Assembly (NCBI GenBank): GCA_021787845.1
Contig: JAJYLH010000029.1
Location: 1 to 64,000, forward strand
Source: Myxococcales bacterium
GTDB lineage: Bacteria; Myxococcota; Myxococcia; Myxococcales; JAJYLH01
Reading direction: 5' to 3'
Length of the DNA: 64,000 nucleotides
Shown here: positions 1 through 64,000 of the stretch, piece after piece
Position numbering within the stretch: position 1 is the first letter of the stretch
Layout of the letters: each line of letters begins with the position of its first letter
Notes under the pieces: model-generated
Seen by the model: only the letters and a program-made list of their open reading frames with translations
Told to the model about the DNA's origin: nothing
The model's database searches: none
Made by a program: the position numbers and the translations under genes

Positions 1-300
1 TTCGGAGAGATCGAAAACTGGAACGGCCCGGGACCCCCCTTTTTCGACCGTTCCAGATTCGCGCGCCTCGGAAAAGGGGGGGGTCGGAGGAGATCGAAAA
101 TCGGAACGGCCCGGACCCCCCCTTTTTTTCGACCGTTCCGGATTCGCGCGCCTCCGAAAAGGGGGGTTCGGAGGAGATCGAAAACTGGAACGGCCCGGAA
201 CCCCCCCCCTTTTTTCGGGCCGTGGTCGGATCCGCGCGCCTCGGAAAGGGCGTTTTCGGAGAGATCGAAAACTGGAACGGCCCGGGACCCCCCTTTTCGG
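1..300. repeat. Four-copy ~84-bp tandem repeat
   Basis: The phrase GATCGAAAA(C/T)(T/C)GGAACGGCCCGG recurs with its GATCG at 9, 92, 176 and 263, giving spacings of 83, 84 and 87 bp. Each unit continues with a C-tract, a T-tract and a GCGCGCCTC(G/C)GAAA end, and the two halves of a unit are partly complementary (GGAACGG versus CCGTTCC), so each copy could fold. A degenerate half copy (AGGCCGTGGTCGGATCCGCGCGCC) reappears near 593-616. No coding signal is visible here. The array may continue beyond the window edge. Confidence 0.85.
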
Positions 301-370
301 CTCTGCGCCGCTTCGCGTGGGTGGCGGGGAACGAGATGGCGTTCATGATCATGCTCTTTCTCGGCCGAAA

Positions 371-547
371 TTGGAGCCGGACACGTCAGTGTCCGGGTGC
401 AGGCACGGCAACGTGAATGAGGATTGTAGGGCGGGGGCTTGTCGCCCGCCGTTGGGGGCGGCGTCAGCGTGCGGCGGGGGGCAAGCCCCCGCCCTACGGT
501 TCTTGAAGTCCCTGCCTGCACCCGGACACTGGCGTGTCCGGCTCCAA
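371..547. repeat. Nested inverted-repeat element
   Basis: The outer arms are a ~35-bp inverted repeat at 371-405 and 513-547, each containing the imperfect palindrome CCGGACACGTCAGTGTCCGG. Inside lies a second inverted pair of a different family (GTAGGGCGGGGGCTTGTC type) at about 427-452 and 472-497. Both families recur elsewhere in the window. I infer a non-autonomous palindromic element; no transposase is present. No gene is apparent from 300 to 726. Confidence 0.75.
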
Positions 548-726
548 CTCCAATTTCGATTCCCATTCGAAACAGCGCGGAGCCCTTTTTCAGGCCGTGG
601 TCGGATCCGCGCGCCCCGAAAACGGCGTTTCCGGGTAGAGCAGAGAACCGGGCGGGCCGAAAGACGCCCTTTCTCCATGACGACCCTCCGTGCATCGCGA
701 CGGGGAACGCGACCGGCCAGGGGCAC

Positions 727-1731
727 TCACTCCGTCGATTCGCGCGGGCGCCGCGGATCGAGCGCGGCCCGAGCGGCGTCGGCGAGGGCAGGGTGCGGGC
801 TCTGCTTTACGGCTTCCATCACGCGGTCGTGCAGCCCCGGCTCCAGGGCGCGAAACGCCAGCGCCTCGATCGCGGCCTCGGCGTCGGGCCGCGCGCCAGC
901 CGCGATGATGGCCAGGAGCTTCTCCAGCGCGCGGTCGCTCCGATGCATGGCCACGGCGCGCAGGAGCAGCGCCCGCCGCGGCGAGAGCACCTCGTCGTCG
1001 AGTGCCCGGAACAGCTCGTCCAGCGCGTCGTCGCGTCGTGACTCGCCGAGCGCCATCGCCGCGATCTCCCGCATCGGCTCGTCCTTGCCCGCGAGCAGCG
1101 CCCCCGCCTTGCGCAAACCCCAATCCGGCGCGAGCGCCACGAGGCCCGAGAGGCACGCGAGCAAGACCTCCGGCTCTTCGTCACCGTGGTTCAGCTTCAA
1201 CTGCAACGTCGCGGCGCCCGCGCGGTCGCCTCGGAACGCGAGGGCATCGGCCGCCGCCTGACGGACGTTCGGCTCCGGGTCGGCCAGCAAGTCGGCCAAC
1301 AAGAGCAGGAAGTCCGGATGCCCGAGCCGCGCGAGGCCCATCGCGCCGCGCGCCCGCAAGCCCGCCGCGGTGTCGACAGGCTTCTTATATGCGGGCTCGA
1401 GCTGGAAGTGCCGAATCGCCTTGACGAACGGCGCGTCGTCCGAAACTTCGAGGTGATCCAGCGCCTCCAGCGTCGCGAGCTTCGCGAGACAGCCCGGGTC
1501 CGTCTTGATCGGATCGCGCAGGAAACGATCGAACGCCGCCTTCAGGTCGTCCTCGAACCCCTCGAGCCGATGCTCGCGAATCGCCGTCGCCGCCTTTGCC
1601 GCGACAAACGACTGCGACCTGGTCAGCGCCGCGCCGAAGAGCGCGTGCGAACCCGGCGCGTCCGGCGACTGGAGCGCCGGCCGCAAGGTTTCGAGCTCAC
1701 GTTCGAGGCGGCTCTGCTTGGGCGATGCCAT
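727..1731 (-). CDS. HEAT-repeat protein
   Basis: A 334-residue soluble protein, almost entirely alpha-helical repeats. Repeats with the HEAT/PBS-lyase pattern are visible in the middle, for example the segments around GAMGLARLGHPDFLLLLADL, NVRQAAADALAF and REIAAMALGESRRDDALDEL. There is no signal peptide or membrane segment. The start is taken at the ATG at 1731 (MASPKQ); an in-frame TTG lies three codons upstream. HEAT-repeat proteins are generally protein-binding scaffolds, so the partner cannot be predicted. It stands alone, flanked by repeat-rich spacers, with no operon partner. Confidence 0.8.
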   Translation of the reverse strand: MASPKQSRLERELETLRPALQSPDAPGSHALFGAALTRSQSFVAAKAATAIREHRLEGFEDDLKAAFDRFLRDPIKTDPGCLAKLATLEALDHLEVSDDAPFVKAIRHFQLEPAYKKPVDTAAGLRARGAMGLARLGHPDFLLLLADLLADPEPNVRQAAADALAFRGDRAGAATLQLKLNHGDEEPEVLLACLSGLVALAPDWGLRKAGALLAGKDEPMREIAAMALGESRRDDALDELFRALDDEVLSPRRALLLRAVAMHRSDRALEKLLAIIAAGARPDAEAAIEALAFRALEPGLHDRVMEAVKQSPHPALADAARAALDPRRPRESTE

Positions 1732-2169
1732 GGGCCGCAACTTCTCATGCGCGCGCCCATCGACGCAAGCCCGAGGCGGGCAGGGCCTTCCATCGGACGC
1801 GAGCCGAGTTAGGAAGATAGGTCGAGCACGCTGGCGCGGACGCCCCTGTCCGGACTCGTCGCTCCGGGCAGCGCCCCGATGGGAGCGGCGCCCGCTCCCG
1901 CGGCGACCCGTCGCCAGGGAAGATGCCGGCCTCCGGCGAGAGCCGCGTTCGCGTTAGGAGAAACCTGCGCAAGAGATCTTCGCTGCCCATCGGGAAGGAG
2001 TTGAACCGATCCGGCGAGGCAGGGGGAGGCGACCAGCGGTCCACGGCAGGCGGTAGGGACAACACGACGCTGGCCCGATCGTACTAATTGTTGCGAGGTG
2101 CTTATCGGGTTGACCGCACCAAGCCAAGCGGGCATTGCCGCTCATCCCGAGCGCAGTACCGCACGGACC
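1732..2169. other. Spacer without recognised genes
   Basis: About 440 bp upstream of the HEAT-repeat gene. Short reading frames exist on both strands but none has a convincing start, ribosome binding site or recognisable protein. It presumably holds the promoter of the leftward HEAT gene, though I could not pick one with confidence. Confidence 0.5.
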
Positions 2170-2350
2170 GCCCGCATAAGCGCTAACCTATCGCCCGATT
2201 CGCTTGGATTCCCCGCGCTTCGCGACATTCCGTAGGGCGGGGGCTTGTCCCCCGCCGCGATGCCGATGCCGCGGAAACGGCGGGGGACAAGCCCCCGCCC
2301 TACGATGCCGGTCCGGCCCGACGCGACGATAGGTTAACGCTCATGCGGGC
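2170..2350. repeat. MITE-like element with 24-bp inverted ends
   Basis: The ends GCCCGCATAAGCGCTAACC... (2170-2193) and its near-perfect reverse complement (2327-2350, ending CTCATGCGGGC) bound a 181-bp segment. Inside is an inverted pair of the GTAGGGCGGGGGCTTGTCCCCCGCC family (about 2234-2260 and 2279-2304). No coding capacity. The structure of paired ends plus internal palindrome fits a non-autonomous transposable or REP-like element; this is inferred from structure only. Confidence 0.7.
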
Positions 2351-2370
2351 CGCCCGTCCTTCGACTGCGC

Positions 2371-2537
2371 CTAGTGTAACCCGCCGGAAGTCTACATCAT
2401 CAAGGCTCTGGAGCGAAAAACCGCTCGTCCTGAGCGCAGTCGAAGGGCGAGTGGTTTTTCGCGGGGCCGCTCGTCCCTCGACTGTGCTCGGGATGAGCGG
2501 CGTGATAAGCCACGACAGTTCTGACGGGTTACACTAG
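2371..2537. repeat. MITE-like element with 13-bp perfect inverted ends
   Basis: CTAGTGTAACCCG at 2371-2383 is matched exactly by CGGGTTACACTAG at 2525-2537. The interior carries an inverted pair of the dispersed family containing GAGCGCAGTCGA, seen about seven more times in this window, forming a long imperfect hairpin (about 2410-2502). Confidence 0.75.
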
Positions 2538-2540
2538 CTC

Positions 2541-2618
2541 GGGGCCGATGCCCGCAATCCAAGAGTAGGATGGGCTCCGCTCCACCCATCCTGCGGTTTG
2601 GGTTGCGGGCGTCGGCCC
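2541..2618. repeat. Short inverted-repeat element around a GGATGGG hairpin
   Basis: GGGCCGATGCCCGCAATCC at the left and its near reverse complement at the right (GGTTGCGGGCGTCGGCCC) enclose the self-complementary AGGATGGGCTCCGCTCCACCC motif. That inner motif recurs at about 27638-27700 and 53646-53676. The element lies 34 bp beyond the stop codon of the OPT transporter, so it could also act as a transcription terminator for it. Confidence 0.65.
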
Positions 2619-2651
2619 GCGCTGAACGAAGGCGCTACCCCGTTTCCCGGG

Positions 2652-4625
2652 TCAGTGCAATATCCCGGTCAGCACTCCGCCCAGCGCGACGAGGACGCCC
2701 ATGATGCTTTCCCCGGCGATGAGGCCGCTCGCGACTGGGATGGTGTAGGTGTCGGCGGTCTTCGGGTGCTTCTTCTCCAGCCAGTAGGCGATGAGCGCGC
2801 CCAGGAACATGCTGATGGAGTTGTACGCCGGAATCACGAACGCGAGGCCGAGGCCCGTCGGCGAAGGGATGACGTGCTTGTGCTTGGGGAACCATTTCTC
2901 CAGCAGGGTGATGAAAATCCCGAGCGCGCCGCCGATGGCCATCGCCCAGATCGCGCTGGAGTCGAGAGAATGGAGCCCGCGTTGCAAGAGCAGCGCGACC
3001 GCCTTCCAGACTTGCGCCGCCGGCGCCGGGAACTTGCCGCTGCCGATGGCGCTCGGCGTCGGCACCAGCGCGTAGAACCCGAACACCGCGACCACCGTCC
3101 CCGCGAAGACGCCAAAGAACTGCGCCAGGAACTGCTGGCGCGGGTTGGCGCCCAAGAGGTAGCCGCTCTTCAGGTCGGTCAGGAGGTCCGCCGACGAGCC
3201 GGCGATCGACGCGGTGACGTTGGCGGTCATCAGGTTCGCGGTGATGTTCTGCGGAATCAGTAGCCCGTAGGTGAGCTGGGTGATCTTGCCGAGGGCGCCG
3301 ATGGGCGTGGTGTCGGTCTCACCGGTCGCGCGGCAGGCGACGATGGCGAGCAGGCCGGAGAGGAGGACCGCGACGATGCCCAGTCCGATGGAGATGTGGA
3401 AGAACCACTGGTTCGTGATGACGCAGCCGATGGTCGCGATGCCGGTGCCCAGGAGGAACCAACTCGCCGGGACCTCGATGCGAGCGAGTGGGTCCTCCGC
3501 GACGGGGCCGGCCGTCCTCTTGAACAGCTTGGCGATGCCGCTGAAGGCGCGCAAGAGCGTCCGCCAGCCGAGGGCGAAGTTCAGAAGCGCCGCCGTCGTC
3601 ATCAGAGCGACGCCGCCCCAGACGCTCCAGCGGACGATGTTCGAATAGCCGAGACCGGGGATGATGCCCGCGTGATAGACCATCGGCGCGAGAACGCCAT
3701 AGCAGATGACCGCGCCGAGCATCATCGACGCGGCGGTCCGCAGGCCCATGATCGCGCCGGCCGCAATCATGATGGTGGACATGTCGAAGGCGAAGGTGTA
3801 GCCGTTTTCGCTCACGACCCGCCCGACGCCGGGGAGGCCGTGCCTCGTGAAGAACGGTCCGAGCGGCAAGTGGTCGGGGAGCACCACCGGAAACCGAGTC
3901 CAGATGCCCTTGAAGCCAGAGGTGATCGCCGCCATCCCGTCGCGCCAGAAGGCGACGAGCGCGCCCAACGCCATGCTGATGAAGAGGCTCTTCGCTTTTG
4001 ACAGCGCTTCGGCGCCGGAGCTGAAGAGCGACCGGAGCGTCGCCGCCGCCGCGGTCCCGGACGGGAACGCGAGCTGCTCGACGTTGATCATGTTGCGCTT
4101 CATGGGAATGGCCATGAAGACGCCGAGCATCGCGAGGAAGAAGACGAGCAGCATCACCACGTGGACGGGAAGGATGTCCCACGACTTCTCGTGCGGGTGC
4201 TGGATGCCCTGAATCATGATGTACGCAGCGAAGGCGGACACCAGCGTCGAGCCGGTCGAGTAGCCGGCGGCCGAGGCCGTCGACTGCATGCAGTTGTTCT
4301 CGAGAATCGACGGCTCGCTGCCCAGGATCGGCTTCAAGCCTTTGAAGATCGCCCAGCTCATGATGCAGGCGGTGATGGCGACGCCGAGCCCCCAGCCGGT
4401 CTTCAAGCCGACGTAGAGGTTGGAGAAAGCCATGAACGAGCCGAGGAACATACCCATGACCACCGCGCGCACGGTGAGCTGCGGCACGTCGTCGCCGCAG
4501 TAGACCTCGCGCAGCCACTTGCGCTCGGGGTCCTCCTGGTCCGTCGCCGGAGGGGCCGGCGGGATCACGGGCGGCGGATACGGATCGACGGGCGACTCTT
4601 CGAGCGGGTTCACCGGGTCGGGCAT
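2652..4625 (-). CDS. OPT-family oligopeptide/metal-chelate transporter
   Basis: A 657-residue integral membrane protein of the oligopeptide transporter (OPT/YSL-like) family, expected to import peptides or metal complexes across the inner membrane by proton symport. Visible family features are the N-terminal segment QLTVRAVVMGMFLGSFMAFS followed by NLYVGLKTGWGLGVAI, the EQLAFPSGTAAAATLRSL region around residue 180-200, and many further membrane helices up to GLIAGESIMGVLVALGGVL at the end. The cytosolic N-terminus is Pro-rich. I start it at the ATG at 4625 (MPDPVNP) preceded by GAGGA; an in-frame ATG 72 bp upstream gives a non-conserved extension. Substrate cannot be told from sequence. Confidence 0.9.
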   Translation of the reverse strand: MPDPVNPLEESPVDPYPPPVIPPAPPATDQEDPERKWLREVYCGDDVPQLTVRAVVMGMFLGSFMAFSNLYVGLKTGWGLGVAITACIMSWAIFKGLKPILGSEPSILENNCMQSTASAAGYSTGSTLVSAFAAYIMIQGIQHPHEKSWDILPVHVVMLLVFFLAMLGVFMAIPMKRNMINVEQLAFPSGTAAAATLRSLFSSGAEALSKAKSLFISMALGALVAFWRDGMAAITSGFKGIWTRFPVVLPDHLPLGPFFTRHGLPGVGRVVSENGYTFAFDMSTIMIAAGAIMGLRTAASMMLGAVICYGVLAPMVYHAGIIPGLGYSNIVRWSVWGGVALMTTAALLNFALGWRTLLRAFSGIAKLFKRTAGPVAEDPLARIEVPASWFLLGTGIATIGCVITNQWFFHISIGLGIVAVLLSGLLAIVACRATGETDTTPIGALGKITQLTYGLLIPQNITANLMTANVTASIAGSSADLLTDLKSGYLLGANPRQQFLAQFFGVFAGTVVAVFGFYALVPTPSAIGSGKFPAPAAQVWKAVALLLQRGLHSLDSSAIWAMAIGGALGIFITLLEKWFPKHKHVIPSPTGLGLAFVIPAYNSISMFLGALIAYWLEKKHPKTADTYTIPVASGLIAGESIMGVLVALGGVLTGILH

Positions 4626-4699
4626 GCGGTCCTCGGGCGAAGGTGATGAGCACCAAGAGGTTGCGGCCCCCAACGTACAGGGACACAGCATAGACAAGA

Positions 4700-4895
4700 G
4701 CCGTTCGTCCTGAGCGCAGTCGAAGGACGAGCGATTCTTGCCGGGGCGTCACGCTCATCCCTCGTCCTTCGACTGACGCTCAGGATGACCGCTCGGGATG
4801 AGCGGCGCGCGGACGCGAGGGGGCGGTCTGGGAATCGAAGGGACCTGATCAGACCGATCCGACCGATCGGTCCGATCGGTCCGATCGGTCTTGTC
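4700..4895. repeat. Dispersed GAGCGCAGTCGA hairpin plus CCGATCGG array
   Basis: 4703-4803 holds two oppositely oriented copies of the dispersed repeat that contains GAGCGCAGTCGAAGGACGAG. 4851-4890 is a tandem run of the palindrome CCGATCGG with a period of about 10 bp. Both families recur in other gaps of this window. They fill the gap between the OPT gene and lolD. Confidence 0.75.
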
Positions 4896-4945
4896 GGCGG
4901 CCACGCGCGGCAGGGGTGAGGCCGACCAAGCACCGCTTTCGCCAC

Positions 4946-5629
4946 CTACGCCTCTCCCACCAGCCGGCCGCCGGCGAGGCGCATCCGTCGTGGCATGCGG
5001 GCGGACAGCCGCTCCGAGTGGGTGACGACGATGGCGCTGATGTTCTCAGTCCGGTTCAGCTCCAGGAGCACCTGAAACACTTCCTCGCCGGTGGCTTCGT
5101 CGAGGTTGCCGGTCGGCTCGTCGGCAAGGAGCAAGTTGGGTCGCAGCACCAGTGCCCGGGCGATGGCCACCCGCTGCTGCTCCCCGCCCGACAGCTCCGT
5201 CGGCCGATGCGGCAGCCGGTCGCCAAGCCCGACTGCTTTGAGCAGCTCGCGCGCTCGAGACTCGGTTGCGCTCCGCGACGCACGGCGGATGAGCGCCGGC
5301 ATCATCACGTTCTCCAGCGCCGTGAACTCGGGGAGCAGGTGGTGCGACTGGAAGACGAAGCCCACGGTGTCGTTGCGAAACCGCGCCAGCTCGCTCTCGC
5401 TGCGGGAGAAGAGATCGACGCCGCCAAAGAAGACGCGGCCCGCCGTCGGTGAATCGAGCGTCCCGACGACGTGCAAGAATGTGCTCTTCCCCGAGCCGCT
5501 CTTGCCCACCAGCGCGACCAGATCGCCCTCGTCCAGGGACAGCGACACGTCCTTGAGCACTTCCAGCGGCTTGCCATCCATCTCGTAGGTCTTCGCGAGG
5601 TCGCGCACTTCCAGCATCGGCGCCATCAC
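4946..5629 (-). CDS. lolD: Lipoprotein-releasing ABC transporter ATPase LolD
   Basis: A 227-residue ABC ATPase that powers release of outer-membrane lipoproteins from the inner membrane to LolA. It has the Walker [10 protein letters not shown] (about 43-51), Q-loop [13 protein letters not shown], signature [15 protein letters not shown], Walker [14 protein letters not shown] and H-loop VTHS. Length and motifs match the LolD/MacB subgroup. It overlaps the upstream permease gene by four bases (ATGA), so the two are translationally coupled and presumably form one complex. Confidence 0.93.
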
Positions 5630-8106
5630 TCCTCCCTAAACCCTTCCGCCGGCGAAATCGAGCCGCCGCGGCGAGCGGGGTAGAGGGTGGCGACGAAGAC
5701 CAGGAGCATGGCGATGCCCGCGACCGCGACGAACGACGCCGGCTGGATGACCACCGGCAGGCGGGTGATGTAGTAGACCTGTGGGTCGAGCCCGACGCCG
5801 AACTTCTTGATCAGCTCGCAGAAGAGAAACCCCGCGGCGGACCCGTAGAACGCTCCGATGCCGCCGATGATCAGACCCTCCAGCACGAACAGCTTCATGA
5901 TCGAGCCTTCGCGAGCGCCCATCGCCTTGAGCGTCGCGACTTCTTTGCGCTTCTCGACGACCAGCATCACCAGCGTCGCGATGACGCAGATCGACGCGAT
6001 CAGCACCTGGAACGAGAGCAGAATCGCCATCACCACCCGCTCCAGGCGCAGGGCGGAGAAGAGGTTCTCGTTCATCTGGCCCCAGTCTTTGGTTTCGTAG
6101 GGGAAGCCGCCGAGCGTCTCGCGCACCTGTCGCATCAGCGGGCGCGCCTCGTCCGGATTGTCGCAACGCACTTCGAGGCCGGTGACGGCCTGCCCCATGC
6201 GGAAGAACTTCTGCGCGGCGGGGATCGTGATGTAGGCGTACTTGGAATCGTACTCGTACATGCCGCTGACGAAGATCGCTGCTACTCGGAACACCTGCGA
6301 CCGCGGGACCGGGCCGGTCGGACCGAGGTCGCCAATCGGGTTCATCACCGTCACCTGGTCGCCGACCCAGACGTGGAGCTGCAGCGCCATCTCCCGCCCG
6401 AGGATGATGCCCGGCAGGACCGGTTTCGGCGTTGTCGGTTGCGGCGGCGGAAGGATCTTGCCGCTGCCGCCGCTCGTCGAGGTGCCGCCCCCGAGCACCC
6501 CTTGCGGCAGGTCGTCGTCACTCGGAATCAGCTCGGGGTGCGCGAGGTAGGTTAGGCTGCCCTCGTCCTTGCCGATGTACTTGCGAATGTCGGTGACGCT
6601 CGTCGCGCTGTCGGGGTCGATGCCCTTGATCACCGAGCCCGCGACCTCGTCGTTCGTCGTGATCATCACCTCGGCCAGGATGAACGGCGAGACCGCCTTG
6701 ATGCCGGGCACCGAACGGACCTTCGCTTCCACCTTTTTCCACTCATCGAAGTCGCCGATCGATCGGTGCACGACGCCGTGCGCGTTGGTACCTAGAATCT
6801 TCTGTTTCAGGTCGCGCTCGAACCCGCCCATGACGCCGAGGACGACGTTCAGCGAGGTGACGCCGAACATCACCCCGACGATGGTCAGGAGCGCCATGAA
6901 CACGGTCGGCGGGAGCGGCTTGGCTCCACGACGCCCCTTCATCAGCCGCCAGACGGTGCGCACCGGCCAGATGAAGACGCCGTAAATCACGATCGGCAGT
7001 AGCGTCGCGATGACCGCGAGCTCCAACCAGTGAGCGAGCTTGAGCCGCAAGTGCCGCCGGGCGACCAGCCGCTCGAACTTCGTCGAGGCGTCCGCGCCCC
7101 GGTCGCTCGCGACCATGAAGCCGAGCGCACTGCCGAGGATCAGGCATAGGATGATGCCGAAGTAGGCGGAGAGAGCGTACAAGCTCCAGTCGAGAAAGCC
7201 CGCGACTTCGAACGCCTGCAGCGCCGGCACCGCCACGACCTTGGTCAGCATCGCTTCGTAGGCGAGCAGGCCCGTCAAGAGCGCCGTCAGAGCCAGCTCG
7301 CCGACGACGAACCGGCGCGCGGCGAACGCGGCGAGGGCGCCCACGATGACGAGTGAAAGCGGTATCGACACGCCCGCCGCGACCGAGGGCACGTCGATGG
7401 AAGTCGACTCGATGTTGAAGTGCGAGAAGAGCACGTAGACGAGCGAGGAGACCGCGAGCGCGCCGAGGACGCCGAGCATCGAGATCGCCGAGGCCCGGCC
7501 GGAGAAGCGCGGCGCCTCGAACGCGCGTGGCTTGTCGAGGTCGCGGGCGTAGGCGAACAGGCCGCTCGCCACGTCGCGCATCGAGCGGCGTCGAAGGAGA
7601 ATGCCCAGCGCATCGAGCAAGAGGACCCCGATGACGACGAGCGCGAGGCCGGCGCGAACCCAGATGGCGCGGCTGTTGGGCTCGAGGAGCGTCAGCGCGG
7701 AGCCGAAGATCAGTATCGGCAGGCTGCGGCTGACGAGCGCGCGCAGGATGCCCGGCCGCCGGCCGTCCGGCCGTTCCCATCCGATGCCGACGATCGCCGC
7801 GCCGAAGGTCCGTCCCGTCGCCGCGAAGAGAATCCACTGCGCGACCTGGAACGCCAGCGGAATCGACAGGAGGAGGAAGAACCACCGGGCCGGCGGCAGC
7901 GCGTCGCCGCTGAAGGGATTGGGCGCGAGCCTCGCCATCGGCTTCGCGAAGACCGCGAGCGACACGCCGGGAAGGAGCAAGAGGAGCGCGAGGTCGATGA
8001 AGAGCGCCGCCAGGCGCGAGAACCGCGGCGCCGGAAGGCGAGGAGCACGCGCCGAATCGCCCGGCGCAGGCGCCGTCGGGCTCACATTCCCGTGCTGCCC
8101 GCTCAT
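5626..8106 (-). CDS. RDD domain fused to LolC/E-type permease
   Basis: An 826-residue inner-membrane protein. The first ~200 residues (from [20 protein letters not shown]) look like an RDD domain with its conserved Arg and Asp at the first helix. A middle section with several more membrane helices follows, and from about residue 420 there is a normal LolC/LolE permease: one helix, a large periplasmic domain (MacB-like, containing [18 protein letters not shown]), then three helices with [20 protein letters not shown]. LolC/E proteins are normally near 400 residues, so this is a fusion. The start is placed at 8106 (MSGQHGN) because the 14 residues before it are a translation of a dispersed DNA repeat; the exact start is uncertain. 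With LolD it would sort lipoproteins; the RDD role is unknown. Confidence 0.85.
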
Positions 8107-8300
8107 CCCGAGCGCAGTCGAGGGATGGGTAGCGAGGTCAGAGGTCACTAATGGGCCTCGCGTTCAGATGGAGCCGGACACGTGAGTGTCCGGGTACAGG
8201 CAGTGCGTTGGTCGAGATGCAGCCGAACACGTCAGCGTCCGGGTACTGCCGAGGCATCAAGAAGAACCCGGACACTGACGTGTCCGGCTCCAGATCCTCG
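8098..8300. repeat. Dispersed repeats between lysS and the Lol permease
   Basis: 8098-8128 is one copy of the GAGCGCAGTCGAGGGATGGGT family. 8168-8300 contains three copies of the GGACACGTSAGTGTCCGG palindrome family, two facing one way and one the other, the same family as at 371-547, 28961-29308 and 63050-63174. Confidence 0.7.
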
Positions 8301-8352
8301 GTCGGCGGAGGATCGGGCAGCGGGGGCATCGGCTGTCTCGTCGCTCTCAGGG

Positions 8353-9969
8353 CTAGCCTCCGCTCGTCTTCTCTTCCGGCCGCAGGAGCGGGAACAGGAT
8401 GACGTCGCGAATCGACGCCGCATCGGTGAACACCATGCAGAGGCGATCGATGCCGATGCCCTCCCCGGCCGTCGGTGGCATCCCGTGCTCCAGCGCCCGG
8501 ATGAAGTCCTCGTCGTAGGGCATCGCCTCCTCGTCGCCCTTCTTCGCCGCCTCGACCTGCGCCCGAAACCGCGCCCGCTGGTCGTCGGGGTCGTTGAGCT
8601 CGCTGAAGGCGTTCGCCAGCTCCATTCCCGCGACGTAGAGCTCGAACCGGTCGACGAGCCGCTCGTCCGCGTCGCGCTTTCGGGCCAGCGGGCTCACCTC
8701 GAGCGGGAAGTCGACGACGAACGTCGGTCGCGTCGGGTCGAGCTGGGGCTCGCCGTACAGCTCGAAGGCCACCGCGATGAGCTCGCCCAAGGAGCGCGGG
8801 TTCATCGCCTCGGCCTCGGTCAGGCCCATCTCCTTCTTCGCGCCCGCCTGGGTCAGCAAATCGCGATGGATCTCGTCCCGATGCGCGGCGAGGAGGTCGA
8901 GCCAGCCGCTCGCGTCGTCGCGCGCGGGCGGCGCAAACCCCAACGCCTCGGCGTAATGCTGCCCGACGGCGCCGACCATCGACACCCGCGGATACGGCGG
9001 CAGGAAGTCGATCGCCGTGCCCTGGTAAGTGACCGTCGTCTGGTCCGTCACGTAGAGCGCGAGTGCCTTGAACAGCGCCTCGGTCAGCTCCATCAGGTCG
9101 AGGTAGGTCGCGTGCGCCTGGTAGAGCTCGATGCTTGTGAACTCCGGGTTGTGCCGCCGGTCGATGCCCTCGTTGCGGAAGATGCGGCCGATTTCGTAGA
9201 CCCGCTCGAGGCCGCCGACGACCAGCCGCTTCAGGTGCAGCTCGGTCGCGATGCGCAGGTTCAGGTCCAGGTCGAGCGCGTTGTGGTGCGTCGAGAACGG
9301 CCGAGCGGCAGCGCCTCCGGCCTGTTCGTGGAGCGTCGGCGTCTCCACCTCGACGTAGCCGCGCCCGTCGAGGAAACCGCGAATGGCGCGAATCATCCGC
9401 GCGCGCTTGAGGAAGACGTCGCGCACGCCCGGCGTCGTGAAGAGGTCCACGTAGCGCCGCCGGTAGCGCAGCTCGACGTCGGCGAGCCCGTGCCACTTCT
9501 CCGGCAGCGGCCGGAGCGCCTTCGTCAGCACGCTCAGCTCGGTCGCCTCGAGCGACAGCTCGCCGGTCTTGGTGCGGATGGGCCGCCCCGCCGCGCGCAC
9601 GATGTCGCCGCGGTCGAGCAGCGACTCGACGATGAGGTCGAACGCCGGCCCCACCGCGTCCTTGCGGACCATCACCTGCAGGTCGCCGTCGCGATCGTAG
9701 AGCCGGAGGAAGGCGAGCTTGCCCATCCGGCGCAGCTCGATGACGCGCCCGGCGATGGCGTACGTCCGCGTCTCGGCCGCGAGCTCCTCCGGCGACTGCG
9801 AGCCGTGCGCGCGACGCACGTCGCCGGTCGTGTCGGGCACCGCGAGGCCGTTCCCGAACGGCGCGAGGCCTCGCTCCCGCAGGGCTTGAGCCTTCTCGCG
9901 CCTCAGGAGGACCTGCGCCTCCTCGCTCGAGGTGTTGGTGGACGGCGGGCTTTGCGGCGACGACGACAT
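8353..9969 (-). CDS. lysS: Lysyl-tRNA synthetase, class II
   Basis: A 538-residue cytoplasmic enzyme charging tRNA-Lys. The N-terminal OB-fold (about 70-165, from AIAGRVIELRRMGKLAFLRL) precedes the class II catalytic core. Motif 1 is near GYVEVETPTL, motif 2 is YEIGRIFRNEGIDRRHNPEF, and motif 3 is GEGIGIDRLCMVF near the C-terminus. Length is slightly above the usual ~500. It lies upstream of the Lol genes in the same direction, with only a repeat-filled gap between, an arrangement I recall from other deltaproteobacteria. Confidence 0.96.
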   Translation of the reverse strand: MSSSPQSPPSTNTSSEEAQVLLRREKAQALRERGLAPFGNGLAVPDTTGDVRRAHGSQSPEELAAETRTYAIAGRVIELRRMGKLAFLRLYDRDGDLQVMVRKDAVGPAFDLIVESLLDRGDIVRAAGRPIRTKTGELSLEATELSVLTKALRPLPEKWHGLADVELRYRRRYVDLFTTPGVRDVFLKRARMIRAIRGFLDGRGYVEVETPTLHEQAGGAAARPFSTHHNALDLDLNLRIATELHLKRLVVGGLERVYEIGRIFRNEGIDRRHNPEFTSIELYQAHATYLDLMELTEALFKALALYVTDQTTVTYQGTAIDFLPPYPRVSMVGAVGQHYAEALGFAPPARDDASGWLDLLAAHRDEIHRDLLTQAGAKKEMGLTEAEAMNPRSLGELIAVAFELYGEPQLDPTRPTFVVDFPLEVSPLARKRDADERLVDRFELYVAGMELANAFSELNDPDDQRARFRAQVEAAKKGDEEAMPYDEDFIRALEHGMPPTAGEGIGIDRLCMVFTDAASIRDVILFPLLRPEEKTSGG

Positions 9970-10017
9970 GATCTCGAACAGGCTCCGATGCGATCCCGAC
10001 GAAAAACCGGGCGGCGC

Positions 10018-10046
10018 ACGCTAGCTCATCCGCCGTCGGCGCGCAA
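10018..10046 (-). promoter_or_regulatory. Candidate promoter of lysS
   Basis: On the minus strand TTGCGC (10041-10046) and TAGCGT (10018-10023) are separated by 17 bp and lie about 50 bp upstream of the lysS start. Two of three highly conserved bases of each box match the sigma70-like form seen elsewhere in the window. Moderate support only. Confidence 0.45.
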
Positions 10047-10423
10047 CGCTTTCCCGCAGCCATCGACGTGGCGATCGCGGAGCGCCCGGCCAGCGCCACA
10101 TAGCACGGGCTCACGCCCGCAACCCAAGCGTGCTTCGCGACCAGTAGTGCCGGGCCGTCCCCTGGCGCGACGATTCTTCAGGTGCCGGGCACAGAGGGCC
10201 GGCACGACTGACTCGTCGTCGCACTGCGCCGCGAGTCTGTGCGTGTCAGCCAGACTTCGCGGGTTCTGCTCTTCTGAGAATGGGCGTCCGCGTGCGCGAA
10301 GACACTGGTCGGTCTTCTCCATGCCACGTGGCGGACGGCAAGCCACGTGGTCTTGTCCGGACAACGCCGCAGCGCATCGCCGTCGCGACGCTCGCTCGTG
10401 GTCGCGGTTCGGATCAGGCTGCC
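10047..10423. other. Intergenic region, no convincing gene
   Basis: Contains the stem CCACGTGG-N11-CCACGTGG at about 10323-10349 just upstream (3' side) of the leftward GT4 gene's stop, which could act as a terminator. A 112-codon minus-strand frame at 10026-10364 has low-complexity composition and no family resemblance, and I do not call it. Confidence 0.4.
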
Positions 10424-11581
10424 TCAGCCAGCCGCCGGGAACCCCTCGACGATACGCCGCACCTCGTCCATGAAGTGGTCGGTCGAGAAGCCCGCGCGGC
10501 GGGGCGCGAGGCTAGCCCGCAGCTCCGTCTGGAGCGCCTCGTTCGCCAACACCGTCGAGATGCGTTCCACCGCCTCGTCGGCGTCTGCGAAGGTCAGCCG
10601 CGCATCGCTTCCGACGATTTCCACCTGGCCGCCGCCGCGGGGAACGAAGACGATGCAGCCGGCCGCGACCAGCTCCGCGGGCGCCATGCCGAAGTGCTCT
10701 TCGCTCATGCCATGGAGCCCGTAGCGGTATCCGCCCATCAGCCGCGAGAGATCTTTACGCGACAGGTCCTCCCGCAGTGACGCCCAACTGCCCGCATCCC
10801 GGATCCGCCGGCGGATGTGGCGGGTATACCGGAGCGGGCCGGGTGTGCCGACCAGACAGAGGCTCAGAACCGGAAAGCGATCTCGCAACCGGGCAACGAT
10901 GTCAATCACCCGGTCGAGCTCCTTCTCCGGCGAAATCCGGCCGACGCACAAGAAGCCGTCGATGCGCTTCTCCCACGGCTCGCCTTCCGGCACCTCGACC
11001 ACGGGCGGATAGAGCGTGCGGGTCGCGGTCCCGTAGCGCGCCGTGAACTTGCGGCCGGTCCAGTCCGAGTTCGCGAGCGTCAGGTTGCCTCGGATTCCCC
11101 GGTCCGAGAACCGGCCGATGTGGTCGGCGAGCCAGTAGTAGACGCCCAGAGCAGGCGGGAGATGGTACCAGCGAAGATCGCTGCGCGGTCGCGGGCGCTG
11201 GTAACACGGGTAGTGGACGTACTGAATCGCGGGAAAGCCGAAGTCCATCTCGTTGTTCGCCGCCACGACCACGTCGAACGATGCCGCGCGCTTTCTCGCT
11301 GCCCGCGCAAGCACTGAGCTCTTCAGCAGAGCGAGCGGAAGAGGGACCAGGTCTGGCGCCCGGCGCAGCCAAGGCGAAACCGACTCCAGCCCGATTCGGC
11401 TGTCGTTCAGCGACGTGCCATAGAAGCGGTCCACCCGCGCGAGGTCGGTCGGAGCCCAGGTCAGAGCGGTCACGTCGTGGCGGCCTTTGAGAGCTTCGAG
11501 CATCCAGGCCGCGACGCCGTTCCCCCCTCCTGGAGGATCGAGCGACGGCTGGACGAAGAGGACCCGCTTGCGCCCAGTCAC
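10424..11581 (-). CDS. GT4 glycosyltransferase, ALG11/ALG2-like
   Basis: A 385-residue GT-B glycosyltransferase, probably cytoplasmic and membrane-associated, adding sugars to a lipid-linked oligosaccharide. It starts with RVLFVQPSLDPPGGGN and has the donor-site half FLCVGRISPEKELDRVIDIV (about 230) and the GT4 EX7E motif in GMSEEHFGMAPAELVAAG (about 305). NSDWTG and LYPPVVEVP in the middle recall ALG11/ALG2 mannosyltransferases, where NS.(W/Y)T and YPP.. precede the second domain. The GTG start at 11581 overlaps the stop of the upstream MurG-like gene (GTGA), so the two are coupled. An unusually long open frame continues upstream but is only an accident of GC bias. Sugar specificity is inferred, not shown. 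Confidence 0.8.
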   Translation of the reverse strand: MTGRKRVLFVQPSLDPPGGGNGVAAWMLEALKGRHDVTALTWAPTDLARVDRFYGTSLNDSRIGLESVSPWLRRAPDLVPLPLALLKSSVLARAARKRAASFDVVVAANNEMDFGFPAIQYVHYPCYQRPRPRSDLRWYHLPPALGVYYWLADHIGRFSDRGIRGNLTLANSDWTGRKFTARYGTATRTLYPPVVEVPEGEPWEKRIDGFLCVGRISPEKELDRVIDIVARLRDRFPVLSLCLVGTPGPLRYTRHIRRRIRDAGSWASLREDLSRKDLSRLMGGYRYGLHGMSEEHFGMAPAELVAAGCIVFVPRGGGQVEIVGSDARLTFADADEAVERISTVLANEALQTELRASLAPRRAGFSTDHFMDEVRRIVEGFPAAG

Positions 11582-12729
11582 CAGCGACCTCTCATCAGCT
11601 CTTCGCAGTCCCCGACGATGCGCCGCGCCGCATCCGGGGTCGCTTGAGACCGCGCCGCCGTCGACATGGCCAGCCAGGAACGGGGGTCGAGCGCCAGTTG
11701 GGCGATGCGGTCGGCGACCGACTCGGGCTTCCAATCTTCTTCGAGCGCCACCAGGGCCGCGCCGTTCGCGGCGAACGCCTGGGCATTGCGGGTCTGGTGA
11801 TGGCGCGCCGCATCGGCGAGCGGCACGAGCAGCGCCGGCAGCGCGGCCAGAGCCAACTCGGCCAGCGTGCTCGCGCCCGGGCGCGCGAAGGCGAAGTCCG
11901 CCCACTGCAGCGCCTCGGCCATGTCCTCGATGCGCGCCTCCAATCGCGCGGCGATGCCTCGTTCCTCCCAAGCCCGTCGAAGCGAAGGGAGATCGCCCTG
12001 CTCGTCCTGATGACGAACTTCGACAGCGTTGCCCCGCGCACGCAGTAGCCCCAGCAGCTCGGGCGCGCGATGGGCGAGGAACGCCCCTCGCGAGCCGGCG
12101 AGCACGAGCACCCGCAACGGTCGGCCCACCAGGGGCGTCCGAGACAGCTCGACGAGCCCTCGCGCGACCTCTGCGCGCACCGGGGTTCCGGTGATCAGAC
12201 TGGGGCGGGAGGCGAAAGCGGAGGCGACGCCCGACGAGCCCAGCCAGATGCGGTCGGCTATCCGGCCCAAGAGCCCGTTGGCCAGGCCGGCAACCGCGTT
12301 GGGTTCCAGGATGCCGAGGCAGAGGCCGAGGCTGCGGGCCGCCGGGAGCACCGAGCCGGACGGAAATCCGCCGGTGCCGATTACCAGCCGCGAGCCGGCC
12401 GAGGCGAGAATGCGCCGGGCGAGCCAACCTCCCGGGCCGAGGCGCGCGACGGAGGCGAGCTTGGCCACCGGTCCAGCCCCGACGAACGCCGACGCTGGCA
12501 CCAGCTCCAGCGGGTGGCCGGCCTCTTGGATGATCCGCGTCGAGGGACATCCCCGCGCGCCAAGGAAGATCAGCTCCGTGTCGAAGGCTTCGCGGTAAGC
12601 TTCGGCGATGGCGAGGGCCGGCATCGCGTGTCCGGCGGTGTCGCCCACGACCATCGCGATGCGTCGCAGCGGCCGGGAGGGTTTGCTGCGCGCAGTTCGA
12701 GGGAGCCCGCGAGCCAAGATGCCGTTCAT
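11578..12729 (-). CDS. MurG/ALG13-14-like GT28 N-acetylglucosaminyltransferase
   Basis: A 383-residue GT28-family enzyme. The Gly-rich acceptor loop GDTAGHAMPALAIAEAY near residue 28-45, GTGGFPSG near 120, LEPNAVAGLANGLLG near 140, and the C-terminal UDP-sugar motif ARPGASTLAELALAALP followed by ADAARHHQTRNA match MurG closely (MurG has EQNAVPGLTNRLL and DDHQTRNA at the same places). MurG makes lipid II by adding GlcNAc to lipid I; ALG13/14 add the second GlcNAc of the dolichol-linked glycan with the same fold. Placed between ALG11-like and ALG1-like genes rather than in a division cluster, this copy is more likely to act in oligosaccharide-lipid synthesis. Its 5' end overlaps the divergent ALG1-like gene. 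A genuine mur-cluster MurG elsewhere would support this reading. Confidence 0.8.
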   Translation of the reverse strand: MNGILARGLPRTARSKPSRPLRRIAMVVGDTAGHAMPALAIAEAYREAFDTELIFLGARGCPSTRIIQEAGHPLELVPASAFVGAGPVAKLASVARLGPGGWLARRILASAGSRLVIGTGGFPSGSVLPAARSLGLCLGILEPNAVAGLANGLLGRIADRIWLGSSGVASAFASRPSLITGTPVRAEVARGLVELSRTPLVGRPLRVLVLAGSRGAFLAHRAPELLGLLRARGNAVEVRHQDEQGDLPSLRRAWEERGIAARLEARIEDMAEALQWADFAFARPGASTLAELALAALPALLVPLADAARHHQTRNAQAFAANGAALVALEEDWKPESVADRIAQLALDPRSWLAMSTAARSQATPDAARRIVGDCEELMRGRW

Positions 12730-14056
12730 CGCCCCAACCCGATTCGCAAGAGCACCGCCCGATTCCCGACCACACGCCCTGCTGGTCGTCGCGGGCGACC
12801 TCGGCCGCAGCCCGCGGATGCTCTACCACGCCAAGGCGCTCGCCGGCCAGGGGTATCCGGTCGATCTGATCGGCGACGGCGGCTCGACGCTGCCCGCGGC
12901 CGTGAGGGACTGCCCGAACCTCACCGTCCAGGTGCTCCCCGCTTCTGCTGCCACCGGAGGGGCGAACCCGCTCTATCTCCCGCGAGCGGCGTGGCGGGCT
13001 GCGGCGCTGGCGACCCGCCTGTCGGACCTGCTCCTGCGACGACTCGGAAGAGGAGATCTTCTCCTCGTGCAGAACCCGCCCGGCGTTCCGGTGCTGGCGG
13101 TGGCTTGGGCGGTGGCCCGAGCGAGACGGGCCCGGTTCGTCATCGACTGGCACAACACCACCGCCGCGATGCTGGCGCTCCGGCTCAGTCTCCGGCATCC
13201 GCTGGTGCGCGCGGCGGATGCCTTGGAACGCGCGGTCGGGCGGCGGGCAGATGCCAACTTCTTCGTCTCGCGCACGATGGCCGACGCGCTCGGGAGCGCT
13301 GGGATTCGAGGCACCGTGTTTCGCGATCGTCCAGCGGAAATGTTCCAGCCTCTGCCGGCCGACGAGCGGGCGACGCGGCGGCGCGACCTCCTGAGGCGGC
13401 TGGGATTGCCGGAGAATTGTGGCTTGGCGGTGATGCCGACGAGTTGGACCGCGGACGACGATCTCGACCTGCTCTTCGACGCCCTGGGGCGATGGGAGGC
13501 GCACCTCGATCGAGCGACGGCGCGGCCGGTGGCGCTCGTGGGAACGGGGCGGGGGCCTTTTCGCGCAAGGTTCGAGGCCCGAGCCGCGGCGCGCGCGCCC
13601 TCACCGATTCACCTGCGCACGCTCTGGCTGGAACCGGAGGAGTACCCGCGGACGCTCGGCTGCGCGGATGTCGGCTTGAGCTTGCATCGCTCCGCGTCGG
13701 GGCTGGACTTGCCGATGAAGGCGGCTGACCTGCTCGGGGCCGGCGTGCCCGTGCTGGCGTTGGACTACGGGCCATGCCTCCACGAACAGCTCAGGCACGG
13801 CGACAACGCGCTCTTGTTTGCAGAGGCCGCGGAGTTCGCACGGCAGCTCCATGCCATCTTCCACGGTCCAGCGGACGAGAACCCGCTGGCCGCGCTCGCA
13901 GCCGGGGTCGCGCGTTCCCGTCAGACGAGTTGGGAAGAAGCTTGGAGAGACGAGGCTTGGCCGGTGCTGCGGTCATCCGGCGCGCGCTCTGACGTCGCGG
14001 CCGAGGGCGATGACCGTGGCCTGGTAGGCAGGAGCGCTACCTGGGGCCGACCATGA
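12719..14056 (+). CDS. ALG1-like beta-1,4-mannosyltransferase (GT33-like)
   Basis: A 445-residue GT-B enzyme that resembles eukaryotic ALG1, which transfers the first mannose from GDP-Man to GlcNAc2-PP-dolichol. Characteristic strings, in order: VVAGDLGRSPRMLYHAKALA (about 22), LLVQNPPGVPVLAV (about 118), FVIDWHNTTAAMLAL (about 140), PTSWTADDDLDLLFDAL (about 240), WLEPEEYPRTLGCADVGLSL and HRSASGLDLPMKAADLLGAG (about 302-345). These match the ALG1 pattern DiGrSPRMqyHA, QNPPsiP, IDWHN, TSW(T)pDEDF and SSSGLDLPMKvvD. The start is the ATG at 12719; no ATG lies between it and the first motif. The gene overlaps the OST gene by ATGA. No N-terminal membrane anchor is obvious, unlike yeast ALG1. Confidence 0.85.
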   Translation: MPFIAPTRFARAPPDSRPHALLVVAGDLGRSPRMLYHAKALAGQGYPVDLIGDGGSTLPAAVRDCPNLTVQVLPASAATGGANPLYLPRAAWRAAALATRLSDLLLRRLGRGDLLLVQNPPGVPVLAVAWAVARARRARFVIDWHNTTAAMLALRLSLRHPLVRAADALERAVGRRADANFFVSRTMADALGSAGIRGTVFRDRPAEMFQPLPADERATRRRDLLRRLGLPENCGLAVMPTSWTADDDLDLLFDALGRWEAHLDRATARPVALVGTGRGPFRARFEARAAARAPSPIHLRTLWLEPEEYPRTLGCADVGLSLHRSASGLDLPMKAADLLGAGVPVLALDYGPCLHEQLRHGDNALLFAEAAEFARQLHAIFHGPADENPLAALAAGVARSRQTSWEEAWRDEAWPVLRSSGARSDVAAEGDDRGLVGRSATWGRP

Positions 14057-16083
14057 CACGCAGCCGGCCCATCGATTCGCGAGCTTCTGGCCGGCCAGCT
14101 CCGGCCCAATCGGCGGAATCCTCGCGCCTTTCTCGGTTCGCGACCTCTCCCGTGGTGTCGGTGCTCCTCGTTTCGTTTCTCTTCGCTCTCGGCGTCTACC
14201 TGCGCACGCGCCACCTCGATTCCTTGCGCTCGCTTCCCAGCGTCTTCCCCGATGGCGACCCGTATCTCTGGACCCGCCTCGCGAGGGTGCTGCGGCACGG
14301 CCCGCTGCCGGCCAAGGACGCGCTTCGCGACTTCCCCGACGTCGTCAGAAACGCCTGGCCTCCGCCGCTCGTCGCGCTCCTGCCGGCCTGGCTCTCCCGC
14401 GTCTTCGGCTTTTCGATGCGCACGCTGGAGCTGTGGCTGCCGCCGCTGCTCTCGATGCTGTTCCTCGTGCCCTTGTGGCTCTGGTTGCGGCCGTTCGCGC
14501 CGCGCGCGGTCTTCGTCGGAGCGGCGCTGGTCGGAGGTCTCGGCGGCGGCTACCTCGATCGCACGATGCCCGGCAGCTACGACACAGATGTGCTGGTGCT
14601 GGCGCTCGGCTTCGCGGTGGTCGCGCTCGTCGATCGGGCGGTCGAGGAGAAGCGGCCGCTGCTCTCGTACCTCGCTGTCGCCGCGGCCGGGCTGACGCTC
14701 CGGTTGCTCCAGTGGTGGTATCCGAAGCCACTCTTCGTGCTGATGTTCACCGCCTGCCTCGTCGCCGCGCTCGTGCTCGCCCGCCGGCGCTGGGTCGAGC
14801 TCATCGCGCTTCCGGTGCTCTTCGTCCTCGCCGCGGGACCGCTGGCGCTGCGCGACTCGTTCGGCGGCTCCGCGTACCTGCTCCATCGCTTCTGGCGCAC
14901 CCAGGGTCCGGGCGATCCTCTGGCGCTCCCGGTGAGCCTCACTTCGTCAATCGACGAGCTCGCGCGGCCGACCGGCCGGCAGTGGATTCAGCTCACCACG
15001 GGCAGCCTCGCGACGCTCTTGGTCGCGGCGCTGGGTCTCGTCGCCCTTCTCGTGCGGCGCCCGCGCCGGATGCTGCCCGCGCTGCCGCTCCTGGTCGCGG
15101 GGCTCGCCGCGGTCGGTGCCGGCCGCAAGAACGTGCTCTACGTGGTGCCGTTCGTCGGGATGGGGCTCGGCTGGGCGATGAGCGGCCTGACCAGCTTGCA
15201 CGGGCGCTTCTTCGAACAGCACCGCCAGACGCTGGCCGCCGCTTCCATCGCGCTGACCGCCGCGCTCGCGCTCTCGCCGCAGCGCTGGCGAAAGGTGGTC
15301 CAGGAGCATCCGTTCACCCCGTTCCTCGACGCCAGGACCGCCGAGGATTTCAAGCACCTCTCGGCCTTCACCCCTCCGAACGCGGTGCTCTGGTCGTGGT
15401 GGGACTGGGGCTACTCGCTCCAGGCGCTCGCGGGCCGCACGACGGTGACCGACGGGGAGACCTTGGACGACACGAAGATAGACCTGACCGCGCTCTCGCT
15501 GATGGTGGACGACGACACCAGCACCCGCAACGTCATCGCCTTCACCACCGCGTTTCCCGCTCGCGATTACCTGGGAACCCCGGGCGGCCTCCCGGCCATC
15601 GACCGCGGCGCGCGGGCCTTCGACGGGCGGCTGGCGCGTCCGGTCTATGTCGTCTTGACCCAGCGCATGTTCTTTGAGCCGTACCTGGAGCGCCTGGGGC
15701 TCGCGGCCGCTGGAGACAGGGACTACGCCGCGAGCGCGCTGCCGCCTCCGACGAGCCTGGGCTGTACGATGCTCGCCGGGGGCAAGCTCGACTGCAAGGG
15801 CAAAGGTCCCGAGGACCTCGCGTCGAAGCAGGGTAAGGACTGGCGCAAGGTGGTCTACGTCGACCGCGCCGCGGGGAGCACCCGGGTGCTGCGCGCACGG
15901 CCGGGGCCAGGCGAAGTCGCCTTCCTCGAGCGTTCACCGACGGGGGGATTGCAGCTCGTCGTCGCAAACAGCCAGCTCGCGCACTCGATGCTCGGCCGGC
16001 TCTGGCTCTCGACCGCGCCGCTCCCGCACTTCCGGCTGGTGATGGACGACTTCCCCGAGGTCGTGGTCTGGCAGGTGCGGTGA
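14053..16083 (+). CDS. STT3/PglB-like oligosaccharyltransferase (copy 1)
   Basis: A 676-residue polytopic membrane enzyme predicted to transfer a lipid-linked glycan to Asn in periplasmic proteins. It shows the STT3 landmarks: first external-loop acidic motif FPDGDPYLW (D67, D69), the metal/catalytic motif PGSYDTDVLVL (D177, D179), the loop motif SSIDEL (near 298-303, position of TIxE in PglB), and the peptide +2 Ser/Thr recognition motif WSWWDWGYSLQALAG (WWDWG at 449-453), followed by RTTVTDGETL as in RTTLVDNNT of STT3. About 12 membrane helices precede a soluble C-terminal domain. Size is close to PglB (~710). Coupled by ATGA to the ALG1-like gene. A second copy lies at 23396-25357. Confidence 0.9.
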   Translation: MTRSRPIDSRASGRPAPAQSAESSRLSRFATSPVVSVLLVSFLFALGVYLRTRHLDSLRSLPSVFPDGDPYLWTRLARVLRHGPLPAKDALRDFPDVVRNAWPPPLVALLPAWLSRVFGFSMRTLELWLPPLLSMLFLVPLWLWLRPFAPRAVFVGAALVGGLGGGYLDRTMPGSYDTDVLVLALGFAVVALVDRAVEEKRPLLSYLAVAAAGLTLRLLQWWYPKPLFVLMFTACLVAALVLARRRWVELIALPVLFVLAAGPLALRDSFGGSAYLLHRFWRTQGPGDPLALPVSLTSSIDELARPTGRQWIQLTTGSLATLLVAALGLVALLVRRPRRMLPALPLLVAGLAAVGAGRKNVLYVVPFVGMGLGWAMSGLTSLHGRFFEQHRQTLAAASIALTAALALSPQRWRKVVQEHPFTPFLDARTAEDFKHLSAFTPPNAVLWSWWDWGYSLQALAGRTTVTDGETLDDTKIDLTALSLMVDDDTSTRNVIAFTTAFPARDYLGTPGGLPAIDRGARAFDGRLARPVYVVLTQRMFFEPYLERLGLAAAGDRDYAASALPPPTSLGCTMLAGGKLDCKGKGPEDLASKQGKDWRKVVYVDRAAGSTRVLRARPGPGEVAFLERSPTGGLQLVVANSQLAHSMLGRLWLSTAPLPHFRLVMDDFPEVVVWQVR

Positions 16084-16130
16084 AGCCTTTCACATACGGC
16101 GGTCGAAATGAGGGGACGTCTCAGGGGCGC

Positions 16131-18710
16131 TCAGGGCGTGGCCTGGACGGTCAATGTGAAGCTCTGGGTCGCGTCGGGGGCAACCCCGTTGGTCGCGGTG
16201 AAGGTGAGCAGGAAGCTTCCGGCCGAGCCGGCGGCCGGGGCACCGGAGAGCACGCCGGTCGCGGTGTCGAAACTCACCCCGCTGGGCAGCGCGCCGGCCT
16301 CGCTCAAAGTCGGGGTCGGATATCCGGTCGCGGTGACCGTGAACGTCCCCGCGGTTCCGGCGGTGAAGGTCGCGCTGTTTGCGCTGGTGATCGCCGGCGC
16401 GACCGAGCAGATGGTGTCCGGCAGGTTCGTCGTGAGGAAAATACGGTCCTGATAGTAGTAGTTCACCGGCTCGTCGTTCGTTTCGAGCTCCTCGCTCTGG
16501 CCGACGCCGAGGCTGATGGTTCCCTGCTGTGTCGAGTTGTTCCAGATGAGGTTCACGGGAACCACGTCCGTGTTCGTGACGCGGTAGTAGGCGTTGTTGT
16601 TATCGTGGCAGATGCCGACCGACGAGATCCGCGGCGGGATGTACGCCGCCTGGCACCACGTCTTCACCGGGGCGATGGTCATGATCACGTTGTTGTTGTA
16701 GTAGAAGCTCGACTCCTCGTCGGGCATGCTGAGGTTCTTGTTGGAGTTCGTGGTGACCGTATAGATGACCTGGTTGCCACTCGTGATCGCAACGGCCGTC
16801 AGCTCGACGTCGATGTCGTTGTTGTTCTGGGTATTGTACACTGCCGTCGTCGTGTTGGCGCAGACGCCGTTGACGATGATCTTCATCGACGGATCGGGGT
16901 TTTCCGCGCATGTCTGGTCGTTCGTCGGCTGCGCCTTGAAGAAGGCCCCGTTGTAGTAGAACGAAACGAACGACCCCTTGGCGAAGACGATGGTCTGCGT
17001 CTCCAGCGATGCGAGCGTCACGCTCCCCGCCTGGCCCCCGCTCGCGTCCTGGTAGCTGATGGTCATGGGGAAAGTGGCGTTGTTCGTCAGCTCGAAGTGC
17101 GCCATCGGGCTGTCGTCGCAGGGGCTGCTGATGAGGATCTTGGTGGTAGGATCGTCGTAGTCCTGAACGACCAGGTCGAAGGACTGCTTTGCCGCGGGCA
17201 CCACCCCGTTGTCCACCGTGATTGTCAGGGGATACATCCCGCCGGTCCCGAGGGCCGCGGTGCCGGCGATGGTCGCCGTCCCGTCGTGCTTGTCGGTGAA
17301 CGTGACCCCGCTGGGCAGCGCTCCCACTTCGCTGATGGCCATCGCCGCGCCGCCCGGGTCGCCGGTCGTGGTGATGGTGAAGCTGCCGGGCGTGAAGGTC
17401 GTGAAGCTCGCCACGGCCGCGCTGGTGAATGCCGGTGCCTCGTTTACGGTCAGGATGCAGTCCTGCGTGGCGTCCGGCGCGACCCCGTTCGTCGCGGTGA
17501 AGGTGAGCGGGTAGGTGCCCATGCTCCCAGCGGCGGGCGCGCCGGAGAGCACCGCGGTCCCGTTGCCGTTGTCGGTGAAGGTCACGCCGGACGGGAGCGC
17601 TCCGGTCTCGCTCAGGCTCGGGGTCGGCACGCCCGTCGCGGAGAGGGTGAGGGTGCTCGCCAGCCCGACCGTGAAGGTGCCGGTCGTGGCGGCGACGATG
17701 GTGGGCGCCTCGGGAACCATCAGCACGAAATGTTGCGTCGCGTCGGAACCGATGCCGTTGGTCGCGGTGAACGTCAGCGCGTAGCTGTCGCCCGAGCCGG
17801 CGGCAGGGGTGCCGGAGAGCACGCCCGTCGCGGCGTCGAACGTCACGCCACCCGGCAGGGCTCCCGTCTCGCTCAACGTCGGCACCGGATATCCGGTCAC
17901 GGTGATCGTGAACGTCCCCGCGGTGCCCGCGGTGAACGTCGCGTTGCTCGCGCTGGTGATCGCCGGAGCCTGGTCGACCGTCAGCATGAACGCCTGCGTC
18001 GCGTCGGAACCGATGCCGTTGGTCGCGGTGAACGTCAGCGGATACGTGCCGCCTGTGCCGGCGGCAGAAGTGCCGGAGAGCACGCCCGTCGAGGCATCGA
18101 ACGTCACGCCACCCGGCAGGGCTCCCGTCTCGCTCAACGTCGGCACCGGATATCCGGTCGCGGTGATCGTGAACATCCTCGCGGTACCCGCGGTGAACGT
18201 CGCGTTGCTCGCGCTGGTGATCGCCGGAGCCTGGTCGACCGTCAGCGTGAAGGTCTGCGTCGCGTCGGAACCGATGCCGTTGGTCGCGGTGAACGTCAGC
18301 GCGTAGCTGTCGCCCGAGCCAGCGGCAGGGGTGCCGGAGAGCACGCCCGTCGCGGCATCGAACGCCACGCCACCCGGCAGCGCTCCCGTCTCGCTCAGGG
18401 TCGGGGCCGGATATCCGGTCGCGGTGACCTTGAAGCTCCCAGCAGTGCCGGCGGCGAAGGTCGCGCTCGTCGCGCTGGTGATCGCTGGGGCCTGATTCCG
18501 CGGGACGCACCGGCCGCCCGAATCGCAGGTCTTCCCCTCGGCGCAGGTGCCGCAAGTCTGGCCGCAGCCGTCGCCACCGCAGTGCCGGTTCGAGCACTTG
18601 GGGGTACAGGCGTTGGACGAGCTGCTGGGGCCGCACGCGAGGAGCCCTGCCGCCACGCAGGGAAACAAGAGGGCGAACAAGACGGCGCGCGGCGTCCGAT
18701 GAAGCCTCAT
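16131..18710 (-). CDS. Surface lipoprotein with He_PIG repeats and Asn-rich modules
   Basis: An 859-residue exported protein. The start at 18710 (MRLHRTPRAVLF) has AAGGG upstream and gives a signal peptide ending in the lipobox GLLAC. A short Cys-rich stretch (about 28-65) is followed by five He_PIG-type Ig-like repeats of ~86 residues, each with TGVLSGTPAAGSGDSY-like and LTFTATNGIGSDATQ-like strings, then three ~82-residue Asn-rich modules (nucleotides about 17155-16397), then a sixth He_PIG repeat. Repeats two and three are nearly identical in DNA (about 17730-18230). At least eight Asn-X-Ser/Thr sequons are present (three SNAT/NGT in He_PIG repeats; NAT, NTT, NLS, NNS, NST in the modules). 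The modules recur in the lipoprotein at 20759-23137. Position between two OST genes suggests an N-glycosylation substrate; that is inference. Confidence 0.85.
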   Translation of the reverse strand: MRLHRTPRAVLFALLFPCVAAGLLACGPSSSSNACTPKCSNRHCGGDGCGQTCGTCAEGKTCDSGGRCVPRNQAPAITSATSATFAAGTAGSFKVTATGYPAPTLSETGALPGGVAFDAATGVLSGTPAAGSGDSYALTFTATNGIGSDATQTFTLTVDQAPAITSASNATFTAGTARMFTITATGYPVPTLSETGALPGGVTFDASTGVLSGTSAAGTGGTYPLTFTATNGIGSDATQAFMLTVDQAPAITSASNATFTAGTAGTFTITVTGYPVPTLSETGALPGGVTFDAATGVLSGTPAAGSGDSYALTFTATNGIGSDATQHFVLMVPEAPTIVAATTGTFTVGLASTLTLSATGVPTPSLSETGALPSGVTFTDNGNGTAVLSGAPAAGSMGTYPLTFTATNGVAPDATQDCILTVNEAPAFTSAAVASFTTFTPGSFTITTTGDPGGAAMAISEVGALPSGVTFTDKHDGTATIAGTAALGTGGMYPLTITVDNGVVPAAKQSFDLVVQDYDDPTTKILISSPCDDSPMAHFELTNNATFPMTISYQDASGGQAGSVTLASLETQTIVFAKGSFVSFYYNGAFFKAQPTNDQTCAENPDPSMKIIVNGVCANTTTAVYNTQNNNDIDVELTAVAITSGNQVIYTVTTNSNKNLSMPDEESSFYYNNNVIMTIAPVKTWCQAAYIPPRISSVGICHDNNNAYYRVTNTDVVPVNLIWNNSTQQGTISLGVGQSEELETNDEPVNYYYQDRIFLTTNLPDTICSVAPAITSANSATFTAGTAGTFTVTATGYPTPTLSEAGALPSGVSFDTATGVLSGAPAAGSAGSFLLTFTATNGVAPDATQSFTLTVQATP

Positions 18711-18788
18711 CGCAAACCCTTCCATGGCCGAGCTGCGAGTTGCATGAGCCTTCCCGCCCATTGGCGAGAAAGGGCTCGCATGGGCGAA

Positions 18789-18818
18789 AGGCTAGGAGCG
18801 ATCAACGCTTCCGGTCAA
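18789..18818 (-). promoter_or_regulatory. Promoter of the He_PIG lipoprotein gene
   Basis: TTGACC (18813-18818) and TAGCCT (18789-18794) on the minus strand, 18 bp apart and about 80 bp upstream of the start codon at 18710. The identical box pair with the same spacing occurs at 62064-62093. Confidence 0.65.
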
Positions 18819-18950
18819 GCAAGCGTGCAGCGGCCCAATCGCGAGACAAAAAGGAGCCGGTTGAGGGCGTGCCGTGCCGTTGAACGCAGGAGACGGCTGA
18901 GCCATCCTAGCCTCGCGACTGGCGGATAGATGAAAACCCGGAAACGACGG

Positions 18951-20762
18951 CTAGACCACGCCCTCTTCGGTCGGCAGCAGTCCCGCGCCGGCGAGGTCGT
19001 CGAAAGTGCCCGTCGCGACGAGCCTTCCCTCGCGCAGCACCGTGAGCCGCGTGCACCGGCGCACGGTGCTCGGCCGGTGCGCCACGACGATGACGGTGCG
19101 CTCGCCCTGCAGCCGCCCGATGGCCTCGACGAGCTCGCGCTCGGTCTGCAGGTCCAGCGCCGAGGTCGCCTCGTCGAACACCAGCACGCTCGGGTCGCGG
19201 TACAGCGCGCGTGCGATGGCGATGCGCTGCCTTTGTCCGCCGGAGAGCCGCACGCCGCGCTCGCCCAGCCGCGTGTTGAGGCCGTCCGGGAGCCCCGCCA
19301 CCATGTCGTCGAGCTGTGCAAGACGCAGCGAGCGCCACACGCGGTCGTCGTCGACCTCCTTCGGATCGAGCGTGAACGCGACGTTGCAGCGCACGGTGTC
19401 GTCGAGCAGGTGCGGCTCCTGCGGCACGTATCCGATGGCCTCTTGCCATGAGCGCAGGTTCTCGCGGATGTCGCGCCCGTCGACCAGGACGCGCCCCGAG
19501 GTGGGCGGCAAGAGGCCCAGAAGCAGGTCGGCCAGCGTGGTCTTGCCCGCGCCGGTCGGGCCCACGAGCCCCATCGACTCGCCGCGCCGGATCGTCAGCG
19601 TCACCTCGTCGAGCACCAGGTGGTCGCTGTCGTAGCGAAAGGAGACCCTCTCGAACCCGATGCCGCGCGCGAGCGTCAAAGGCGGCCCCGCGGGCTCCGG
19701 CGGAGAGGCCGGCAGCGAATCGAGATCATCGGCCACGTCGCGCACGAACGGTACGCCGGCGCGCAGGCTGCCGAGCGCGCGCGTGATGCGGTTGGCGGAC
19801 GGCACCAGGCGGAAGCCGACATAGCCGTAGAGTCCGAGCAGCGAAAGCGTCTGCGCACCGGCCCGCTGCACGGTCAGCACGAAGATGACCCCGAGCAGCG
19901 CGAGCACGAACAGCGTCTCGCCGCTCAGGCGCACGGCCTCCAAGAGCATCGAGCGGCGCCGTTGCAGCCTCGTGTAGCCCGTGCGCAGTCGATCGGCGAC
20001 CTCGAGAAAGCCCGCCTCGCGCCCGCGCAGCCGCACTTCCTTGATCGCCCCGAGGCTCTGTTGAAGCGACTGCTGGATCTCCTTCTCCAGCTTCTGCTCG
20101 GTGTCGCCCCAGCGCCGGAAGACCCGTCCGCCCAGGCTCGCCGGAAGGAGCAGCAGCGCCACCGTCCCGAGCGCCACCGCGAGCGTCGAGAACGGCGCGG
20201 TCATCACGAGTAGCGCGATTAGCGCGGCAATGACGAGCCCCTCCGCGGCGAGGTGTACGACCGAGGCGAGCACGAGCGTCGCGGACACCTCGGCTCCGCG
20301 CAGCACACGCTGCACGAGCGCCGCGGAGTTGCGTTGCAAGAGGAGCGAATAGGGTGCCTCCAGATAGGCGTGCAGCACGCGACGGGCGATGCGCCTCACC
20401 GCGCCGAAGACGATCCGCTCCTGGGCGAGAAACGACAGCCCGAGCACGGCGCTGCGTACGAGGTAGAGGCACCCCGCCAAGAGCGTGAGCACGAGCAGGA
20501 CCGTGCGGGGCGTGTGATTAGGCAGCCACGCGGCGATCGTGGACGCGACCGGTAGCCGCGTCGCCTCCGCGGGGTCGTTCAGGATGCGGATGAGGCCGAA
20601 CACCGCGGCCGCGCCGGCGGCCTCGACCGCGGCGCCCAAAACGAGCAGCGGCAGCAGCGCGACCCAGCGGCGCAGCGCCCCCGGACCCTCGAGGGCCAGC
20701 GCCCGGCGCACGTCGGCCGCCATCGTCGGCGGGGCGGGCGCGGGAAGCGGCGCTGGCGTCAC
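18951..20762 (-). CDS. PglK-like lipid-linked oligosaccharide ABC flippase
   Basis: A 603-residue half-type ABC exporter, acting as a homodimer in the inner membrane. Six membrane helices fill about 30-330, beginning with the WVALLPLLVLGAAVEAAGAA segment similar to the start of PglK/MsbA relatives. The nucleotide-binding domain has Walker A GPTGAGKTTL, signature LSGGQRQRIAIARAL, Walker B VLVFDEATSALD and H-loop VVAHR. PglK flips undecaprenyl-PP-oligosaccharide for PglB; general sequence similarity plus the adjacency of two OSTs supports the same role over lipid A or drug export. The GTG start at 20762 overlaps the stop of the upstream lipoprotein (GTGA); an internal ATG at 20723 is an alternative start. 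Confidence 0.82.
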   Translation of the reverse strand: MTPAPLPAPAPPTMAADVRRALALEGPGALRRWVALLPLLVLGAAVEAAGAAAVFGLIRILNDPAEATRLPVASTIAAWLPNHTPRTVLLVLTLLAGCLYLVRSAVLGLSFLAQERIVFGAVRRIARRVLHAYLEAPYSLLLQRNSAALVQRVLRGAEVSATLVLASVVHLAAEGLVIAALIALLVMTAPFSTLAVALGTVALLLLPASLGGRVFRRWGDTEQKLEKEIQQSLQQSLGAIKEVRLRGREAGFLEVADRLRTGYTRLQRRRSMLLEAVRLSGETLFVLALLGVIFVLTVQRAGAQTLSLLGLYGYVGFRLVPSANRITRALGSLRAGVPFVRDVADDLDSLPASPPEPAGPPLTLARGIGFERVSFRYDSDHLVLDEVTLTIRRGESMGLVGPTGAGKTTLADLLLGLLPPTSGRVLVDGRDIRENLRSWQEAIGYVPQEPHLLDDTVRCNVAFTLDPKEVDDDRVWRSLRLAQLDDMVAGLPDGLNTRLGERGVRLSGGQRQRIAIARALYRDPSVLVFDEATSALDLQTERELVEAIGRLQGERTVIVVAHRPSTVRRCTRLTVLREGRLVATGTFDDLAGAGLLPTEEGVV

Positions 20763-23137
20763 TGCGGGCACTGGTAGAAGGACGGGCTGACGATCACGAA
20801 CGGGGTACCGTCGTAGGAGAGCTGGGCCTCGGCTTTCGGAGTCTCGACGCGCGTTGCGGAGTTCGGCGGCAGGTTCACGTTGTAGGTGTTGCTCCCGACG
20901 GTGTAGGTGATCGGGACCGAGATGGTGTTGTTGTTCTGGAACAGGTAGACCGAGGAGGTGGCGTTCGAGCAGATCCCGAAGGCGAAGATCGAGTATTCGG
21001 GGTTCGGCGGGTCGGAGCAGAGCTGGTCGTTCGTCACCATCTGCTTGAAGAGGGTGTAGTTGTACGAGAAGGCGCAGACGCTGCCCTTCCCGACGAAGAC
21101 CTGCTGGGTCTGCATACTCCCGACGATGACGCCCCCGGTGAAGGGGCCCCACGCGTCGTAGGAGATGTCGACATCGAAGTTGTTGTTCTCGTTGGTGAGG
21201 TCGAAGTTCGCCATCGTCGGGCTGTCAGAACAGGTCGCCACGATGTCGATTCTTGAGGTGGGGTCCCCGCTCGGAAGATCGACGCACGTCGAGTCGCGGC
21301 AGGCCTGCGAGAGGATGCAGGAGCGCCCGCAGGCGCCGCAGTTGTAGAAGTCGGTCGTGGTATCGGCGCAGTACTGGTCGCTCTGGCTGCCGCAGACCGT
21401 GGGGCAGACGCAGCGCGAGCCGTCGGTCCCCGCGGTGCAGGTCCCGCCGCTGATGCAGTCGGCGTTCGAGTTGCAGAGCTTGCCGTCGCCGCACTTGTCG
21501 CACGAGCCGCCGCAGTCGACGTCGGTCTCGTCGCCGTCCTTGATGCCGTCCGCGCAGGACGGGCCGCTGCGCACCCAGACCTGGTGGAGCGTGGAAGCCG
21601 ACGTCGTGGGGCCGCCCGACTGCTGGTCGTCCACCTCCCAGCGGCCCGCGTCCGGTCCGGGCGGGTTGATGTTCCAGTAGTACGCGCCTGCCTTGTAGAA
21701 CGGCTGCCAATCGAGCGCGTAGTCGCCCTCGTCGGTGCCGAAGCTGTCGGCCTGCGCCGGCAGGTTCGCGGTGTGGCCGTCGAGCGGCGTGAAGGCAGCG
21801 GGCAGGCCGTCGAGGCTCCCGGTGCCGGTCTTCGCGAGGGCGATCGCCCAGGGGCGCGCGACCTTGAAGTTGATGATCCGGTCGTCGGCGCTGGTGCGAC
21901 CATAGAACCGAACCTCGGTCGGGTCGAGCGCGGCGATCAGCGCGGACGAAGCCTGGCCCCAGTGCGCGGTGCCGCTCTCGTCGGTGCCGAGGGTGGTCGA
22001 GCCGAGCAGCGGCAGCGAGGTGTCGTGAAGGACGAGATCGGGGTTCGTGCCCGCGGCGTGCAGGTAGTTCAAGACGAGCGTCCAGCCGCCGCCGTCGGTA
22101 ACCATGTCGCACGAGGCCATCATCGGCGGCAGCGGGCCGGCGCCGTCGGGGTCGATCAGGTAGTCGCCGCTCGGAAGGCCCGGGTTCGCCTTGAGCAGAT
22201 CGTAGCAGTTCATGGCTAGGCAGGCGCCGTTCTCGCAGGTCGCCTCCAGAGCGGAGCACTGGACGCAGCCCGCGGGCGAGGTGCTCGTGCCGCAGCGCGC
22301 GGCGTCGGTCAAGGAGCACGCGGCGCAGGCGCCGTTCGAGCACCATCGGCCGTTGCCGCACGATGCGTCGGAGGCGCAGACGCAGGCGCCGTTGGCGCAG
22401 CCGGGGGTGTCGCCGGAGCAGACCTTGCAGCCGGCGGGCGAGGAGGCATCGCCGCAGCGCGCGGGGTCGGTTGCCGAGCACGCGACGCAGGCGCCGTTCG
22501 CGCACCAGCGGCCGGCGCCACAGTCGGAGTCCGCCGTGCAGACGCAGACGCCGTTGGCGCAGCCGGGAGTGTCGCCGGAGCAGACCTTGCAGCCGGCGGG
22601 CGAAGACTGATCGCCGCAGTGGTCGGGATCGGTTGCCGAGCACGCGACGCAGGCGCCGTTCGCGCACCAGTGGCCCGCGCCGCAGTCGGAGTCCGCCCCG
22701 CAGACGCAGGCGCCGCCGGAGCAGTCGGGGGTGTCACCGGAGCAGACCTTGCAGCCGGCGGGCGCGGAGGCATCGCCGCAGTGCGCGGGGTCGGTCGCCG
22801 AGCACGCGACGCACGCGCCGTTCGAACACCAGTGGCCCGCGCCGCAGTCGGAGTCCGCCCCGCAGACGCAGGCGCCGTTGGAGCAGTCAGGCGTGTGTCC
22901 GGAGCAGATCCGGCATCCGGCGGGCGCGGACTGATCACCGCAATGCGCGGGGTCGGTCGCCGAGCACGCGACGCACGCGCCGCTGCGGCAGTAGAGGCCC
23001 GCGCCGCAGGTCGTGCTCTCGGTACACGCGCAGCCGGGACCGGCCTTGCACCCCGGGGCCTTGCCATTGGCCGCGCATCCCGCGGCGACGACAAGCGCCG
23101 CAATGAGCGTTCCCCAGCGTTTCCAGTGCGCTGCCAT
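20759..23137 (-). CDS. Cys-rich lipoprotein with fibrinogen-like domain and Asn-rich modules
   Basis: A 792-residue exported lipoprotein. The start at 23137 follows GAGGAG and yields a signal peptide ending in the lipobox VAAGC. Residues about 25-300 are tandem ~52-residue Cys-rich repeats (pattern CSATDPAHCGD...CKVCSGDTPDC...CGADSDCGAGHWC), also visible as ~156-bp DNA repeats between 22340 and 23040. Next comes a fibrinogen C-terminal-like domain (NCYDLLKANPGLPSGDYLID, MVTDGGGWTLVLNY), then a DGIKDGDETDVDCGGSCDKC Cys module typical of myxobacterial surface proteins, and two Asn-rich ~80-residue modules at the C-terminus (about 21260-20765) with sequons NYT, NAT and NNT. The modules match those of the lipoprotein at 16131-18710. 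Candidate glycoprotein substrate; translationally coupled to the flippase gene. Confidence 0.85.
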   Translation of the reverse strand: MAAHWKRWGTLIAALVVAAGCAANGKAPGCKAGPGCACTESTTCGAGLYCRSGACVACSATDPAHCGDQSAPAGCRICSGHTPDCSNGACVCGADSDCGAGHWCSNGACVACSATDPAHCGDASAPAGCKVCSGDTPDCSGGACVCGADSDCGAGHWCANGACVACSATDPDHCGDQSSPAGCKVCSGDTPGCANGVCVCTADSDCGAGRWCANGACVACSATDPARCGDASSPAGCKVCSGDTPGCANGACVCASDASCGNGRWCSNGACAACSLTDAARCGTSTSPAGCVQCSALEATCENGACLAMNCYDLLKANPGLPSGDYLIDPDGAGPLPPMMASCDMVTDGGGWTLVLNYLHAAGTNPDLVLHDTSLPLLGSTTLGTDESGTAHWGQASSALIAALDPTEVRFYGRTSADDRIINFKVARPWAIALAKTGTGSLDGLPAAFTPLDGHTANLPAQADSFGTDEGDYALDWQPFYKAGAYYWNINPPGPDAGRWEVDDQQSGGPTTSASTLHQVWVRSGPSCADGIKDGDETDVDCGGSCDKCGDGKLCNSNADCISGGTCTAGTDGSRCVCPTVCGSQSDQYCADTTTDFYNCGACGRSCILSQACRDSTCVDLPSGDPTSRIDIVATCSDSPTMANFDLTNENNNFDVDISYDAWGPFTGGVIVGSMQTQQVFVGKGSVCAFSYNYTLFKQMVTNDQLCSDPPNPEYSIFAFGICSNATSSVYLFQNNNTISVPITYTVGSNTYNVNLPPNSATRVETPKAEAQLSYDGTPFVIVSPSFYQCPQ

Positions 23138-23307
23138 CGTCGGCTCCTCGCGCCGCCTGGCGCCCGATTGCGGAAAGCGCAAGGGTCCCAGGCTAGCGCC
23201 ACCGATTCCGGCTCTGCGGGCTACCACGACTCCTCCCAGCACGCAAGCTCGCCTGCCAGTCGGGCGTAGGTTGCATCGGGTTCCGCGCATTCCACCGCGC
23301 CGTGACC

Positions 23308-23360
23308 TGTCCGATCGGACCGATCAGTCGGATCCGACCGATCGGTCTGATCGGTCGTCG
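23308..23360. repeat. CCGATCGG tandem array
   Basis: A run of overlapping palindromes (CCGATCGG, GATCCGACC, GATCGGTCTGATCGGTC) with ~9-10 bp period, located 3' of the second OST gene and 5' of the Cys-rich lipoprotein gene. Same family as at 4851, 37016, 47684, 54520 and 56545. Confidence 0.8.
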
Positions 23361-23395
23361 CCCGGCTCGGAGTGGCGCGCGAAATCGGGCGCGGC

Positions 23396-25357
23396 TCAGC
23401 GCACCCGCCAGACGACGACGTCGGGGTATCCGTCGAGGACGAGCTGGAAGTGCTGCAGCGCGCCGGTCTGGAGCCAGAGGCGGCCGAGCATCGAGCGGGC
23501 GAGGCGCGCGCCCGTGACGACGAGGTGGGTCTCTCCGTCTCGAAGAATCTCGATCTGCGCGATGTCGGCCCGTCCGTCGACGCCCCGGCGCTTGAGCAGC
23601 TCGCGCGTCCCGGCGGCGCGATCGACCATCGTCAGCTCGCGCCAGTCCGTTCCGCCGAGCGCGGCGAAGCCATTCGGTCCGACTCCGGCGCAATCGTACG
23701 ACCCGCTCGGCGAGACCCGACACGGGATGTCCACGCGGGGGCGCAGGCTTTGCCATGACCAGTCCGGGTCGCCCGCGGCCGCGAGTCCTTCCTGCTCCAG
23801 GTACCCGGTGACGAACATCCGATGGGTCAGCACCACGTAGACCGGGCGCGGGAGAGGCCCGCCGAACCTGCGCGCCGCCGCGCGGATGGCGCCCAGCCCC
23901 GCAGCCGGGTAGTCGTCCGACGGGACCGTCGTGGCGTAGGCGATCACGTTGCGAGCGGTCTGTTCGTTGTCGACGAAGAGCGAGAGCGCGAGCAGATCGA
24001 TCTTCGCTGGCACCAGGGTCTCGCCATCCGACACCGTGGCCCGCTGCGCGAGCGCCTCGAGCGGGTAGCCGAGATCCCACCACGACCAGAGGACCGCGTT
24101 CGGCTCGGTCAGCGTGCGCAGCCGCTGCAAGAAGCCCATCGTGCGATCGTCCACGAACGGCGGCGGCGACTCGGCCGCGAGCAGCTCCCGCCAGCGCGCA
24201 GGCGATTGCGCGAGTCCCGCCGCGACGAGACACGAGGCGGCGGCGATCAGCTTCTTCCGGCCGGTCGGCAGGAGAGCGAGCCCGTGCGCGGCGAAGCCCA
24301 GCCCCATCCCCAGGAAAGGCATCAAGTACAGCAGGTTCTTGCTCCCGGCGCCCACGGTCGCGAGCCCCGCCGCGAGCAGCGGAAGCGACGCGACCATCGG
24401 GCGAAACCGCCGAATGAGCAGCGCGGCAAGGCCGATTACCGCAAGGATCAGCGCGGGGAGTGCGCCGGTCGTGGCGAGGTACCACTGCGCTCCCACCGGC
24501 GGCCGGAGCTCACCGATGGTCGAGGCGAGGCTCACCGGAAGGGCGATCGAGCCGCCGGCCGGATTGCCGAGGACGCGGTCGAACAGGTAGCGCGAGCCGC
24601 CCAAGGACTCGAGCAGCGCCAGCGGGCCCGCGAAAAGCACGGCCACCGCGGTCAGGGTCGCCGTCCGGCGCCAGCCCTGGCGCGCGACCAAGAGCGAGGC
24701 GACCAGCGCCCCGATGAAGAGCAACACGAAGAGCGGCTTCGGGTACCACCACTGGAACAGGCGTAACGCCAGGCCCGAGCCCGCCGCCAAGAGGTGCGCG
24801 GGCCATGGCCGTCGCTCCTCGGCGACGCGGGTGACGAGCGCCGCCACCAGGAACCCAAACAGCAGAATCAGCACGTCGCTGTCGAAGCAGCCGGGCATCG
24901 ACCGAGCCAAGAGCGGTGGCCCGAGGCTCCCGGCGAGCGCGGCGCCGACGTACACGGACAGCGGCGCGAACCTTCGCAGGTAGAACCAGAGCGGCACGAC
25001 GAAGAGCATCGAGAGCAGCGGCGGCAGCCACAGGTACAGCGTGCGCGGCGCGAAGCCGAAGCTCTCGAGCCCCGCCGGCAAGAGCGACACGAGCGGCGGC
25101 GGCCACGGGTTCGCCACCAGCTCCGGCACGTTGCGCAGAGGGTCCCGCGAGGGCAGCGGTCCGTGCCGCAGCAGGTCCGCGAGCCGCGCCCAGTGCCAAC
25201 CATCGCCATCGGGGAACAGGCTCTGGCGATGAGCCAACACGTCGATGTGCCGCACCCGCAGCCAGACGCCGAGCGCGTAGAGCGCGAGGACAAGCAACAC
25301 CGCGAGCGCCGCGGAGGCGATACGCACACGCCGCGCGGCCGGCTGCGGATCCTTCAT
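23396..25357 (-). CDS. STT3/PglB-like oligosaccharyltransferase (copy 2)
   Basis: A 653-residue polytopic membrane protein, paralogous along its whole length to the OST at 14053-16083. It carries LFPDGDGWHWARL in the first loop, MPGCFDSDVLILLFGF as the second acidic motif, STIGEL (matching TIxE of PglB) and WSWWDLGYPLEAL near residue 420-430, then ATVSDGETL. The soluble C-terminal part is about as conserved as the membrane part (ARLARSMLGRLWLQTG, DGYPDVVVWRVR). Start taken at the ATG at 25357 (MKDPQP); a longer start at 25411 is possible. It faces the other OST gene across the lipoprotein and flippase genes. Different loop residues suggest different acceptor or glycan preference; unproven. 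Confidence 0.88.
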   Translation of the reverse strand: MKDPQPAARRVRIASAALAVLLVLALYALGVWLRVRHIDVLAHRQSLFPDGDGWHWARLADLLRHGPLPSRDPLRNVPELVANPWPPPLVSLLPAGLESFGFAPRTLYLWLPPLLSMLFVVPLWFYLRRFAPLSVYVGAALAGSLGPPLLARSMPGCFDSDVLILLFGFLVAALVTRVAEERRPWPAHLLAAGSGLALRLFQWWYPKPLFVLLFIGALVASLLVARQGWRRTATLTAVAVLFAGPLALLESLGGSRYLFDRVLGNPAGGSIALPVSLASTIGELRPPVGAQWYLATTGALPALILAVIGLAALLIRRFRPMVASLPLLAAGLATVGAGSKNLLYLMPFLGMGLGFAAHGLALLPTGRKKLIAAASCLVAAGLAQSPARWRELLAAESPPPFVDDRTMGFLQRLRTLTEPNAVLWSWWDLGYPLEALAQRATVSDGETLVPAKIDLLALSLFVDNEQTARNVIAYATTVPSDDYPAAGLGAIRAAARRFGGPLPRPVYVVLTHRMFVTGYLEQEGLAAAGDPDWSWQSLRPRVDIPCRVSPSGSYDCAGVGPNGFAALGGTDWRELTMVDRAAGTRELLKRRGVDGRADIAQIEILRDGETHLVVTGARLARSMLGRLWLQTGALQHFQLVLDGYPDVVVWRVR

Positions 25358-25536
25358 GACGCGCCCGACACTAGCACCCTCCGCTGCTGTCCGAGGCAAC
25401 TCGCTGGCCATCTCCGCTTGTACTTCGAGCCCGGCCGACCAGGAGCCATCGCCCTCCCTCGGGATGAGCGGAGGCGACCCGAATCACAGAACCTGCACGA
25501 ACGCGATACCCCGCTTGCCACGGCCTCGGGAGGCGT

Positions 25537-25642
25537 CTCAAACACCTCCCGGAGGCATTGGCAACGCCTCCCGGAGGCCTTGGCAACACCTCCCGGAGGC
25601 CTTGGCAACACCTCCCGGAGGCATTGGCAACACCTCTGGATG
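25537..25642. repeat. 22-bp tandem repeat, about 4.5 copies
   Basis: The unit GC(A/C)TTGGCAACACCTCCCGG plus AG repeats head to tail at 25555, 25577, 25599 and 25621, with a partial copy just before and a degenerating last copy. It lies in the gap between the divergent OST copy 2 and mtgA genes. Unlike CRISPR there are no spacers. Confidence 0.85.
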
Positions 25643-25786
25643 CCTTGCCGGTCCCTCGTAGAGCTGGTGCGGCTGCCGCATGCCGCTCGTGCGACGCCTC
25701 GGCTAATCGTCGGGCGGAATCGGAGCCGGACACTCGCGTGCCCAGCCCCACGAGGGGCGAGCACTGTCGTATCGTGCGCGTGACCG

Positions 25787-26626
25787 ATGCCCCGACCCCG
25801 GCGACCCTCGAAGAAACCGCGACCCGCTCCCCGCCACCGCCGCCGCTGGCCGTGGTTGATGCTCGCCGCGGCCGCGCTCGCCCTCGCCTATCCCGTCGGC
25901 TCGTACCTGAGCCTGCCGTCGACCCGCGACCTCGCCCGCCTCGCTTGGCGCACGCCGACCCAGTCGGCCCTCATGCGCCAGCGCGTCGAAGAGGCGCGCG
26001 AGGACGGAAGACGACTCGCCATCCGCTGGCGCTTCGTCCCCCTGAGCCGAATCTCGCCGTTCCTCCAGCACGCCGTGATCCTCGGCGAGGACCAGAACTT
26101 CTGGCGCCACCACGGCGTCGACTGGGCGGCGACGCGCGAGGTCATCTGGACGGCCTTGCGCACGCTCCACCTCGGCCGCGGCGCCTCGACCCTCACCCAG
26201 CAGCTCGTCAGGAACCTCTACCTGTCGCAGAGCCGATCGATCGTGCGCAAGGCCGACGAGTGGGTGCTCGCGACGCGCATCGAGAAGGTGCTCCCGAAGA
26301 CGCGCATTCTCGCTCTCTACCTGAACTTCGCCGAGTGGGGCGACGGCGTCTTCGGCGCCGAGGAGGCGGCAGAGGTGCATTTCGGCAAGACCGCTGCTGC
26401 CCTCTCGCCGGGCGAAGCGGTGGTGCTCGCCGCGATGCTCCCCAGTCCGCACGAGCGCGACCCGGCCCGGCCGACCGCCGCCCTGCGCGCGCACGCGTTC
26501 AAGATCGCCGACTTCATGGCCGACGCCGGCTACGTCCCCCGCGCCACGCTCCGCGCCGAGGTCGCGCAGATCGTCGGCTCGCCCGGCCGGAGGCGCAGAG
26601 CCGCGAAGCAGCGCCGCCTTCCTTGA
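25787..26626 (+). CDS. mtgA: Monofunctional peptidoglycan transglycosylase (GT51)
   Basis: A 279-residue inner-membrane enzyme polymerising lipid II glycan chains in the periplasm. A basic N-terminus (RPRRPSKKPRP) and one membrane helix (about 24-42) precede the GT51 domain: catalytic-Glu motif ILGEDQNFWRHHGVDW, GASTLTQQLVRNLYLS, RKADEWVLATRIEKVLPKTR, and LNFAEWGDGVFGAEEAAEVH. There is no transpeptidase domain, so it is MtgA-like rather than a class A PBP. A basic C-terminal tail extends beyond the usual ~240 residues. Confidence 0.92.
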   Translation: MPRPRRPSKKPRPAPRHRRRWPWLMLAAAALALAYPVGSYLSLPSTRDLARLAWRTPTQSALMRQRVEEAREDGRRLAIRWRFVPLSRISPFLQHAVILGEDQNFWRHHGVDWAATREVIWTALRTLHLGRGASTLTQQLVRNLYLSQSRSIVRKADEWVLATRIEKVLPKTRILALYLNFAEWGDGVFGAEEAAEVHFGKTAAALSPGEAVVLAAMLPSPHERDPARPTAALRAHAFKIADFMADAGYVPRATLRAEVAQIVGSPGRRRRAAKQRRLP

Positions 26627-26650
26627 CCCCGCCCGAACCGGCCCTATGCT
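26623..26650 (+). promoter_or_regulatory. Promoter of the RimK-like gene
   Basis: TTGACC at 26623-26628 and TATGCT at 26645-26650, spaced 16 bp, 41 bp upstream of the ATG at 26691. The -35 box overlaps the stop codon region of mtgA. Confidence 0.6.
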
Positions 26651-26690
26651 CTCTCGCCTGTCGCCCGCCGTGGCGACGGAAAGCCACCGC

Positions 26691-27626
26691 ATGCACGTCA
26701 CCCTCCTTTCCCGCGGCGAGGCCATCCACTCGACGCATCGCCTCGTCGAGGCCGCCCGCACCCTCGGCCATCGCGTGCGGGTGCTGGACCCGCTCAGCCT
26801 CCAGATGGGCCTCGGCAAAGGCGTACCGCTCCTGCTCGCCGGCGAGAAGCCGCCTCCCCGCACCGACGTCGTCATCCCCCGCTTCGGGCAGTCGATTCAC
26901 ACCTACGGCCTCGCGCTCGTGAACCAGTACGACCTCGCCGGCGTCCCGGCGCTGAACGACGCGACCAGCATCGCCCAGGCGCGCAACAAGATGCGGCTGA
27001 TGCAACTGCTCCTGCGCAGTGGTCTACCGGTGCCGCCCACCGTGATGGGCCGCGGCGCCGACGAGCTGGGGCGGATGGTCGAGCACGTCGGGGGGCTCCC
27101 GGTCGCGCTGAAGATTCTCGAGGGTCCGGAGAGGTCGGGCGTGCTCATCTGCGAGAGCGCGCAGTCGATGGAGGCGACGCTCGACGCGGTGCTGGCGATG
27201 GGCCACAACATCGTCGTCCAGCGCTACGTGGAGCCGGGCGAGGGGCGCGACCTGCGGGCGCTCGTCGTCGGCGGCAAGCTCGTGGCGGCGGTGCGGCGGC
27301 ATCCGGCGCCGGGGCGGCTGCGGCACACGCTCGGCGCGGGCAAGCGGGTGACGCCGGTGCGCCTCGCGAAAGCGCAAGCCCACCTCGCCATCGAGGCGAC
27401 GCGGGTGGTCGGGCTCGAGGTCGCGGCGGTCGACCTGGTGGAACTGGACGGGTCGACGCGGGTCTTCGACGTCCATCCGAGCCCCGGCCTGCGCGACCTG
27501 GAGGCCGCCGCGGGCGAAGACCTCGCCGTGCCCATCATCCAGCGCGCGGTGGAGATCGCCCGGCAACGGCGAGCCCGACCGCTCCCGCCCTCCGCCGCTC
27601 GATCGCGCCGCCCGCCCGCGACCTAG
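26691..27626 (+). CDS. RimK-family ATP-grasp ligase
   Basis: A 311-residue cytoplasmic ATP-grasp enzyme of the RimK family, which ligates glutamate or other amino acids to a carboxyl group. The start at 26691 (MHVTLLSRGEAIHSTHRL) lines up with RimK's MKIAILSR....YSTRRL. Visible features are VIPRFGQSIHTYGLALVNQ, ARNKMRLMQLLLRSGLPVPP, the ATP-binding LKILEGPERSGV region, and the C-terminal metal/ATP motif VFDVHPSPGLRDLE, where RimK has EVNxSPGLEGIE. The usual Glu-Val-Asn is here Asp-Val-His, an unusual change at metal ligands. The acceptor is unknown; nearby mtgA gives no direct hint. Confidence 0.85.
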   Translation: MHVTLLSRGEAIHSTHRLVEAARTLGHRVRVLDPLSLQMGLGKGVPLLLAGEKPPPRTDVVIPRFGQSIHTYGLALVNQYDLAGVPALNDATSIAQARNKMRLMQLLLRSGLPVPPTVMGRGADELGRMVEHVGGLPVALKILEGPERSGVLICESAQSMEATLDAVLAMGHNIVVQRYVEPGEGRDLRALVVGGKLVAAVRRHPAPGRLRHTLGAGKRVTPVRLAKAQAHLAIEATRVVGLEVAAVDLVELDGSTRVFDVHPSPGLRDLEAAAGEDLAVPIIQRAVEIARQRRARPLPPSAARSRRPPAT

Positions 27627-27635
27627 CCAACAACT

Positions 27636-27704
27636 CGTAGGATGGGTAGAGCGGAGCGAAACCCATCAGGCGCCCACATGGCTGATAACGATGGGCTCCG
27701 CTCC
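27636..27704. repeat. GTAGGATGGGT inverted repeat
   Basis: GTAGGATGGGTAGAGCGGAG and the partially complementary GATGGGCTCCGCTCC form a hairpin between the convergent rimK-like and PEGA genes. The same family occurs at 2563-2592 and 53646-53676. It may serve as a bidirectional terminator. Confidence 0.6.
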
Positions 27705-27705
27705 T

Positions 27706-28869
27706 TCACGGCCAGCGCAGGCTCGCCCCGACGATGCCGCCCCTGCCCCAACCGAACGCCACCCGAGCCAGGAGGGACCGCTCCGGGCTGGCGTCTTCGC
27801 TGCCGCTCTGCGCGACCGCTTCGTATCGGGCGTAGCGGCCCGGGTCATCACCGGCGATCCAGAAGTAGGCGGCGGTCGCCGCGCACGCGAGGGCCAGACC
27901 GCCGGCGACGCGAGCGCCGAGGACCTCGCCGTCGGCGGTCGCCTTGGTGGCGGAGAGCTGTTGCCAGGCGGCGAGCGTCTTGGCCGACCCGGGCTGGTCG
28001 TAGGCGTCGAGCTGCGAGCCGAAGCGGGTCGCGGTCCCGTCGTAGGCGTACTGGAAGTAGCCCGCCGCGACCGCCGCGACGACGCCCGCGCCGGTCGACA
28101 GCCACGCGCCCAGGCGCATCTTGTGCGCGCGCGAGTCGTAGGTCGCGAGGAAGTCCGGCGACGGGACGAGCGATATCGACTTCGCGACGAGGCCTCGCGT
28201 CCGCACGGTGAAATCCTCGACCTCGCTGACGAACCCGGTCTTGTCCACCTCCAGCCGGTGCGGACCCCAGCCGATCCGCTGGCGAGCGAGAGGGGTGACG
28301 CCGACCGGGTGTCCGTCGATCTGGACGGTCGCGCCCCGCTGATCGCAGACGACGATCAGCGTCGCCTGGCGGTCCGCGAGAATCGGTGCCACCACCTGGT
28401 CCGTGCCCCGGGCGATCGCGCGCACGAGCCCCGCCTGGGTGCGAACGCGCAGGCTCACCCGGCCGGGAACCTTCGCCCGCGCCACGTCGGAGAGCGCGAG
28501 GTTGATGACGAACTCGGGCCCCACCCGGTCGACGCTCCCCGACAACAGGTAGCGCACCCCGAGAGCGCCGCCGATGTTCGTCATGCAGGACGCGCCGGCG
28601 CCGCATCCGAGCATCTGCGCCTCGGCCTCGTGCGTCAGCATCACCCGGATGTCCTCCCGGCTGATCACCGAGAACACCCCGAGGCTCCCGAGCTCGGTGG
28701 CGACGAGGCCCGTCAGGGTGGCGGCGAGACCGGCGGGAACGCTTCCGCTCTGCGTCAGGTCGAGCACCGCGACGGAGATGCGCTCGGGCGCGCCCGCCTG
28801 CGGCGACGGACGTGCCGGGACCGCCCACAGGAGTCCGGCGGCGAGAAGACCGTACGCGAGAAGCTTCAT
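27706..28869 (-). CDS. Exported PEGA-domain protein with TolB-like N-terminal domain
   Basis: A 387-residue protein with a signal peptide (MKLLAYGLLAAGLLWAVPA). Residues about 30-190 begin RISVAVLDLTQSG and resemble the TolB N-terminal/CsgG-like fold used in periplasmic binding. A PEGA domain follows (about 205-265; ATVQIDGHPVGVTPL, HRLEVDKTGF), then one or two hydrophobic segments around 290-310 and 345-365. PEGA domains are common in surface or envelope proteins of this kind of bacterium. Start at 28869 is chosen because upstream codons run into dispersed repeats. Function unknown beyond envelope location. Confidence 0.75.
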   Translation of the reverse strand: MKLLAYGLLAAGLLWAVPARPSPQAGAPERISVAVLDLTQSGSVPAGLAATLTGLVATELGSLGVFSVISREDIRVMLTHEAEAQMLGCGAGASCMTNIGGALGVRYLLSGSVDRVGPEFVINLALSDVARAKVPGRVSLRVRTQAGLVRAIARGTDQVVAPILADRQATLIVVCDQRGATVQIDGHPVGVTPLARQRIGWGPHRLEVDKTGFVSEVEDFTVRTRGLVAKSISLVPSPDFLATYDSRAHKMRLGAWLSTGAGVVAAVAAGYFQYAYDGTATRFGSQLDAYDQPGSAKTLAAWQQLSATKATADGEVLGARVAGGLALACAATAAYFWIAGDDPGRYARYEAVAQSGSEDASPERSLLARVAFGWGRGGIVGASLRWP

Positions 28870-28960
28870 CGAAGGCTCGGAAGGAATGTGTCGCCCGGAG
28901 CCTATCAGGAGCCGACCCCATTCACAAGCGGCCTTCGCTCTGGCCCGCCTCGCGCGGTTC

Positions 28961-29308
28961 CCTCGAGGCATGCCAATCCGGTTGACACGCTTGGCCGATG
29001 TCGGAGTCGGACACGTCGAACCCGGACACTCACGTGTCCGGCTCCAACGTCTCTGTCGGGCGAGGGGCCGGCGGGCCGCACGGGTCGAATCGGAGCCGGA
29101 CACGCCAGTGTCCGGGTACATGCACGGCCGCCGCCACGCGCACGGGCTCCACGGCGGCGGTACGTCCGTGCGCTCGTGTCGCCTGTACCCGGACACTCAC
29201 GTGTCCGGCTCCAAGTGATTCGAACCCGAACACTCACGTGTCCGGCTCCAAATGATTCGAACCCGAACACTCACGTGCCCGGCTCCAAGTGATAGGCATG
29301 CCTCGAGG
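28961..29308. repeat. Large MITE-like palindromic element
   Basis: The ends CCTCGAGGCATGCCAATCCG (28961-28980) and GATAGGCATGCCTCGAGG (29291-29308) are inverted copies. Between them lie at least six copies of the GGACACTCACGTGTCCGG palindrome family in both orientations, the last three forming a direct array at about 29196-29290. The left end continues GTTGACACGCTTG, almost the same as the ends of the element at 63050-63174, so the two belong to one family. No coding content. Confidence 0.75.
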
Positions 29309-29368
29309 TGGATCGGCGCGACGCCGCGGGCGCCACGGTGTGCTAGGCTCACGGCTTCCTTCGGGTGA

Positions 29369-32300
29369 ATGTCCATGCGCCGACTGACTGGGCTCGTGCT
29401 CATCGCTCTAGCCGCCTGTGCCACCTCGCTCGATCTGCCGCCGGCCCCGACGCCGGGCACCGTCAGCGGCTTCGCGGTCGACGGCACCGACAGCTCGACC
29501 CCGCTCGCGCGCGTGCGCGTTTCCCTGGAGGGAACCCCCCTCACCGCGACCACCGATGCGAACGGCCTCTTCCTTCTGCGCGGCGTGGTGCCCGGCCGGT
29601 ACTTCCTCGACGCGACGATGCTCAACGCCGACCACCAGCCGGTCCGCGCGCTCAGGCGCCCGCTCGCGATGCCGGAGAGCGCGGCGGTCGACGTCGGCGC
29701 CCTGGCGCTCGTCGGCACCGGCGAAGCCGAGGGGCGAGTCCGGCTCGCGGGAGCCGACCGCGGCAACGCCGGCACCCTGGTCTTCGTGGAAGGGACGCGC
29801 CTCGCCACGCTGACCGGCGACGACGGGAGCTTCCGGCTGGCGGATCTGCCGGAGGGTCCCGCGATCCTCGTCGCCTCCCACGACGGCTTCACGCCGGCCC
29901 GGGTGAGCACCAACGCGCACGCGGGCGAGGTGGTGAGCCTGCCCGCGCTCGACCTGTCGCGCGCGGCGCCCGCACCCGTGGAGCTGCGGGGCCAGGTCGC
30001 GTTCGAGGCGCCGGGCGGCAGCGCCAGCCCTCCCCGGACGGCGACGGTCCATCTCGTCCGGTTCGACAGTAGCGACGAGGTGGCGCACGTGTCCGTCGCG
30101 CGCGACGGATCGTGGTCGCTCGACCAGGTGGCGCCAGGCGTGTACCGGCTCGTCGCCGAGGGCTCGGGCTGGCAGACGGCATCGCTCGACGGCGTCCTGG
30201 TCCAGGGACCTTCGCTCGTGGATGCGCCGGCCCTCCTGCTCACCGAAGCCACCTCCGGCGAGCAAGAGCCCTGCCCCAAAGGGTCCGCCACCTGCTTCTC
30301 GTGCGCGACCGACAGCGACTGCGGCGCCGGCGTCTGCCGGCAGGGCTCCTGCGAGGCGTGCAGCGCCACCGTGCCCTGCGCGGGCGGGCTCGTCTGCGAG
30401 GTCGATTACGGCCAGTGCGGCTCGTGTACGTCCAACGCGGACTGCGGGCCGAGCGGGGCCTGCGAGGATCACGTCTGCGTGGGCGGCTGCGGGAAGGACG
30501 CGGACTGTCCGGGCGGGTTCTGCGGCGAGGGGCGCTGCGTCGCCTGCCGGTCGAGCGGCGATTGCGCGGCGCCCGCCTGGTGCGACGGGGGCGTCTGCCG
30601 CCCGCCGTGCGCGACGGACGGCGACTGCGCCGAAGGCCGGAGCTGCGACCTGAAGACGGGCGCCTGCGTCACGCCCTGCTCCCAGAGCTGCGCGGCCGGC
30701 GAGGCGTGCGACGAGCAGGGGACGTGCCGCGAGACCTGCGACGGGACGTTCCCCTGCGCGACCGGCGAGAAGTGCGTGGCCTCGGCGGTGGGCGTGTCGT
30801 TCTGCGAGCCCGAATGCGCGACCGACGCGGACTGCGCGAGCCGTCCGCACACCTCCTGCTCCGGCGGCCAGTGCGTCCCGGACGGGAGCTGCGGCGCCGA
30901 CTCGGACTGCCCGCTCGCGCAGCTCTGCAGCGCCGAGCGCTGCGTCGACCGGCCCGGTGCGCTCGACCCGGGCCAGGGCTATCGCTGCTCGACGACTTGC
31001 GACTGCCGCCAGGGAGAGATCTGCGACGGCGCCCACTGCGTCGCCGATTCGCTCGTCGATGGCGCAGGGACTGCTCACGCCCTCGTCCCCACGCGCTTCA
31101 TCGATCCGTCTGGCACCGGCGACGGGAAGTCCGCGGCTGCGCCGACGAGCGACCTCGGAAAGGCGATGAGCGACGTGGTGAGCGGTGATGTGGTGGCGCT
31201 TCTCGCAGGCAGCTCGACCACCACCGGCGGCCCGGTCGCGATCGCGGCTCCGAACGTCGTCGTCGCCGGTGGCTACCAGCGCTGCGGCGCCGAGCGCTGG
31301 GTCCGCGACCCGAGCGCGAAGTCAAGCATCACCGACACCAACGGCGGCGTCTTCACCATCGGCGGCACCGGCGCGACCCCGGGCGTCGTTCTCTCGAATC
31401 TCGACCTCGTCGCGAGCGGCGCGGGCGAGAGCTGGTTCTCGGTCGTGAACGCGAGCGGCGTGCCGGGATTCACCGTCACGCATTCGAGCATCACCATCCC
31501 GGTGCCGAGCACCGGCGACTGGACCGAGCGCGGCGGGGTTACGGTCACCGACTCGCCCTCGGTGCTCCTGACCGACCTCGACCTGCCCACCCTCCCCGGC
31601 GCCTTCGATCGGCTGGGGGTCTGGCGGCTGCACCTCGTCCGCTCGTCCGGCACCATCGAGAGGGTCCACGCCTTGTCCCAGGTCGGGACCAACTCCTCGC
31701 GAACGGTGGTGGTCGAGGATGCCAACGGCCCCATCACCATCGACCACGTCACCTCCGACGCCGACTCGGTTTGCTACGGCGGCAACGGCCTCTACGTCGC
31801 CTGCGACGCCAGCGCCGACTCGTTCCCGGTGAGCATCCACGACAACACGGTCGGGTTCGATCAGCACACGACCTTCGGCAACAACTCCGACGGGCTCTGG
31901 ATCGGCCTCGAGGTCGTCGGCTGCCCGGATACCACGATCGAGAACAACGTCATCGATGGCCGTGGCCAGAACAACGGCGACATCCAGCAGCCCCGCGAGG
32001 GAATCCACGTCGAGAACTCGTCGGGGACGATCGCCGGCAACACCGTCTACCTCCCCAGCATCGGCCCGGCGATGCTCCGCGCCTACCACCTCGTGGGGCC
32101 GACCGCCGACCTCGACTTCCACGACGACACCGCGTCAGGCGGCAGCGGCTCGGATGGCCTCCACCTGCTCGAAATCGAGAACGTGACGCATGGGACGGTG
32201 CGCGTCGCCAACGCCCAGATGTCGAGCGGCGACGCCTGGAACGACGGCGTCTCCGGCTGGCCGTACGACGGTATCGGGCTCTATGCACACGGCGTCGACA

Positions 32301-33079
32301 ACGGCGGCGCGGCGCCGACGCTCACCGTGACCGACTCCAGCTTCCTCCTCGGCGCCGCCGGCACCGACCCGAACGCGGCCAACATCTCCGGCTTCGCGCT
32401 CGCCTCCTCCCACGTGCTCCTCGAGCGCGACCGCTTCGCGGTGGGCGCGAGCGGGCACGACTCGTTCGGCGGCGACGCGAGCGGCTCGACGGTCGAGCTC
32501 TACGACAGCCGTCTCGCCGCTGGAGACGCCGGCCTCTCCTCGGGGCTGCACGTGACGAGCGGAAAAGTGTTCGCCATCGGCGACGACTTTTTCGGCGGGG
32601 GCGCGGTCACGGACAGCCGGGTCTCCACTGGCGTCATCTGCGGCCAGGGGACGGACCTCTCCCTCCAGAGCAGCATCGTCGACGGCGGCCTCTCCGGCCT
32701 CCACTTGATGATTTCCGGCACCGGCGGCTCGGGCTGCCTGACGGGCGGCGCGTTCAAGGACGACTACTTCTTCTTTTCGAACCCCGGCGCGCGTTCGACC
32801 GGAACGTCGGGCGACCTGAGCGAGCAGGTCGCCACGGTCGCGACCGGCGCCCCGCTCGCAGCCGACCAGAACGGCAACCTCATCGGCGACCACGCGAGCT
32901 GCTACGACGTCACGAACGCCGACAATCCCTACGCGCTCGCGGCTGGCGCGCCGTGCATCGACGCGGGCCTCGCCGGCACCCGCCAGGACGGCAGCGCCAT
33001 CACCTTGGACCTCGCGAAGAACCCCCGGGTGGCCGGCAACGCGGCCGACATCGGCGCCTTCGAGCGACAGCAACCGTAG
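29369..33079 (+). CDS. Large lipoprotein: carboxypeptidase-regulatory-like, Cys-rich and beta-helix domains
   Basis: A 1236-residue exported protein. The N-terminus MSMRRLTGLVLIALAAC gives a signal peptide with lipobox. Residues about 28-290 hold three carboxypeptidase-regulatory-like (transthyretin-fold) segments, for example VSGFAVDGTDSSTPLARVRV and LATLTGDDGSFRLADLPEG. About 300-560 is Cys-rich with repeats of the type CATDSDCGAGVCRQGSCEAC. The last ~650 residues look like a right-handed parallel beta-helix with many short Asn/Asp-rich turns (NTVYLPSIGPAM, ENNVIDGRGQNN). Such proteins are typical of large deltaproteobacterial surface lipoproteins. Its substrate or ligand is unknown. It contains several Asn-X-Ser/Thr sites but lacks the Asn-rich module of the glycosylation-locus lipoproteins. 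Confidence 0.85.
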   Translation: MSMRRLTGLVLIALAACATSLDLPPAPTPGTVSGFAVDGTDSSTPLARVRVSLEGTPLTATTDANGLFLLRGVVPGRYFLDATMLNADHQPVRALRRPLAMPESAAVDVGALALVGTGEAEGRVRLAGADRGNAGTLVFVEGTRLATLTGDDGSFRLADLPEGPAILVASHDGFTPARVSTNAHAGEVVSLPALDLSRAAPAPVELRGQVAFEAPGGSASPPRTATVHLVRFDSSDEVAHVSVARDGSWSLDQVAPGVYRLVAEGSGWQTASLDGVLVQGPSLVDAPALLLTEATSGEQEPCPKGSATCFSCATDSDCGAGVCRQGSCEACSATVPCAGGLVCEVDYGQCGSCTSNADCGPSGACEDHVCVGGCGKDADCPGGFCGEGRCVACRSSGDCAAPAWCDGGVCRPPCATDGDCAEGRSCDLKTGACVTPCSQSCAAGEACDEQGTCRETCDGTFPCATGEKCVASAVGVSFCEPECATDADCASRPHTSCSGGQCVPDGSCGADSDCPLAQLCSAERCVDRPGALDPGQGYRCSTTCDCRQGEICDGAHCVADSLVDGAGTAHALVPTRFIDPSGTGDGKSAAAPTSDLGKAMSDVVSGDVVALLAGSSTTTGGPVAIAAPNVVVAGGYQRCGAERWVRDPSAKSSITDTNGGVFTIGGTGATPGVVLSNLDLVASGAGESWFSVVNASGVPGFTVTHSSITIPVPSTGDWTERGGVTVTDSPSVLLTDLDLPTLPGAFDRLGVWRLHLVRSSGTIERVHALSQVGTNSSRTVVVEDANGPITIDHVTSDADSVCYGGNGLYVACDASADSFPVSIHDNTVGFDQHTTFGNNSDGLWIGLEVVGCPDTTIENNVIDGRGQNNGDIQQPREGIHVENSSGTIAGNTVYLPSIGPAMLRAYHLVGPTADLDFHDDTASGGSGSDGLHLLEIENVTHGTVRVANAQMSSGDAWNDGVSGWPYDGIGLYAHGVDNGGAAPTLTVTDSSFLLGAAGTDPNAANISGFALASSHVLLERDRFAVGASGHDSFGGDASGSTVELYDSRLAAGDAGLSSGLHVTSGKVFAIGDDFFGGGAVTDSRVSTGVICGQGTDLSLQSSIVDGGLSGLHLMISGTGGSGCLTGGAFKDDYFFFSNPGARSTGTSGDLSEQVATVATGAPLAADQNGNLIGDHASCYDVTNADNPYALAAGAPCIDAGLAGTRQDGSAITLDLAKNPRVAGNAADIGAFERQQP

Positions 33080-33193
33080 GCCGCCACCGTTCCCACCGCG
33101 CATCGAATCCCGCGTAAGCTTCGCCGCCGCCGAACGGCGCGGCGGTTCTCTCGCGCGACAGATCGCGAACCCGACCCGTGCGTTGGAGCGGCG

Positions 33194-35245
33194 ATGAGGT
33201 CCGACATGCGACAGCAACGGCTCTGGACAGCGCTGGCGGTCCTGCTCTGCGGCGTGACGGCGCGCGGGGAGCTGGGCGCGCAGGTCGCTCTGCCCGCGAC
33301 GCCGCCGTCGATCGCCCTGCCGATCCACGACGTCACGGTGTTCAGCGACCGCGCGCGCATCGTTCGGCGCGGGCCGGTCGGGCTCGAGCGCGGCACGCAG
33401 ACGATTCAGCTCCCGACGCTGCCGGCGACCGTCGACCCCAACTCGGTCCGTCTCAGCGCCACCGGCGCCCAGGTGCTCCGGGTCGAGGTCGTGCAGCGCA
33501 CCTCGAGCGCGCTCCCGCAGACCGAGGCCGAAGCCGTCCTCCACGAGTTGAACCAGCTCCTCGACCAGCGGCGCAAGCTGACCGACGCTCGCAACGAGCT
33601 GTCGGCGGAACGCGACTTCCTCGAGCGGCTGACGCCCTCGGCGGCGCCCGGCGGCAACGCGATGCATCCGCCGCTTCTCCTGGAGGCCGGCGGCTGGATG
33701 TCGAGCCTCGAGTTCTTCGACCAGCGCGAGGCCAAGGACGATGCGGCGCTCGTCGCCCTCGAGCCGAAGCTGCGCGCGTCGAAAGAGAAGATCGCGAAGG
33801 TCGCCGCCGAAGCACTCCGGCTCGCCGGGAGCGGCGCCGGGGAGCCCGGGTACGACGTCACCGCGGTGGTCGACGCCCGCGGGACCAAAGCGACCTTCTC
33901 CCTCGCCTACGTCGCGATGGGCGCGCGCTGGTATCCCGCCTACGACGTGCGATACCAGCCGGGAACGAAGGAGGCCGAGGTCTCCTTCAGCGGTCTCGTC
34001 TCCCAGTCGACCGGCGAGGACTGGACGGACGCGAACCTCACCCTCTCGACCGCGATCCCCGCGACGACGGCGACGCTGCCGCGCCTCCTCGCCTGGAAGA
34101 TCGGGGAGAAGGAGCGGTTCATTCCGGCCCCGGCCGCGGCCTGGCAACCCCCGCTGACCTCGGCACCGGCGCCGGTCGCCTGGGCGACGCCGCCCGCGCC
34201 CCCCGATGATCAAGCCCTGCGGCAGGCGCTCTACGCGGCCGCCAACGGCATCGACGTGAACGAGCAGGCCGCTCTCGACAAGGTTGCGACTACGGACATG
34301 CCGGCGACGGAAAAAGCGGAGCGGATGAAGCGTCGGGCGGGGGAGCCCGACTACGACTCGGTGCCGGATCGGTCCGATGTTTCGATGAGCGCCGCTCTCG
34401 CTGGCGTCGAGCAGATGCCCCCAGCGGCTGCGGCGCCGCCGCCTTCCCCGCCAGCGCCGATGGCGGCGCCGATGATGGCCCCCCAATCCTTGGCTAGCGG
34501 ATACGCCAGGAGCTACCACAGCGTTCCGACGCAGTCGGTCGCGTTCGGCGCGCCCGGCGGGTGGGCGCCGCCGTATCTCGCCCAGGACCTCCCGGCAGCG
34601 CTCGCGGGGGGCTACACGTTCGTCTACCGCGCGGCGAAGCCGGAGTCGGTCGCGTCGGGCGGCGAGGCGCGGCCGGTGGCGCTGTTCACGCGCAGGTTCC
34701 CGGCGGTCGCGAACGAGCGCATTCTTCCGGCGCTGAGCAAGGTCGCCTACCTCGTCGCGAAGATCACGAACGACGGCGACCGGCCGCTGCTCGCCGGGCG
34801 CGCGCACCTCTTCGTCGGCTCCGACCTGGTGGGCGTCGCCGCGGTGCCGACCACCGCGGTGGGCGAGAGCGTCACCGTCCCACTGGGCATCGACGACGCC
34901 ATCCAGATCGACCGCAACGTGCACGTCCTCTCCAGCGAGCAGGGGCTGTTCTCGAAGGAGGACGTCTCGCACTACGAGGTCGTGATCGAGCTGGCGAACC
35001 CGCGCTCCCAGGTCGAGCACGCGGTGGTCGAGGACCAGGTGCCCCTCGCGCACGGCGAGAAGGTCGAGGTCAAGCTCGACGCGGTCGCCCCGGCGGCGAA
35101 GGTGGACAAGGTCAACGGCCTCGTCGATTGGACCGTCGACCTGGTTCCGGGAAAGAAGCGCACGCTCACCCTCCGCTATTCCATCACCCGGCCGAAGGAC
35201 TGGAAGCTCTCGCAGTTCACCGCGCTGACGGGGACGAATCCATGA
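33194..35245 (+). CDS. DUF4139 (MuiA-family) exported protein, first copy
   Basis: A 683-residue protein with a likely signal peptide (LWTALAVLLCGVTARG). It has the N-terminal DUF4140-like domain (VTVFSDRARIVRRGPVGLER), a helical coiled segment (about 110-200) and the DUF4139 domain: SLAYVAMGARWYPAYDVRY, GLVSQSTGEDWTDANLTLST. A long Pro/Ala-rich insert (about 320-455) sits in the middle of the DUF4139 region. The family includes MuiA (mucoidy inhibitor A); the biochemical role is not known. An alternative start is the ATG at 33206. A related second copy follows directly. Confidence 0.85.
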   Translation: MRSDMRQQRLWTALAVLLCGVTARGELGAQVALPATPPSIALPIHDVTVFSDRARIVRRGPVGLERGTQTIQLPTLPATVDPNSVRLSATGAQVLRVEVVQRTSSALPQTEAEAVLHELNQLLDQRRKLTDARNELSAERDFLERLTPSAAPGGNAMHPPLLLEAGGWMSSLEFFDQREAKDDAALVALEPKLRASKEKIAKVAAEALRLAGSGAGEPGYDVTAVVDARGTKATFSLAYVAMGARWYPAYDVRYQPGTKEAEVSFSGLVSQSTGEDWTDANLTLSTAIPATTATLPRLLAWKIGEKERFIPAPAAAWQPPLTSAPAPVAWATPPAPPDDQALRQALYAAANGIDVNEQAALDKVATTDMPATEKAERMKRRAGEPDYDSVPDRSDVSMSAALAGVEQMPPAAAAPPPSPPAPMAAPMMAPQSLASGYARSYHSVPTQSVAFGAPGGWAPPYLAQDLPAALAGGYTFVYRAAKPESVASGGEARPVALFTRRFPAVANERILPALSKVAYLVAKITNDGDRPLLAGRAHLFVGSDLVGVAAVPTTAVGESVTVPLGIDDAIQIDRNVHVLSSEQGLFSKEDVSHYEVVIELANPRSQVEHAVVEDQVPLAHGEKVEVKLDAVAPAAKVDKVNGLVDWTVDLVPGKKRTLTLRYSITRPKDWKLSQFTALTGTNP

Positions 35246-35287
35246 CCCGCGCCCACTGCTGTCCAAGGCACCCCGCGCAGGCAATCT

Positions 35288-35372
35288 CCGCTCATCCCGA
35301 GCGAAGTCGAGGGATGGGTGCCTTCGCGAGAACCCGCTCGTTCCTCGACTGCGCTCGGAATGAGCGGGTTTT
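35288..35372. repeat. Dispersed GAGCGMAGTCGA inverted pair
   Basis: Two inverted copies of the dispersed family, CTCATCCCGAGCGAAGTCGA and TTCCTCGACTGCGCTCGGAA, lie in the 158-bp gap between the two DUF4139 genes and end about 30 bp before the second gene's start. Confidence 0.7.
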
Positions 35373-35403
35373 CGCTCTGCGGGCGGATTTGTCTTGGACT
35401 GCG

Positions 35404-36987
35404 GTGACCCGCGCCCTGGTACTGGTCCTCGCCCTGACCGCTACCGCTCTTGCTGAGCCGCCACCGGTGACGCGGGTGGTGGTGCACCCCGACGCGGCCA
35501 TCGTCACCCGCTCCGCCGCGGTCGCGTGCGGCCAGGGTCCGACCACGGTCGCGTTTCACGGCCTGCCCCCCGCCCTCGACCCCGCGAGCTTGCGCGCTTC
35601 CGTCGACCAGGCGAGCGCGCGCATCCAGGGGCTGTCGATCGTTCCCCACGAGGCGTTGAAGGCATCCAGCGCCGCTCTCGCCGAGCTCGACGACAAGATC
35701 GCCGACCTGAACGGACAACGCGAAGAGCTCGCCGCTCGCGCCCGCCGCGCGCAGGAAGACGCCGCGCGCGCGACCCTGCTGCGCAGCTCCTCGGAAGCGT
35801 TCATCGAGCGCGAAGCGGCGATCGAGAAGAAGCCGGACCTCACCCAGTGGGCGCTGGCGCTCGACCAGTCGATGAGCGCGATGACCGCCGCGGACCTCGT
35901 GCGGGAACAGACGCGCACGGCGGACCGCAAGCTCGCGCGAAAGCTCGCGGACCTCGAACGGCAGCGCGCTCAGCTCGCGGGCGCCGCGCCGGCCAAGACC
36001 TGGGACGCGGACGTCGTCGTGCGTTGCGAAGGTCAGGCGACGGTCGAGCTGTCCTACCTGACGAGCGCCGCCCGCTGGACGCCGGCTTACGAAGCGCGGG
36101 CGGACGCGGCGAAGAAGTCGATTCGCTTCTCCGTCCTCGCCCGGGTCGAGCAGGGCACCGGCGAGGACTGGTCGAACGTCGACGTGACCCTCTCCACCGC
36201 TCTCGCTCAGCGTGACTCGCGCCCACCGAAACCGATGCGGCTCTACGTCAGCACCTACGAGCAGCCGGAGGAGAAGAAGGTCCTCGTCACCCGGCAGGAG
36301 GCGGTGGAGCACGCCGAAGGGTCGACGACGACCGCCGTCGCGGGCAAGAACGCGCAGGCGTCGAGCCAGGGCCTCTCGGTGCGGCTGCACGTGCCGGCGA
36401 AGGCCTCGATCGCGGGCGACGGCGAGGCGGCGCGGCTCACGATCGACGCCTTCGGGCTCCCGGCGACGTTCGACCTCGTCTCCTATCCGAAAGCGCTCCC
36501 GGTGGTCTTCCGGCGGGCGACGGTGGTCAACGAGGCGAGCTACCCGCTCCTCGCGGGGCCGCTCGACATCTTCGACCAGCACGGCTTCCTGGGGACGACA
36601 GCGCTGTCGCGCACCGCCCGCGGCGCCAAGATCAAGCTCGCCCTCGGCATCGACGAGAACGTGCAGGTCCATCGCGTGGTGCTGGAGGAGGAGAAGAAGA
36701 GCCCCGGCTTCCTCTCCTCGACCCGAAAGCTCCTCTACGGCTACCGCTTCCAGCTCGCCAACGCGGCGAGCAAACCGGTAGCGCTCGAGGTGTGCGATCA
36801 GATTCCGGTCAGCGAGCTAAACGACGTCAAAGTCGACCTCGGCGAGGGCACCACCGCCGGCTACCGTCTGGCGAAGGACGACGGGATGCTGACCTGGAAC
36901 GTGCGCCTGAAGCCGGGCGAGAAGAAGAACGTCGACCTGCGCTTCACCGTCGAGATTCCGTCGAAGTACGACGCGAGCGCGCTGTGA
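35404..36987 (+). CDS. DUF4139 (MuiA-family) exported protein, second copy
   Basis: A 527-residue shorter paralogue of the preceding protein. The GTG start at 35404 gives MTRALVLVLALTATALA, a clean signal peptide; upstream in-frame codons only translate a dispersed repeat. It has TRVVVHPDAAIVTRSAAV (DUF4140-like), a long coiled-coil (about 95-190) and DUF4139 with ELSYLTSAARWTPAYEARAD, RVEQGTGEDWSNVDVTLSTA and the C-terminal LKPGEKKNVDLRFTVEIP. It lacks the Pro-rich insert of its neighbour. The tandem pair suggests hetero-partners in the periplasm or outer membrane; that is inference. Confidence 0.85.
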   Translation: MTRALVLVLALTATALAEPPPVTRVVVHPDAAIVTRSAAVACGQGPTTVAFHGLPPALDPASLRASVDQASARIQGLSIVPHEALKASSAALAELDDKIADLNGQREELAARARRAQEDAARATLLRSSSEAFIEREAAIEKKPDLTQWALALDQSMSAMTAADLVREQTRTADRKLARKLADLERQRAQLAGAAPAKTWDADVVVRCEGQATVELSYLTSAARWTPAYEARADAAKKSIRFSVLARVEQGTGEDWSNVDVTLSTALAQRDSRPPKPMRLYVSTYEQPEEKKVLVTRQEAVEHAEGSTTTAVAGKNAQASSQGLSVRLHVPAKASIAGDGEAARLTIDAFGLPATFDLVSYPKALPVVFRRATVVNEASYPLLAGPLDIFDQHGFLGTTALSRTARGAKIKLALGIDENVQVHRVVLEEEKKSPGFLSSTRKLLYGYRFQLANAASKPVALEVCDQIPVSELNDVKVDLGEGTTAGYRLAKDDGMLTWNVRLKPGEKKNVDLRFTVEIPSKYDASAL

Positions 36988-37013
36988 GGCCCGCCCAGCT
37001 CGCCTCTCGACGA

Positions 37014-37052
37014 CGACCGATCGGTCGGATCCGTCCGATCGGTCCGATCGCG
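37014..37052. repeat. CCGATCGG tandem array
   Basis: A short run of the palindromic ~10-bp unit starting 27 bp after the stop codon of the second DUF4139 gene, a position consistent with a 3'-end role. Confidence 0.75.
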
Positions 37053-37287
37053 CCGACAGAGCGAGCCGCTTCTTCGACATTGACTAAGCGGCATCGGCGC
37101 GACTAGAAACGGCGCTCTTGACCTCGCCCCGAGCATGCGCCCGGGGGGGCGTCTGATTCTTCGCGCGCGGGTCGCCACCGGAAAACGGCGGGCCGCTCGC
37201 TCCTCGGGCTGGGCAGCGCCGTTTGATGCGGCCATCTGCCGCTTGCAGGGGCTTTCGCGCAGGACGCCAGCCGAACCCACCAGGGCC

Positions 37288-38880
37288 ATGACCTTCACAG
37301 AAGCGGCTGTCGAAATCCTCCATCGCGCCGGAAAGCCGCTGCACTTCAAAGAGATTGCCCAGGAGGCGCTGACGGCGGGCCTCCTGAGCCACATCGGACA
37401 GACCCCCGAGGCGACGATGGGCGCCCGCCTGCTCGCCCTCGCGCGCCGAGAGCACGACCGCAAGGTGGTCGCCACCGAGACGGGCGTCTTCGCGCTCGCC
37501 GAGTGGGGTCTCGTCCCCCAAGACGCCACGCAGGAGGCACTGGAAACACCGGCGGATGACGCCCTGCCGTACCGCTCCCGGGAACGACATCCGCCGCTGC
37601 AGGAGGGCATCGTTCTCGGTGCCCGTCGCGACGAGCGGCGGCGTGGACCGGACGAGGAGCCCGCCGCGCACAAGCACAAGCGCTTCCCGCCGCCGGCGGA
37701 GGTGGCCTACACGCTCTTGTCGCAGGCGGGAGAGCGCATGGCGCTCGCCGACCTCGCGAAGGCCCTGCGCGAAAAGGGGCTCGTCGCCGAGGCTCTGGAG
37801 CGCGACCCGCAGTCGCTCAAGGCGGCGCTCGAGGAGGAGAACCGCCGCCGCAAGGACACCGACCGGCCGCCGGCGTTCGACTTCGGTCCCGAGGACCAGG
37901 TGCGGGCGCTCGAGATGCCCAAGGAGCGGCGAGCGGAAAAGCCGTCCCGCGAGGAGAAGGACAAGCGCGCGCCGGCGAGGGCGGCCTTCGTCGAGGAGGA
38001 GCGCCGCCATGTCTTGCGCCAGGTCCGCCGCCGGCTGTGCGCGCTCGACCTCGCGGCGCTCGAACGAGCAGCGGTAGCGCTCTTGGACGCCCAGGGTTAC
38101 CGCGAGCTGAACCTGGTCCGGCGCTCGGTCAAGGAAGGGCCGCTCTACCTCGCCCGGCGCAAGTGGGGCTCGGGCGAGCTGCGGTACGTCGTCCGGGTCT
38201 TCCCCGCCGGCCGGGAAATCGCGCGCGCTCAGGTGCAGGAGCTGCGCCGCGACCTCGCCCGCTACTCCGCGCAGCTCGGCATCGCGTTCGCCACCGGCGA
38301 GTGCAGCCGCGAGGCGAAGAGCGAAGGGAATCTACCGGGAACGGCGCCGGTGCTGCTCTACGGAGCGGAGGCGTTCGGCGAGGCACTCGTCGAGACCAGG
38401 CTCGGGGTGCACGAGCGCGTGCTCGAAGTTCCCGAGTACGACGACGCCTTCTTCGCGTCCCTGGGCGGCGGCGAGGCTCCGGCGGAGGTGGACGAGGTCG
38501 CGCCCGAACCGCCGAAGGCGGACGAGGCGCCCGAGCGGGCCGAGCGAGGGCGGCGCTCCAAGGAGCGCGAACGCCGGAAGGATTCGGTGAAGGCGAGCGG
38601 CAGCGCTCCCGACGAGACGCCTCGCGACGAGCGCCTGGCGGCGCCGGCGCCGCCCGCATCCGAGCCCGGGGCGACGGAAGGACAGAACACTGCGATCGAG
38701 GAGATGCCGGCCGCCGAGAACGCCCTGCCGGCCGCGCCGATGGATCCTCGCCCTCCGGAAGCGGCGGCGGGGATCGATAGCGCTGACGGTGCCGAAGAGC
38801 CGCCACCGATCGAGGCACGCGACCCGCCGGCGGCCCCGGAAGAGCCGACCCCGGAGCCGCACGAATCGTCGGCCGGTTGA
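37288..38880 (+). CDS. HARE-HTH protein with Mrr-like (degenerate) nuclease fold
   Basis: A 530-residue predicted cytoplasmic DNA-associated protein. Residues 1-75 form a HARE-HTH domain (MTFTEAAVEILHRAGKPLHF, KEIAQEALTAGLL), shared with ASXL, RNA polymerase delta and some restriction enzymes. A second winged-helix-like segment may lie at about 130-190 (AYTLLSQAGERMALADLAKA). About 245-395 resembles an Mrr-type restriction-endonuclease fold (LERAAVALLDAQGYRELNLV, then AQVQELRRDLARYSAQLGIA), but the catalytic D...QxK is not evident: the matching strand reads LRYVVRVFP. The last ~120 residues are acidic, Pro/Ala-rich and likely disordered. The start at 37288 is chosen because it begins the HARE domain directly. 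Probably a DNA-binding regulator rather than an active nuclease. Confidence 0.75.
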   Translation: MTFTEAAVEILHRAGKPLHFKEIAQEALTAGLLSHIGQTPEATMGARLLALARREHDRKVVATETGVFALAEWGLVPQDATQEALETPADDALPYRSRERHPPLQEGIVLGARRDERRRGPDEEPAAHKHKRFPPPAEVAYTLLSQAGERMALADLAKALREKGLVAEALERDPQSLKAALEEENRRRKDTDRPPAFDFGPEDQVRALEMPKERRAEKPSREEKDKRAPARAAFVEEERRHVLRQVRRRLCALDLAALERAAVALLDAQGYRELNLVRRSVKEGPLYLARRKWGSGELRYVVRVFPAGREIARAQVQELRRDLARYSAQLGIAFATGECSREAKSEGNLPGTAPVLLYGAEAFGEALVETRLGVHERVLEVPEYDDAFFASLGGGEAPAEVDEVAPEPPKADEAPERAERGRRSKERERRKDSVKASGSAPDETPRDERLAAPAPPASEPGATEGQNTAIEEMPAAENALPAAPMDPRPPEAAAGIDSADGAEEPPPIEARDPPAAPEEPTPEPHESSAG

Positions 38881-38884
38881 GCGA

Positions 38885-39535
38885 ATGCGGAGCTTCGTGT
38901 CGCAGGGACCCCCGCCGGGGACCGCTCGCTCGATTCGGAGCGGACCTGCTCTCTTGTCGAGAGGCGTCGGGCTCGCCAGCGCTCTGCTCCTCGCGCTCGG
39001 CGCCGCCGGATGCGCGCACGCCCCCCGAACGCCGGTGGCCGCGCCGCGCCTGCGGGTGGCGGCTTTCTATCCGTTGAAGCTCGGCGAGAGCTGGACCTAC
39101 CGGGTGCACAGCCCCGGCCAGGTCGCGACCCGAACGGTGACCCTCGTCGGCAAGAACGGCGGGTTCTATCTCGACGACCACGGCGGCGCGCTGATGCTGG
39201 ACGGCTACGGTCTCAGGGACCGGGACCGCTACCTCATCGAGGCACCGCTGGTGAAGGGCCATACCTGGTCGAGCGTGCTCAGCGTCGAGGCGATCGAGCA
39301 CTATGAAATCATCGCGGCGGGCACGCCCTGCGAGGTGCCCGGGCAGCTCGCGCCCGGCCGGTGCGTCGTGGTGCGCGGATCGATTCGCCAGAACGCGCAC
39401 GTGGTGCTGGTGAACGAGTGGACCTACGCGGGCGGGGTCGGCCTCCTGCGCCTGACCAGCGGGGTCAGCCTCGACCGTCAGCCGGTCACGCCGCAGCTCG
39501 ACCTGCAGCTCGTCGCGTTCCATCCGGCGCCCTGA
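38885..39535 (+). CDS. Putative lipoprotein of unknown function
   Basis: A 216-residue exported protein. The hydrophobic stretch VGLASALLLALGAAGC ends in a lipobox, giving a mature chain of about 170 residues with an all-beta look (FYPLKLGESWTYRVHSPGQ, VVRGSIRQNAHVVLVNEWTY). The ATG at 38885 gives a long signal peptide n-region; an internal TTG at 38953 would give a more usual length. It begins four bases after the HARE gene and may be co-transcribed with it and with hom downstream. No family recognised. Confidence 0.65.
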   Translation: MRSFVSQGPPPGTARSIRSGPALLSRGVGLASALLLALGAAGCAHAPRTPVAAPRLRVAAFYPLKLGESWTYRVHSPGQVATRTVTLVGKNGGFYLDDHGGALMLDGYGLRDRDRYLIEAPLVKGHTWSSVLSVEAIEHYEIIAAGTPCEVPGQLAPGRCVVVRGSIRQNAHVVLVNEWTYAGGVGLLRLTSGVSLDRQPVTPQLDLQLVAFHPAP

Positions 39536-39626
39536 TGCGGTCTCGTGGGGCGGCGCCGGGAGGCGGGACCCCTTCGAATGATGACGGATGCGCTTCCGCC
39601 CAGCCGGAGCGGTGGAGGAGGGCAAG

Positions 39627-40949
39627 ATGAGCGACCAGGAGCTGCGCATCGGCCTCTTGGGTCTCGGTCAGGTCGGGGGCGGCGTCGTGCGCATCCTCGC
39701 CGCGAACCAGCGGGAAATCGAGGCTCGCCTGGGCGCGCCGGTGCGCGTCACCCGCGCGCTCGTCCGCGACCGTGCGCGCGCGCGGGCGCCCGAGGCCCGG
39801 GGGGTCGAGCTGGTCACCGACCCGAAGGCGGTCGTGCGCGCCAACGACGTCGACGTGGTGGTCGAGCTTGTCGGCGGCCTCGAGCCGGCGCGCACCTTCG
39901 TCCTCGAAGCGCTCGAGGAGGGCAAGCCGGTCGTCACCGCGAACAAGGCGCTCCTCGCCGAGCACGGGCCGGAGCTCTTCCAGGCGGCGGCGCAGGCGGG
40001 CGTCGACGTCCTCTTCGAGGCCGCGGTCTGCGGCGGCGTGCCCATCATCCGGACCTTGCGCGAGGCGCTCGCGTCCGACCGGATCGAGAGCGTGCGCGGC
40101 ATCGTCAACGGGACCACGAACTTCATCCTCTCGGCGATGGAGGGGGGCGGGGACTTCGCGCCGAGCCTGGAGCGCGCGCAGGAGCTGGGGTTCGCCGAGA
40201 GCGACGCCTCCTTCGACGTCTCGGGCAAGGACGCCGCGCAGAAGCTCCTGCTCCTCGCGGGCCTCGCGTTCGGCGCGCAAGTGAAGCTCGCCGACATTCC
40301 GACCGAAGGCATCGACCGGGTGGAATCGACCGACTTCGTCTACGCGCGCGAGTTCGGCTGCACGGTGAAGCTGCTCGCGGTCGGGCGCCTGGGGGCGGGA
40401 GGGCTCCTATTGAGCGTGCGGCCGACCCTGGTGCCGGTGGCGACGCCGCTCGCGACCATTCGCGGCGCCTTCAACGCGGTGGAGGTCCGGTCGTTCGCGC
40501 TGGGTCCGACGCTCCTCGTCGGGCAGGGGGCGGGACCGCTGCCGACCGGCACGGCGGTGGTCAGCGACATCATCGAGGCGGGACGCAGCCTCGCGCTCAA
40601 GGCGCCGGGACGGGTGCCGCCGATGGCCTGGCGCGAGGGGACCGAGGGGCCGCCGCTCGCGAAGGCCGGCCTGCGCCGGGGGCCGTGGTACCTGCGCTTC
40701 ACGGTGGCGGACGAGCCGGGCGTGCTGGCGCAAATCGCGGGGGCGCTGGGCGCGCGCGGCATCAGCATCGCGGCGGTCACCCAGCCCGAGCGCGCGGTGG
40801 GTTCGGGAGCGGTGCCGGTGGTCGTCGTCACCCACGAGGCCGTCGAAGAGCGCGTCTTGGAGGCGGTGGCCTGGCTCGACGGCCTCGCCTTCGCGCGCGG
40901 CCCCACCCGGGTGCTGCCGATCGATCGCGAGGCCGTCAGCGAGGCGTGA
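39627..40949 (+). CDS. hom: Homoserine dehydrogenase
   Basis: A 440-residue cytoplasmic enzyme reducing aspartate semialdehyde to homoserine for Thr and Met synthesis. It has the Rossmann NAD(P) motif LRIGLLGLGQVGGGVV at the N-terminus, VTANKALLAEHG, the substrate region FEAAVCGGVPIIRTLRE, GIVNGTTNFILS and GKDAAQKLLLLAG, and a C-terminal ACT domain (about 350-430; FTVADEPGVLAQIAGALGAR) for threonine feedback. Start at 39627 is preceded by GGAGGAGGG. Length matches the monofunctional ACT-containing form. Confidence 0.95.
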   Translation: MSDQELRIGLLGLGQVGGGVVRILAANQREIEARLGAPVRVTRALVRDRARARAPEARGVELVTDPKAVVRANDVDVVVELVGGLEPARTFVLEALEEGKPVVTANKALLAEHGPELFQAAAQAGVDVLFEAAVCGGVPIIRTLREALASDRIESVRGIVNGTTNFILSAMEGGGDFAPSLERAQELGFAESDASFDVSGKDAAQKLLLLAGLAFGAQVKLADIPTEGIDRVESTDFVYAREFGCTVKLLAVGRLGAGGLLLSVRPTLVPVATPLATIRGAFNAVEVRSFALGPTLLVGQGAGPLPTGTAVVSDIIEAGRSLALKAPGRVPPMAWREGTEGPPLAKAGLRRGPWYLRFTVADEPGVLAQIAGALGARGISIAAVTQPERAVGSGAVPVVVVTHEAVEERVLEAVAWLDGLAFARGPTRVLPIDREAVSEA

Positions 40950-41050
40950 GAGCGACGGTTTTCGCTCCGGCTGGCGAGGATGTCCCTCTTGAAGGGCCGG
41001 CACTACCGCTCCGAGATCGGCATCCAAAGGATCGTCCTTGGGCACTGACA

Positions 41051-41266
41051 CTTAGAGGGTGTAGCCAAAAAGCAGATGCAAGCACAGGCCAGAACCGCTC
41101 ATCCTGATGGGCTCCCCTCCGCTCATCCTGAGCGCAGTCGAAGGACGAGCGGGTTCTGGCCAGGGGCGATCCGCCCATCCCTCGTCCTTCGACTGGCGCT
41201 CAGGATGACCGCTCGGGATGAGCGGATCGTACGGAGCGCACCGATGTCTTGGCTACACCCTCTTAG
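41051..41266. repeat. MITE-like element ending at a stop codon
   Basis: AGAGGGTGTAGCC (41054-41066) and GGCTACACCCTCT (41251-41263) are perfect 13-bp inverted ends. The inside carries inverted copies of the GAGCGCAGTCGA dispersed family. The right end touches the TAA stop (41263-41265) of the leftward outer-membrane-like gene, so the insertion may have changed that gene's last codon or supplied its stop. The whole 40950-41262 gap is otherwise empty. Confidence 0.7.
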
Positions 41267-42552
41267 AACAGCCAGCCGTAGCTCAGTCCGACGATGACGC
41301 CGCCCGGGGTCTGCATCGACAGCGACCCTCGGCTGGAGGGGTCGAGCTGGACGAGAGGGCTTCCGGTCTGGAAGTAGGTGCCCTGGAGGTTGAACGAATA
41401 GCCGACGAAGGCGTCGAGATACGCGCTGTCGAGCAGCTCCAGCAACGTCTTGCGCAGGTCGACCCGATAGCCGACGAGAAAGTCGAACGTCCGCCCGGGG
41501 GTGCGCTTGAACGTCGCGGCGGTCGACTTCCCTTCGGTCGAGGTGACGGTTTCTTTCACCCCGCTCGCCCCGGCCATCAGCCCAATCGACGCCTGCTCGA
41601 AGAACCCGCGCTCGATGTCGTCCTGGTGGCGCGCGAGGAGCGATAGCTTCGGTCCCCAATAGGTGCCGAAAGCGGCGCCGAGGCCGAATTCCCAGCCGCT
41701 GCCCTCGACCCGGCGCAAGTAGCGGACTCCCTGCTCGGCAGGAGCGTTCCAGCCGACCTCGATGCCGGCGTCGTTCAGGTACTCGGTGTGAACCCGGCTG
41801 GCCGCCGGAACTGGCTTGGGGAGCGGCAGCGCTGGCGGTGGCCTCGGCGGAGGGGCGGACCCGGCCTCGCGCGCGCCCGAGCCGACCGGCTTCTTCGCCG
41901 CGGGAGACGGGGCGGGGCTCGCCGCCGGCATCGGCACCCTCGCGGGCTTCGCCTTCGCGGATGGCGCGGCGCGAATGGCGGCCTCGGCTCCTGGCGCCGG
42001 GGCGACCGGGGGATGCGCGGCCGTAGGGGTGGCCGCCTTCGTCCCGGGGGTCCCCGAAGGGGCGCGCGCGGCGGGCTTCGTCGACCTCGGCACCGTTGCT
42101 GCCGGCTGGTTGCGCTCCTGGCGACCCGGCGACACCGGTGGGGCTGGTCTCGCGCCCGGCGACGATGCGGCGGCGCCCGGGTTCGATGGTCGCTTCCCGG
42201 CAGACGCCGGGGGAGCCGACGCCGTATGATTCAGAGGGCGGTTGGCGCCCGCCGGGGAGGGCGAGCGGCCGGTCGATGCCTTCGCCGGTTCGGGCGCCGA
42301 GGGGCGCCTGGCTATGCGCGCCGTCTTACCTTTGCCCGGGGACGGCGCACGCGAGACGGCCTTGGCGGCGGCCGGAGGCGCGATGGCGGAGGACTTGTCC
42401 GAGCGGCGTGCCGGACGGGCGCGGTCGGCGCTCCCGGTCGAGGTCGTCTCGGGCGCGCTTTCGCCGGCGTCCGAAGAGCCCGCGTCGTCGGCGCGGGCGG
42501 GCAGCGCGGCCAAGAGCAGGAGCCCGGCCAGAATCGGGATCGCAGAGCGCAT
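41263..42552 (-). CDS. Exported protein with Ala/Pro-rich linker and beta-barrel-like C-terminus
   Basis: A 429-residue protein with a signal peptide (AIPILAGLLLLAALPARA). Residues about 25-250 are low-complexity Ala/Pro/Ser/Lys, basic, and likely disordered or periplasm-spanning. The last ~170 residues alternate hydrophobic and polar residues (WEFGLGAAFGTYWGPKLSLL, FDFLVGYRVDLRKTLLELLD, DAFVGYSFNLQGTYF) and end in ...YGWLF, an aromatic terminal residue as in outer-membrane beta-barrels. No family recognised. Its start codon overlaps that of the divergent pgsA (shared CATG). Confidence 0.65.
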   Translation of the reverse strand: MRSAIPILAGLLLLAALPARADDAGSSDAGESAPETTSTGSADRARPARRSDKSSAIAPPAAAKAVSRAPSPGKGKTARIARRPSAPEPAKASTGRSPSPAGANRPLNHTASAPPASAGKRPSNPGAAASSPGARPAPPVSPGRQERNQPAATVPRSTKPAARAPSGTPGTKAATPTAAHPPVAPAPGAEAAIRAAPSAKAKPARVPMPAASPAPSPAAKKPVGSGAREAGSAPPPRPPPALPLPKPVPAASRVHTEYLNDAGIEVGWNAPAEQGVRYLRRVEGSGWEFGLGAAFGTYWGPKLSLLARHQDDIERGFFEQASIGLMAGASGVKETVTSTEGKSTAATFKRTPGRTFDFLVGYRVDLRKTLLELLDSAYLDAFVGYSFNLQGTYFQTGSPLVQLDPSSRGSLSMQTPGGVIVGLSYGWLF

Positions 42553-43159
42553 GGGTGGTCGCGACGCTACCGGCAACCCGCGACCGGATCAAGCGCCGCG
42601 CTCGCTCGTCGATCAGCTCGGGACGGTGCCGAACGTCCTGACCCTCGCGCGCCTGGCCGCGGTGCCGTTCTTCGTCGCCGCCCTCGCCCGCGGACAGGAC
42701 CTGACCGCCCTCGCCATCTTCGCCGGCGCCGCGGCGACCGACGGCATCGACGGGCTCCTCGCGCGCGTCCTCGACCAGCGCACCCCCTTGGGCGCCGTGC
42801 TCGACCCCATCGCGGACAAGCTCTTGACGCTCTCCGCGGTGACCACCCTCGCCTTCGCGGACCGGCTGCCCTGGTGGCTGCTCGGCCTCGTGCTCGCCCG
42901 CGACGCCGCGATGGCGCTCGGCGTCCTCTTCCTGAGGATGCGCGGCCGGTCCCTGGTCGCGGCGCCGACGCGGCTCGGCAAGTACGCGACCTTCCTCCTC
43001 GCGGTGACGATGGTGCTCGCGATCCTGAGCGGCCGGCCGGGAAGCGGCGCGCTCGAGCCGTGGGTGGCGGCGGCGGCGCTGGTCTCCGCCGAGTGCGTGC
43101 TCGCCTCGCTCGTGCAATACTTCACGCGATGGAGACGGTGGATGCGAGGGCCGGCCTAG
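42551..43159 (+). CDS. pgsA: CDP-alcohol phosphatidyltransferase, PgsA-like
   Basis: A 202-residue inner-membrane enzyme, probably phosphatidylglycerophosphate synthase. The CDP-alcohol phosphotransferase signature DG(x)2AR(x)nG(x)3D(x)3D is complete: TDGIDGLLARVLDQRTPLGA followed by VLDPIADK (about 60-90). VPNVLTLARLAAVPFFV marks the usual N-terminal helix, and four or five membrane helices are present. The start at 42551 is the only in-frame ATG before the first helix. Substrate (glycerol phosphate versus another alcohol) is assigned by general similarity only. Confidence 0.85.
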   Translation: MGGRDATGNPRPDQAPRSLVDQLGTVPNVLTLARLAAVPFFVAALARGQDLTALAIFAGAAATDGIDGLLARVLDQRTPLGAVLDPIADKLLTLSAVTTLAFADRLPWWLLGLVLARDAAMALGVLFLRMRGRSLVAAPTRLGKYATFLLAVTMVLAILSGRPGSGALEPWVAAAALVSAECVLASLVQYFTRWRRWMRGPA

Positions 43160-44274
43160 CCGAAGCGCCGCCGCTCCCCGCGGTGGTTCCCGCGCTGGCG
43201 CCGCCGGCCTCGTGGAGCCCCGACGAGAAGCGGGCGAACCGCGCCTGGGCGATCACGCTCACCGCGGCGCTGCTCGTGATTTTCCTGGTTCTCCACTTCC
43301 TGCCCGCGGTGGGCTGGCCGCTCATCGTCGCTGCCGTCGGCGCCTACCTCTTCGACCCCGTGGTGAGCTATATCGCTTCCAAAGGGCTGAACCGCACCTG
43401 GGCGACGGCGGCGCTCCTAGGGACCGGCCTGTTGGTGGGCGCCGGCATCCTCCTCCTCGTGGTGCCGATGCTCGTCCACCAGGTGGAGAAGCTGCCGGCC
43501 TACGTCAGTAAGGCCTTCACCACCCTGGTGCCCAGGCTTCAACAGGCCATCGGCCGGCCGTTGCCCAGGGACGTCGGCGACGTCGCCCAGCTTCTCGGGA
43601 AGAACGCGGAAGAGCTCGTTTCCGGCGCGGGGAGCATCGCCGGCAAGGTGCTGGGCACCTCGCTCTCGGTCCTTTCGGCCGTTCTCGGGACGCTGGTGAT
43701 CCCGGTGGTCGGCTTCTACCTCTTGCGCGGCTGGCCCAAGCTCATCGAGCACGCGAAGGCGCTGGTCCCCGAGCGGCAGCGGCCGGCGTTCTACCAGCGG
43801 ATGGGCGAAGTCGACCACACGCTCGGCGGCTTCATCCGCGGGCAGCTCACGATGGCCGCGGTGCTGACCGGGCTCTACTCGGGAGCGCTCTCGCTCATCG
43901 GCCTGAAGCTCGGGATCGTGGTGGGGCTCGTCACCGGCATCGGGAACCTGGTGCCGTACCTCGGGACCACCGCCGGCATCACCCTCGCGACGGTGTTCTG
44001 CCTCGTCGACTTCGGTCCCGGCTACCACCTGCTCCTCGTCCTCGGCACCTTCCTCGTCCTGGTCGCGACCGACAGCCTCTTCATCACCCCGCGCATCGTC
44101 GGCAACCGCGTCGGCCTCTCGCCCGCGGCGGTGATCCTCGCGGTCTTGACCTGCGGCTCGCTCTTCGGGTTCGCGGGCGTCTTGCTCGCGGTGCCGACCG
44201 CCGCGCTCTTGAAGCACGTGGCGCAGGTCTCGGTCGAGCTCTACCGCCAGAGCCGGCTCTATCGCGAGGGCTGA
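43129..44274 (+). CDS. AI-2E family (PerM-like) membrane protein
   Basis: A 381-residue permease of the AI-2E/PerM family with about eight membrane helices: a pair near the N-terminus (WAITLTAALLVIFLVLHFLP), a central amphipathic region (residues 110-180), then LGTLVIPVVGFYLLRGWPKL, the family motif GFIRGQLTMAAVLTGLYSGA and TGIGNLVPYLGTTAGITLAT. It overlaps the end of pgsA by 31 bp. Members are proposed exporters of small molecules or Na+/H+ antiporters; the substrate here is unknown. Confidence 0.88.
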   Translation: METVDARAGLAEAPPLPAVVPALAPPASWSPDEKRANRAWAITLTAALLVIFLVLHFLPAVGWPLIVAAVGAYLFDPVVSYIASKGLNRTWATAALLGTGLLVGAGILLLVVPMLVHQVEKLPAYVSKAFTTLVPRLQQAIGRPLPRDVGDVAQLLGKNAEELVSGAGSIAGKVLGTSLSVLSAVLGTLVIPVVGFYLLRGWPKLIEHAKALVPERQRPAFYQRMGEVDHTLGGFIRGQLTMAAVLTGLYSGALSLIGLKLGIVVGLVTGIGNLVPYLGTTAGITLATVFCLVDFGPGYHLLLVLGTFLVLVATDSLFITPRIVGNRVGLSPAAVILAVLTCGSLFGFAGVLLAVPTAALLKHVAQVSVELYRQSRLYREG

Positions 44275-44279
44275 CGGCG

Positions 44280-45209
44280 ATGCGCCCGCGGCCGGCCCTC
44301 GCCGTCCTCCTGACGGTGTTCGGCACCGCTTCCACCGGGCGTTCGCTCGGTCTCGTCCCTCCCGACCGGTCGGTGGTGCTTGCCGATTCCGACTTCGGTC
44401 GCTGGGCGCCCGCCTTCGCGCGGCTCGGGTTTCGGCTGGTGGCGCGCCCGGCGCCGGTGGCGCTGATCGATCCCCACGGGCTCGCGCGCTTCTCCCGCGC
44501 GGGCGCGGGGGTCGAGGTGGAGCCGCCTGTGTCTCGCCTGGCCATCCGGTCGCTGAGGGCCTACGCGGCGACCGCCCGCTGCCGGATCGTCGTTCGGGGC
44601 GAGCACGGCTTTCGCCTCGCCGACCTCGCCCTGCTCGCCAGCGTCGGTCCTTGCTTCTTCGAAATCCACCTCGCGGCGGACCCGTCGCTCTTCGCCGAGG
44701 GACTCGAGTCGCTGCGCCCGGCGGAAGTGGTCTGGGAGACCGGCACCGCCGTCCCTGGCCTCGACGACCTCGCCCAGCTCGCGGCGCTCCCGCACCCGTT
44801 CCTCGCCGTGACCGCCGGCGCGGTCGCGCGGGCGGCGGCAGCGCTTCAGGCCCTCGGCGACGACCGGCTCGGGCTCTGGGCGCGCTTGGAGAAGGGCTCG
44901 ATGCCCGAGGCGGGGTGGACGGCGCTCGAGCGCGCCGGGCGCGCGTTCCCGGTGGTCGTCGAGGTCGACGGCGCGCTCCCGGCTGATCTGGCGCGCAGCC
45001 TCGCCCGGCTGGACCGGCTCTCGGTCGAGCTACGGCTCGGTTCCGGTCATCGTCCGCCGGACCTGCGGGCGGCGGCGCTCCTGGGTCGCCCGATGGCCCC
45101 GCTGCGCACGAAGAAGAGCGAGAAGGACCTCGACTGGCCCCTCTTCGAGGCGCCGGCGCCGGCCGGCGCGCCGCTCAAAAAGCCCGAGAGGCGGCCGATT
45201 TCCCGGTAG
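44280..45209 (+). CDS. Hypothetical protein
   Basis: A 309-residue protein I do not recognise. The N-terminus MRPRPALAVLLTVFGTASTG is only weakly hydrophobic and may not be a signal peptide. The body is Ala/Leu/Arg-rich with alternating strands and helices (RCRIVVRGEHGFRLADLALL, FPVVVEVDGALPADLARSLA), suggesting an alpha/beta enzyme-like or barrel fold. It starts five bases after the AI-2E gene and 22 bp before the HD-GYP gene, so it is probably in their operon. Confidence 0.65.
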   Translation: MRPRPALAVLLTVFGTASTGRSLGLVPPDRSVVLADSDFGRWAPAFARLGFRLVARPAPVALIDPHGLARFSRAGAGVEVEPPVSRLAIRSLRAYAATARCRIVVRGEHGFRLADLALLASVGPCFFEIHLAADPSLFAEGLESLRPAEVVWETGTAVPGLDDLAQLAALPHPFLAVTAGAVARAAAALQALGDDRLGLWARLEKGSMPEAGWTALERAGRAFPVVVEVDGALPADLARSLARLDRLSVELRLGSGHRPPDLRAAALLGRPMAPLRTKKSEKDLDWPLFEAPAPAGAPLKKPERRPISR

Positions 45210-45231
45210 AGTCGTTCGTCGAGGAGCTCCG

Positions 45232-46269
45232 ATGGATTTTCGGCAGCAGCTCGGGCCCGACCTCGGCGACGCCTGGTCCGCCGCGTCGGGCGCGCCGACC
45301 GTGGTGTTGCTCGACGACGATTCCGACTTCGCGCTGGACACCGCGCGGCGGCTGGAGGAGGCGGGCTTTCGGGCCATCGCCGCCTTCGGCCCCCGCCACG
45401 CGATGGAGCTGGCCGTGCGCGAGCAGCCGGACGTCGTCGTCGCCTCGCTCCACGTCGACGGCGCGAACGGGAGCCTCCTGCTCGCGATGCTGGGGGAGGC
45501 GGCGCCCCGAACGGCGCGGGTGCTCGTCAGCGCCGAGCAGGACTTTTCGGTGGTGGCGAGCCTCGCGGCGCCCTACAGCGCGGACGCCTTCGTCGCCAAG
45601 GCCGACGCGCCCAAGACCCTGGTGCCGACGATCAAGGCGCTCCTCGACGCCCGTGTCTTCGCGCGGCGCCCGGAGATCCCCGAGGACCTGATTCGCGGGC
45701 TCGCGCGCAGCGTCGCCCGGGCGCTGGAGATGCGCGCCGGCGACAGCGCCGAACAGGTCGAGCGGGTCGCGCTCTGGAGCCGCCGCCTGGCGGAAGAGCT
45801 TTCGCTCCCCGCGCGGGAGGCGTTCGACGTCGAGCTGGGCGCGCTGCTCCACGACCTCGGGATGATCGGCATCCGCGAGGCGGTCCTGCTCAAGCCGGGG
45901 AAGCTGACCGAGGCCGAGTGGGTGGAGATTCGCCGGCACCCGGAGCTGGGCGCGACCCTCCTGCGGAAGATTCCCGCCCTCGAGCGGGCCCTGCCGGTGG
46001 TGCTCGCCCACCACGAGCGCTACGACGGCCACGGCTATCCCCACGGGCTGAGGGGCGAGCAGATTCCCCTCGCCGCCCGGATCTTCGCGCTGGTCGACGC
46101 CTACGACGTGATCGTCAGCGACCGGCCCTACCGCAAAGGCCGCACCGACGCCGAGGCGCGGCTCGAGCTCGCCGCGAACGTCGGCGCCCAGTTCGACCCC
46201 GCGGTGCACGAGGCGTTCGCCCGCATCGACCCGGCCGAGTGGGAGACCCTCGGCCGCCTTGCCCGGTAG
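45232..46269 (+). CDS. HD-GYP domain protein with degenerate receiver domain
   Basis: A 345-residue predicted c-di-GMP phosphodiesterase-like signalling protein. Residues about 22-135 form a receiver-like domain: the acidic pair in VVLLDDDSDF is present, but the phosphoacceptor Asp strand reads PDVVVASLHVDG, with Ser where Asp is expected. The HD-GYP domain (about 165-335) has ELGALLHDLGMIGI (HD) and HHERYDGHGYPHGLRG (HHE, GYP), followed by RIFALVDAYDVIVSDRPYRK. In the HDxGK motif Lys is replaced by Met, so activity may be altered. Preceded by GAGGAGCT ribosome binding site. Confidence 0.85.
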   Translation: MDFRQQLGPDLGDAWSAASGAPTVVLLDDDSDFALDTARRLEEAGFRAIAAFGPRHAMELAVREQPDVVVASLHVDGANGSLLLAMLGEAAPRTARVLVSAEQDFSVVASLAAPYSADAFVAKADAPKTLVPTIKALLDARVFARRPEIPEDLIRGLARSVARALEMRAGDSAEQVERVALWSRRLAEELSLPAREAFDVELGALLHDLGMIGIREAVLLKPGKLTEAEWVEIRRHPELGATLLRKIPALERALPVVLAHHERYDGHGYPHGLRGEQIPLAARIFALVDAYDVIVSDRPYRKGRTDAEARLELAANVGAQFDPAVHEAFARIDPAEWETLGRLAR

Positions 46270-46330
46270 GAGCGCTTCCCCAAAGCTAGAGCCCTGAGGG
46301 TGGGCGACTTTCGCTCGACGGCCTTGGCTC

Positions 46331-46359
46331 TTGACCGCCCACCTCGCTTGACCTAGGGT
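46331..46359 (+). promoter_or_regulatory. Promoter of the PhnD-like gene
   Basis: TTGACC at 46331-46336 and TAGGGT at 46354-46359, 17 bp apart, followed by an AGGGAGG ribosome binding site and the GTG start at 46388. A second TTGACC overlaps the -10 region at 46349. Confidence 0.65.
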
Positions 46360-46387
46360 CCGGCCACTTTCCTCCAGGGAGGGAGTC

Positions 46388-47323
46388 GTGAAGAGCGCAG
46401 GGTTCGTGGCGCTGGTCGCCGTGGTTTCGTTCGGGTGCGCGAGGACCGAGTCCCCCTCGTCGAAACCCGCTGCGCCGGCGCCGCAGGGGATGCCGACGCT
46501 CGTTCTCGGCCTGCCCTTGCCGTGGGGGACGACCGTCGGGCTGAAGCGGGCGCAGGTGGCCGGGGCGTATCTCGCGAAGGCATTGGACGCCCACGTCGAC
46601 CCGCGCCTGTTCAGCTACGGCGACCTCGCGAAGGCGCTGGACGCGGGCCAGGTGGACATCGCGCTCTTGCCGCCGTTCGGCTACGTGCTGGCGGCGGCGG
46701 GCGGACGCGTGCGGCTCGTCCGGCGCGCCAAGCACGACGGGGTCGCCACCTACCGATCGATCCTCTTCGTCCGCAAGGACTCCGGCATCTCCTCGCTAGC
46801 GGACCTGAAGGGCAAGAGCGTTGCCTGGGTACGGGAGGGCTCCGCCAGTGGGAACTTGTTCCCGCGCGCGTACCTCCTGGAGCACCACCTCGACCCCGCG
46901 ACGTTCTTCTCGAGCCAGGAGGTCCTGGCGAGCCACAGCGACGTCTGTCGGGCGGTCTTCGACGGCAAGGTCGCCGCGGGCGCGAGCTTCACCGATGCCT
47001 GGAACGATTTCGACCACGCGACCATCGATGGCTGCGTGCCGGCGTTGGGTGCGAACGTGAAGGAGTTGCAGATCCTCTTCGCGACCGACCCGATTCCCAA
47101 CGACGTCATCGCGGTCAGCTCCCGGCTCCGAGCGGGGCTCGTCGCGCGGTTGGGCGCGGTGCTCGACGCGATGTCCACCACGCCCGAAGGCCGGCGGGCG
47201 CTGGCGGACGGCTTCGCCTCGCAGGGGTTCGTCCCGGTGGCGGACGTCGATTTCGACCCGGTCCGCGAGGCGCTCAGCGTCCTCAGGCCCCCGCCGACCG
47301 TGGGCGCCGACGCGGGGCGGTAG
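46388..47323 (+). CDS. PhnD-like phosphate/phosphonate-binding lipoprotein
   Basis: A 311-residue periplasmic solute-binding lipoprotein with signal peptide and lipobox (VALVAVVSFGC). The PhnD/type 2 periplasmic binding fold is visible in the strings LAKALDAGQVDIALLPPFGY, RSILFVRKDSGISSLADLKG, KSVAWVREGSASGNLFPRAY and PIPNDVIAVSSRL. No permease or ATPase gene is nearby, so it may be an orphan binding protein or serve a sensor. GTG start with strong ribosome binding site. Confidence 0.85.
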   Translation: MKSAGFVALVAVVSFGCARTESPSSKPAAPAPQGMPTLVLGLPLPWGTTVGLKRAQVAGAYLAKALDAHVDPRLFSYGDLAKALDAGQVDIALLPPFGYVLAAAGGRVRLVRRAKHDGVATYRSILFVRKDSGISSLADLKGKSVAWVREGSASGNLFPRAYLLEHHLDPATFFSSQEVLASHSDVCRAVFDGKVAAGASFTDAWNDFDHATIDGCVPALGANVKELQILFATDPIPNDVIAVSSRLRAGLVARLGAVLDAMSTTPEGRRALADGFASQGFVPVADVDFDPVREALSVLRPPPTVGADAGR

Positions 47324-47378
47324 GGCACCGAAGAGGGCCGGGCGGCTTGCTCGCGGACCGGTCACGCATCGAGCAGGG

Positions 47379-47585
47379 TCACGACTCGCTCTCGGGGCTC
47401 CTGCGCTGCCGTTCGAGCTCCCGCTCGCGCTCGCGCTCCAGGGTAGCGGTGTCGACCTCCTCGGGCGGCTCGGCGAAATCGGCGCGCTCCGAGTCCTGCC
47501 CGAGCACATCCTCGCCAGCAGCCCTCCAGTCGGCCTGCAGCGCTTCAACCAACCGGCGTAGCCGTTTCTCGCCCGATCGAGCCAT
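47379..47585 (-). CDS. Small charged hypothetical protein
   Basis: A 68-residue, highly charged protein. GAGGTG lies eight bases before the ATG at 47585. The second half (RADFAEPPEEVDTATLERER and onwards) is Glu/Arg-rich and probably helical. Upstream in-frame codons translate a CCGATCGG array and were excluded. No homologue recognised; real-gene status rests on the ribosome binding site and composition. Confidence 0.5.
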   Translation of the reverse strand: MARSGEKRLRRLVEALQADWRAAGEDVLGQDSERADFAEPPEEVDTATLERERERELERQRRSPESES

Positions 47586-47683
47586 GCCCGACACCTCAGG
47601 TGGATCGATGCGCACCGAACGGGTCGCCTGCGAGGCTCCGCCGAAGCCGGCGACCGACCGGCGCGACGTCGGCATCAAGCGGC

Positions 47684-47733
47684 GACCGATCCGACCGATC
47701 CGACCGATCGGTCCGATCCGACCGATCGGTCTT
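47684..47733. repeat. CCGATCGG tandem array
   Basis: Run of GACCGATC(C/G)-type ~10-bp units between two leftward genes (47379-47585 and 47763-48374), directly after the stop codon of the kinase-like gene. Confidence 0.8.
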
Positions 47734-47762
47734 TCGTCACGCGACCGATCGGGTGTGCTCAC

Positions 47763-48374
47763 CTAGAGCGCTGCTGGAACCGAAAGGACCAGCCGGGCGC
47801 CACTCGCGGTGCGCAACACGCTCAGCGCGGCTCCGGCTCCCGCGGGCGGCGCGGGCGGCAGACGCGGGTCCCAACCGGGAGCGCTGATGTCCACCGCCAG
47901 CCGGTCCGCGCTTCGGGCGATCTCCACCGCCACCCGTGCGCCGCTGGGCGTCGCCGCCACCGCGGCGCCCACGGCGTCCTTCAACGCCTCGCGCACCACC
48001 ACCGGGTCGGCGACGCACTGGGTGTGCCCGCTCGCGCCGGTCAGCGTCAGCGCGAGCTGTTTGCGGTGCGCGACGAACCGGAAGGAGCCGATGACGTCCG
48101 CGGCCATCGTGCCCAGCTCGAACGTCTCGGCCTCGATGCGCTCCTGCGAGGCGCCCACCCCCGCCTGGTCGCACATCTGCTCCAGGTCGCGCAAGAGGTC
48201 GAGGGCGAGCGCCCGCTGCCGCTCGCTCAGGGGACCGGCGACGCCGTTGACGAGCAGGCGCGCCCTCTGGGCCCCCCCGGCCAAGGTCGCGCCGAAACGC
48301 GCGAGGTCCGCAAGCGCCGGCCGTGTCGGCGGGAAGACCCCGCTCGCCCCGGAATCCATCCCGCGCTCGTCCAT
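47763..48374 (-). CDS. Histidine-kinase-like protein with degenerate ATPase domain
   Basis: A 203-residue protein. The first half is helical (LADLARFGATLAGGAQRARL, RQRALALDLLRDLEQMCDQA), like a dimerisation/phosphotransfer bundle; the second half resembles an HATPase_c fold (CVADPVVVREALKDAVGAAV, RLAVDISAPGWDP) without clear N or G boxes. This layout recalls pseudo-kinase phosphotransferases of the ChpT type, but no phospho-accepting His is obvious. Start at 48374 (MDERGMDSG) is uncertain. Confidence 0.5.
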   Translation of the reverse strand: MDERGMDSGASGVFPPTRPALADLARFGATLAGGAQRARLLVNGVAGPLSERQRALALDLLRDLEQMCDQAGVGASQERIEAETFELGTMAADVIGSFRFVAHRKQLALTLTGASGHTQCVADPVVVREALKDAVGAAVAATPSGARVAVEIARSADRLAVDISAPGWDPRLPPAPPAGAGAALSVLRTASGARLVLSVPAAL

Positions 48375-48450
48375 GGTCGCCACCCTCCCGACTTGGAAGC
48401 TAGGCGGCGGCGGTCTTCGCGCAAAGGTCGCTCGCGTCTCCCGAGGCGCG

Positions 48451-49602
48451 TCAAGCCGGCGACTGGCCCTGTCCGCCGAGCCAGTCGGCGAGCACTTCCG
48501 CCTGGCTCGATCCCAAGGGCGGCGCCGGCCGCAGCGCCGCCGGCCCCTCGCCATCCGCGAAGCGCAGTGGCGTCCTCTGCGCGAGGCCGTGAGGGGTGGG
48601 AAAGAACGTTCCGCGCCCGAGGTGGAGCGGATGGGCGGCGACTTCGGCCGGGTCGAGCACCGGCTCGACGCAGCAGTCGTGCGGCGCGAAGAGCTCGGTC
48701 CAGTCGGCGAGCGAACGCTGCCCGAGAATCCGCTGGACTTCGGCGTGGACGCGCGCGGAGTCGGCGCCGGTGGAAAGGCCGAATGGCTCCAGGTCCTCCC
48801 GGCCGAGCGCGGCGCAGAACGCGCTCCAGAACTTCGGCTCCAGGGCGGCGACGGCGAGGTGGCGGCCGTCCTTCGTCCGGTAGATCGCGTACGCCGGGCA
48901 CTCGCCGCCCAGCACCCCTTCCCCCCGGCGCGGTGGCGGGCCGGCGCCCATGAGGAAGGGCCCGGCGAGCATCGCGGCGACGCTCATCGAGCTCTCGGTG
49001 AGCGAGACGTCGACCCAGCGGCCATGTCCCGTGCGGGAGCGCTCCAGGAGGGCGGCGAGGATGCCGCTGACCGCGACGAGGCCGCCGGTGACGTCGGCGA
49101 TCTGGACGTTCGGGTGGCCGGGGCCGTCGCGGCCGTCGATGAGGCCGAGGACGCCGCCGAGGGCGAGGTAGTCGAGGTCGTGGCCGGCCCGGTGCGAGAG
49201 CGGTCCCGCCTGGCCGTACCCGGAGAGGGAGCAGAGGACGAGCCCGGGATGGCGCTGGGTGAGCGTCTCGAAGGAGAGGCCGAGCTTCGGGAGGACGCCG
49301 GGGCGGAAGCTCTCGACGATCACGTCGGCCTTCGCGGCGAGGTCGAGAAAGGTTTCGCGGTCGTCCGGCTTCTTCAAGTCGAGCGCGACCGAGCGCTTGC
49401 CGCGGTTGAGCGCGAGGAAGAGCGCGCCCTGGCCGTCGACGAGCGGCGGCAGATAGCGGCTGTAGTCGCCGACGCCGGGATCCTCGACCTTGACCACGTC
49501 CGCCCCCAGGTCGGCGAGGACCAAGGTCGCGTAGGGGCCGGGCAAGAGCCGCGAGAGGTCGAGGACCTTGAGGCCGGCGAGCGGCGGGGGACGAAAGGGC
49601 AT
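48451..49602 (-). CDS. Family III CoA transferase (CaiB/BaiF-type)
   Basis: A 383-residue cytoplasmic enzyme of the CoA-transferase III family, which includes alpha-methylacyl-CoA racemase and formyl-CoA transferase. Visible signatures are LAGLKVLDLSRLLPGPYAT, LADLGADVVKVEDPGVGDYS, LNRGKRSVALDLKKP, VIVESFRPGVLPKLGLSFE, SLSGYGQAGPLSHRAGHDLD (with the catalytic Asp in the GHDLDY motif) and DVSLTESSM. The ALGG(V)LGL context favours racemase or acyl-CoA transfer; the substrate is unknown. ATG at 49602 is preceded by GGGAGGG; a GTG 12 bp upstream is possible. Confidence 0.88.
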   Translation of the reverse strand: MPFRPPPLAGLKVLDLSRLLPGPYATLVLADLGADVVKVEDPGVGDYSRYLPPLVDGQGALFLALNRGKRSVALDLKKPDDRETFLDLAAKADVIVESFRPGVLPKLGLSFETLTQRHPGLVLCSLSGYGQAGPLSHRAGHDLDYLALGGVLGLIDGRDGPGHPNVQIADVTGGLVAVSGILAALLERSRTGHGRWVDVSLTESSMSVAAMLAGPFLMGAGPPPRRGEGVLGGECPAYAIYRTKDGRHLAVAALEPKFWSAFCAALGREDLEPFGLSTGADSARVHAEVQRILGQRSLADWTELFAPHDCCVEPVLDPAEVAAHPLHLGRGTFFPTPHGLAQRTPLRFADGEGPAALRPAPPLGSSQAEVLADWLGGQGQSPA

Positions 49603-49629
49603 CAGCCCTCCCACTCCTGTCCAAGACAG

Positions 49630-49735
49630 AGCCGCTCATTGCGAGCGGTCATCCCGAGCGCCAGTCGATGGACGAGGAACGAGCGGCTCTTCGCGGCGCC
49701 CATCCCTCGACTGCGTTCGGGACGAGCGGAAATCT
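49630..49735. repeat. Dispersed GAGCGCAGTCGA-family inverted pair
   Basis: Inverted copies of the dispersed family (CATCCCGAGCGCCAGTCGAT ... CATCCCTCGACTGCGTTCGG) upstream of the CoA-transferase gene. The 49603-49864 gap has no other feature. Confidence 0.65.
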
Positions 49736-49864
49736 CCGGCGCGTGTCTCGGACAGCGGTGTAGCTCTCCGAGAACGACGGGCCGGAGCGAAACGCTGCTC
49801 CAGCCCGCGCGCCAGGAGGTGAAGACGATGGACACCCTGGGCAGCAACCTCGGACGGCGTCCGG

Positions 49865-50194
49865 CTAGAGCACCTTGACGAGCTTCATCGCCAGGTTCAG
49901 GTTCGACACCTTCAGCTTCCCGCTCATGAACGCCATGTTGGTGTTGGTCTTCTTGGTCATGATGTCGACGAAGGTCTGGTCGCTCATCGTCACCGTGCAG
50001 GCCGGCGTCGACGCCTTGCCCTCGCGGACCTCCCCGCCGGACGCCTCGGTGATGTCGACCGTCCAGATCCCTCCGTTCGGGCCGGTGATGTCGAACTCGT
50101 AGACCGCGTTGATCTCCCGTTGCAGGTTCGGCTTCGCCGTCAGGCGGGCGGGGAAGTCGACTTCGAAGATCGCTTTTGGGGTCTGCTCGGCCAT
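49865..50194 (-). CDS. SCP2 sterol-transfer family protein
   Basis: A 109-residue stand-alone SCP2 domain, a hydrophobic-ligand binding fold that carries fatty acyl groups or sterol-like lipids. Recognisable strings are YEFDITGPNGGIWTVDITEA, STPACTVTMSDQTFVDIMTK and the C-terminal MAFMSGKLKVSNLNLAMKL. An AGGAGGA ribosome binding site precedes the ATG. It lies next to a CoA transferase and under a strong promoter with a palindromic operator, which suggests a fatty-acid-metabolism setting. Confidence 0.9.
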   Translation of the reverse strand: MAEQTPKAIFEVDFPARLTAKPNLQREINAVYEFDITGPNGGIWTVDITEASGGEVREGKASTPACTVTMSDQTFVDIMTKKTNTNMAFMSGKLKVSNLNLAMKLVKVL

Positions 50195-50228
50195 GATCCT
50201 CCTCCTTTTCGGGCGGGGCGCGCCGAGA

Positions 50229-50244
50229 CTGAATGAGCATTCAG
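50229..50244 (-). promoter_or_regulatory. Candidate TetR-type operator
   Basis: CTGAATGAGCATTCAG is a perfect 7-2-7 inverted repeat, placed just after the -10 box and around the expected transcription start of the SCP2 gene. Its half-site TGAATG resembles the TGAATGA half-sites known for TetR-type fatty acid regulators (FadR of Bacillus type). No regulator gene is in the window, so the binding protein is unknown. Confidence 0.6.
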
Positions 50245-50254
50245 CGCGTCGGGA

Positions 50255-50282
50255 ACTCTATCCCCGCGCGGTCTTCTGTCAA
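50255..50282 (-). promoter_or_regulatory. Promoter of the SCP2 gene
   Basis: Consensus TTGACA (50277-50282) and TAGAGT (50255-50260) on the minus strand, 16 bp apart, with the palindrome just downstream. Confidence 0.7.
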
Positions 50283-50389
50283 GTGCGGACCGTTTCTCGA
50301 CGCACGCCGGCGCTGCTGCTGCTCGTCGCGTGACGGCCGGCCGGCGCCCGCGCTAGAAGCGGCGGTCGATCGTTTCTCGGGAGGCGTCG

Positions 50390-52093
50390 ATGTCCTACGA
50401 CCTGAAGACCATCCACGCGCCGCGGCTGACCGGTTTTCCGCTCAGGTCGGCGGCGGCGCTCCTGGACCACGCACTGACGAAGCCGCTCCTCGTGCCGACG
50501 CTCCTCGAGTCGACCGGCATCCCGGCGTTTCGCCAGACCCGGCTCGAGGAGGCGCCGAGCGTCGTGCCGCCCTTGGCCCACGGCGCCCCCGCCGCGGCGA
50601 GCGCCGCGTCGATCGATCTGGCGGCGGTCGCCGGTGCGCCCTCCGCTCCCGATTTTCCCTTCGAGACGGTCGCCGACTTCGTTCATGCCTACCGGGAGCG
50701 GACCCGCTCGCCGGAAGAGGTGGCGGAGCGCGTCATCGAGGCGATCGCCGCGTCGAACGACCGCGACCCGCCGCTGAGGGCGATGGTCCAGTGCCACGAG
50801 GACGACCTGCGCGCGCAAGCTCGCCAGTCGGCCGAACGGCATCGCCAGGGGACGCCGCTCTCGGTCTTCGACGGGGTGCCGGTGGCGGTGAAGGAGGAGC
50901 TGGACGTCGCGGGCTATCCGACCACCGCGGGTACGAGCTTCTTGACCGAGGTGGCGAAGGCGGACGCGCGGGCGGTCGCGAAGCTTCGGGCGGCCGGCGC
51001 GCTCCTCATCGGCAAGGCGAACATGCACGAGGTCGGCATCGACACCACCGGCTTCAACGCGCACCACGGCACGACGCGCAACCCCTACGACCCGACCCGC
51101 TATCCGGGCGGTTCGTCGAGCGGCCCGGCGGCGGCGGTATCGGCGGGCTTGTGCCCGGTCGCGGTCGGCGCCGACGGCGGCGGGTCCATTCGGATTCCGG
51201 CGAGCCTCTGCGGGGTGGTCGGGCTCAAGGCGACCTTCGGCCGGGTGAGCGAGGCGGGCGCGTTCCCGCTCTGCTGGAGCGTCGGCCACGTCGGGCCGAT
51301 CGGCGCGACCGCGCGGGACGCGGCGCTCGCCTACGCCCTGATGGCCGGCGTCGACGAGCGCGACCCGCACACGCTCGGGCAGCCTCCGGTGGCGCTCCCG
51401 GGCCTCGAGAACGGTGTCGGGGGGCTCAAGCTCGGTGTCTATCGGCCCTGGTTCGAGGACGCGGACGCCGAGGTGGTGCGGGTGTGCCAGACGCTGGTCG
51501 ACCGGCTCGTCGAGGCGGGCGCCGAAGTGGTCGAGGTGGAGCTCTGTGACCTGGAGCTCGGCCGCCTCGCGCACGGCATCACGATCCTCGCGGAGATGGC
51601 GACGACGCTCGACCGGTTCGACCGCGAGCACCGCGGCGCCTACGGCCTCGCGGTGCGGCTGAACCTGGCGCTCGCGCGGGAGCTGTCGGCCCGCGACTAC
51701 GTGCGCGCCCAGCAGGTGCGCACCCGGCTGGCGGCGCAGGTCGACAAGGCGCTCGCGCGAGCCGACGTGCTCGTGACGCCAGCGGCCGCGATCGTCGCGC
51801 CGCCGATCGGCGCCGACGCGCTCAAGGGCGGCGAGAGCAACCTCGAGGTGACGAGCGCGCTGATGCGGTTCGCGTTCTTGGCGAACCTGACGGGCCATCC
51901 GGCGCTGAGCTTCCCAGCGGGCTACGCCATGAGCGGTCTGCCCGTCGGCCTGCAGGTGATGGGCCGGGCGTGGGACGAGGCGCGGCTCTTCCAGGTCGCG
52001 CTCTTTGCGGAGAAGCTCGTCCAGCGCCAGGCGCCGCGATGGTCGTATCGGTTCCTGCCGGGCGAGGCGGCGCCAGCGAAGAAGGCGGGTTAG
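50390..52093 (+). CDS. Amidase-signature family hydrolase
   Basis: A 567-residue amidase with the full Ser-cisSer-Lys catalytic set: Lys in [11 protein letters not shown] (about 166), the cis-Ser in [13 protein letters not shown] and the nucleophile Ser region [14 protein letters not shown] (about 240-268). An N-terminal ~100-residue extension ([20 protein letters not shown]) is typical of fatty acid amide hydrolase-like members rather than GatA, and no gatB/gatC lies nearby. Likely hydrolyses a lipid or aryl amide; substrate unknown. It is divergent from the SCP2 gene and the two share a regulatory gap of 195 bp. Confidence 0.9.
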
Positions 52094-52250
52094 CGCGAGC
52101 GCCGCCACCCTCCCCCGCCGTCGCCGGGTGGCCGGATCGTCGGGCGCGCTCGGTCTTCCGGTCGAAACGCGCCAGCGACGGGCCCGCGGACGAGGGCCGA
52201 GCCCCCGCCCCACCGCCGCGCAAGCCGGTGGATAGGGACCGCCCCGCGCC

Positions 52251-52279
52251 TTGACCGAAAACGAACGGGGTGCTAATTC
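52251..52279 (+). promoter_or_regulatory. Promoter of the FHA gene
   Basis: TTGACC at 52251-52256 and TAATTC at 52274-52279, 17 bp apart, about 64 bp upstream of the ATG at 52343. Confidence 0.6.
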
Positions 52280-52342
52280 CGCGGCCCTTGGTGAAGCGCG
52301 CCCGCGGCGCGCCGAGAGCCGTTTCGAGGTCGGAAGAGCCCC

Positions 52343-53611
52343 ATGAGCGAACCTCTCAAGACCGAGATGCTCGACGTCGGCAAGATGAGCGGCGACGGTC
52401 TCGATGTCACCTTCACGGTCGTGATTCCCGGACAGGTCGAGAGGCGCTACCCGATGCGCGCGGCGTCGCTGCGCGTCGGGCGCAGCGACCAGTCCGACAT
52501 CCCGATCAAGGATGCGTCGGTCTCCAGCCGCCACTGCGACCTCGTCAAGGAGAGCGGGCGGCTTCTGGTGCGCGACCTCGGCTCGTCGAACGGCACCTTC
52601 GTGAACGGGAAGCGGACCGAAGAGGGGGAGCTGTTCGACGGCGACACCCTCCGCCTGGGGAACGCGGCGACGCTCAAGGTCGCGATCTCGGGCTCGACCC
52701 GGCAGCCGGCCGCCGAGCCGCCGCCGATCGAGTCGAACGAGCCCGGCGGCACCGCGATGATCAGCGCGGACCAACTGGACGCGATGCGCCGGCCGGCGCT
52801 GGGGAACGAGCCGCCCTGGGCCGCGCCGTCGCCGCCGCCGCCGCCCAGTCAACGGCCGACGCCCTCCGCGGCGCCGCCTCCGCTGCCGCCGCGCCCGCGC
52901 GCTGCCCCGGTGCCCAGCCGCTCTCCGTCGAGCGGTCTGGTCGTCGGCGTGGGCATCGGGGTGGCGGTGGTGGTCCTGGTCGGCGTGATCGGGCTCGTCT
53001 TCGTCATGCGCAACAACGCGCGGGCCGACGACGCGCGGACGGTGCAGGTCACCATCGCGCCGATGGTGAACGTGCTCACCCAGCAGAGCCCCTGCGCCTA
53101 CGTGCAGGACTCGGTGGCGGCGCTGACGCAAATCCCCGCCGAGGCGGCGCCGACCTTGCCGGTGCGTAGCTACCGCCGCAGCGCCTACAAGCGCTTCATC
53201 GACCACGAGCGGGACACGGCCAAGCAGTACCAACGCATCGCGACCCTGGTCGCGACCTACACCGACAACGCCCGCAAGACGGAGGGACAGATCAACAGCG
53301 CCATCGCCGGGCTGAACGAACAGACGCTCAAGTCGAAGGCGAAGAACCTGTCGCAGAGCCTCGACGAGTGGATCAACCTGAGCGAGGGCTACGAGACGGG
53401 CTGGAAGAAGCTCGAGAACGAGACCAACCGCTACGCGGACCTCGCGGACAAGATTCTGCTGAAGGGCACCGGCGACGCGTCGGCATACGTGAACTTCCGC
53501 TTTTCGAAGCCGGCCCCGCGGCTGCACGGCGACTGCCGGCGCAACTCCGACACCCAGCAGAAGGAAATCCTCCAGCAACTGGCGATTCTCCAGGCGCTCG
53601 TCGCGCACTAG
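52343..53611 (+). CDS. FHA-domain protein with one membrane helix
   Basis: A 422-residue protein. An FHA phosphothreonine-binding domain spans about 25-115 (LRVGRSDQSDIPIKD, SSRHC, LGSSNGTFVNG). A Pro/Ala-rich linker (about 120-195) leads to a single membrane helix (VVGVGIGVAVVVLVGVIGLV, about 198-218). The remaining ~200 residues form a mostly helical extracytoplasmic domain with Cys near both ends. This architecture suggests recognition of Ser/Thr-kinase-phosphorylated partners at the inner membrane. No kinase is in the window. Preceded by GGAAGAG ribosome binding site. Confidence 0.82.
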   Translation: MSEPLKTEMLDVGKMSGDGLDVTFTVVIPGQVERRYPMRAASLRVGRSDQSDIPIKDASVSSRHCDLVKESGRLLVRDLGSSNGTFVNGKRTEEGELFDGDTLRLGNAATLKVAISGSTRQPAAEPPPIESNEPGGTAMISADQLDAMRRPALGNEPPWAAPSPPPPPSQRPTPSAAPPPLPPRPRAAPVPSRSPSSGLVVGVGIGVAVVVLVGVIGLVFVMRNNARADDARTVQVTIAPMVNVLTQQSPCAYVQDSVAALTQIPAEAAPTLPVRSYRRSAYKRFIDHERDTAKQYQRIATLVATYTDNARKTEGQINSAIAGLNEQTLKSKAKNLSQSLDEWINLSEGYETGWKKLENETNRYADLADKILLKGTGDASAYVNFRFSKPAPRLHGDCRRNSDTQQKEILQQLAILQALVAH

Positions 53612-53645
53612 CGCGGGGTGTCCCCTGACGCGTCGAGGCGACTCG

Positions 53646-53676
53646 TAGGATGGGTCGAGCGGAGCGAAGCCCATCA
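53646..53676. repeat. GTAGGATGGGT repeat copy
   Basis: One copy of the self-complementary GTAGGATGGGTCGAGCGGAG family just after the FHA gene, matching those at 2563 and 27638. Confidence 0.6.
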
Positions 53677-53732
53677 TCGCCGCGCGCGCCCGCGGGTCCC
53701 GCTCCGCCTCACCGATCCTGCTCAGCCATCCA

Positions 53733-54473
53733 ATGGTGCAGGTCGTCTTCCTCGGCACGGCGGACGCGTTCTCCTCGGGCGGGCGCGGGCACACGAGCGT
53801 GCTGGTGGAGGATTCCCAGGGCCGGCTACTCGTCGACTGCGGCGCGACCACGCCGCACGCGCTCGCGCGGCTGGGCATCGAGCGCGCGGGCGTCGGAGCG
53901 GTGGCGCTGACGCACCTGCACGGCGACCACTTCGCGGGGACCGCGTTCCTGCTCCTGGAGGGCGCGAAAAAGGGAAGGGGACCGCTGCTGCTCGCCGGGC
54001 CGCCGCTCGCCGCCAGCCGGGTCGAGGCGCTCTTCCGCACGCTCTATCCGACGACGGCGGATCGGCCGCGCGGGTTCTTCCTCGAGTACCGGGAGCTCGA
54101 GCCCGGCGAGGCGATCGACCTTGGCGGCCGGCGGCTCGTCGCCTTCGAGGCGCGCCACCCCGCGGGGGCTCCCCTGTCGCTTTCGTATCGGCTGGAGACC
54201 GACGGGCGCACCCTCGCCTTCAGCGGCGACACCGGCCCCGAGGCGGACCTGGAAGCGCTCGCCGCGGGCGCCGACCTGTTCGTCTGCGAGTGCTCGCTCG
54301 CGCGCGAGGAGCGGTCGCCCAAGCACCTGTCCGTCGACGACGTCGAGCGGCGCCGGCCGGGATGGACGGCGAAGCGGGTCGTGCTCACCCACCTCTCGGA
54401 GGCGTCGCGACGGGAAGCGGCAGCCCTCTCGGGAGTCGAAGTGGCGGACGATGGGCTCGTCGTAGAGCTGTGA
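53733..54473 (+). CDS. Metallo-beta-lactamase-fold hydrolase, RNase Z-like
   Basis: A 246-residue soluble enzyme. The MBL metal motif THLHGDHFAG (about 61), the early VFLGTADAFSSGGRGHTSVL strand-loop as in RNase Z/ElaC relatives, the SGDTGP motif (about 167) and the final His in VLTHLSE are all present. RNase Z proper is ~300 residues with an exosite arm not seen here, so another phosphodiesterase or thioester-type hydrolase role is as likely. No operon partner. Confidence 0.85.
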   Translation: MVQVVFLGTADAFSSGGRGHTSVLVEDSQGRLLVDCGATTPHALARLGIERAGVGAVALTHLHGDHFAGTAFLLLEGAKKGRGPLLLAGPPLAASRVEALFRTLYPTTADRPRGFFLEYRELEPGEAIDLGGRRLVAFEARHPAGAPLSLSYRLETDGRTLAFSGDTGPEADLEALAAGADLFVCECSLAREERSPKHLSVDDVERRRPGWTAKRVVLTHLSEASRREAAALSGVEVADDGLVVEL

Positions 54474-54519
54474 CGCGAGCGCTGGAAGAGGCATCCGGCA
54501 GGCGGTCCGGTTCCCTCGA

Positions 54520-54562
54520 GGCGATCAGACCGATCGGTCGGATCGGTCCGATCGGTCCGATC
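54520..54562. repeat. CCGATCGG tandem array
   Basis: GACCGATCGGTCGGATCGGT and following units, 47 bp after the stop codon of the MBL hydrolase and before the next gene's promoter. Confidence 0.8.
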
Positions 54563-54600
54563 ATCGCAGCGACTCCCCCGACCAACCTCGCCGCTCGCGA

Positions 54601-54629
54601 TTGACACCGGCCGGCCCGCAAGCTAGGTC
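54601..54629 (+). promoter_or_regulatory. Promoter of the site-2 protease gene
   Basis: Consensus TTGACA at 54601-54606 and TAGGTC at 54624-54629 with 17-bp spacing, 59 bp upstream of the ATG at 54688. Confidence 0.65.
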
Positions 54630-54687
54630 AGTGCGGTCTTCGCCGAGCGGCGGCGCTCACGCATCCTCTTGGTCTTCAAGGCTGTCG

Positions 54688-55362
54688 ATGGGGCATGTGA
54701 ATCTCCAGGACCTCGTCAACCGGCTGGTGCTCTTCTTCATCCCGCTGATCGTGTCGCTGGCGCTGCACGAGTGGGGGCACGCGGCGACCGCGGTGGCGCT
54801 GGGCGACGAGACGCCGCGCGAGCAGGGCCGGCTGACCCTGAACCCGATCGCGCACATCGACCTGCTCGGCACCATCATCGTTCCCGGCGTGCTCATCGCG
54901 CTCAACCATCCGCCCATCGCCTGGGCGAAGCCGGTGCAGTTCACCCCCTACCGCTTCACCCGGAAGGTCCACCTGAAGACCGGGGTGATGCTGACGAGCG
55001 TGGCCGGACCGTTGATGAACCTCGCGCTGGCGGTCGGCTGCTCCTTCGCGGTGGCGGCGGCGGGTCACCTGGGCTCGTTTCCGGGCCGGCTGCGGGTGAC
55101 GACGCTCCTCCAATACGCGGTCGAGCTCAACGTCATCCTCTTTCTCTTCAACCTGATTCCGGTGCCGCCGTTCGACGGGACCCGGGTCGTGCAGGGGCTC
55201 TTGCCCTACTCGTGGCGCAACGCCTGGGCCCAGCTCGAACGGTTCGCGCCGCTGTTCGTCGCGGTCTTCTTGTTCACCGGATTCGGCACGAGCTTGATCC
55301 TGAAGCCGTGCTACGCCTTGAGCGACACGCTCTACCGGATGTCGCACGTGGTCTTTCACTAG
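54688..55362 (+). CDS. Site-2 protease family (M50) membrane protein
   Basis: A 224-residue intramembrane metalloprotease-like protein. HEWGH (about 28-32) in the first helix supplies the zinc ligands and catalytic Glu, and NLIPVPPFDG (about 154-163) supplies the third ligand Asp. A cytosolic loop with GDETPREQGRLTLNPIAHID follows the first helix, the usual layout of the short FtsH-free M50B type. No PDZ domain. Likely involved in membrane protein or anti-sigma processing; target unknown. Start at 54688 (MGHVNLQ) fits the promoter. Confidence 0.88.
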   Translation: MGHVNLQDLVNRLVLFFIPLIVSLALHEWGHAATAVALGDETPREQGRLTLNPIAHIDLLGTIIVPGVLIALNHPPIAWAKPVQFTPYRFTRKVHLKTGVMLTSVAGPLMNLALAVGCSFAVAAAGHLGSFPGRLRVTTLLQYAVELNVILFLFNLIPVPPFDGTRVVQGLLPYSWRNAWAQLERFAPLFVAVFLFTGFGTSLILKPCYALSDTLYRMSHVVFH

Positions 55363-55389
55363 GAGAGGGCATGCCGGCGACCGTCTGTG

Positions 55390-55485
55390 CGCCAAGATGA
55401 AAGCCCGCTCACCCTGAGCGCAGTCGAAGGGCGAGCGGATTTTCCGTGGGGCTCATCCTTCGACTGCGCTCAGGATGAGCGGGAA
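55390..55485. repeat. Dispersed GAGCGCAGTCGA-family inverted pair
   Basis: CTCACCCTGAGCGCAGTCGA and its inverse TCCTTCGACTGCGCTCAGGA fill the gap between the protease gene and trpS. Confidence 0.75.
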
Positions 55486-55530
55486 TCGCAAGCGCAGCGG
55501 TCGTAGACACCTGAGGAGAAACAAAGGACG

Positions 55531-56535
55531 ATGGCGACACGGTTGCGGGTGGTGAGCGGCATGCGTCCGACGGGCAAGCTCCACGTCGGGCATTTCTTCG
55601 GCGCGCTCAAGAACTGGCTGAAGCTGCAGGACGAGCACGAGTGCTTCTTCTTCTCCGCCGACTGGCACGCGCTGACCACCGAGTACGCGACGCCGGGCGA
55701 GATGAAAGAGGCCGAGCGCGACATGGTCGCGGACTGGCTGGCGCTGGGCATCGACCCGACGAAGGTGGTGCTCTTCGTGCAGAGCCGGGTCAAGCAGCAC
55801 GCGGAGCTGGCGCTCTTGTTCGGGATGGTGACGCCGATCCCGTGGCTCGAGCGGGTGCCGACGTACAAGGAGCAGCAGCAGAACCTGACCGGCAAGGACC
55901 TGTCGACGTACGGCTTTCTCGGCTATCCGCTCCTGCAGGCGGCCGACGTCGCGGTCTACCGGGCGACGGCGGTGCCGGTGGGGCAGGACCAGGTCGCGCA
56001 CCTGGAGCTGTCGCGGGAGATCGTGCGGCGGTTCAACAACCTCTACGCGCCCGAGGTGGGGCCGAAGCTGCTCCCCGAGCCGCAGCCGCTCTTGACCGAG
56101 CACCCGAAGATCCTCGGCCTCGACGGGCGGAAGATGTCGAAGAGCTTCCACAACGCCATCCTCCTCGGCGAAGCGGAGGAGAGCGCGAAGAAGCGGCTGA
56201 TGACCGCGGTGACCGATCCGGCGCGGGTGCGGCGAAACGATCCGGGAAACCCGGAGGTGTGCCCGATATTCTATCTGCACAAGGCCTACTCGCCGCCGGA
56301 GACCATCGCGATGGTCGACCGCGAGTGCCGGACGGCGGGCATCGGCTGCGTCGACTGCAAGAAGGCGCTCCTCGTCAACCTCTTGCCGGCGCTGGAGAAG
56401 CATCGGAAGGCGCGCGCCGAGGTGGACCAGGCGCCCGAGCGCATCGACCAGGCGCTGGAGGACGGCGCGCGGCGGGCGAACGAGGTGGCCGAGGAGACCA
56501 TGCGCGACGTGCGACGAGCGATGAAGCTCGAGTGA
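55531..56535 (+). CDS. trpS: Tryptophanyl-tRNA synthetase
   Basis: A 334-residue class I synthetase. SGMRPTGKLHVGHFFGAL contains the HIGH-type motif, and GRKMSKSFHN holds KMSKS (about 200). The length and the AVPVGQDQVAHLELSREI string are standard for bacterial TrpS. An AAAGGA site lies close before the start. Confidence 0.95.
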   Translation: MATRLRVVSGMRPTGKLHVGHFFGALKNWLKLQDEHECFFFSADWHALTTEYATPGEMKEAERDMVADWLALGIDPTKVVLFVQSRVKQHAELALLFGMVTPIPWLERVPTYKEQQQNLTGKDLSTYGFLGYPLLQAADVAVYRATAVPVGQDQVAHLELSREIVRRFNNLYAPEVGPKLLPEPQPLLTEHPKILGLDGRKMSKSFHNAILLGEAEESAKKRLMTAVTDPARVRRNDPGNPEVCPIFYLHKAYSPPETIAMVDRECRTAGIGCVDCKKALLVNLLPALEKHRKARAEVDQAPERIDQALEDGARRANEVAEETMRDVRRAMKLE

Positions 56536-56544
56536 GCGGCACGT

Positions 56545-56586
56545 CGATCGGACCGATCGGACCGATCCGACCGATCGGTCCGATCA
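56545..56586. repeat. CCGATCGG tandem array
   Basis: GATCGGACCGATCGGACCGA and following units start 9 bp after the trpS stop codon and end 35 bp before the pseudouridine synthase start. Confidence 0.8.
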
Positions 56587-56620
56587 GAGCGACGCCCGCT
56601 CGGGCCAACGCGGAGTGCTG

Positions 56621-57403
56621 ATGCAGGAACGGCTCCAGAAGGTGCTCTCCCGCGCGGGCGTCGCGAGCCGGCGCAAGGCGGAAGAGCTGATGCTCGCGGG
56701 CAAGGTCACCGTCAACGGGAAAAAGGCGACCGAGCTGGGCACCAAGGTCGACGCCGCGCGCGACGAAATCCGGGTCAACGGCGCCCTGGTGGCGGACATC
56801 GCCGAGCGGGTGACCTTCGTCCTCTTCAAGCCGGCGGGCTGCGTCACGACGCTGTCCGATCCCGAGGGCCGCTCCACGATCGCGGACTACCTGAAGGGCG
56901 TGTCCGAGCGGGTCTTCCCGGTCGGGCGGCTCGACTACGACGCGGAGGGCGCGCTGCTCGTGACGAACGACGGCGAGCTGGCGAACCGGCTGATGCACCC
57001 CAAGTTCGGCGCGCGCCGGACGTACCTCGCGAAGGTCAAGGGCGAGCCGACGGACGGAGAGCTCGCGAAGCTGCGCGCGGGCGTGCGGCTGGACGACGGC
57101 CTCGCGCGGCCGCTCGAGGTCGAGCGGATGGAGAAAGCGGAGAAGAACACCTGGGTGCGCCTGGTGCTCTCCGAAGGCCGGCCGCACCTGGTCAAGCGCT
57201 TGTGCGAGGCCATCGGGCACCCGGTCGTGCGGCTCTTTCGCGCGTCGTATGCTGGCATCGGCGTCGAGGGCATGATGCCGGGTGAGCGCCGCGAGCTCAG
57301 CCGCGCCGAGGTGCGCGGGCTCTACGCCGGCCGCGGCCCCGAGGCGAGGGTGCAGCTCCCGCCGCGACGCGACGCCCGCCGCCGGGCCCCGCGCCGGCGC
57401 TGA
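56621..57403 (+). CDS. RsuA/RluB-family rRNA pseudouridine synthase
   Basis: A 260-residue enzyme with an N-terminal S4 RNA-binding domain (RLQKVLSRAGVASRRKAEEL) and the RsuA/RluB catalytic domain: FKPAGCVTTLSDPEGRSTI, catalytic Asp in VGRLDYDAEGALLVTNDG, and EGRPHLVKRLCEAIGHPV. It most resembles RluB (23S rRNA U2605), though RsuA or RluE cannot be excluded. A basic tail of about 20 residues follows. Start is the ATG at 56621; a GTG two codons upstream is possible. Confidence 0.9.
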   Translation: MQERLQKVLSRAGVASRRKAEELMLAGKVTVNGKKATELGTKVDAARDEIRVNGALVADIAERVTFVLFKPAGCVTTLSDPEGRSTIADYLKGVSERVFPVGRLDYDAEGALLVTNDGELANRLMHPKFGARRTYLAKVKGEPTDGELAKLRAGVRLDDGLARPLEVERMEKAEKNTWVRLVLSEGRPHLVKRLCEAIGHPVVRLFRASYAGIGVEGMMPGERRELSRAEVRGLYAGRGPEARVQLPPRRDARRRAPRRR

Positions 57404-57414
57404 TGGAGGACGAG

Positions 57415-59733
57415 ATGCGCGCGCTCGCCAAGAGCCCCCGGGTGGACACCGTAGGATGGGTGGCGTTGGCGCTCCTGCTCCTCGTGTCGCTCGCGGGCTG
57501 CCATCATCCCGACGACCAGCCGTCGACCAACCCGGTGCGCATCGAGTACATGGCGCACTTGTCCGACGGACGCTCGCTCCCGCGGATCACGGCGATGCGG
57601 GCGCTCGCGCCCGAGGCCAACACGTTCGAAGTCCACGCCATCGCGAAGTCGGCCGAGAGCGGGGACATCGACGTGCGCATCGAGGCGGCGCGGGCGCTCG
57701 GCATCGCCAAGCCGCGCGACACCATCGACCTCTTGGGAATCCTCCTCGGCGATCCGCAGGACCAGGTGCGGGCGGCAGCGGTGATGTCGTTGGGAAAGAA
57801 GCACGACCCGAAGGCGGACGCCTATGCCGCGAGCGCCTACGAGACCGGAGGGCCCTGGACCCGAGCGGCGGTCGCGCTCTGCGGTCCGAAGGTGCTCGCG
57901 CACGGCATCGCGGAGGAGTCGGCGTCGCGGCGCCAGCGCATCGACGAGGTGCTTCACTACGATCCGCTCCAGGCGATGAAGGAGGCGGCGCGGCAGCACC
58001 GGACCATCATCACGCCGCAGCCGAGCGCGCAGCTCCAGGCGTCGATGCTCGAGGATCTCGGGCGCTCCGGAGGGCCGGACGCGGTCGGGCAGCTCGTCGC
58101 CTATCTCGCCTCGCGGCAAGCGCTCATCGCGGCGGGCGCGGCGATGGGCCTCGCGAACGCGGGCGCGGTCGAGCGGCTGCCGAAGCTCGAAGGGGCGCTC
58201 TCGACCCACGCGCCGGTGCTCGCGCCGGCGGCGGCGGTGGCGCTGGGCGAGCTCGATCCGAAGGCGGCGGCGGACGCGCTCGTCGGCGCGCTCAAGGGTG
58301 CCGATGCGGAATTGACGCAAGCGATTCTGACGAGCCTGGAGCCGGTGAAGCTGACCGCGGCCGAGCAGCAGGCGGTGTGCGCGGCGGCGAAGGCCGAGCC
58401 CGACGCGACGCTGGCGCTCGCCTTGTTCCAACGCGCGAACGCCGGGTGCGAGCCGGACCCGACGCTGCCCAAGGATGCCGCTGGAAAGACGCAGAAGCTG
58501 TTGGTCCTCGCGGCGCTGGGTCCGAAGACGCAGGCGCTTCTCACGACGGCGCGGACGCTCGTCGATGGCGACGACGCGCTGGTCGCGGCCTCGGCGGCGA
58601 CCTACCTGGGAGTCTGGGGCGATGCCGACGACGGGCAGCATCTGCTCAAGGTCGCGACCGAGGAGCTGGACGCGATCGATCAGCAGGTCACCGCGCGGGC
58701 GGCGGAGTTGAAGGCGAAGAAAGCGGCCGGCAAGATCGAGGAAGCTCGCGAGCGCGCGCAGCTCGCGCAGTTCGCGGCGGCGGACGGCAAGCCGGGCATC
58801 GTGCCGCCGGTGAACGATCCGCTGACGAAGCTATTGGAGAATGCGACGCCGACGAGCGCCACCACTCCCATCGAGATTCGGCCGGGGTCGGTCCAGCTCA
58901 TCGCGGCGGCGAGTGCCGGCGCGGCTCGGCGCGGAGCGGACGTCGACCTCGGGGCGAAACCAGCGGCGAGCCACGACGAGCGCCACGGCAGCGCGCCGCG
59001 GATGGCCGACATCGAGGGGCGGGCGACTGGCTGGACCGCCTCGGGATATTTGGCGTCGCCGACCGACATCGAGGCGCTGGTGACCCGGCTGGTCGCCGAG
59101 GACGATCCGCGCTTGCGGGTCGCGGCGACCGATGTGGCGGACCTCGCGGGGCCGGCGGGCGCGGGCGTGCGGGCGAAGCTGCGAGCGGCGAAGGACGTGG
59201 CGCTGCGGTCGGCGATGGCGCTCAGGGACGTCGAGTCCGGCCGCAAAGGCGCGTTCGCGCGGCTCGCCCTGCTCGCGCCGACGGCCCCCGCGGATGACTG
59301 GTCGCGGATGGCGCGGGACCTGACGAAGCATCCGAGCCGGGCGAAGTCGGCACTGATCGAGCTGGCGGATGAGAACAGCATCGCGGCCCTGCCGGCGATT
59401 CAGGCGCTCGCGAAGGTCCCGGGCAAGGGCGTGGACGAGTTGCTCATGCAGAGCGCGCTCTCGCCGGAGGCCGGCATCGCCCTGGCGGCGGTCACCGCGC
59501 TCGGCGCGCGTGACGGCACTGCTCCCATCGAGGCATTGGCCCGAGCGGCGACGCATCCGAGCGGCAACGTCCGCGCCGCCGCCCTCGACGCCCTCGCCAG
59601 CCGGCATGCCTGCACGGTCGCCCCGCGGCTCGCACCGCTCGCACACGAGTTCGAGCACCGGGTCCGTCAGGCCGCCCGAGCCTTCGAGGCCGCGTGCGCT
59701 GGCGCCCAGGCCCCGAACGGGGCCAGCCGGTGA
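57415..59733 (+). CDS. HEAT-repeat lipoprotein
   Basis: A 772-residue exported protein. The ATG at 57415 follows GGAGG by six bases and gives a signal peptide with the lipobox VSLAGC. An upstream ATG at 57403 overlaps the preceding stop codon. HEAT-like helical repeats are visible throughout (SGDIDVRIEAARALGIAKPR, DPQDQVRAAAVMSLGKKHDP, HPSGNVRAAALDALASRHAC). Likely a scaffold in the periplasm or at the outer membrane. It is translationally close to the pseudouridine synthase gene but unlikely to share its function. Confidence 0.78.
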   Translation: MRALAKSPRVDTVGWVALALLLLVSLAGCHHPDDQPSTNPVRIEYMAHLSDGRSLPRITAMRALAPEANTFEVHAIAKSAESGDIDVRIEAARALGIAKPRDTIDLLGILLGDPQDQVRAAAVMSLGKKHDPKADAYAASAYETGGPWTRAAVALCGPKVLAHGIAEESASRRQRIDEVLHYDPLQAMKEAARQHRTIITPQPSAQLQASMLEDLGRSGGPDAVGQLVAYLASRQALIAAGAAMGLANAGAVERLPKLEGALSTHAPVLAPAAAVALGELDPKAAADALVGALKGADAELTQAILTSLEPVKLTAAEQQAVCAAAKAEPDATLALALFQRANAGCEPDPTLPKDAAGKTQKLLVLAALGPKTQALLTTARTLVDGDDALVAASAATYLGVWGDADDGQHLLKVATEELDAIDQQVTARAAELKAKKAAGKIEEARERAQLAQFAAADGKPGIVPPVNDPLTKLLENATPTSATTPIEIRPGSVQLIAAASAGAARRGADVDLGAKPAASHDERHGSAPRMADIEGRATGWTASGYLASPTDIEALVTRLVAEDDPRLRVAATDVADLAGPAGAGVRAKLRAAKDVALRSAMALRDVESGRKGAFARLALLAPTAPADDWSRMARDLTKHPSRAKSALIELADENSIAALPAIQALAKVPGKGVDELLMQSALSPEAGIALAAVTALGARDGTAPIEALARAATHPSGNVRAAALDALASRHACTVAPRLAPLAHEFEHRVRQAARAFEAACAGAQAPNGASR

Positions 59734-59935
59734 CACGATCAACTGCCTCGCGTCCCTCCCTGACGGTCGCGGTACTGACTTGGCTGCGCCCAGCGCCTTC
59801 TTGATCGGTACCGCGACGGTGAGCGAGCGGCGCGCAGGAGCCGGTTCCGCACAGCTTCTGAAACATCGTCCGCGCAGCCGCATGGGGAAGCGTGCTGGGA
59901 GGTGGGCGAAAGCAAGCCGTGCGCGGGACGACCCT

Positions 59936-60727
59936 TCACGCCAGAACCGCGAGCAAGTCTCGCCATTCTGGAATGAGCTCGAGCGCGTCGTGGGGATGCT
60001 CCATCACCCAGTCGCGAAGCCTGGTTCGCAGGCGGGGTGCTTCGCTTGCAAAGCCCAGCCGCGGAGCTACTACGGCCATCAGGTCCTTCCCAGAGCACCA
60101 AGCGAGAGCTTCCTGCGCGCTTTGGAAGACTGGCATCTCGGCCAGCGCCTTCGTTCGACTGGCCTCGACCGCGGCGGGATCGAGGAGTGGAACGATCTTC
60201 TCTCGAAACGCGCCGACCCGCTCAGCCAGCCAAAGCCCGATCGACTCGGTATCGAGCTTGTCAGGAAGCCGCAGCGCCCTGGTCGCTCCCGTCGGAAGCT
60301 CACGGGAGGGCGGTAGTTCGCGCCGGATGCGCCCGATCACCCATCGCGCGGCCTGATATTCGCGGATCTCCAACGCCCCGGCGACCAGGGCAGCCGAGAT
60401 CGTGTCCTTGGTCGAGCCGAGCGCCCTCGATGCGAGTCCCGGGTCGAGGAGGTAGCTCTCGATCTCGTGTCTCGACCAGCGCCAGCCGAGATCCCCAGGC
60501 ATTGGTTCCAGGCGTTCATGCGTGCTCGGATCGAAATCGAAGTCACGGTCGCGAAGGTAGTAGGTATCGGGCGTGTTCTTCCGCCGGTCGCGGCACTTCG
60601 GCGCGAGCGATCCCTTGGAGCCCCCCTGTTCGACCAGCGGAGCCGAGCCTGGCATCCTGTCTTGGAGCAGGGCGTTGACTATCTGCGCATCCAGCTCGCC
60701 CTCGACCAGCAGGACGGTCACAGGCAT
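59936..60727 (-). CDS. TOPRIM-type (DUF4435-like) protein of an ATPase/nuclease pair
   Basis: A 263-residue soluble protein. The start MPVTVLLVEGELDAQIVNAL shows the TOPRIM Glu motif (VEGE.D), and YYLRDRDFDFDP near residue 62 the DxD metal motif. SRHEIESYLLDPGLASRAL near 90 matches the W..(R/H)EIE(N/S)YLL string of OLD-type TOPRIM and DUF4435 proteins. It overlaps the end of the upstream ATPase gene by 10 bases, so the two form one operon. The pair resembles AriA/AriB of the PARIS anti-phage system, where AriB is a TOPRIM effector held by an ATPase, or a split OLD nuclease. Which of these it is cannot be settled from sequence alone. Confidence 0.75.
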   Translation of the reverse strand: MPVTVLLVEGELDAQIVNALLQDRMPGSAPLVEQGGSKGSLAPKCRDRRKNTPDTYYLRDRDFDFDPSTHERLEPMPGDLGWRWSRHEIESYLLDPGLASRALGSTKDTISAALVAGALEIREYQAARWVIGRIRRELPPSRELPTGATRALRLPDKLDTESIGLWLAERVGAFREKIVPLLDPAAVEASRTKALAEMPVFQSAQEALAWCSGKDLMAVVAPRLGFASEAPRLRTRLRDWVMEHPHDALELIPEWRDLLAVLA

Positions 60728-61773
60728 GGTCGGCCTCCTGGCAGTCGAATCTCGTTCTCCTCTGGCGTCACCTGTTCGAGGTACGGCGAGTGCGTCGTGC
60801 AGATGAACTGGCAATCCGGCCCGATGCGCCGCAAGGCCGCGAGGAGCGCCTGCTGCTCGGGCGGATGGAGGTGCAACTCGAGCTCGTCGATGAGCACCAC
60901 CGACTTCGCGATGCTCAGTCGGACGAACTCATAGAGAATCGGGAAGACCGCCTGCTCGCCCGAGGACATCTCCGCGATGTCGTACCGCTTCCCGTCGCGC
61001 TCGATCAGGAAATAGGACTCCGTGGCGCGGGTCGCGGTGGCGAACTCGCGCGGGGCGACGCCCACGAACTTCGAACCGGGGAAGAGCTCCGCGTAGCGCT
61101 GTTCGAGCGTCCCGAGATAGTCGATGCCGCGCTTTCCCGGCGAGGTGTGAAAGGCCCACCATCCGACGAGGAAGTCGCGAAGCCGCTCGATGCCCGGCGG
61201 CTCCGGCGTCTCCTCGACGGTGCCGGCGGCGGTCTGGTTGCTCCGGTTCTGGTCGAACCAGAAGACGTCGCCGACTTCCGGGAACCGTTCGCGCAAATCC
61301 GGTCGAGAGCGCACCAGCGTCCGGATGTACCATCGACCGAGGAACTGCGCAGTCTCAGAAGTAGCGACTGGAAGCCGATCGCGCTCGAAGACAAGCGACA
61401 CCGTGGGCGAGTCAGCCGGATTCGGAGAATGTCGGAGCTCTCGATGCGCGAGGGGCGCCCAGAGCTTGTCGAGCTCACGCGTCGCCTGGCGCTCCTCCGC
61501 ATCGAATGCGACCTCGAGCGCGACCCGGGTCGGGCCGAGGGAGCCAACGCGCTCCGCGAGAAAGCCCGGCCAGGCGAAGTCGGAAGCTCGCTCGATGCGG
61601 CGCGAGGCCATCGATAGCACCAGAGCGATGGCCTGGAGCGCGGAGGTCTTGCCGCTTCCGTTGTCCCCGAGCAGCAACGTCAGTGGCCGCGGCTGGCCGT
61701 CGGAGCCGCGCAGGTCGAGCTCCAGCTTGCGAATGCCCTTGAAGTTCTCGATTTCGACGCGCGTGAGCTTCAT
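60718..61773 (-). CDS. OLD/AriA-like ABC-type AAA ATPase
   Basis: A 351-residue ATPase. MKLTRVEIENFKGIRKLELD and Walker A LLLGDNGSGKTSALQAIAL (about 33-52) match RecF/OLD-type ATPases. MSSGEQAVFPIL is the ABC signature, VVLIDELELHLHPPEQQALL the Walker B and D-loop, and FICTTHSPYLEQV the H-loop. There is no fused TOPRIM domain; that function is supplied by the overlapping downstream gene. Probable ATP-driven sensor part of a two-gene defence module. Confidence 0.85.
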   Translation of the reverse strand: MKLTRVEIENFKGIRKLELDLRGSDGQPRPLTLLLGDNGSGKTSALQAIALVLSMASRRIERASDFAWPGFLAERVGSLGPTRVALEVAFDAEERQATRELDKLWAPLAHRELRHSPNPADSPTVSLVFERDRLPVATSETAQFLGRWYIRTLVRSRPDLRERFPEVGDVFWFDQNRSNQTAAGTVEETPEPPGIERLRDFLVGWWAFHTSPGKRGIDYLGTLEQRYAELFPGSKFVGVAPREFATATRATESYFLIERDGKRYDIAEMSSGEQAVFPILYEFVRLSIAKSVVLIDELELHLHPPEQQALLAALRRIGPDCQFICTTHSPYLEQVTPEENEIRLPGGRPCL

Positions 61774-62063
61774 CGGCGCCTCCGTCGCGAGAGCCTAGCA
61801 GACGCCGCCAACGACGGCAACGCCGCCGCCGGGCGCATGGAGCGCTGCGGCGTATGGACCATTTTTCGAGACCTCCGATGGCGCGATCGAGACCTCCGAT
61901 GACGCGACGGAGGCCCAGGTTCTTGCGCCTTGGGGTCTCGCCCCGCGGCCCCGAGCTCGAGGCGCAGCGCACCGCTCGCGAGGCCTCGCTCCGCAGGCCC
62001 GCTACGGCGAGGCGCAGAAGCACGTGGCCCGAATCGCGGGCAAGAGACGCCCGCCCGGACCGC
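61774..62063. other. Spacer with no gene
   Basis: Gap between the leftward ATPase and rightward lipoprotein genes. It contains only a short direct repeat, GAGACCTCCGATG(G/A)CGCGA (about 61869 and 61891). Short reading frames here lack ribosome binding sites. Confidence 0.5.
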
Positions 62064-62093
62064 TTGACCGCCGGCGCGCGACGGGCCTAGCCT
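62064..62093 (+). promoter_or_regulatory. Promoter of the Ig-like lipoprotein gene
   Basis: TTGACC at 62064-62069 and TAGCCT at 62088-62093, 18 bp apart, followed by GAAGGAGGTG and the ATG at 62116. Confidence 0.7.
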
Positions 62094-62115
62094 CGCGGGC
62101 GAAGGAGGTGTCCGA

Positions 62116-62976
62116 ATGCCTTGTCCGCGGCGATCCCTTTCGGGCCTGAAGGTGGCCGGTACGCCAAGCGGCCCGGTCCGCCATCGGAGGAAACGAAACG
62201 GAGGGAAGGCGACAGCGCTCGGGCTGGCAGCGCTCCTCGTCGGTGCGGCGGGATGCTTCGGCTGCGGGCCCGTGGCGGGAGAGACGAAGGTGAGCCTCTC
62301 GATCACGAGCGTCGAGCCATACCAGGTGGTCGGCGCGGTAGGAACCCCGGTCAGCGTGGTCACTCAGTACGGTTGCACGGCGGCCGACGTCGGCATCAAG
62401 CTCGGCGCCATCCCCATCGCTGCGGCGACCATCGTCTCCAGCGCCCCCGACCACTACGAGCTCCCGATCCCGACCACCGCTCCGGGCACCACCAGCACTA
62501 CCCTCACCGTCACCTGCGCCAAGCCGGCGAAGCCCGGGTACGCCTACCTCCGCGGCGGAAACACCGCCACCGCCGGATTCCTCTACAACACCGGACCCGG
62601 AGGACTCGAGCCGCCGCCGATGGTCGATGCGCACGCCCCGGTGGGCGACAACGTGCCGGTGCAGGCGCAGATGCAAGTGACCTTCACGCGCCCGATGTTG
62701 CGACCCAGCGTCGAGAAGCAAGGCAACGTCGGCATCTCGGGCATCGCCGGAAAGACCACCTATGACCCTCCGACCAAGACCGCGACCTTCGTCCCCGACG
62801 AGCCGCTCGACTACTCCACGACCTACGCCTGCGTGGTCGAGGGCGGGGACGGCGGAGTGATCTCGATGTCCGGACGCTATCTCCAGACCCACCTGGCACC
62901 CCCAGGCCAGGCGGTCGACCCCGACCAGGACGCGTGGACCTTCGAGACCCAGTGCCAGAGCTGCGGTAGCCCCTGA
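62116..62976 (+). CDS. Exported protein with Big_5-type Ig-like domain
   Basis: A 286-residue protein with an unusually long basic N-terminus before a hydrophobic signal (ALGLAALLVGAAGCFGC) that ends in a lipobox-like AAGC. The C-terminal ~110 residues match Big_5 Ig-like domains (DAHAPVGDNVPVQAQMQVTF, TRPML, TYDPPTKTATFVPDEPLDYS). The middle is a second beta-rich domain with two Cys. A perfect ribosome binding site precedes the ATG. Surface or periplasmic role, unknown ligand. Confidence 0.78.
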   Translation: MPCPRRSLSGLKVAGTPSGPVRHRRKRNGGKATALGLAALLVGAAGCFGCGPVAGETKVSLSITSVEPYQVVGAVGTPVSVVTQYGCTAADVGIKLGAIPIAAATIVSSAPDHYELPIPTTAPGTTSTTLTVTCAKPAKPGYAYLRGGNTATAGFLYNTGPGGLEPPPMVDAHAPVGDNVPVQAQMQVTFTRPMLRPSVEKQGNVGISGIAGKTTYDPPTKTATFVPDEPLDYSTTYACVVEGGDGGVISMSGRYLQTHLAPPGQAVDPDQDAWTFETQCQSCGSP

Positions 62977-63049
62977 GTCGCCGACTGGCGGATCGGGCTG
63001 CTGGGGAGCGTCGAGCCATGCTTGCGCCCTGCGGCGCGCTTCGGTCCAT

Positions 63050-63174
63050 GCCTATCCGGTTGACACACTTGTCCGAGGTTGGAGCCGGGCACGTCAGTGC
63101 CCGTGTTGGCTCGGGACGCCGCATCCGACCCGGACATTGACATGTCCGGCTCCAAGTGTGTCAACCGGATAGGC
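63050..63174. repeat. MITE-like element with 22-bp perfect inverted ends
   Basis: The ends, GCCTATCCGGTTGACACAC plus TTG at 63050-63071 and the exact reverse complement at 63153-63174, bound 125 bp with GGGCACGTCAGTGCCC- and GGACATTGACATGTCC-type palindromes inside. The ends are related to those of the larger element at 28961-29308. The end sequence includes a TTGACA box that could act as a portable -35. Confidence 0.8.
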
Positions 63175-63361
63175 GCGCCTCGGTCGGGCGTCACGTCCGC
63201 CAACGGGGCCAACGTCCCGGCGCGCTTGGAGTCTGGACCCACTGCGAGCCGCTGGTCCGCGGCGAGCCGAGTCGCCGGCAGCGACGGCTCGGTCGCGGAA
63301 GGCTGGTAGACACAGACCACGCGCGCGAACGCGCCTGATTCCCAGGCATCCACGCATCCGC

Positions 63362-63391
63362 TTGACCCGCGCCGACGCTTCGGCCTAGCTT
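63362..63391 (+). promoter_or_regulatory. Promoter of the peptide/radical SAM operon
   Basis: TTGACC at 63362-63367 and TAGCTT at 63386-63391 with 18-bp spacing. The region around and after the boxes (CGGCCTAGC...GCCGAAGGAGG) closely resembles that at 62064-62110. It leaves a leader of about 120 bases before the small peptide gene. Confidence 0.65.
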
Positions 63392-63517
63392 CTCGGCCGA
63401 AGGAGGCGTTCGACTGCCTGATCCGCCGCGGGCGCTCTCCAGTGCGGCTCGCGCGGCGGCTCTCGACACCCCGAGCTCGAGCGACCACGACGTAAGAAGG
63501 AGAAGGAGGTGATGCCC

Positions 63518-63601
63518 ATGCACGTGAGGTTCTTGTCCAAGCACGGCGCCGGCTCCCGGCGTCGGACGCGGTACTGCCGCAGCGGCCGCGTCCTCTGGTA
63601 G
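63518..63601 (+). CDS. Candidate RiPP precursor peptide
   Basis: A 27-residue peptide beginning MHVRFLSKHG and ending YCRSGRVLW, strongly basic (nine Arg/Lys) with one Cys and a terminal Trp. A perfect AGGAGGT lies seven bases before the ATG at 63518; an earlier ATG at 63512 is too close to it. A hairpin follows the stop codon, and a radical SAM gene starts 75 bp further on. Small genes in this position are typical precursors of radical SAM-modified peptides (compare PqqA, MftA, SCIFF). The core and the modified residues are unknown; Cys and Trp are the natural candidates. Confidence 0.6.
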   Translation: MHVRFLSKHGAGSRRRTRYCRSGRVLW

Positions 63602-63602
63602 G

Positions 63603-63646
63603 CCGTGGGGCCCGCGGGCTCTCGGGGGCTTGCGGGCCCGCCACGG
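63603..63646 (+). terminator. Hairpin between peptide and radical SAM genes
   Basis: CCGTGGGGCCCGC pairs with GCGGGCCCGCCACGG (two-base bulge), a strong GC stem with a 16-base loop and no U-tract. Such a stem would allow partial read-through or protect the upstream mRNA, making peptide mRNA more abundant than enzyme mRNA, a common arrangement in RiPP operons. Confidence 0.6.
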
Positions 63647-63676
63647 ATTGCCTCGCGCTCGACCGGAGGAGGACTG

Positions 63677-64000
63677 ATGTCCGAACGCACCGTGCCCGAC
63701 CCTTCGCAACTCCATCGCTTCACGCGCATCGGCCGCCGCTTCGCGGTCCACGTGCCCACCGGCCGCTTTGCGCAGCTCAGCCCCGACGCCGACCTCGTGC
63801 TCGACGGCCTCGCCCGCGACGAGCGGCCGGCCCCCGCGCCCGAGGTGGCCGCCGCCCTGGACGAGCTCGCCCGCCACTTCGACGAGCCCGACGAGGACCG
63901 CGGCCCGGCCCAGCCCGCGCCGATGACCGACCTGACTCTGAACATCAGCGCCGGCTGCGACCTCGCGTGCCGCTACTGCTGGAACAACCGCGGCCTCTAC
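63677..64000 (+). CDS. Radical SAM peptide maturase, N-terminal part
   Basis: The first 108 residues of a radical SAM enzyme, cut by the window edge. GGAGGA precedes the ATG. Residues about 12-75 (HRFTRIGRRFAVHVPTGRFA, then a helix) look like the small N-terminal leader-binding-like domain of thioether-forming maturases. LTLNISAGCDLACRYCWNN contains the CxxxCxxC [4Fe-4S] motif. Resembles SCIFF or QhpD-type maturases that build thioether or similar crosslinks in short peptides. The SPASM domain expected at the C-terminus lies outside the window, so the subfamily is open. Confidence 0.8.
   Translation, partial: MSERTVPDPSQLHRFTRIGRRFAVHVPTGRFAQLSPDADLVLDGLARDERPAPAPEVAAALDELARHFDEPDEDRGPAQPAPMTDLTLNISAGCDLACRYCWNNRGLY

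Follow-up and report, generated by a model that had tools for sequence, protein, structure and literature searches.

The closest described relatives of the system reported here are radical SAM maturases that form thioethers. In SCIFF peptides the thioether links a Cys to Thr, and in NxxcA peptides to Asn (PMC8326336); PapB, the maturase of freyrasin, links Cys to Asp or Glu (PMC9413430). The SCIFF precursor is widely conserved and is thought not to be antimicrobial, in which it resembles the family described below (PMC8326336).

The window, i.e. the whole stretch of 64,000 nucleotides analysed (contig JAJYLH010000029.1 of a Myxococcales bacterium), ends in a short basic reading frame and the 5' part of a radical SAM gene (Table 1). 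These two genes are very probably a real precursor-maturase pair of a previously unnamed RiPP family. The contig runs to position 65412 and contains the complete enzyme gene (63677-65131, 484 aa), ending 281 bases past it. A preliminary description of the window had listed a strong promoter, a perfect ribosome binding site, a tiny Arg-rich ORF ending YCRSGRVLW, a GC hairpin and a radical SAM enzyme. The ORF is real: its G+C by codon position (54%, 61% and 96% at positions 1, 2 and 3) is a coding signature common to it and the enzyme gene (71/48/95%), and its tail recurs beside homologous enzymes. The ribosome binding site is as described, and strong Shine-Dalgarno sequences also precede most homologous precursors. 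The enzyme gene that follows has a Shine-Dalgarno sequence of its own and a clear radical SAM domain. RNA folding against shuffled sequences supports the hairpin, which lacks a T-run and possibly sets the ratio of precursor to enzyme transcript. The strong promoter, however, was not confirmed: TTGACC at 63362, the sole -35-like box, has no good partner, and a consensus scan of 62900-64000 for sigma70 promoters was empty.

Table 1. Features of the precursor-maturase locus (window positions).
Feature	Position	Strand	Details
Shine-Dalgarno sequence of the precursor ORF, AAGGAGGT	63503-63510	+	Read directly; 7 nt ahead of the ATG at 63518
Precursor peptide ORF	63518-63601	+	ATG start, 27 aa, MHVRFLSKHGAGSRRRTRYCRSGRVLW and stop codon; core matches Omnitrophota homologues
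Core RYCRSGRVLW, up to the stop codon	63569-63598	+	Residues fixed, synonymous codons vary
Intergenic GC-rich hairpin	63603-63646	+	-37.3 kcal/mol, z -3.4
Shine-Dalgarno sequence of the enzyme gene, GGAGGAGG	63665-63672	+	Read directly
Radical SAM/SPASM maturase gene, 5' part	63677-64000	+	Gene extends to contig position 65131; Radical_SAM PF04055, E 3e-13; family alignment
RRE-like N-terminal domain (about residues 12-75)	63710-63901	+	Alignment with the L069 homologue and its model
CxxxCxYC radical SAM motif, CDLACRYC	63956-63979	+	Sequence, family alignment

Homologous precursors are 26-36 aa long, and the preliminary remark that the peptide is shorter than most applies to a slight degree only. 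All 17 precursors are K/R-rich N-terminally and contain neither Asp nor Glu, and each has a single core Cys, or two in one variant, AFCRCGRVLW. The layout would be a basic leader (about residues 1-17) followed by an invariant ten-residue C-terminal core. Acidic leaders are known in other RiPPs, and the basic leader here, which differs from them, is a point against the RiPP reading. An NCBIfam search gave no family match for the precursor, no instance of the string RYCRSGRVLW was found in the literature, and weak peptide matches elsewhere in the window's genome are attributable to chance (E > 0.6).

The family was delimited by an enzyme-led profile scan in which each species was represented by one genome; the enzyme was the query and the peptide was not used. 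The top two among the matches listed were enzymes of Candidatus Omnitrophota (E 3e-85 and 8e-85; the next was 3e-56), which are 38 and 36% identical to the window enzyme. Directly upstream of both are small ORFs encoding MKKAVQVNKKSKTKKQLSRYCRSGRVLW and MKARKINKAKATKKSKKKLSRYCRSGRVLW, each ending RYCRSGRVLW. Because the search used the enzyme alone, this peptide match is an independent confirmation. Sequence comparison establishes both genes and their conserved pairing in two phyla. Among 384 Omnitrophota genomes searched by profile, 14 had family enzymes, a fifteenth match (G466) belonging to another enzyme family; a class-level genome draw added G618. In all, 14 Omnitrophota genomes have a precursor of this ending next to the enzyme gene. 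The precursor adjoins every family enzyme with a readable flank (the G561 enzyme is cut by the contig start), mostly upstream; in G429 and G618 it faces the enzyme gene tail to tail, i.e. convergent and 3'. The preliminary description had proposed looking for the same short ORF upstream of related radical SAM genes and had named its non-conservation upstream of close homologues as grounds for rejection; the ORF was found, in another phylum, and its core is kept beside every readable family enzyme.

Some Omnitrophota genomes carry additional copies. In G212 there is a second, tandem system (L177, contig 19, 5219-6819), which has an enzyme of its own and the core variant AFCRCGRVLW; four B12-radical SAM genes follow it, and a polyprenyl synthase-like gene, a UbiA gene and another radical SAM gene precede it. 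An orphan third precursor in the same genome (L237, contig 39, 1498-1602, minus strand) is identical to the first and has no enzyme beside it; its neighbours are an IS3-like transposase on one side and, on the other, a sulfatase-like gene that by eye seems to have no C-X-P-X-R formylglycine motif. G321 has an intact precursor with a decayed enzyme copy (L189, contig 10, about 9000-10200), and a second, intact system on another contig. The Omnitrophota enzymes end in a conserved tail, DP[VI]GRRGN[KE]LY, that is absent from the window enzyme; this basic-Gly-hydrophobic-aromatic end bears a faint resemblance to the core of the peptide.

The window's case is the sole one in its phylum (195 genomes), the core pattern being found in none of the 194 others. 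Relatives of the enzyme in the window's own order and phylum are 26-39% identical and all belong to other radical SAM families; searches at order and phylum level turned up other SPASM families exclusively, at 30-35%. A single-sequence scan of genome contigs found no relatives, a tblastn search of plasmids gave only QhpD/nif11-type relatives at under 32%, and no family enzyme was found in viral contigs. Six core-pattern matches in viral contigs represent one sequence, whose frame lacks a stop after the core and specifies no peptide of this kind, and they were dismissed as chance. Assembly contamination at the locus was also rejected, as G+C, third-position bias and flanking palindromes match the rest of the genome. 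These long palindromes form an interspersed family with the half-site GTGTCCGGCTCCAA, which has 13 matches in the window versus 0.6 expected (at 371-547, 8168-8293, 25720, 29001-29288 and 63050-63180, the last folding at -89 kcal/mol); it also occurs in the contig part up to 65412 and on other contigs of the genome, flanks the peptide locus on both sides, and is possibly a REP/MITE-like element. Further upstream, at 59936-61773 on the minus strand, an overlapping gene pair reads by eye as an AAA-type ATPase (60718-61773) and, after it, a protein resembling DUF4435/TOPRIM-like proteins, a make-up that recalls anti-phage defence pairs.

Between lineages the leaders diverge, whereas the tail stays constant: the 16 precursors compared share their core residues, with the exception of the G212 variant, but differ in the codons used (Arg 4, Ser 5, Leu 5, Val 4). 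As residues are fixed while synonymous codons change, selection acts on the peptide, and by this codon comparison the core is under purifying selection. The same observation bears on a different reading of the locus, in which the Arg-rich ORF and the hairpin serve to attenuate the enzyme gene, leaving the peptide without a role. A short Arg-rich ORF and a GC hairpin do precede the enzyme gene, but the core is fixed in its amino acids with synonymous change left free, the hairpin has no T-run, and in one genome a copy stands alone, away from any family enzyme. In the two genomes with the convergent, 3' arrangement the precursor cannot be a mere 5' mRNA leader. We regard this reading as barely credible; instead, the peptide is very probably the substrate of the enzyme.

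Motifs of the enzyme are consistent with this role. The radical SAM CxxxCxxC motif and the SPASM-type cysteines (C343, C361, C398, C401, C407, C413 and C432 in the window enzyme) are invariant in a 13-row family alignment. The SPASM Pfam score is below cut-off even though the cysteines are present, and their spacing is unusual, with CX5C (LCLGSGSC) where relatives in other families have CX3C. The preliminary proposal that extension past 64000 might reveal a SPASM domain, protease or transporter was borne out for the SPASM cysteines; in homologous loci neither a protease nor a transporter is conserved. A leader-binding-like N-terminus had also been suggested. The model of an Omnitrophota homologue, L069 (mean pLDDT 82), has strands at 17-22, 25-30 and 36-39 and helices at 44-55, 63-72 and 77-80; three strands and three helices are the RRE arrangement (PMC8326336). 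The model thus supports a predicted beta3-alpha3 winged-helix RRE domain at residues 17-80, with a putative function in leader binding.

The best structural match of this model is CteB, the SCIFF maturase (TMq 0.72), the model being of the L069 protein rather than the window enzyme and built from an alignment that held SCIFF maturases, which may favour CteB. CteB (5wgg) is also the nearest solved structure to the window enzyme by sequence. Ranking next are structures of anaerobic sulfatase maturases in complex with Cys peptides, which raises the question of whether the core Cys of C-X-S-X-R could be converted to formylglycine, as in sulfatase maturation (motif C/S-X-P/A-X-R). CRSGR and CRCGR share the sulfatase motif spacing, and sulfatase-like (PF00884) genes adjoin the system at three loci (L176, L183 and L184) as well as the orphan precursor at L237. 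However, the motif resemblance is partial, such genes may simply be frequent in these genomes, and SCIFF, PapB and nif11 maturases are far closer to the enzyme (about 180-240 bits versus 80-86). By this analogy formylglycine would be a very improbable product.

The nearest characterised relatives, the SCIFF, PapB and QhpD maturases, form non-alpha thioethers, and for that reason a thioether is favoured here. The core lacks the classical ranthipeptide acceptors Asp, Glu, Thr and Asn; if a thioether is formed, it must therefore have an acceptor of another kind. The Cys-X3-Arg of the core has the PapB spacing, and judging from enzyme homology we would tentatively place the link, at a little short of an even chance, between the core Cys and a nearby non-acidic residue, perhaps this Arg. 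A C-C crosslink involving Tyr, Trp or Arg is a more doubtful alternative, and oxidation of the Cys is improbable. The change of Tyr to Phe in AFCRCGRVLW speaks against a phenol-dependent reaction.

Neighbouring genes of the system were compared across homologous loci, where no protease, exporter/transporter or immunity gene is conserved, implying that the peptide may stay uncleaved or unsecreted. This would suit a tiny basic nucleic-acid- or membrane-binding protein whose modified C-terminal tail works in place, as would the basic, acid-free composition of all 17 precursors. Such a protein is decidedly unlikely, given that the leader varies by lineage with only the tail fixed, and that the enzyme has an RRE-like domain, a domain that normally binds leaders.

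In several Omnitrophota loci, the gene directly downstream of the enzyme gene encodes a B12-binding radical SAM protein whose NCBIfam match is BchE-like (188 bits versus a cut-off of 481). Of the 384 Omnitrophota genomes, 13 have its high-similarity form (at least 55% identity), often on a contig other than that of the peptide system, and all 13 belong to the 14 that carry this system; the genomes are not independent samples and shared ancestry confounds the co-occurrence, yet the distribution is patchy, with the precursor/core pattern found in none of 18 order-mates of G212. The window's genome encodes two homologues at 42-43%, one of them beside a U32-type gene (contig 24, 14234-17341, L205). 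The same pairing is seen in several Omnitrophota genomes, and it is perhaps a pathway of its own. In the phylum of the window, four further genomes have the B12 enzyme but not the peptide system. As a lead, the B12-radical SAM enzyme may work together with the maturase in one pathway in Omnitrophota.

Such a pathway could yield a peptide-derived cofactor in the manner of PQQ or mycofactocin, with the core as raw material from which the B12-radical SAM enzyme, the U32-type protein and possibly UbiA carve a small molecule. The invariance of the core across phyla, the adjacent or co-occurring B12-radical SAM gene and the presence of B12-radical SAM and U32-type pairs in both the window's genome and Omnitrophota are in keeping with this, but most loci have no conserved third gene, B12-radical SAM, UbiA and U32 genes are also found in peptide-free genomes, and no linked cofactor-using dehydrogenase was noticed. 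A carved cofactor is accordingly an unlikely outcome.

A two-gene RiPP system is the probable explanation. The 484-aa enzyme would bind the basic leader via its N-terminal RRE domain, and a 5'-deoxyadenosyl radical and SPASM auxiliary Fe-S clusters would modify the ten-residue core, with the BchE-like B12-dependent radical SAM enzyme possibly acting in the same pathway in Omnitrophota. Core sequences vary within many families of radical SAM peptides. Here all ten core positions agree between phyla whose enzymes are only about 36-38% identical, pointing to a strongly constrained product. As the core is invariant between phyla, a fixed partner is likelier than an antimicrobial target, and the product is more probably a molecule of fixed function (a cofactor, metal ligand, signal or envelope component) than an antibiotic. 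The pair is also minimal, its peptide having one Cys in the core and neither Asp nor Glu, so that any thioether would fall outside the classical ranthipeptide set. We suggest that the string CRxGRVLW at a C-terminus is useful for annotating the family in Omnitrophota and other uncultured bacteria.

The preliminary description recognised no named family, and indeed all NCBIfam scores are far below cut-off. In phylogenetic analysis the family enzymes form one clade, separate from the SCIFF and QhpD-type enzymes, with support of 100/100 and a long stem (1.48 changes per site). By these sequence scores the family lies outside every NCBIfam family, nearest to the thioether-forming nif11, SCIFF, PapB and QhpD maturases. 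The nif11-like maturase (TIGR04064) is the best NCBIfam match of the window enzyme, at 238.6 bits against a cut-off of 518.7, but the precursor has no Nif11-type leader. Like the SCIFF/ranthipeptide system (CteA-CteB; TIGR03974), the family has a short precursor whose neighbour is a maturase with RRE, radical SAM and SPASM parts, and CteB is its best structural match. It differs in that the SCIFF peptide has six Cys in forty-five residues, whereas precursors here have one core Cys and at most two Cys in all, with no Thr, Asp, Glu or Asn acceptor in the core; family enzymes score 200 (window enzyme), 189 and 259 bits against the TIGR03974 cut-off of 425 and fall outside the SCIFF clade. PapB (NF047865) is matched at 183 to 254 bits, with 183 for the window enzyme under the 340-bit cut-off; its Cys-X3-acceptor spacing resembles Cys-X3-Arg, although the CX3D/E acceptor itself has no counterpart in 17 precursors devoid of Asp and Glu. 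Similarity to QhpD/PeaB (TIGR03906) is near full-length, at 175 bits against a cut-off of 453, and QhpD chemistry is a thioether, but the QhpD substrate is a dehydrogenase subunit and no such genes were seen here. Anaerobic sulfatase maturases (TIGR03942) are more distant, at 80.5 and 86.4 bits against a cut-off of 349.

Unlike the maturases above, PqqE and MftC are not among the best 25 NCBIfam matches of the enzyme, and no accessory or cofactor-carving gene set was noticed in the loci. What the family has in common with PQQ (PqqA/PqqE) and mycofactocin (MftA/MftC) is its logic, i.e. a short precursor, an invariant C-terminal region, a radical SAM/SPASM enzyme and a fixed product (PMC8326336 and general knowledge). 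In an unlikely but more novel reading, RYCRSGRVLW would, through SPASM and BchE-like enzymes, give rise to a phylum-spanning peptide-derived small molecule, the third after PQQ and mycofactocin, with a crosslink of an undescribed type, as suggested by the missing ranthipeptide acceptors.
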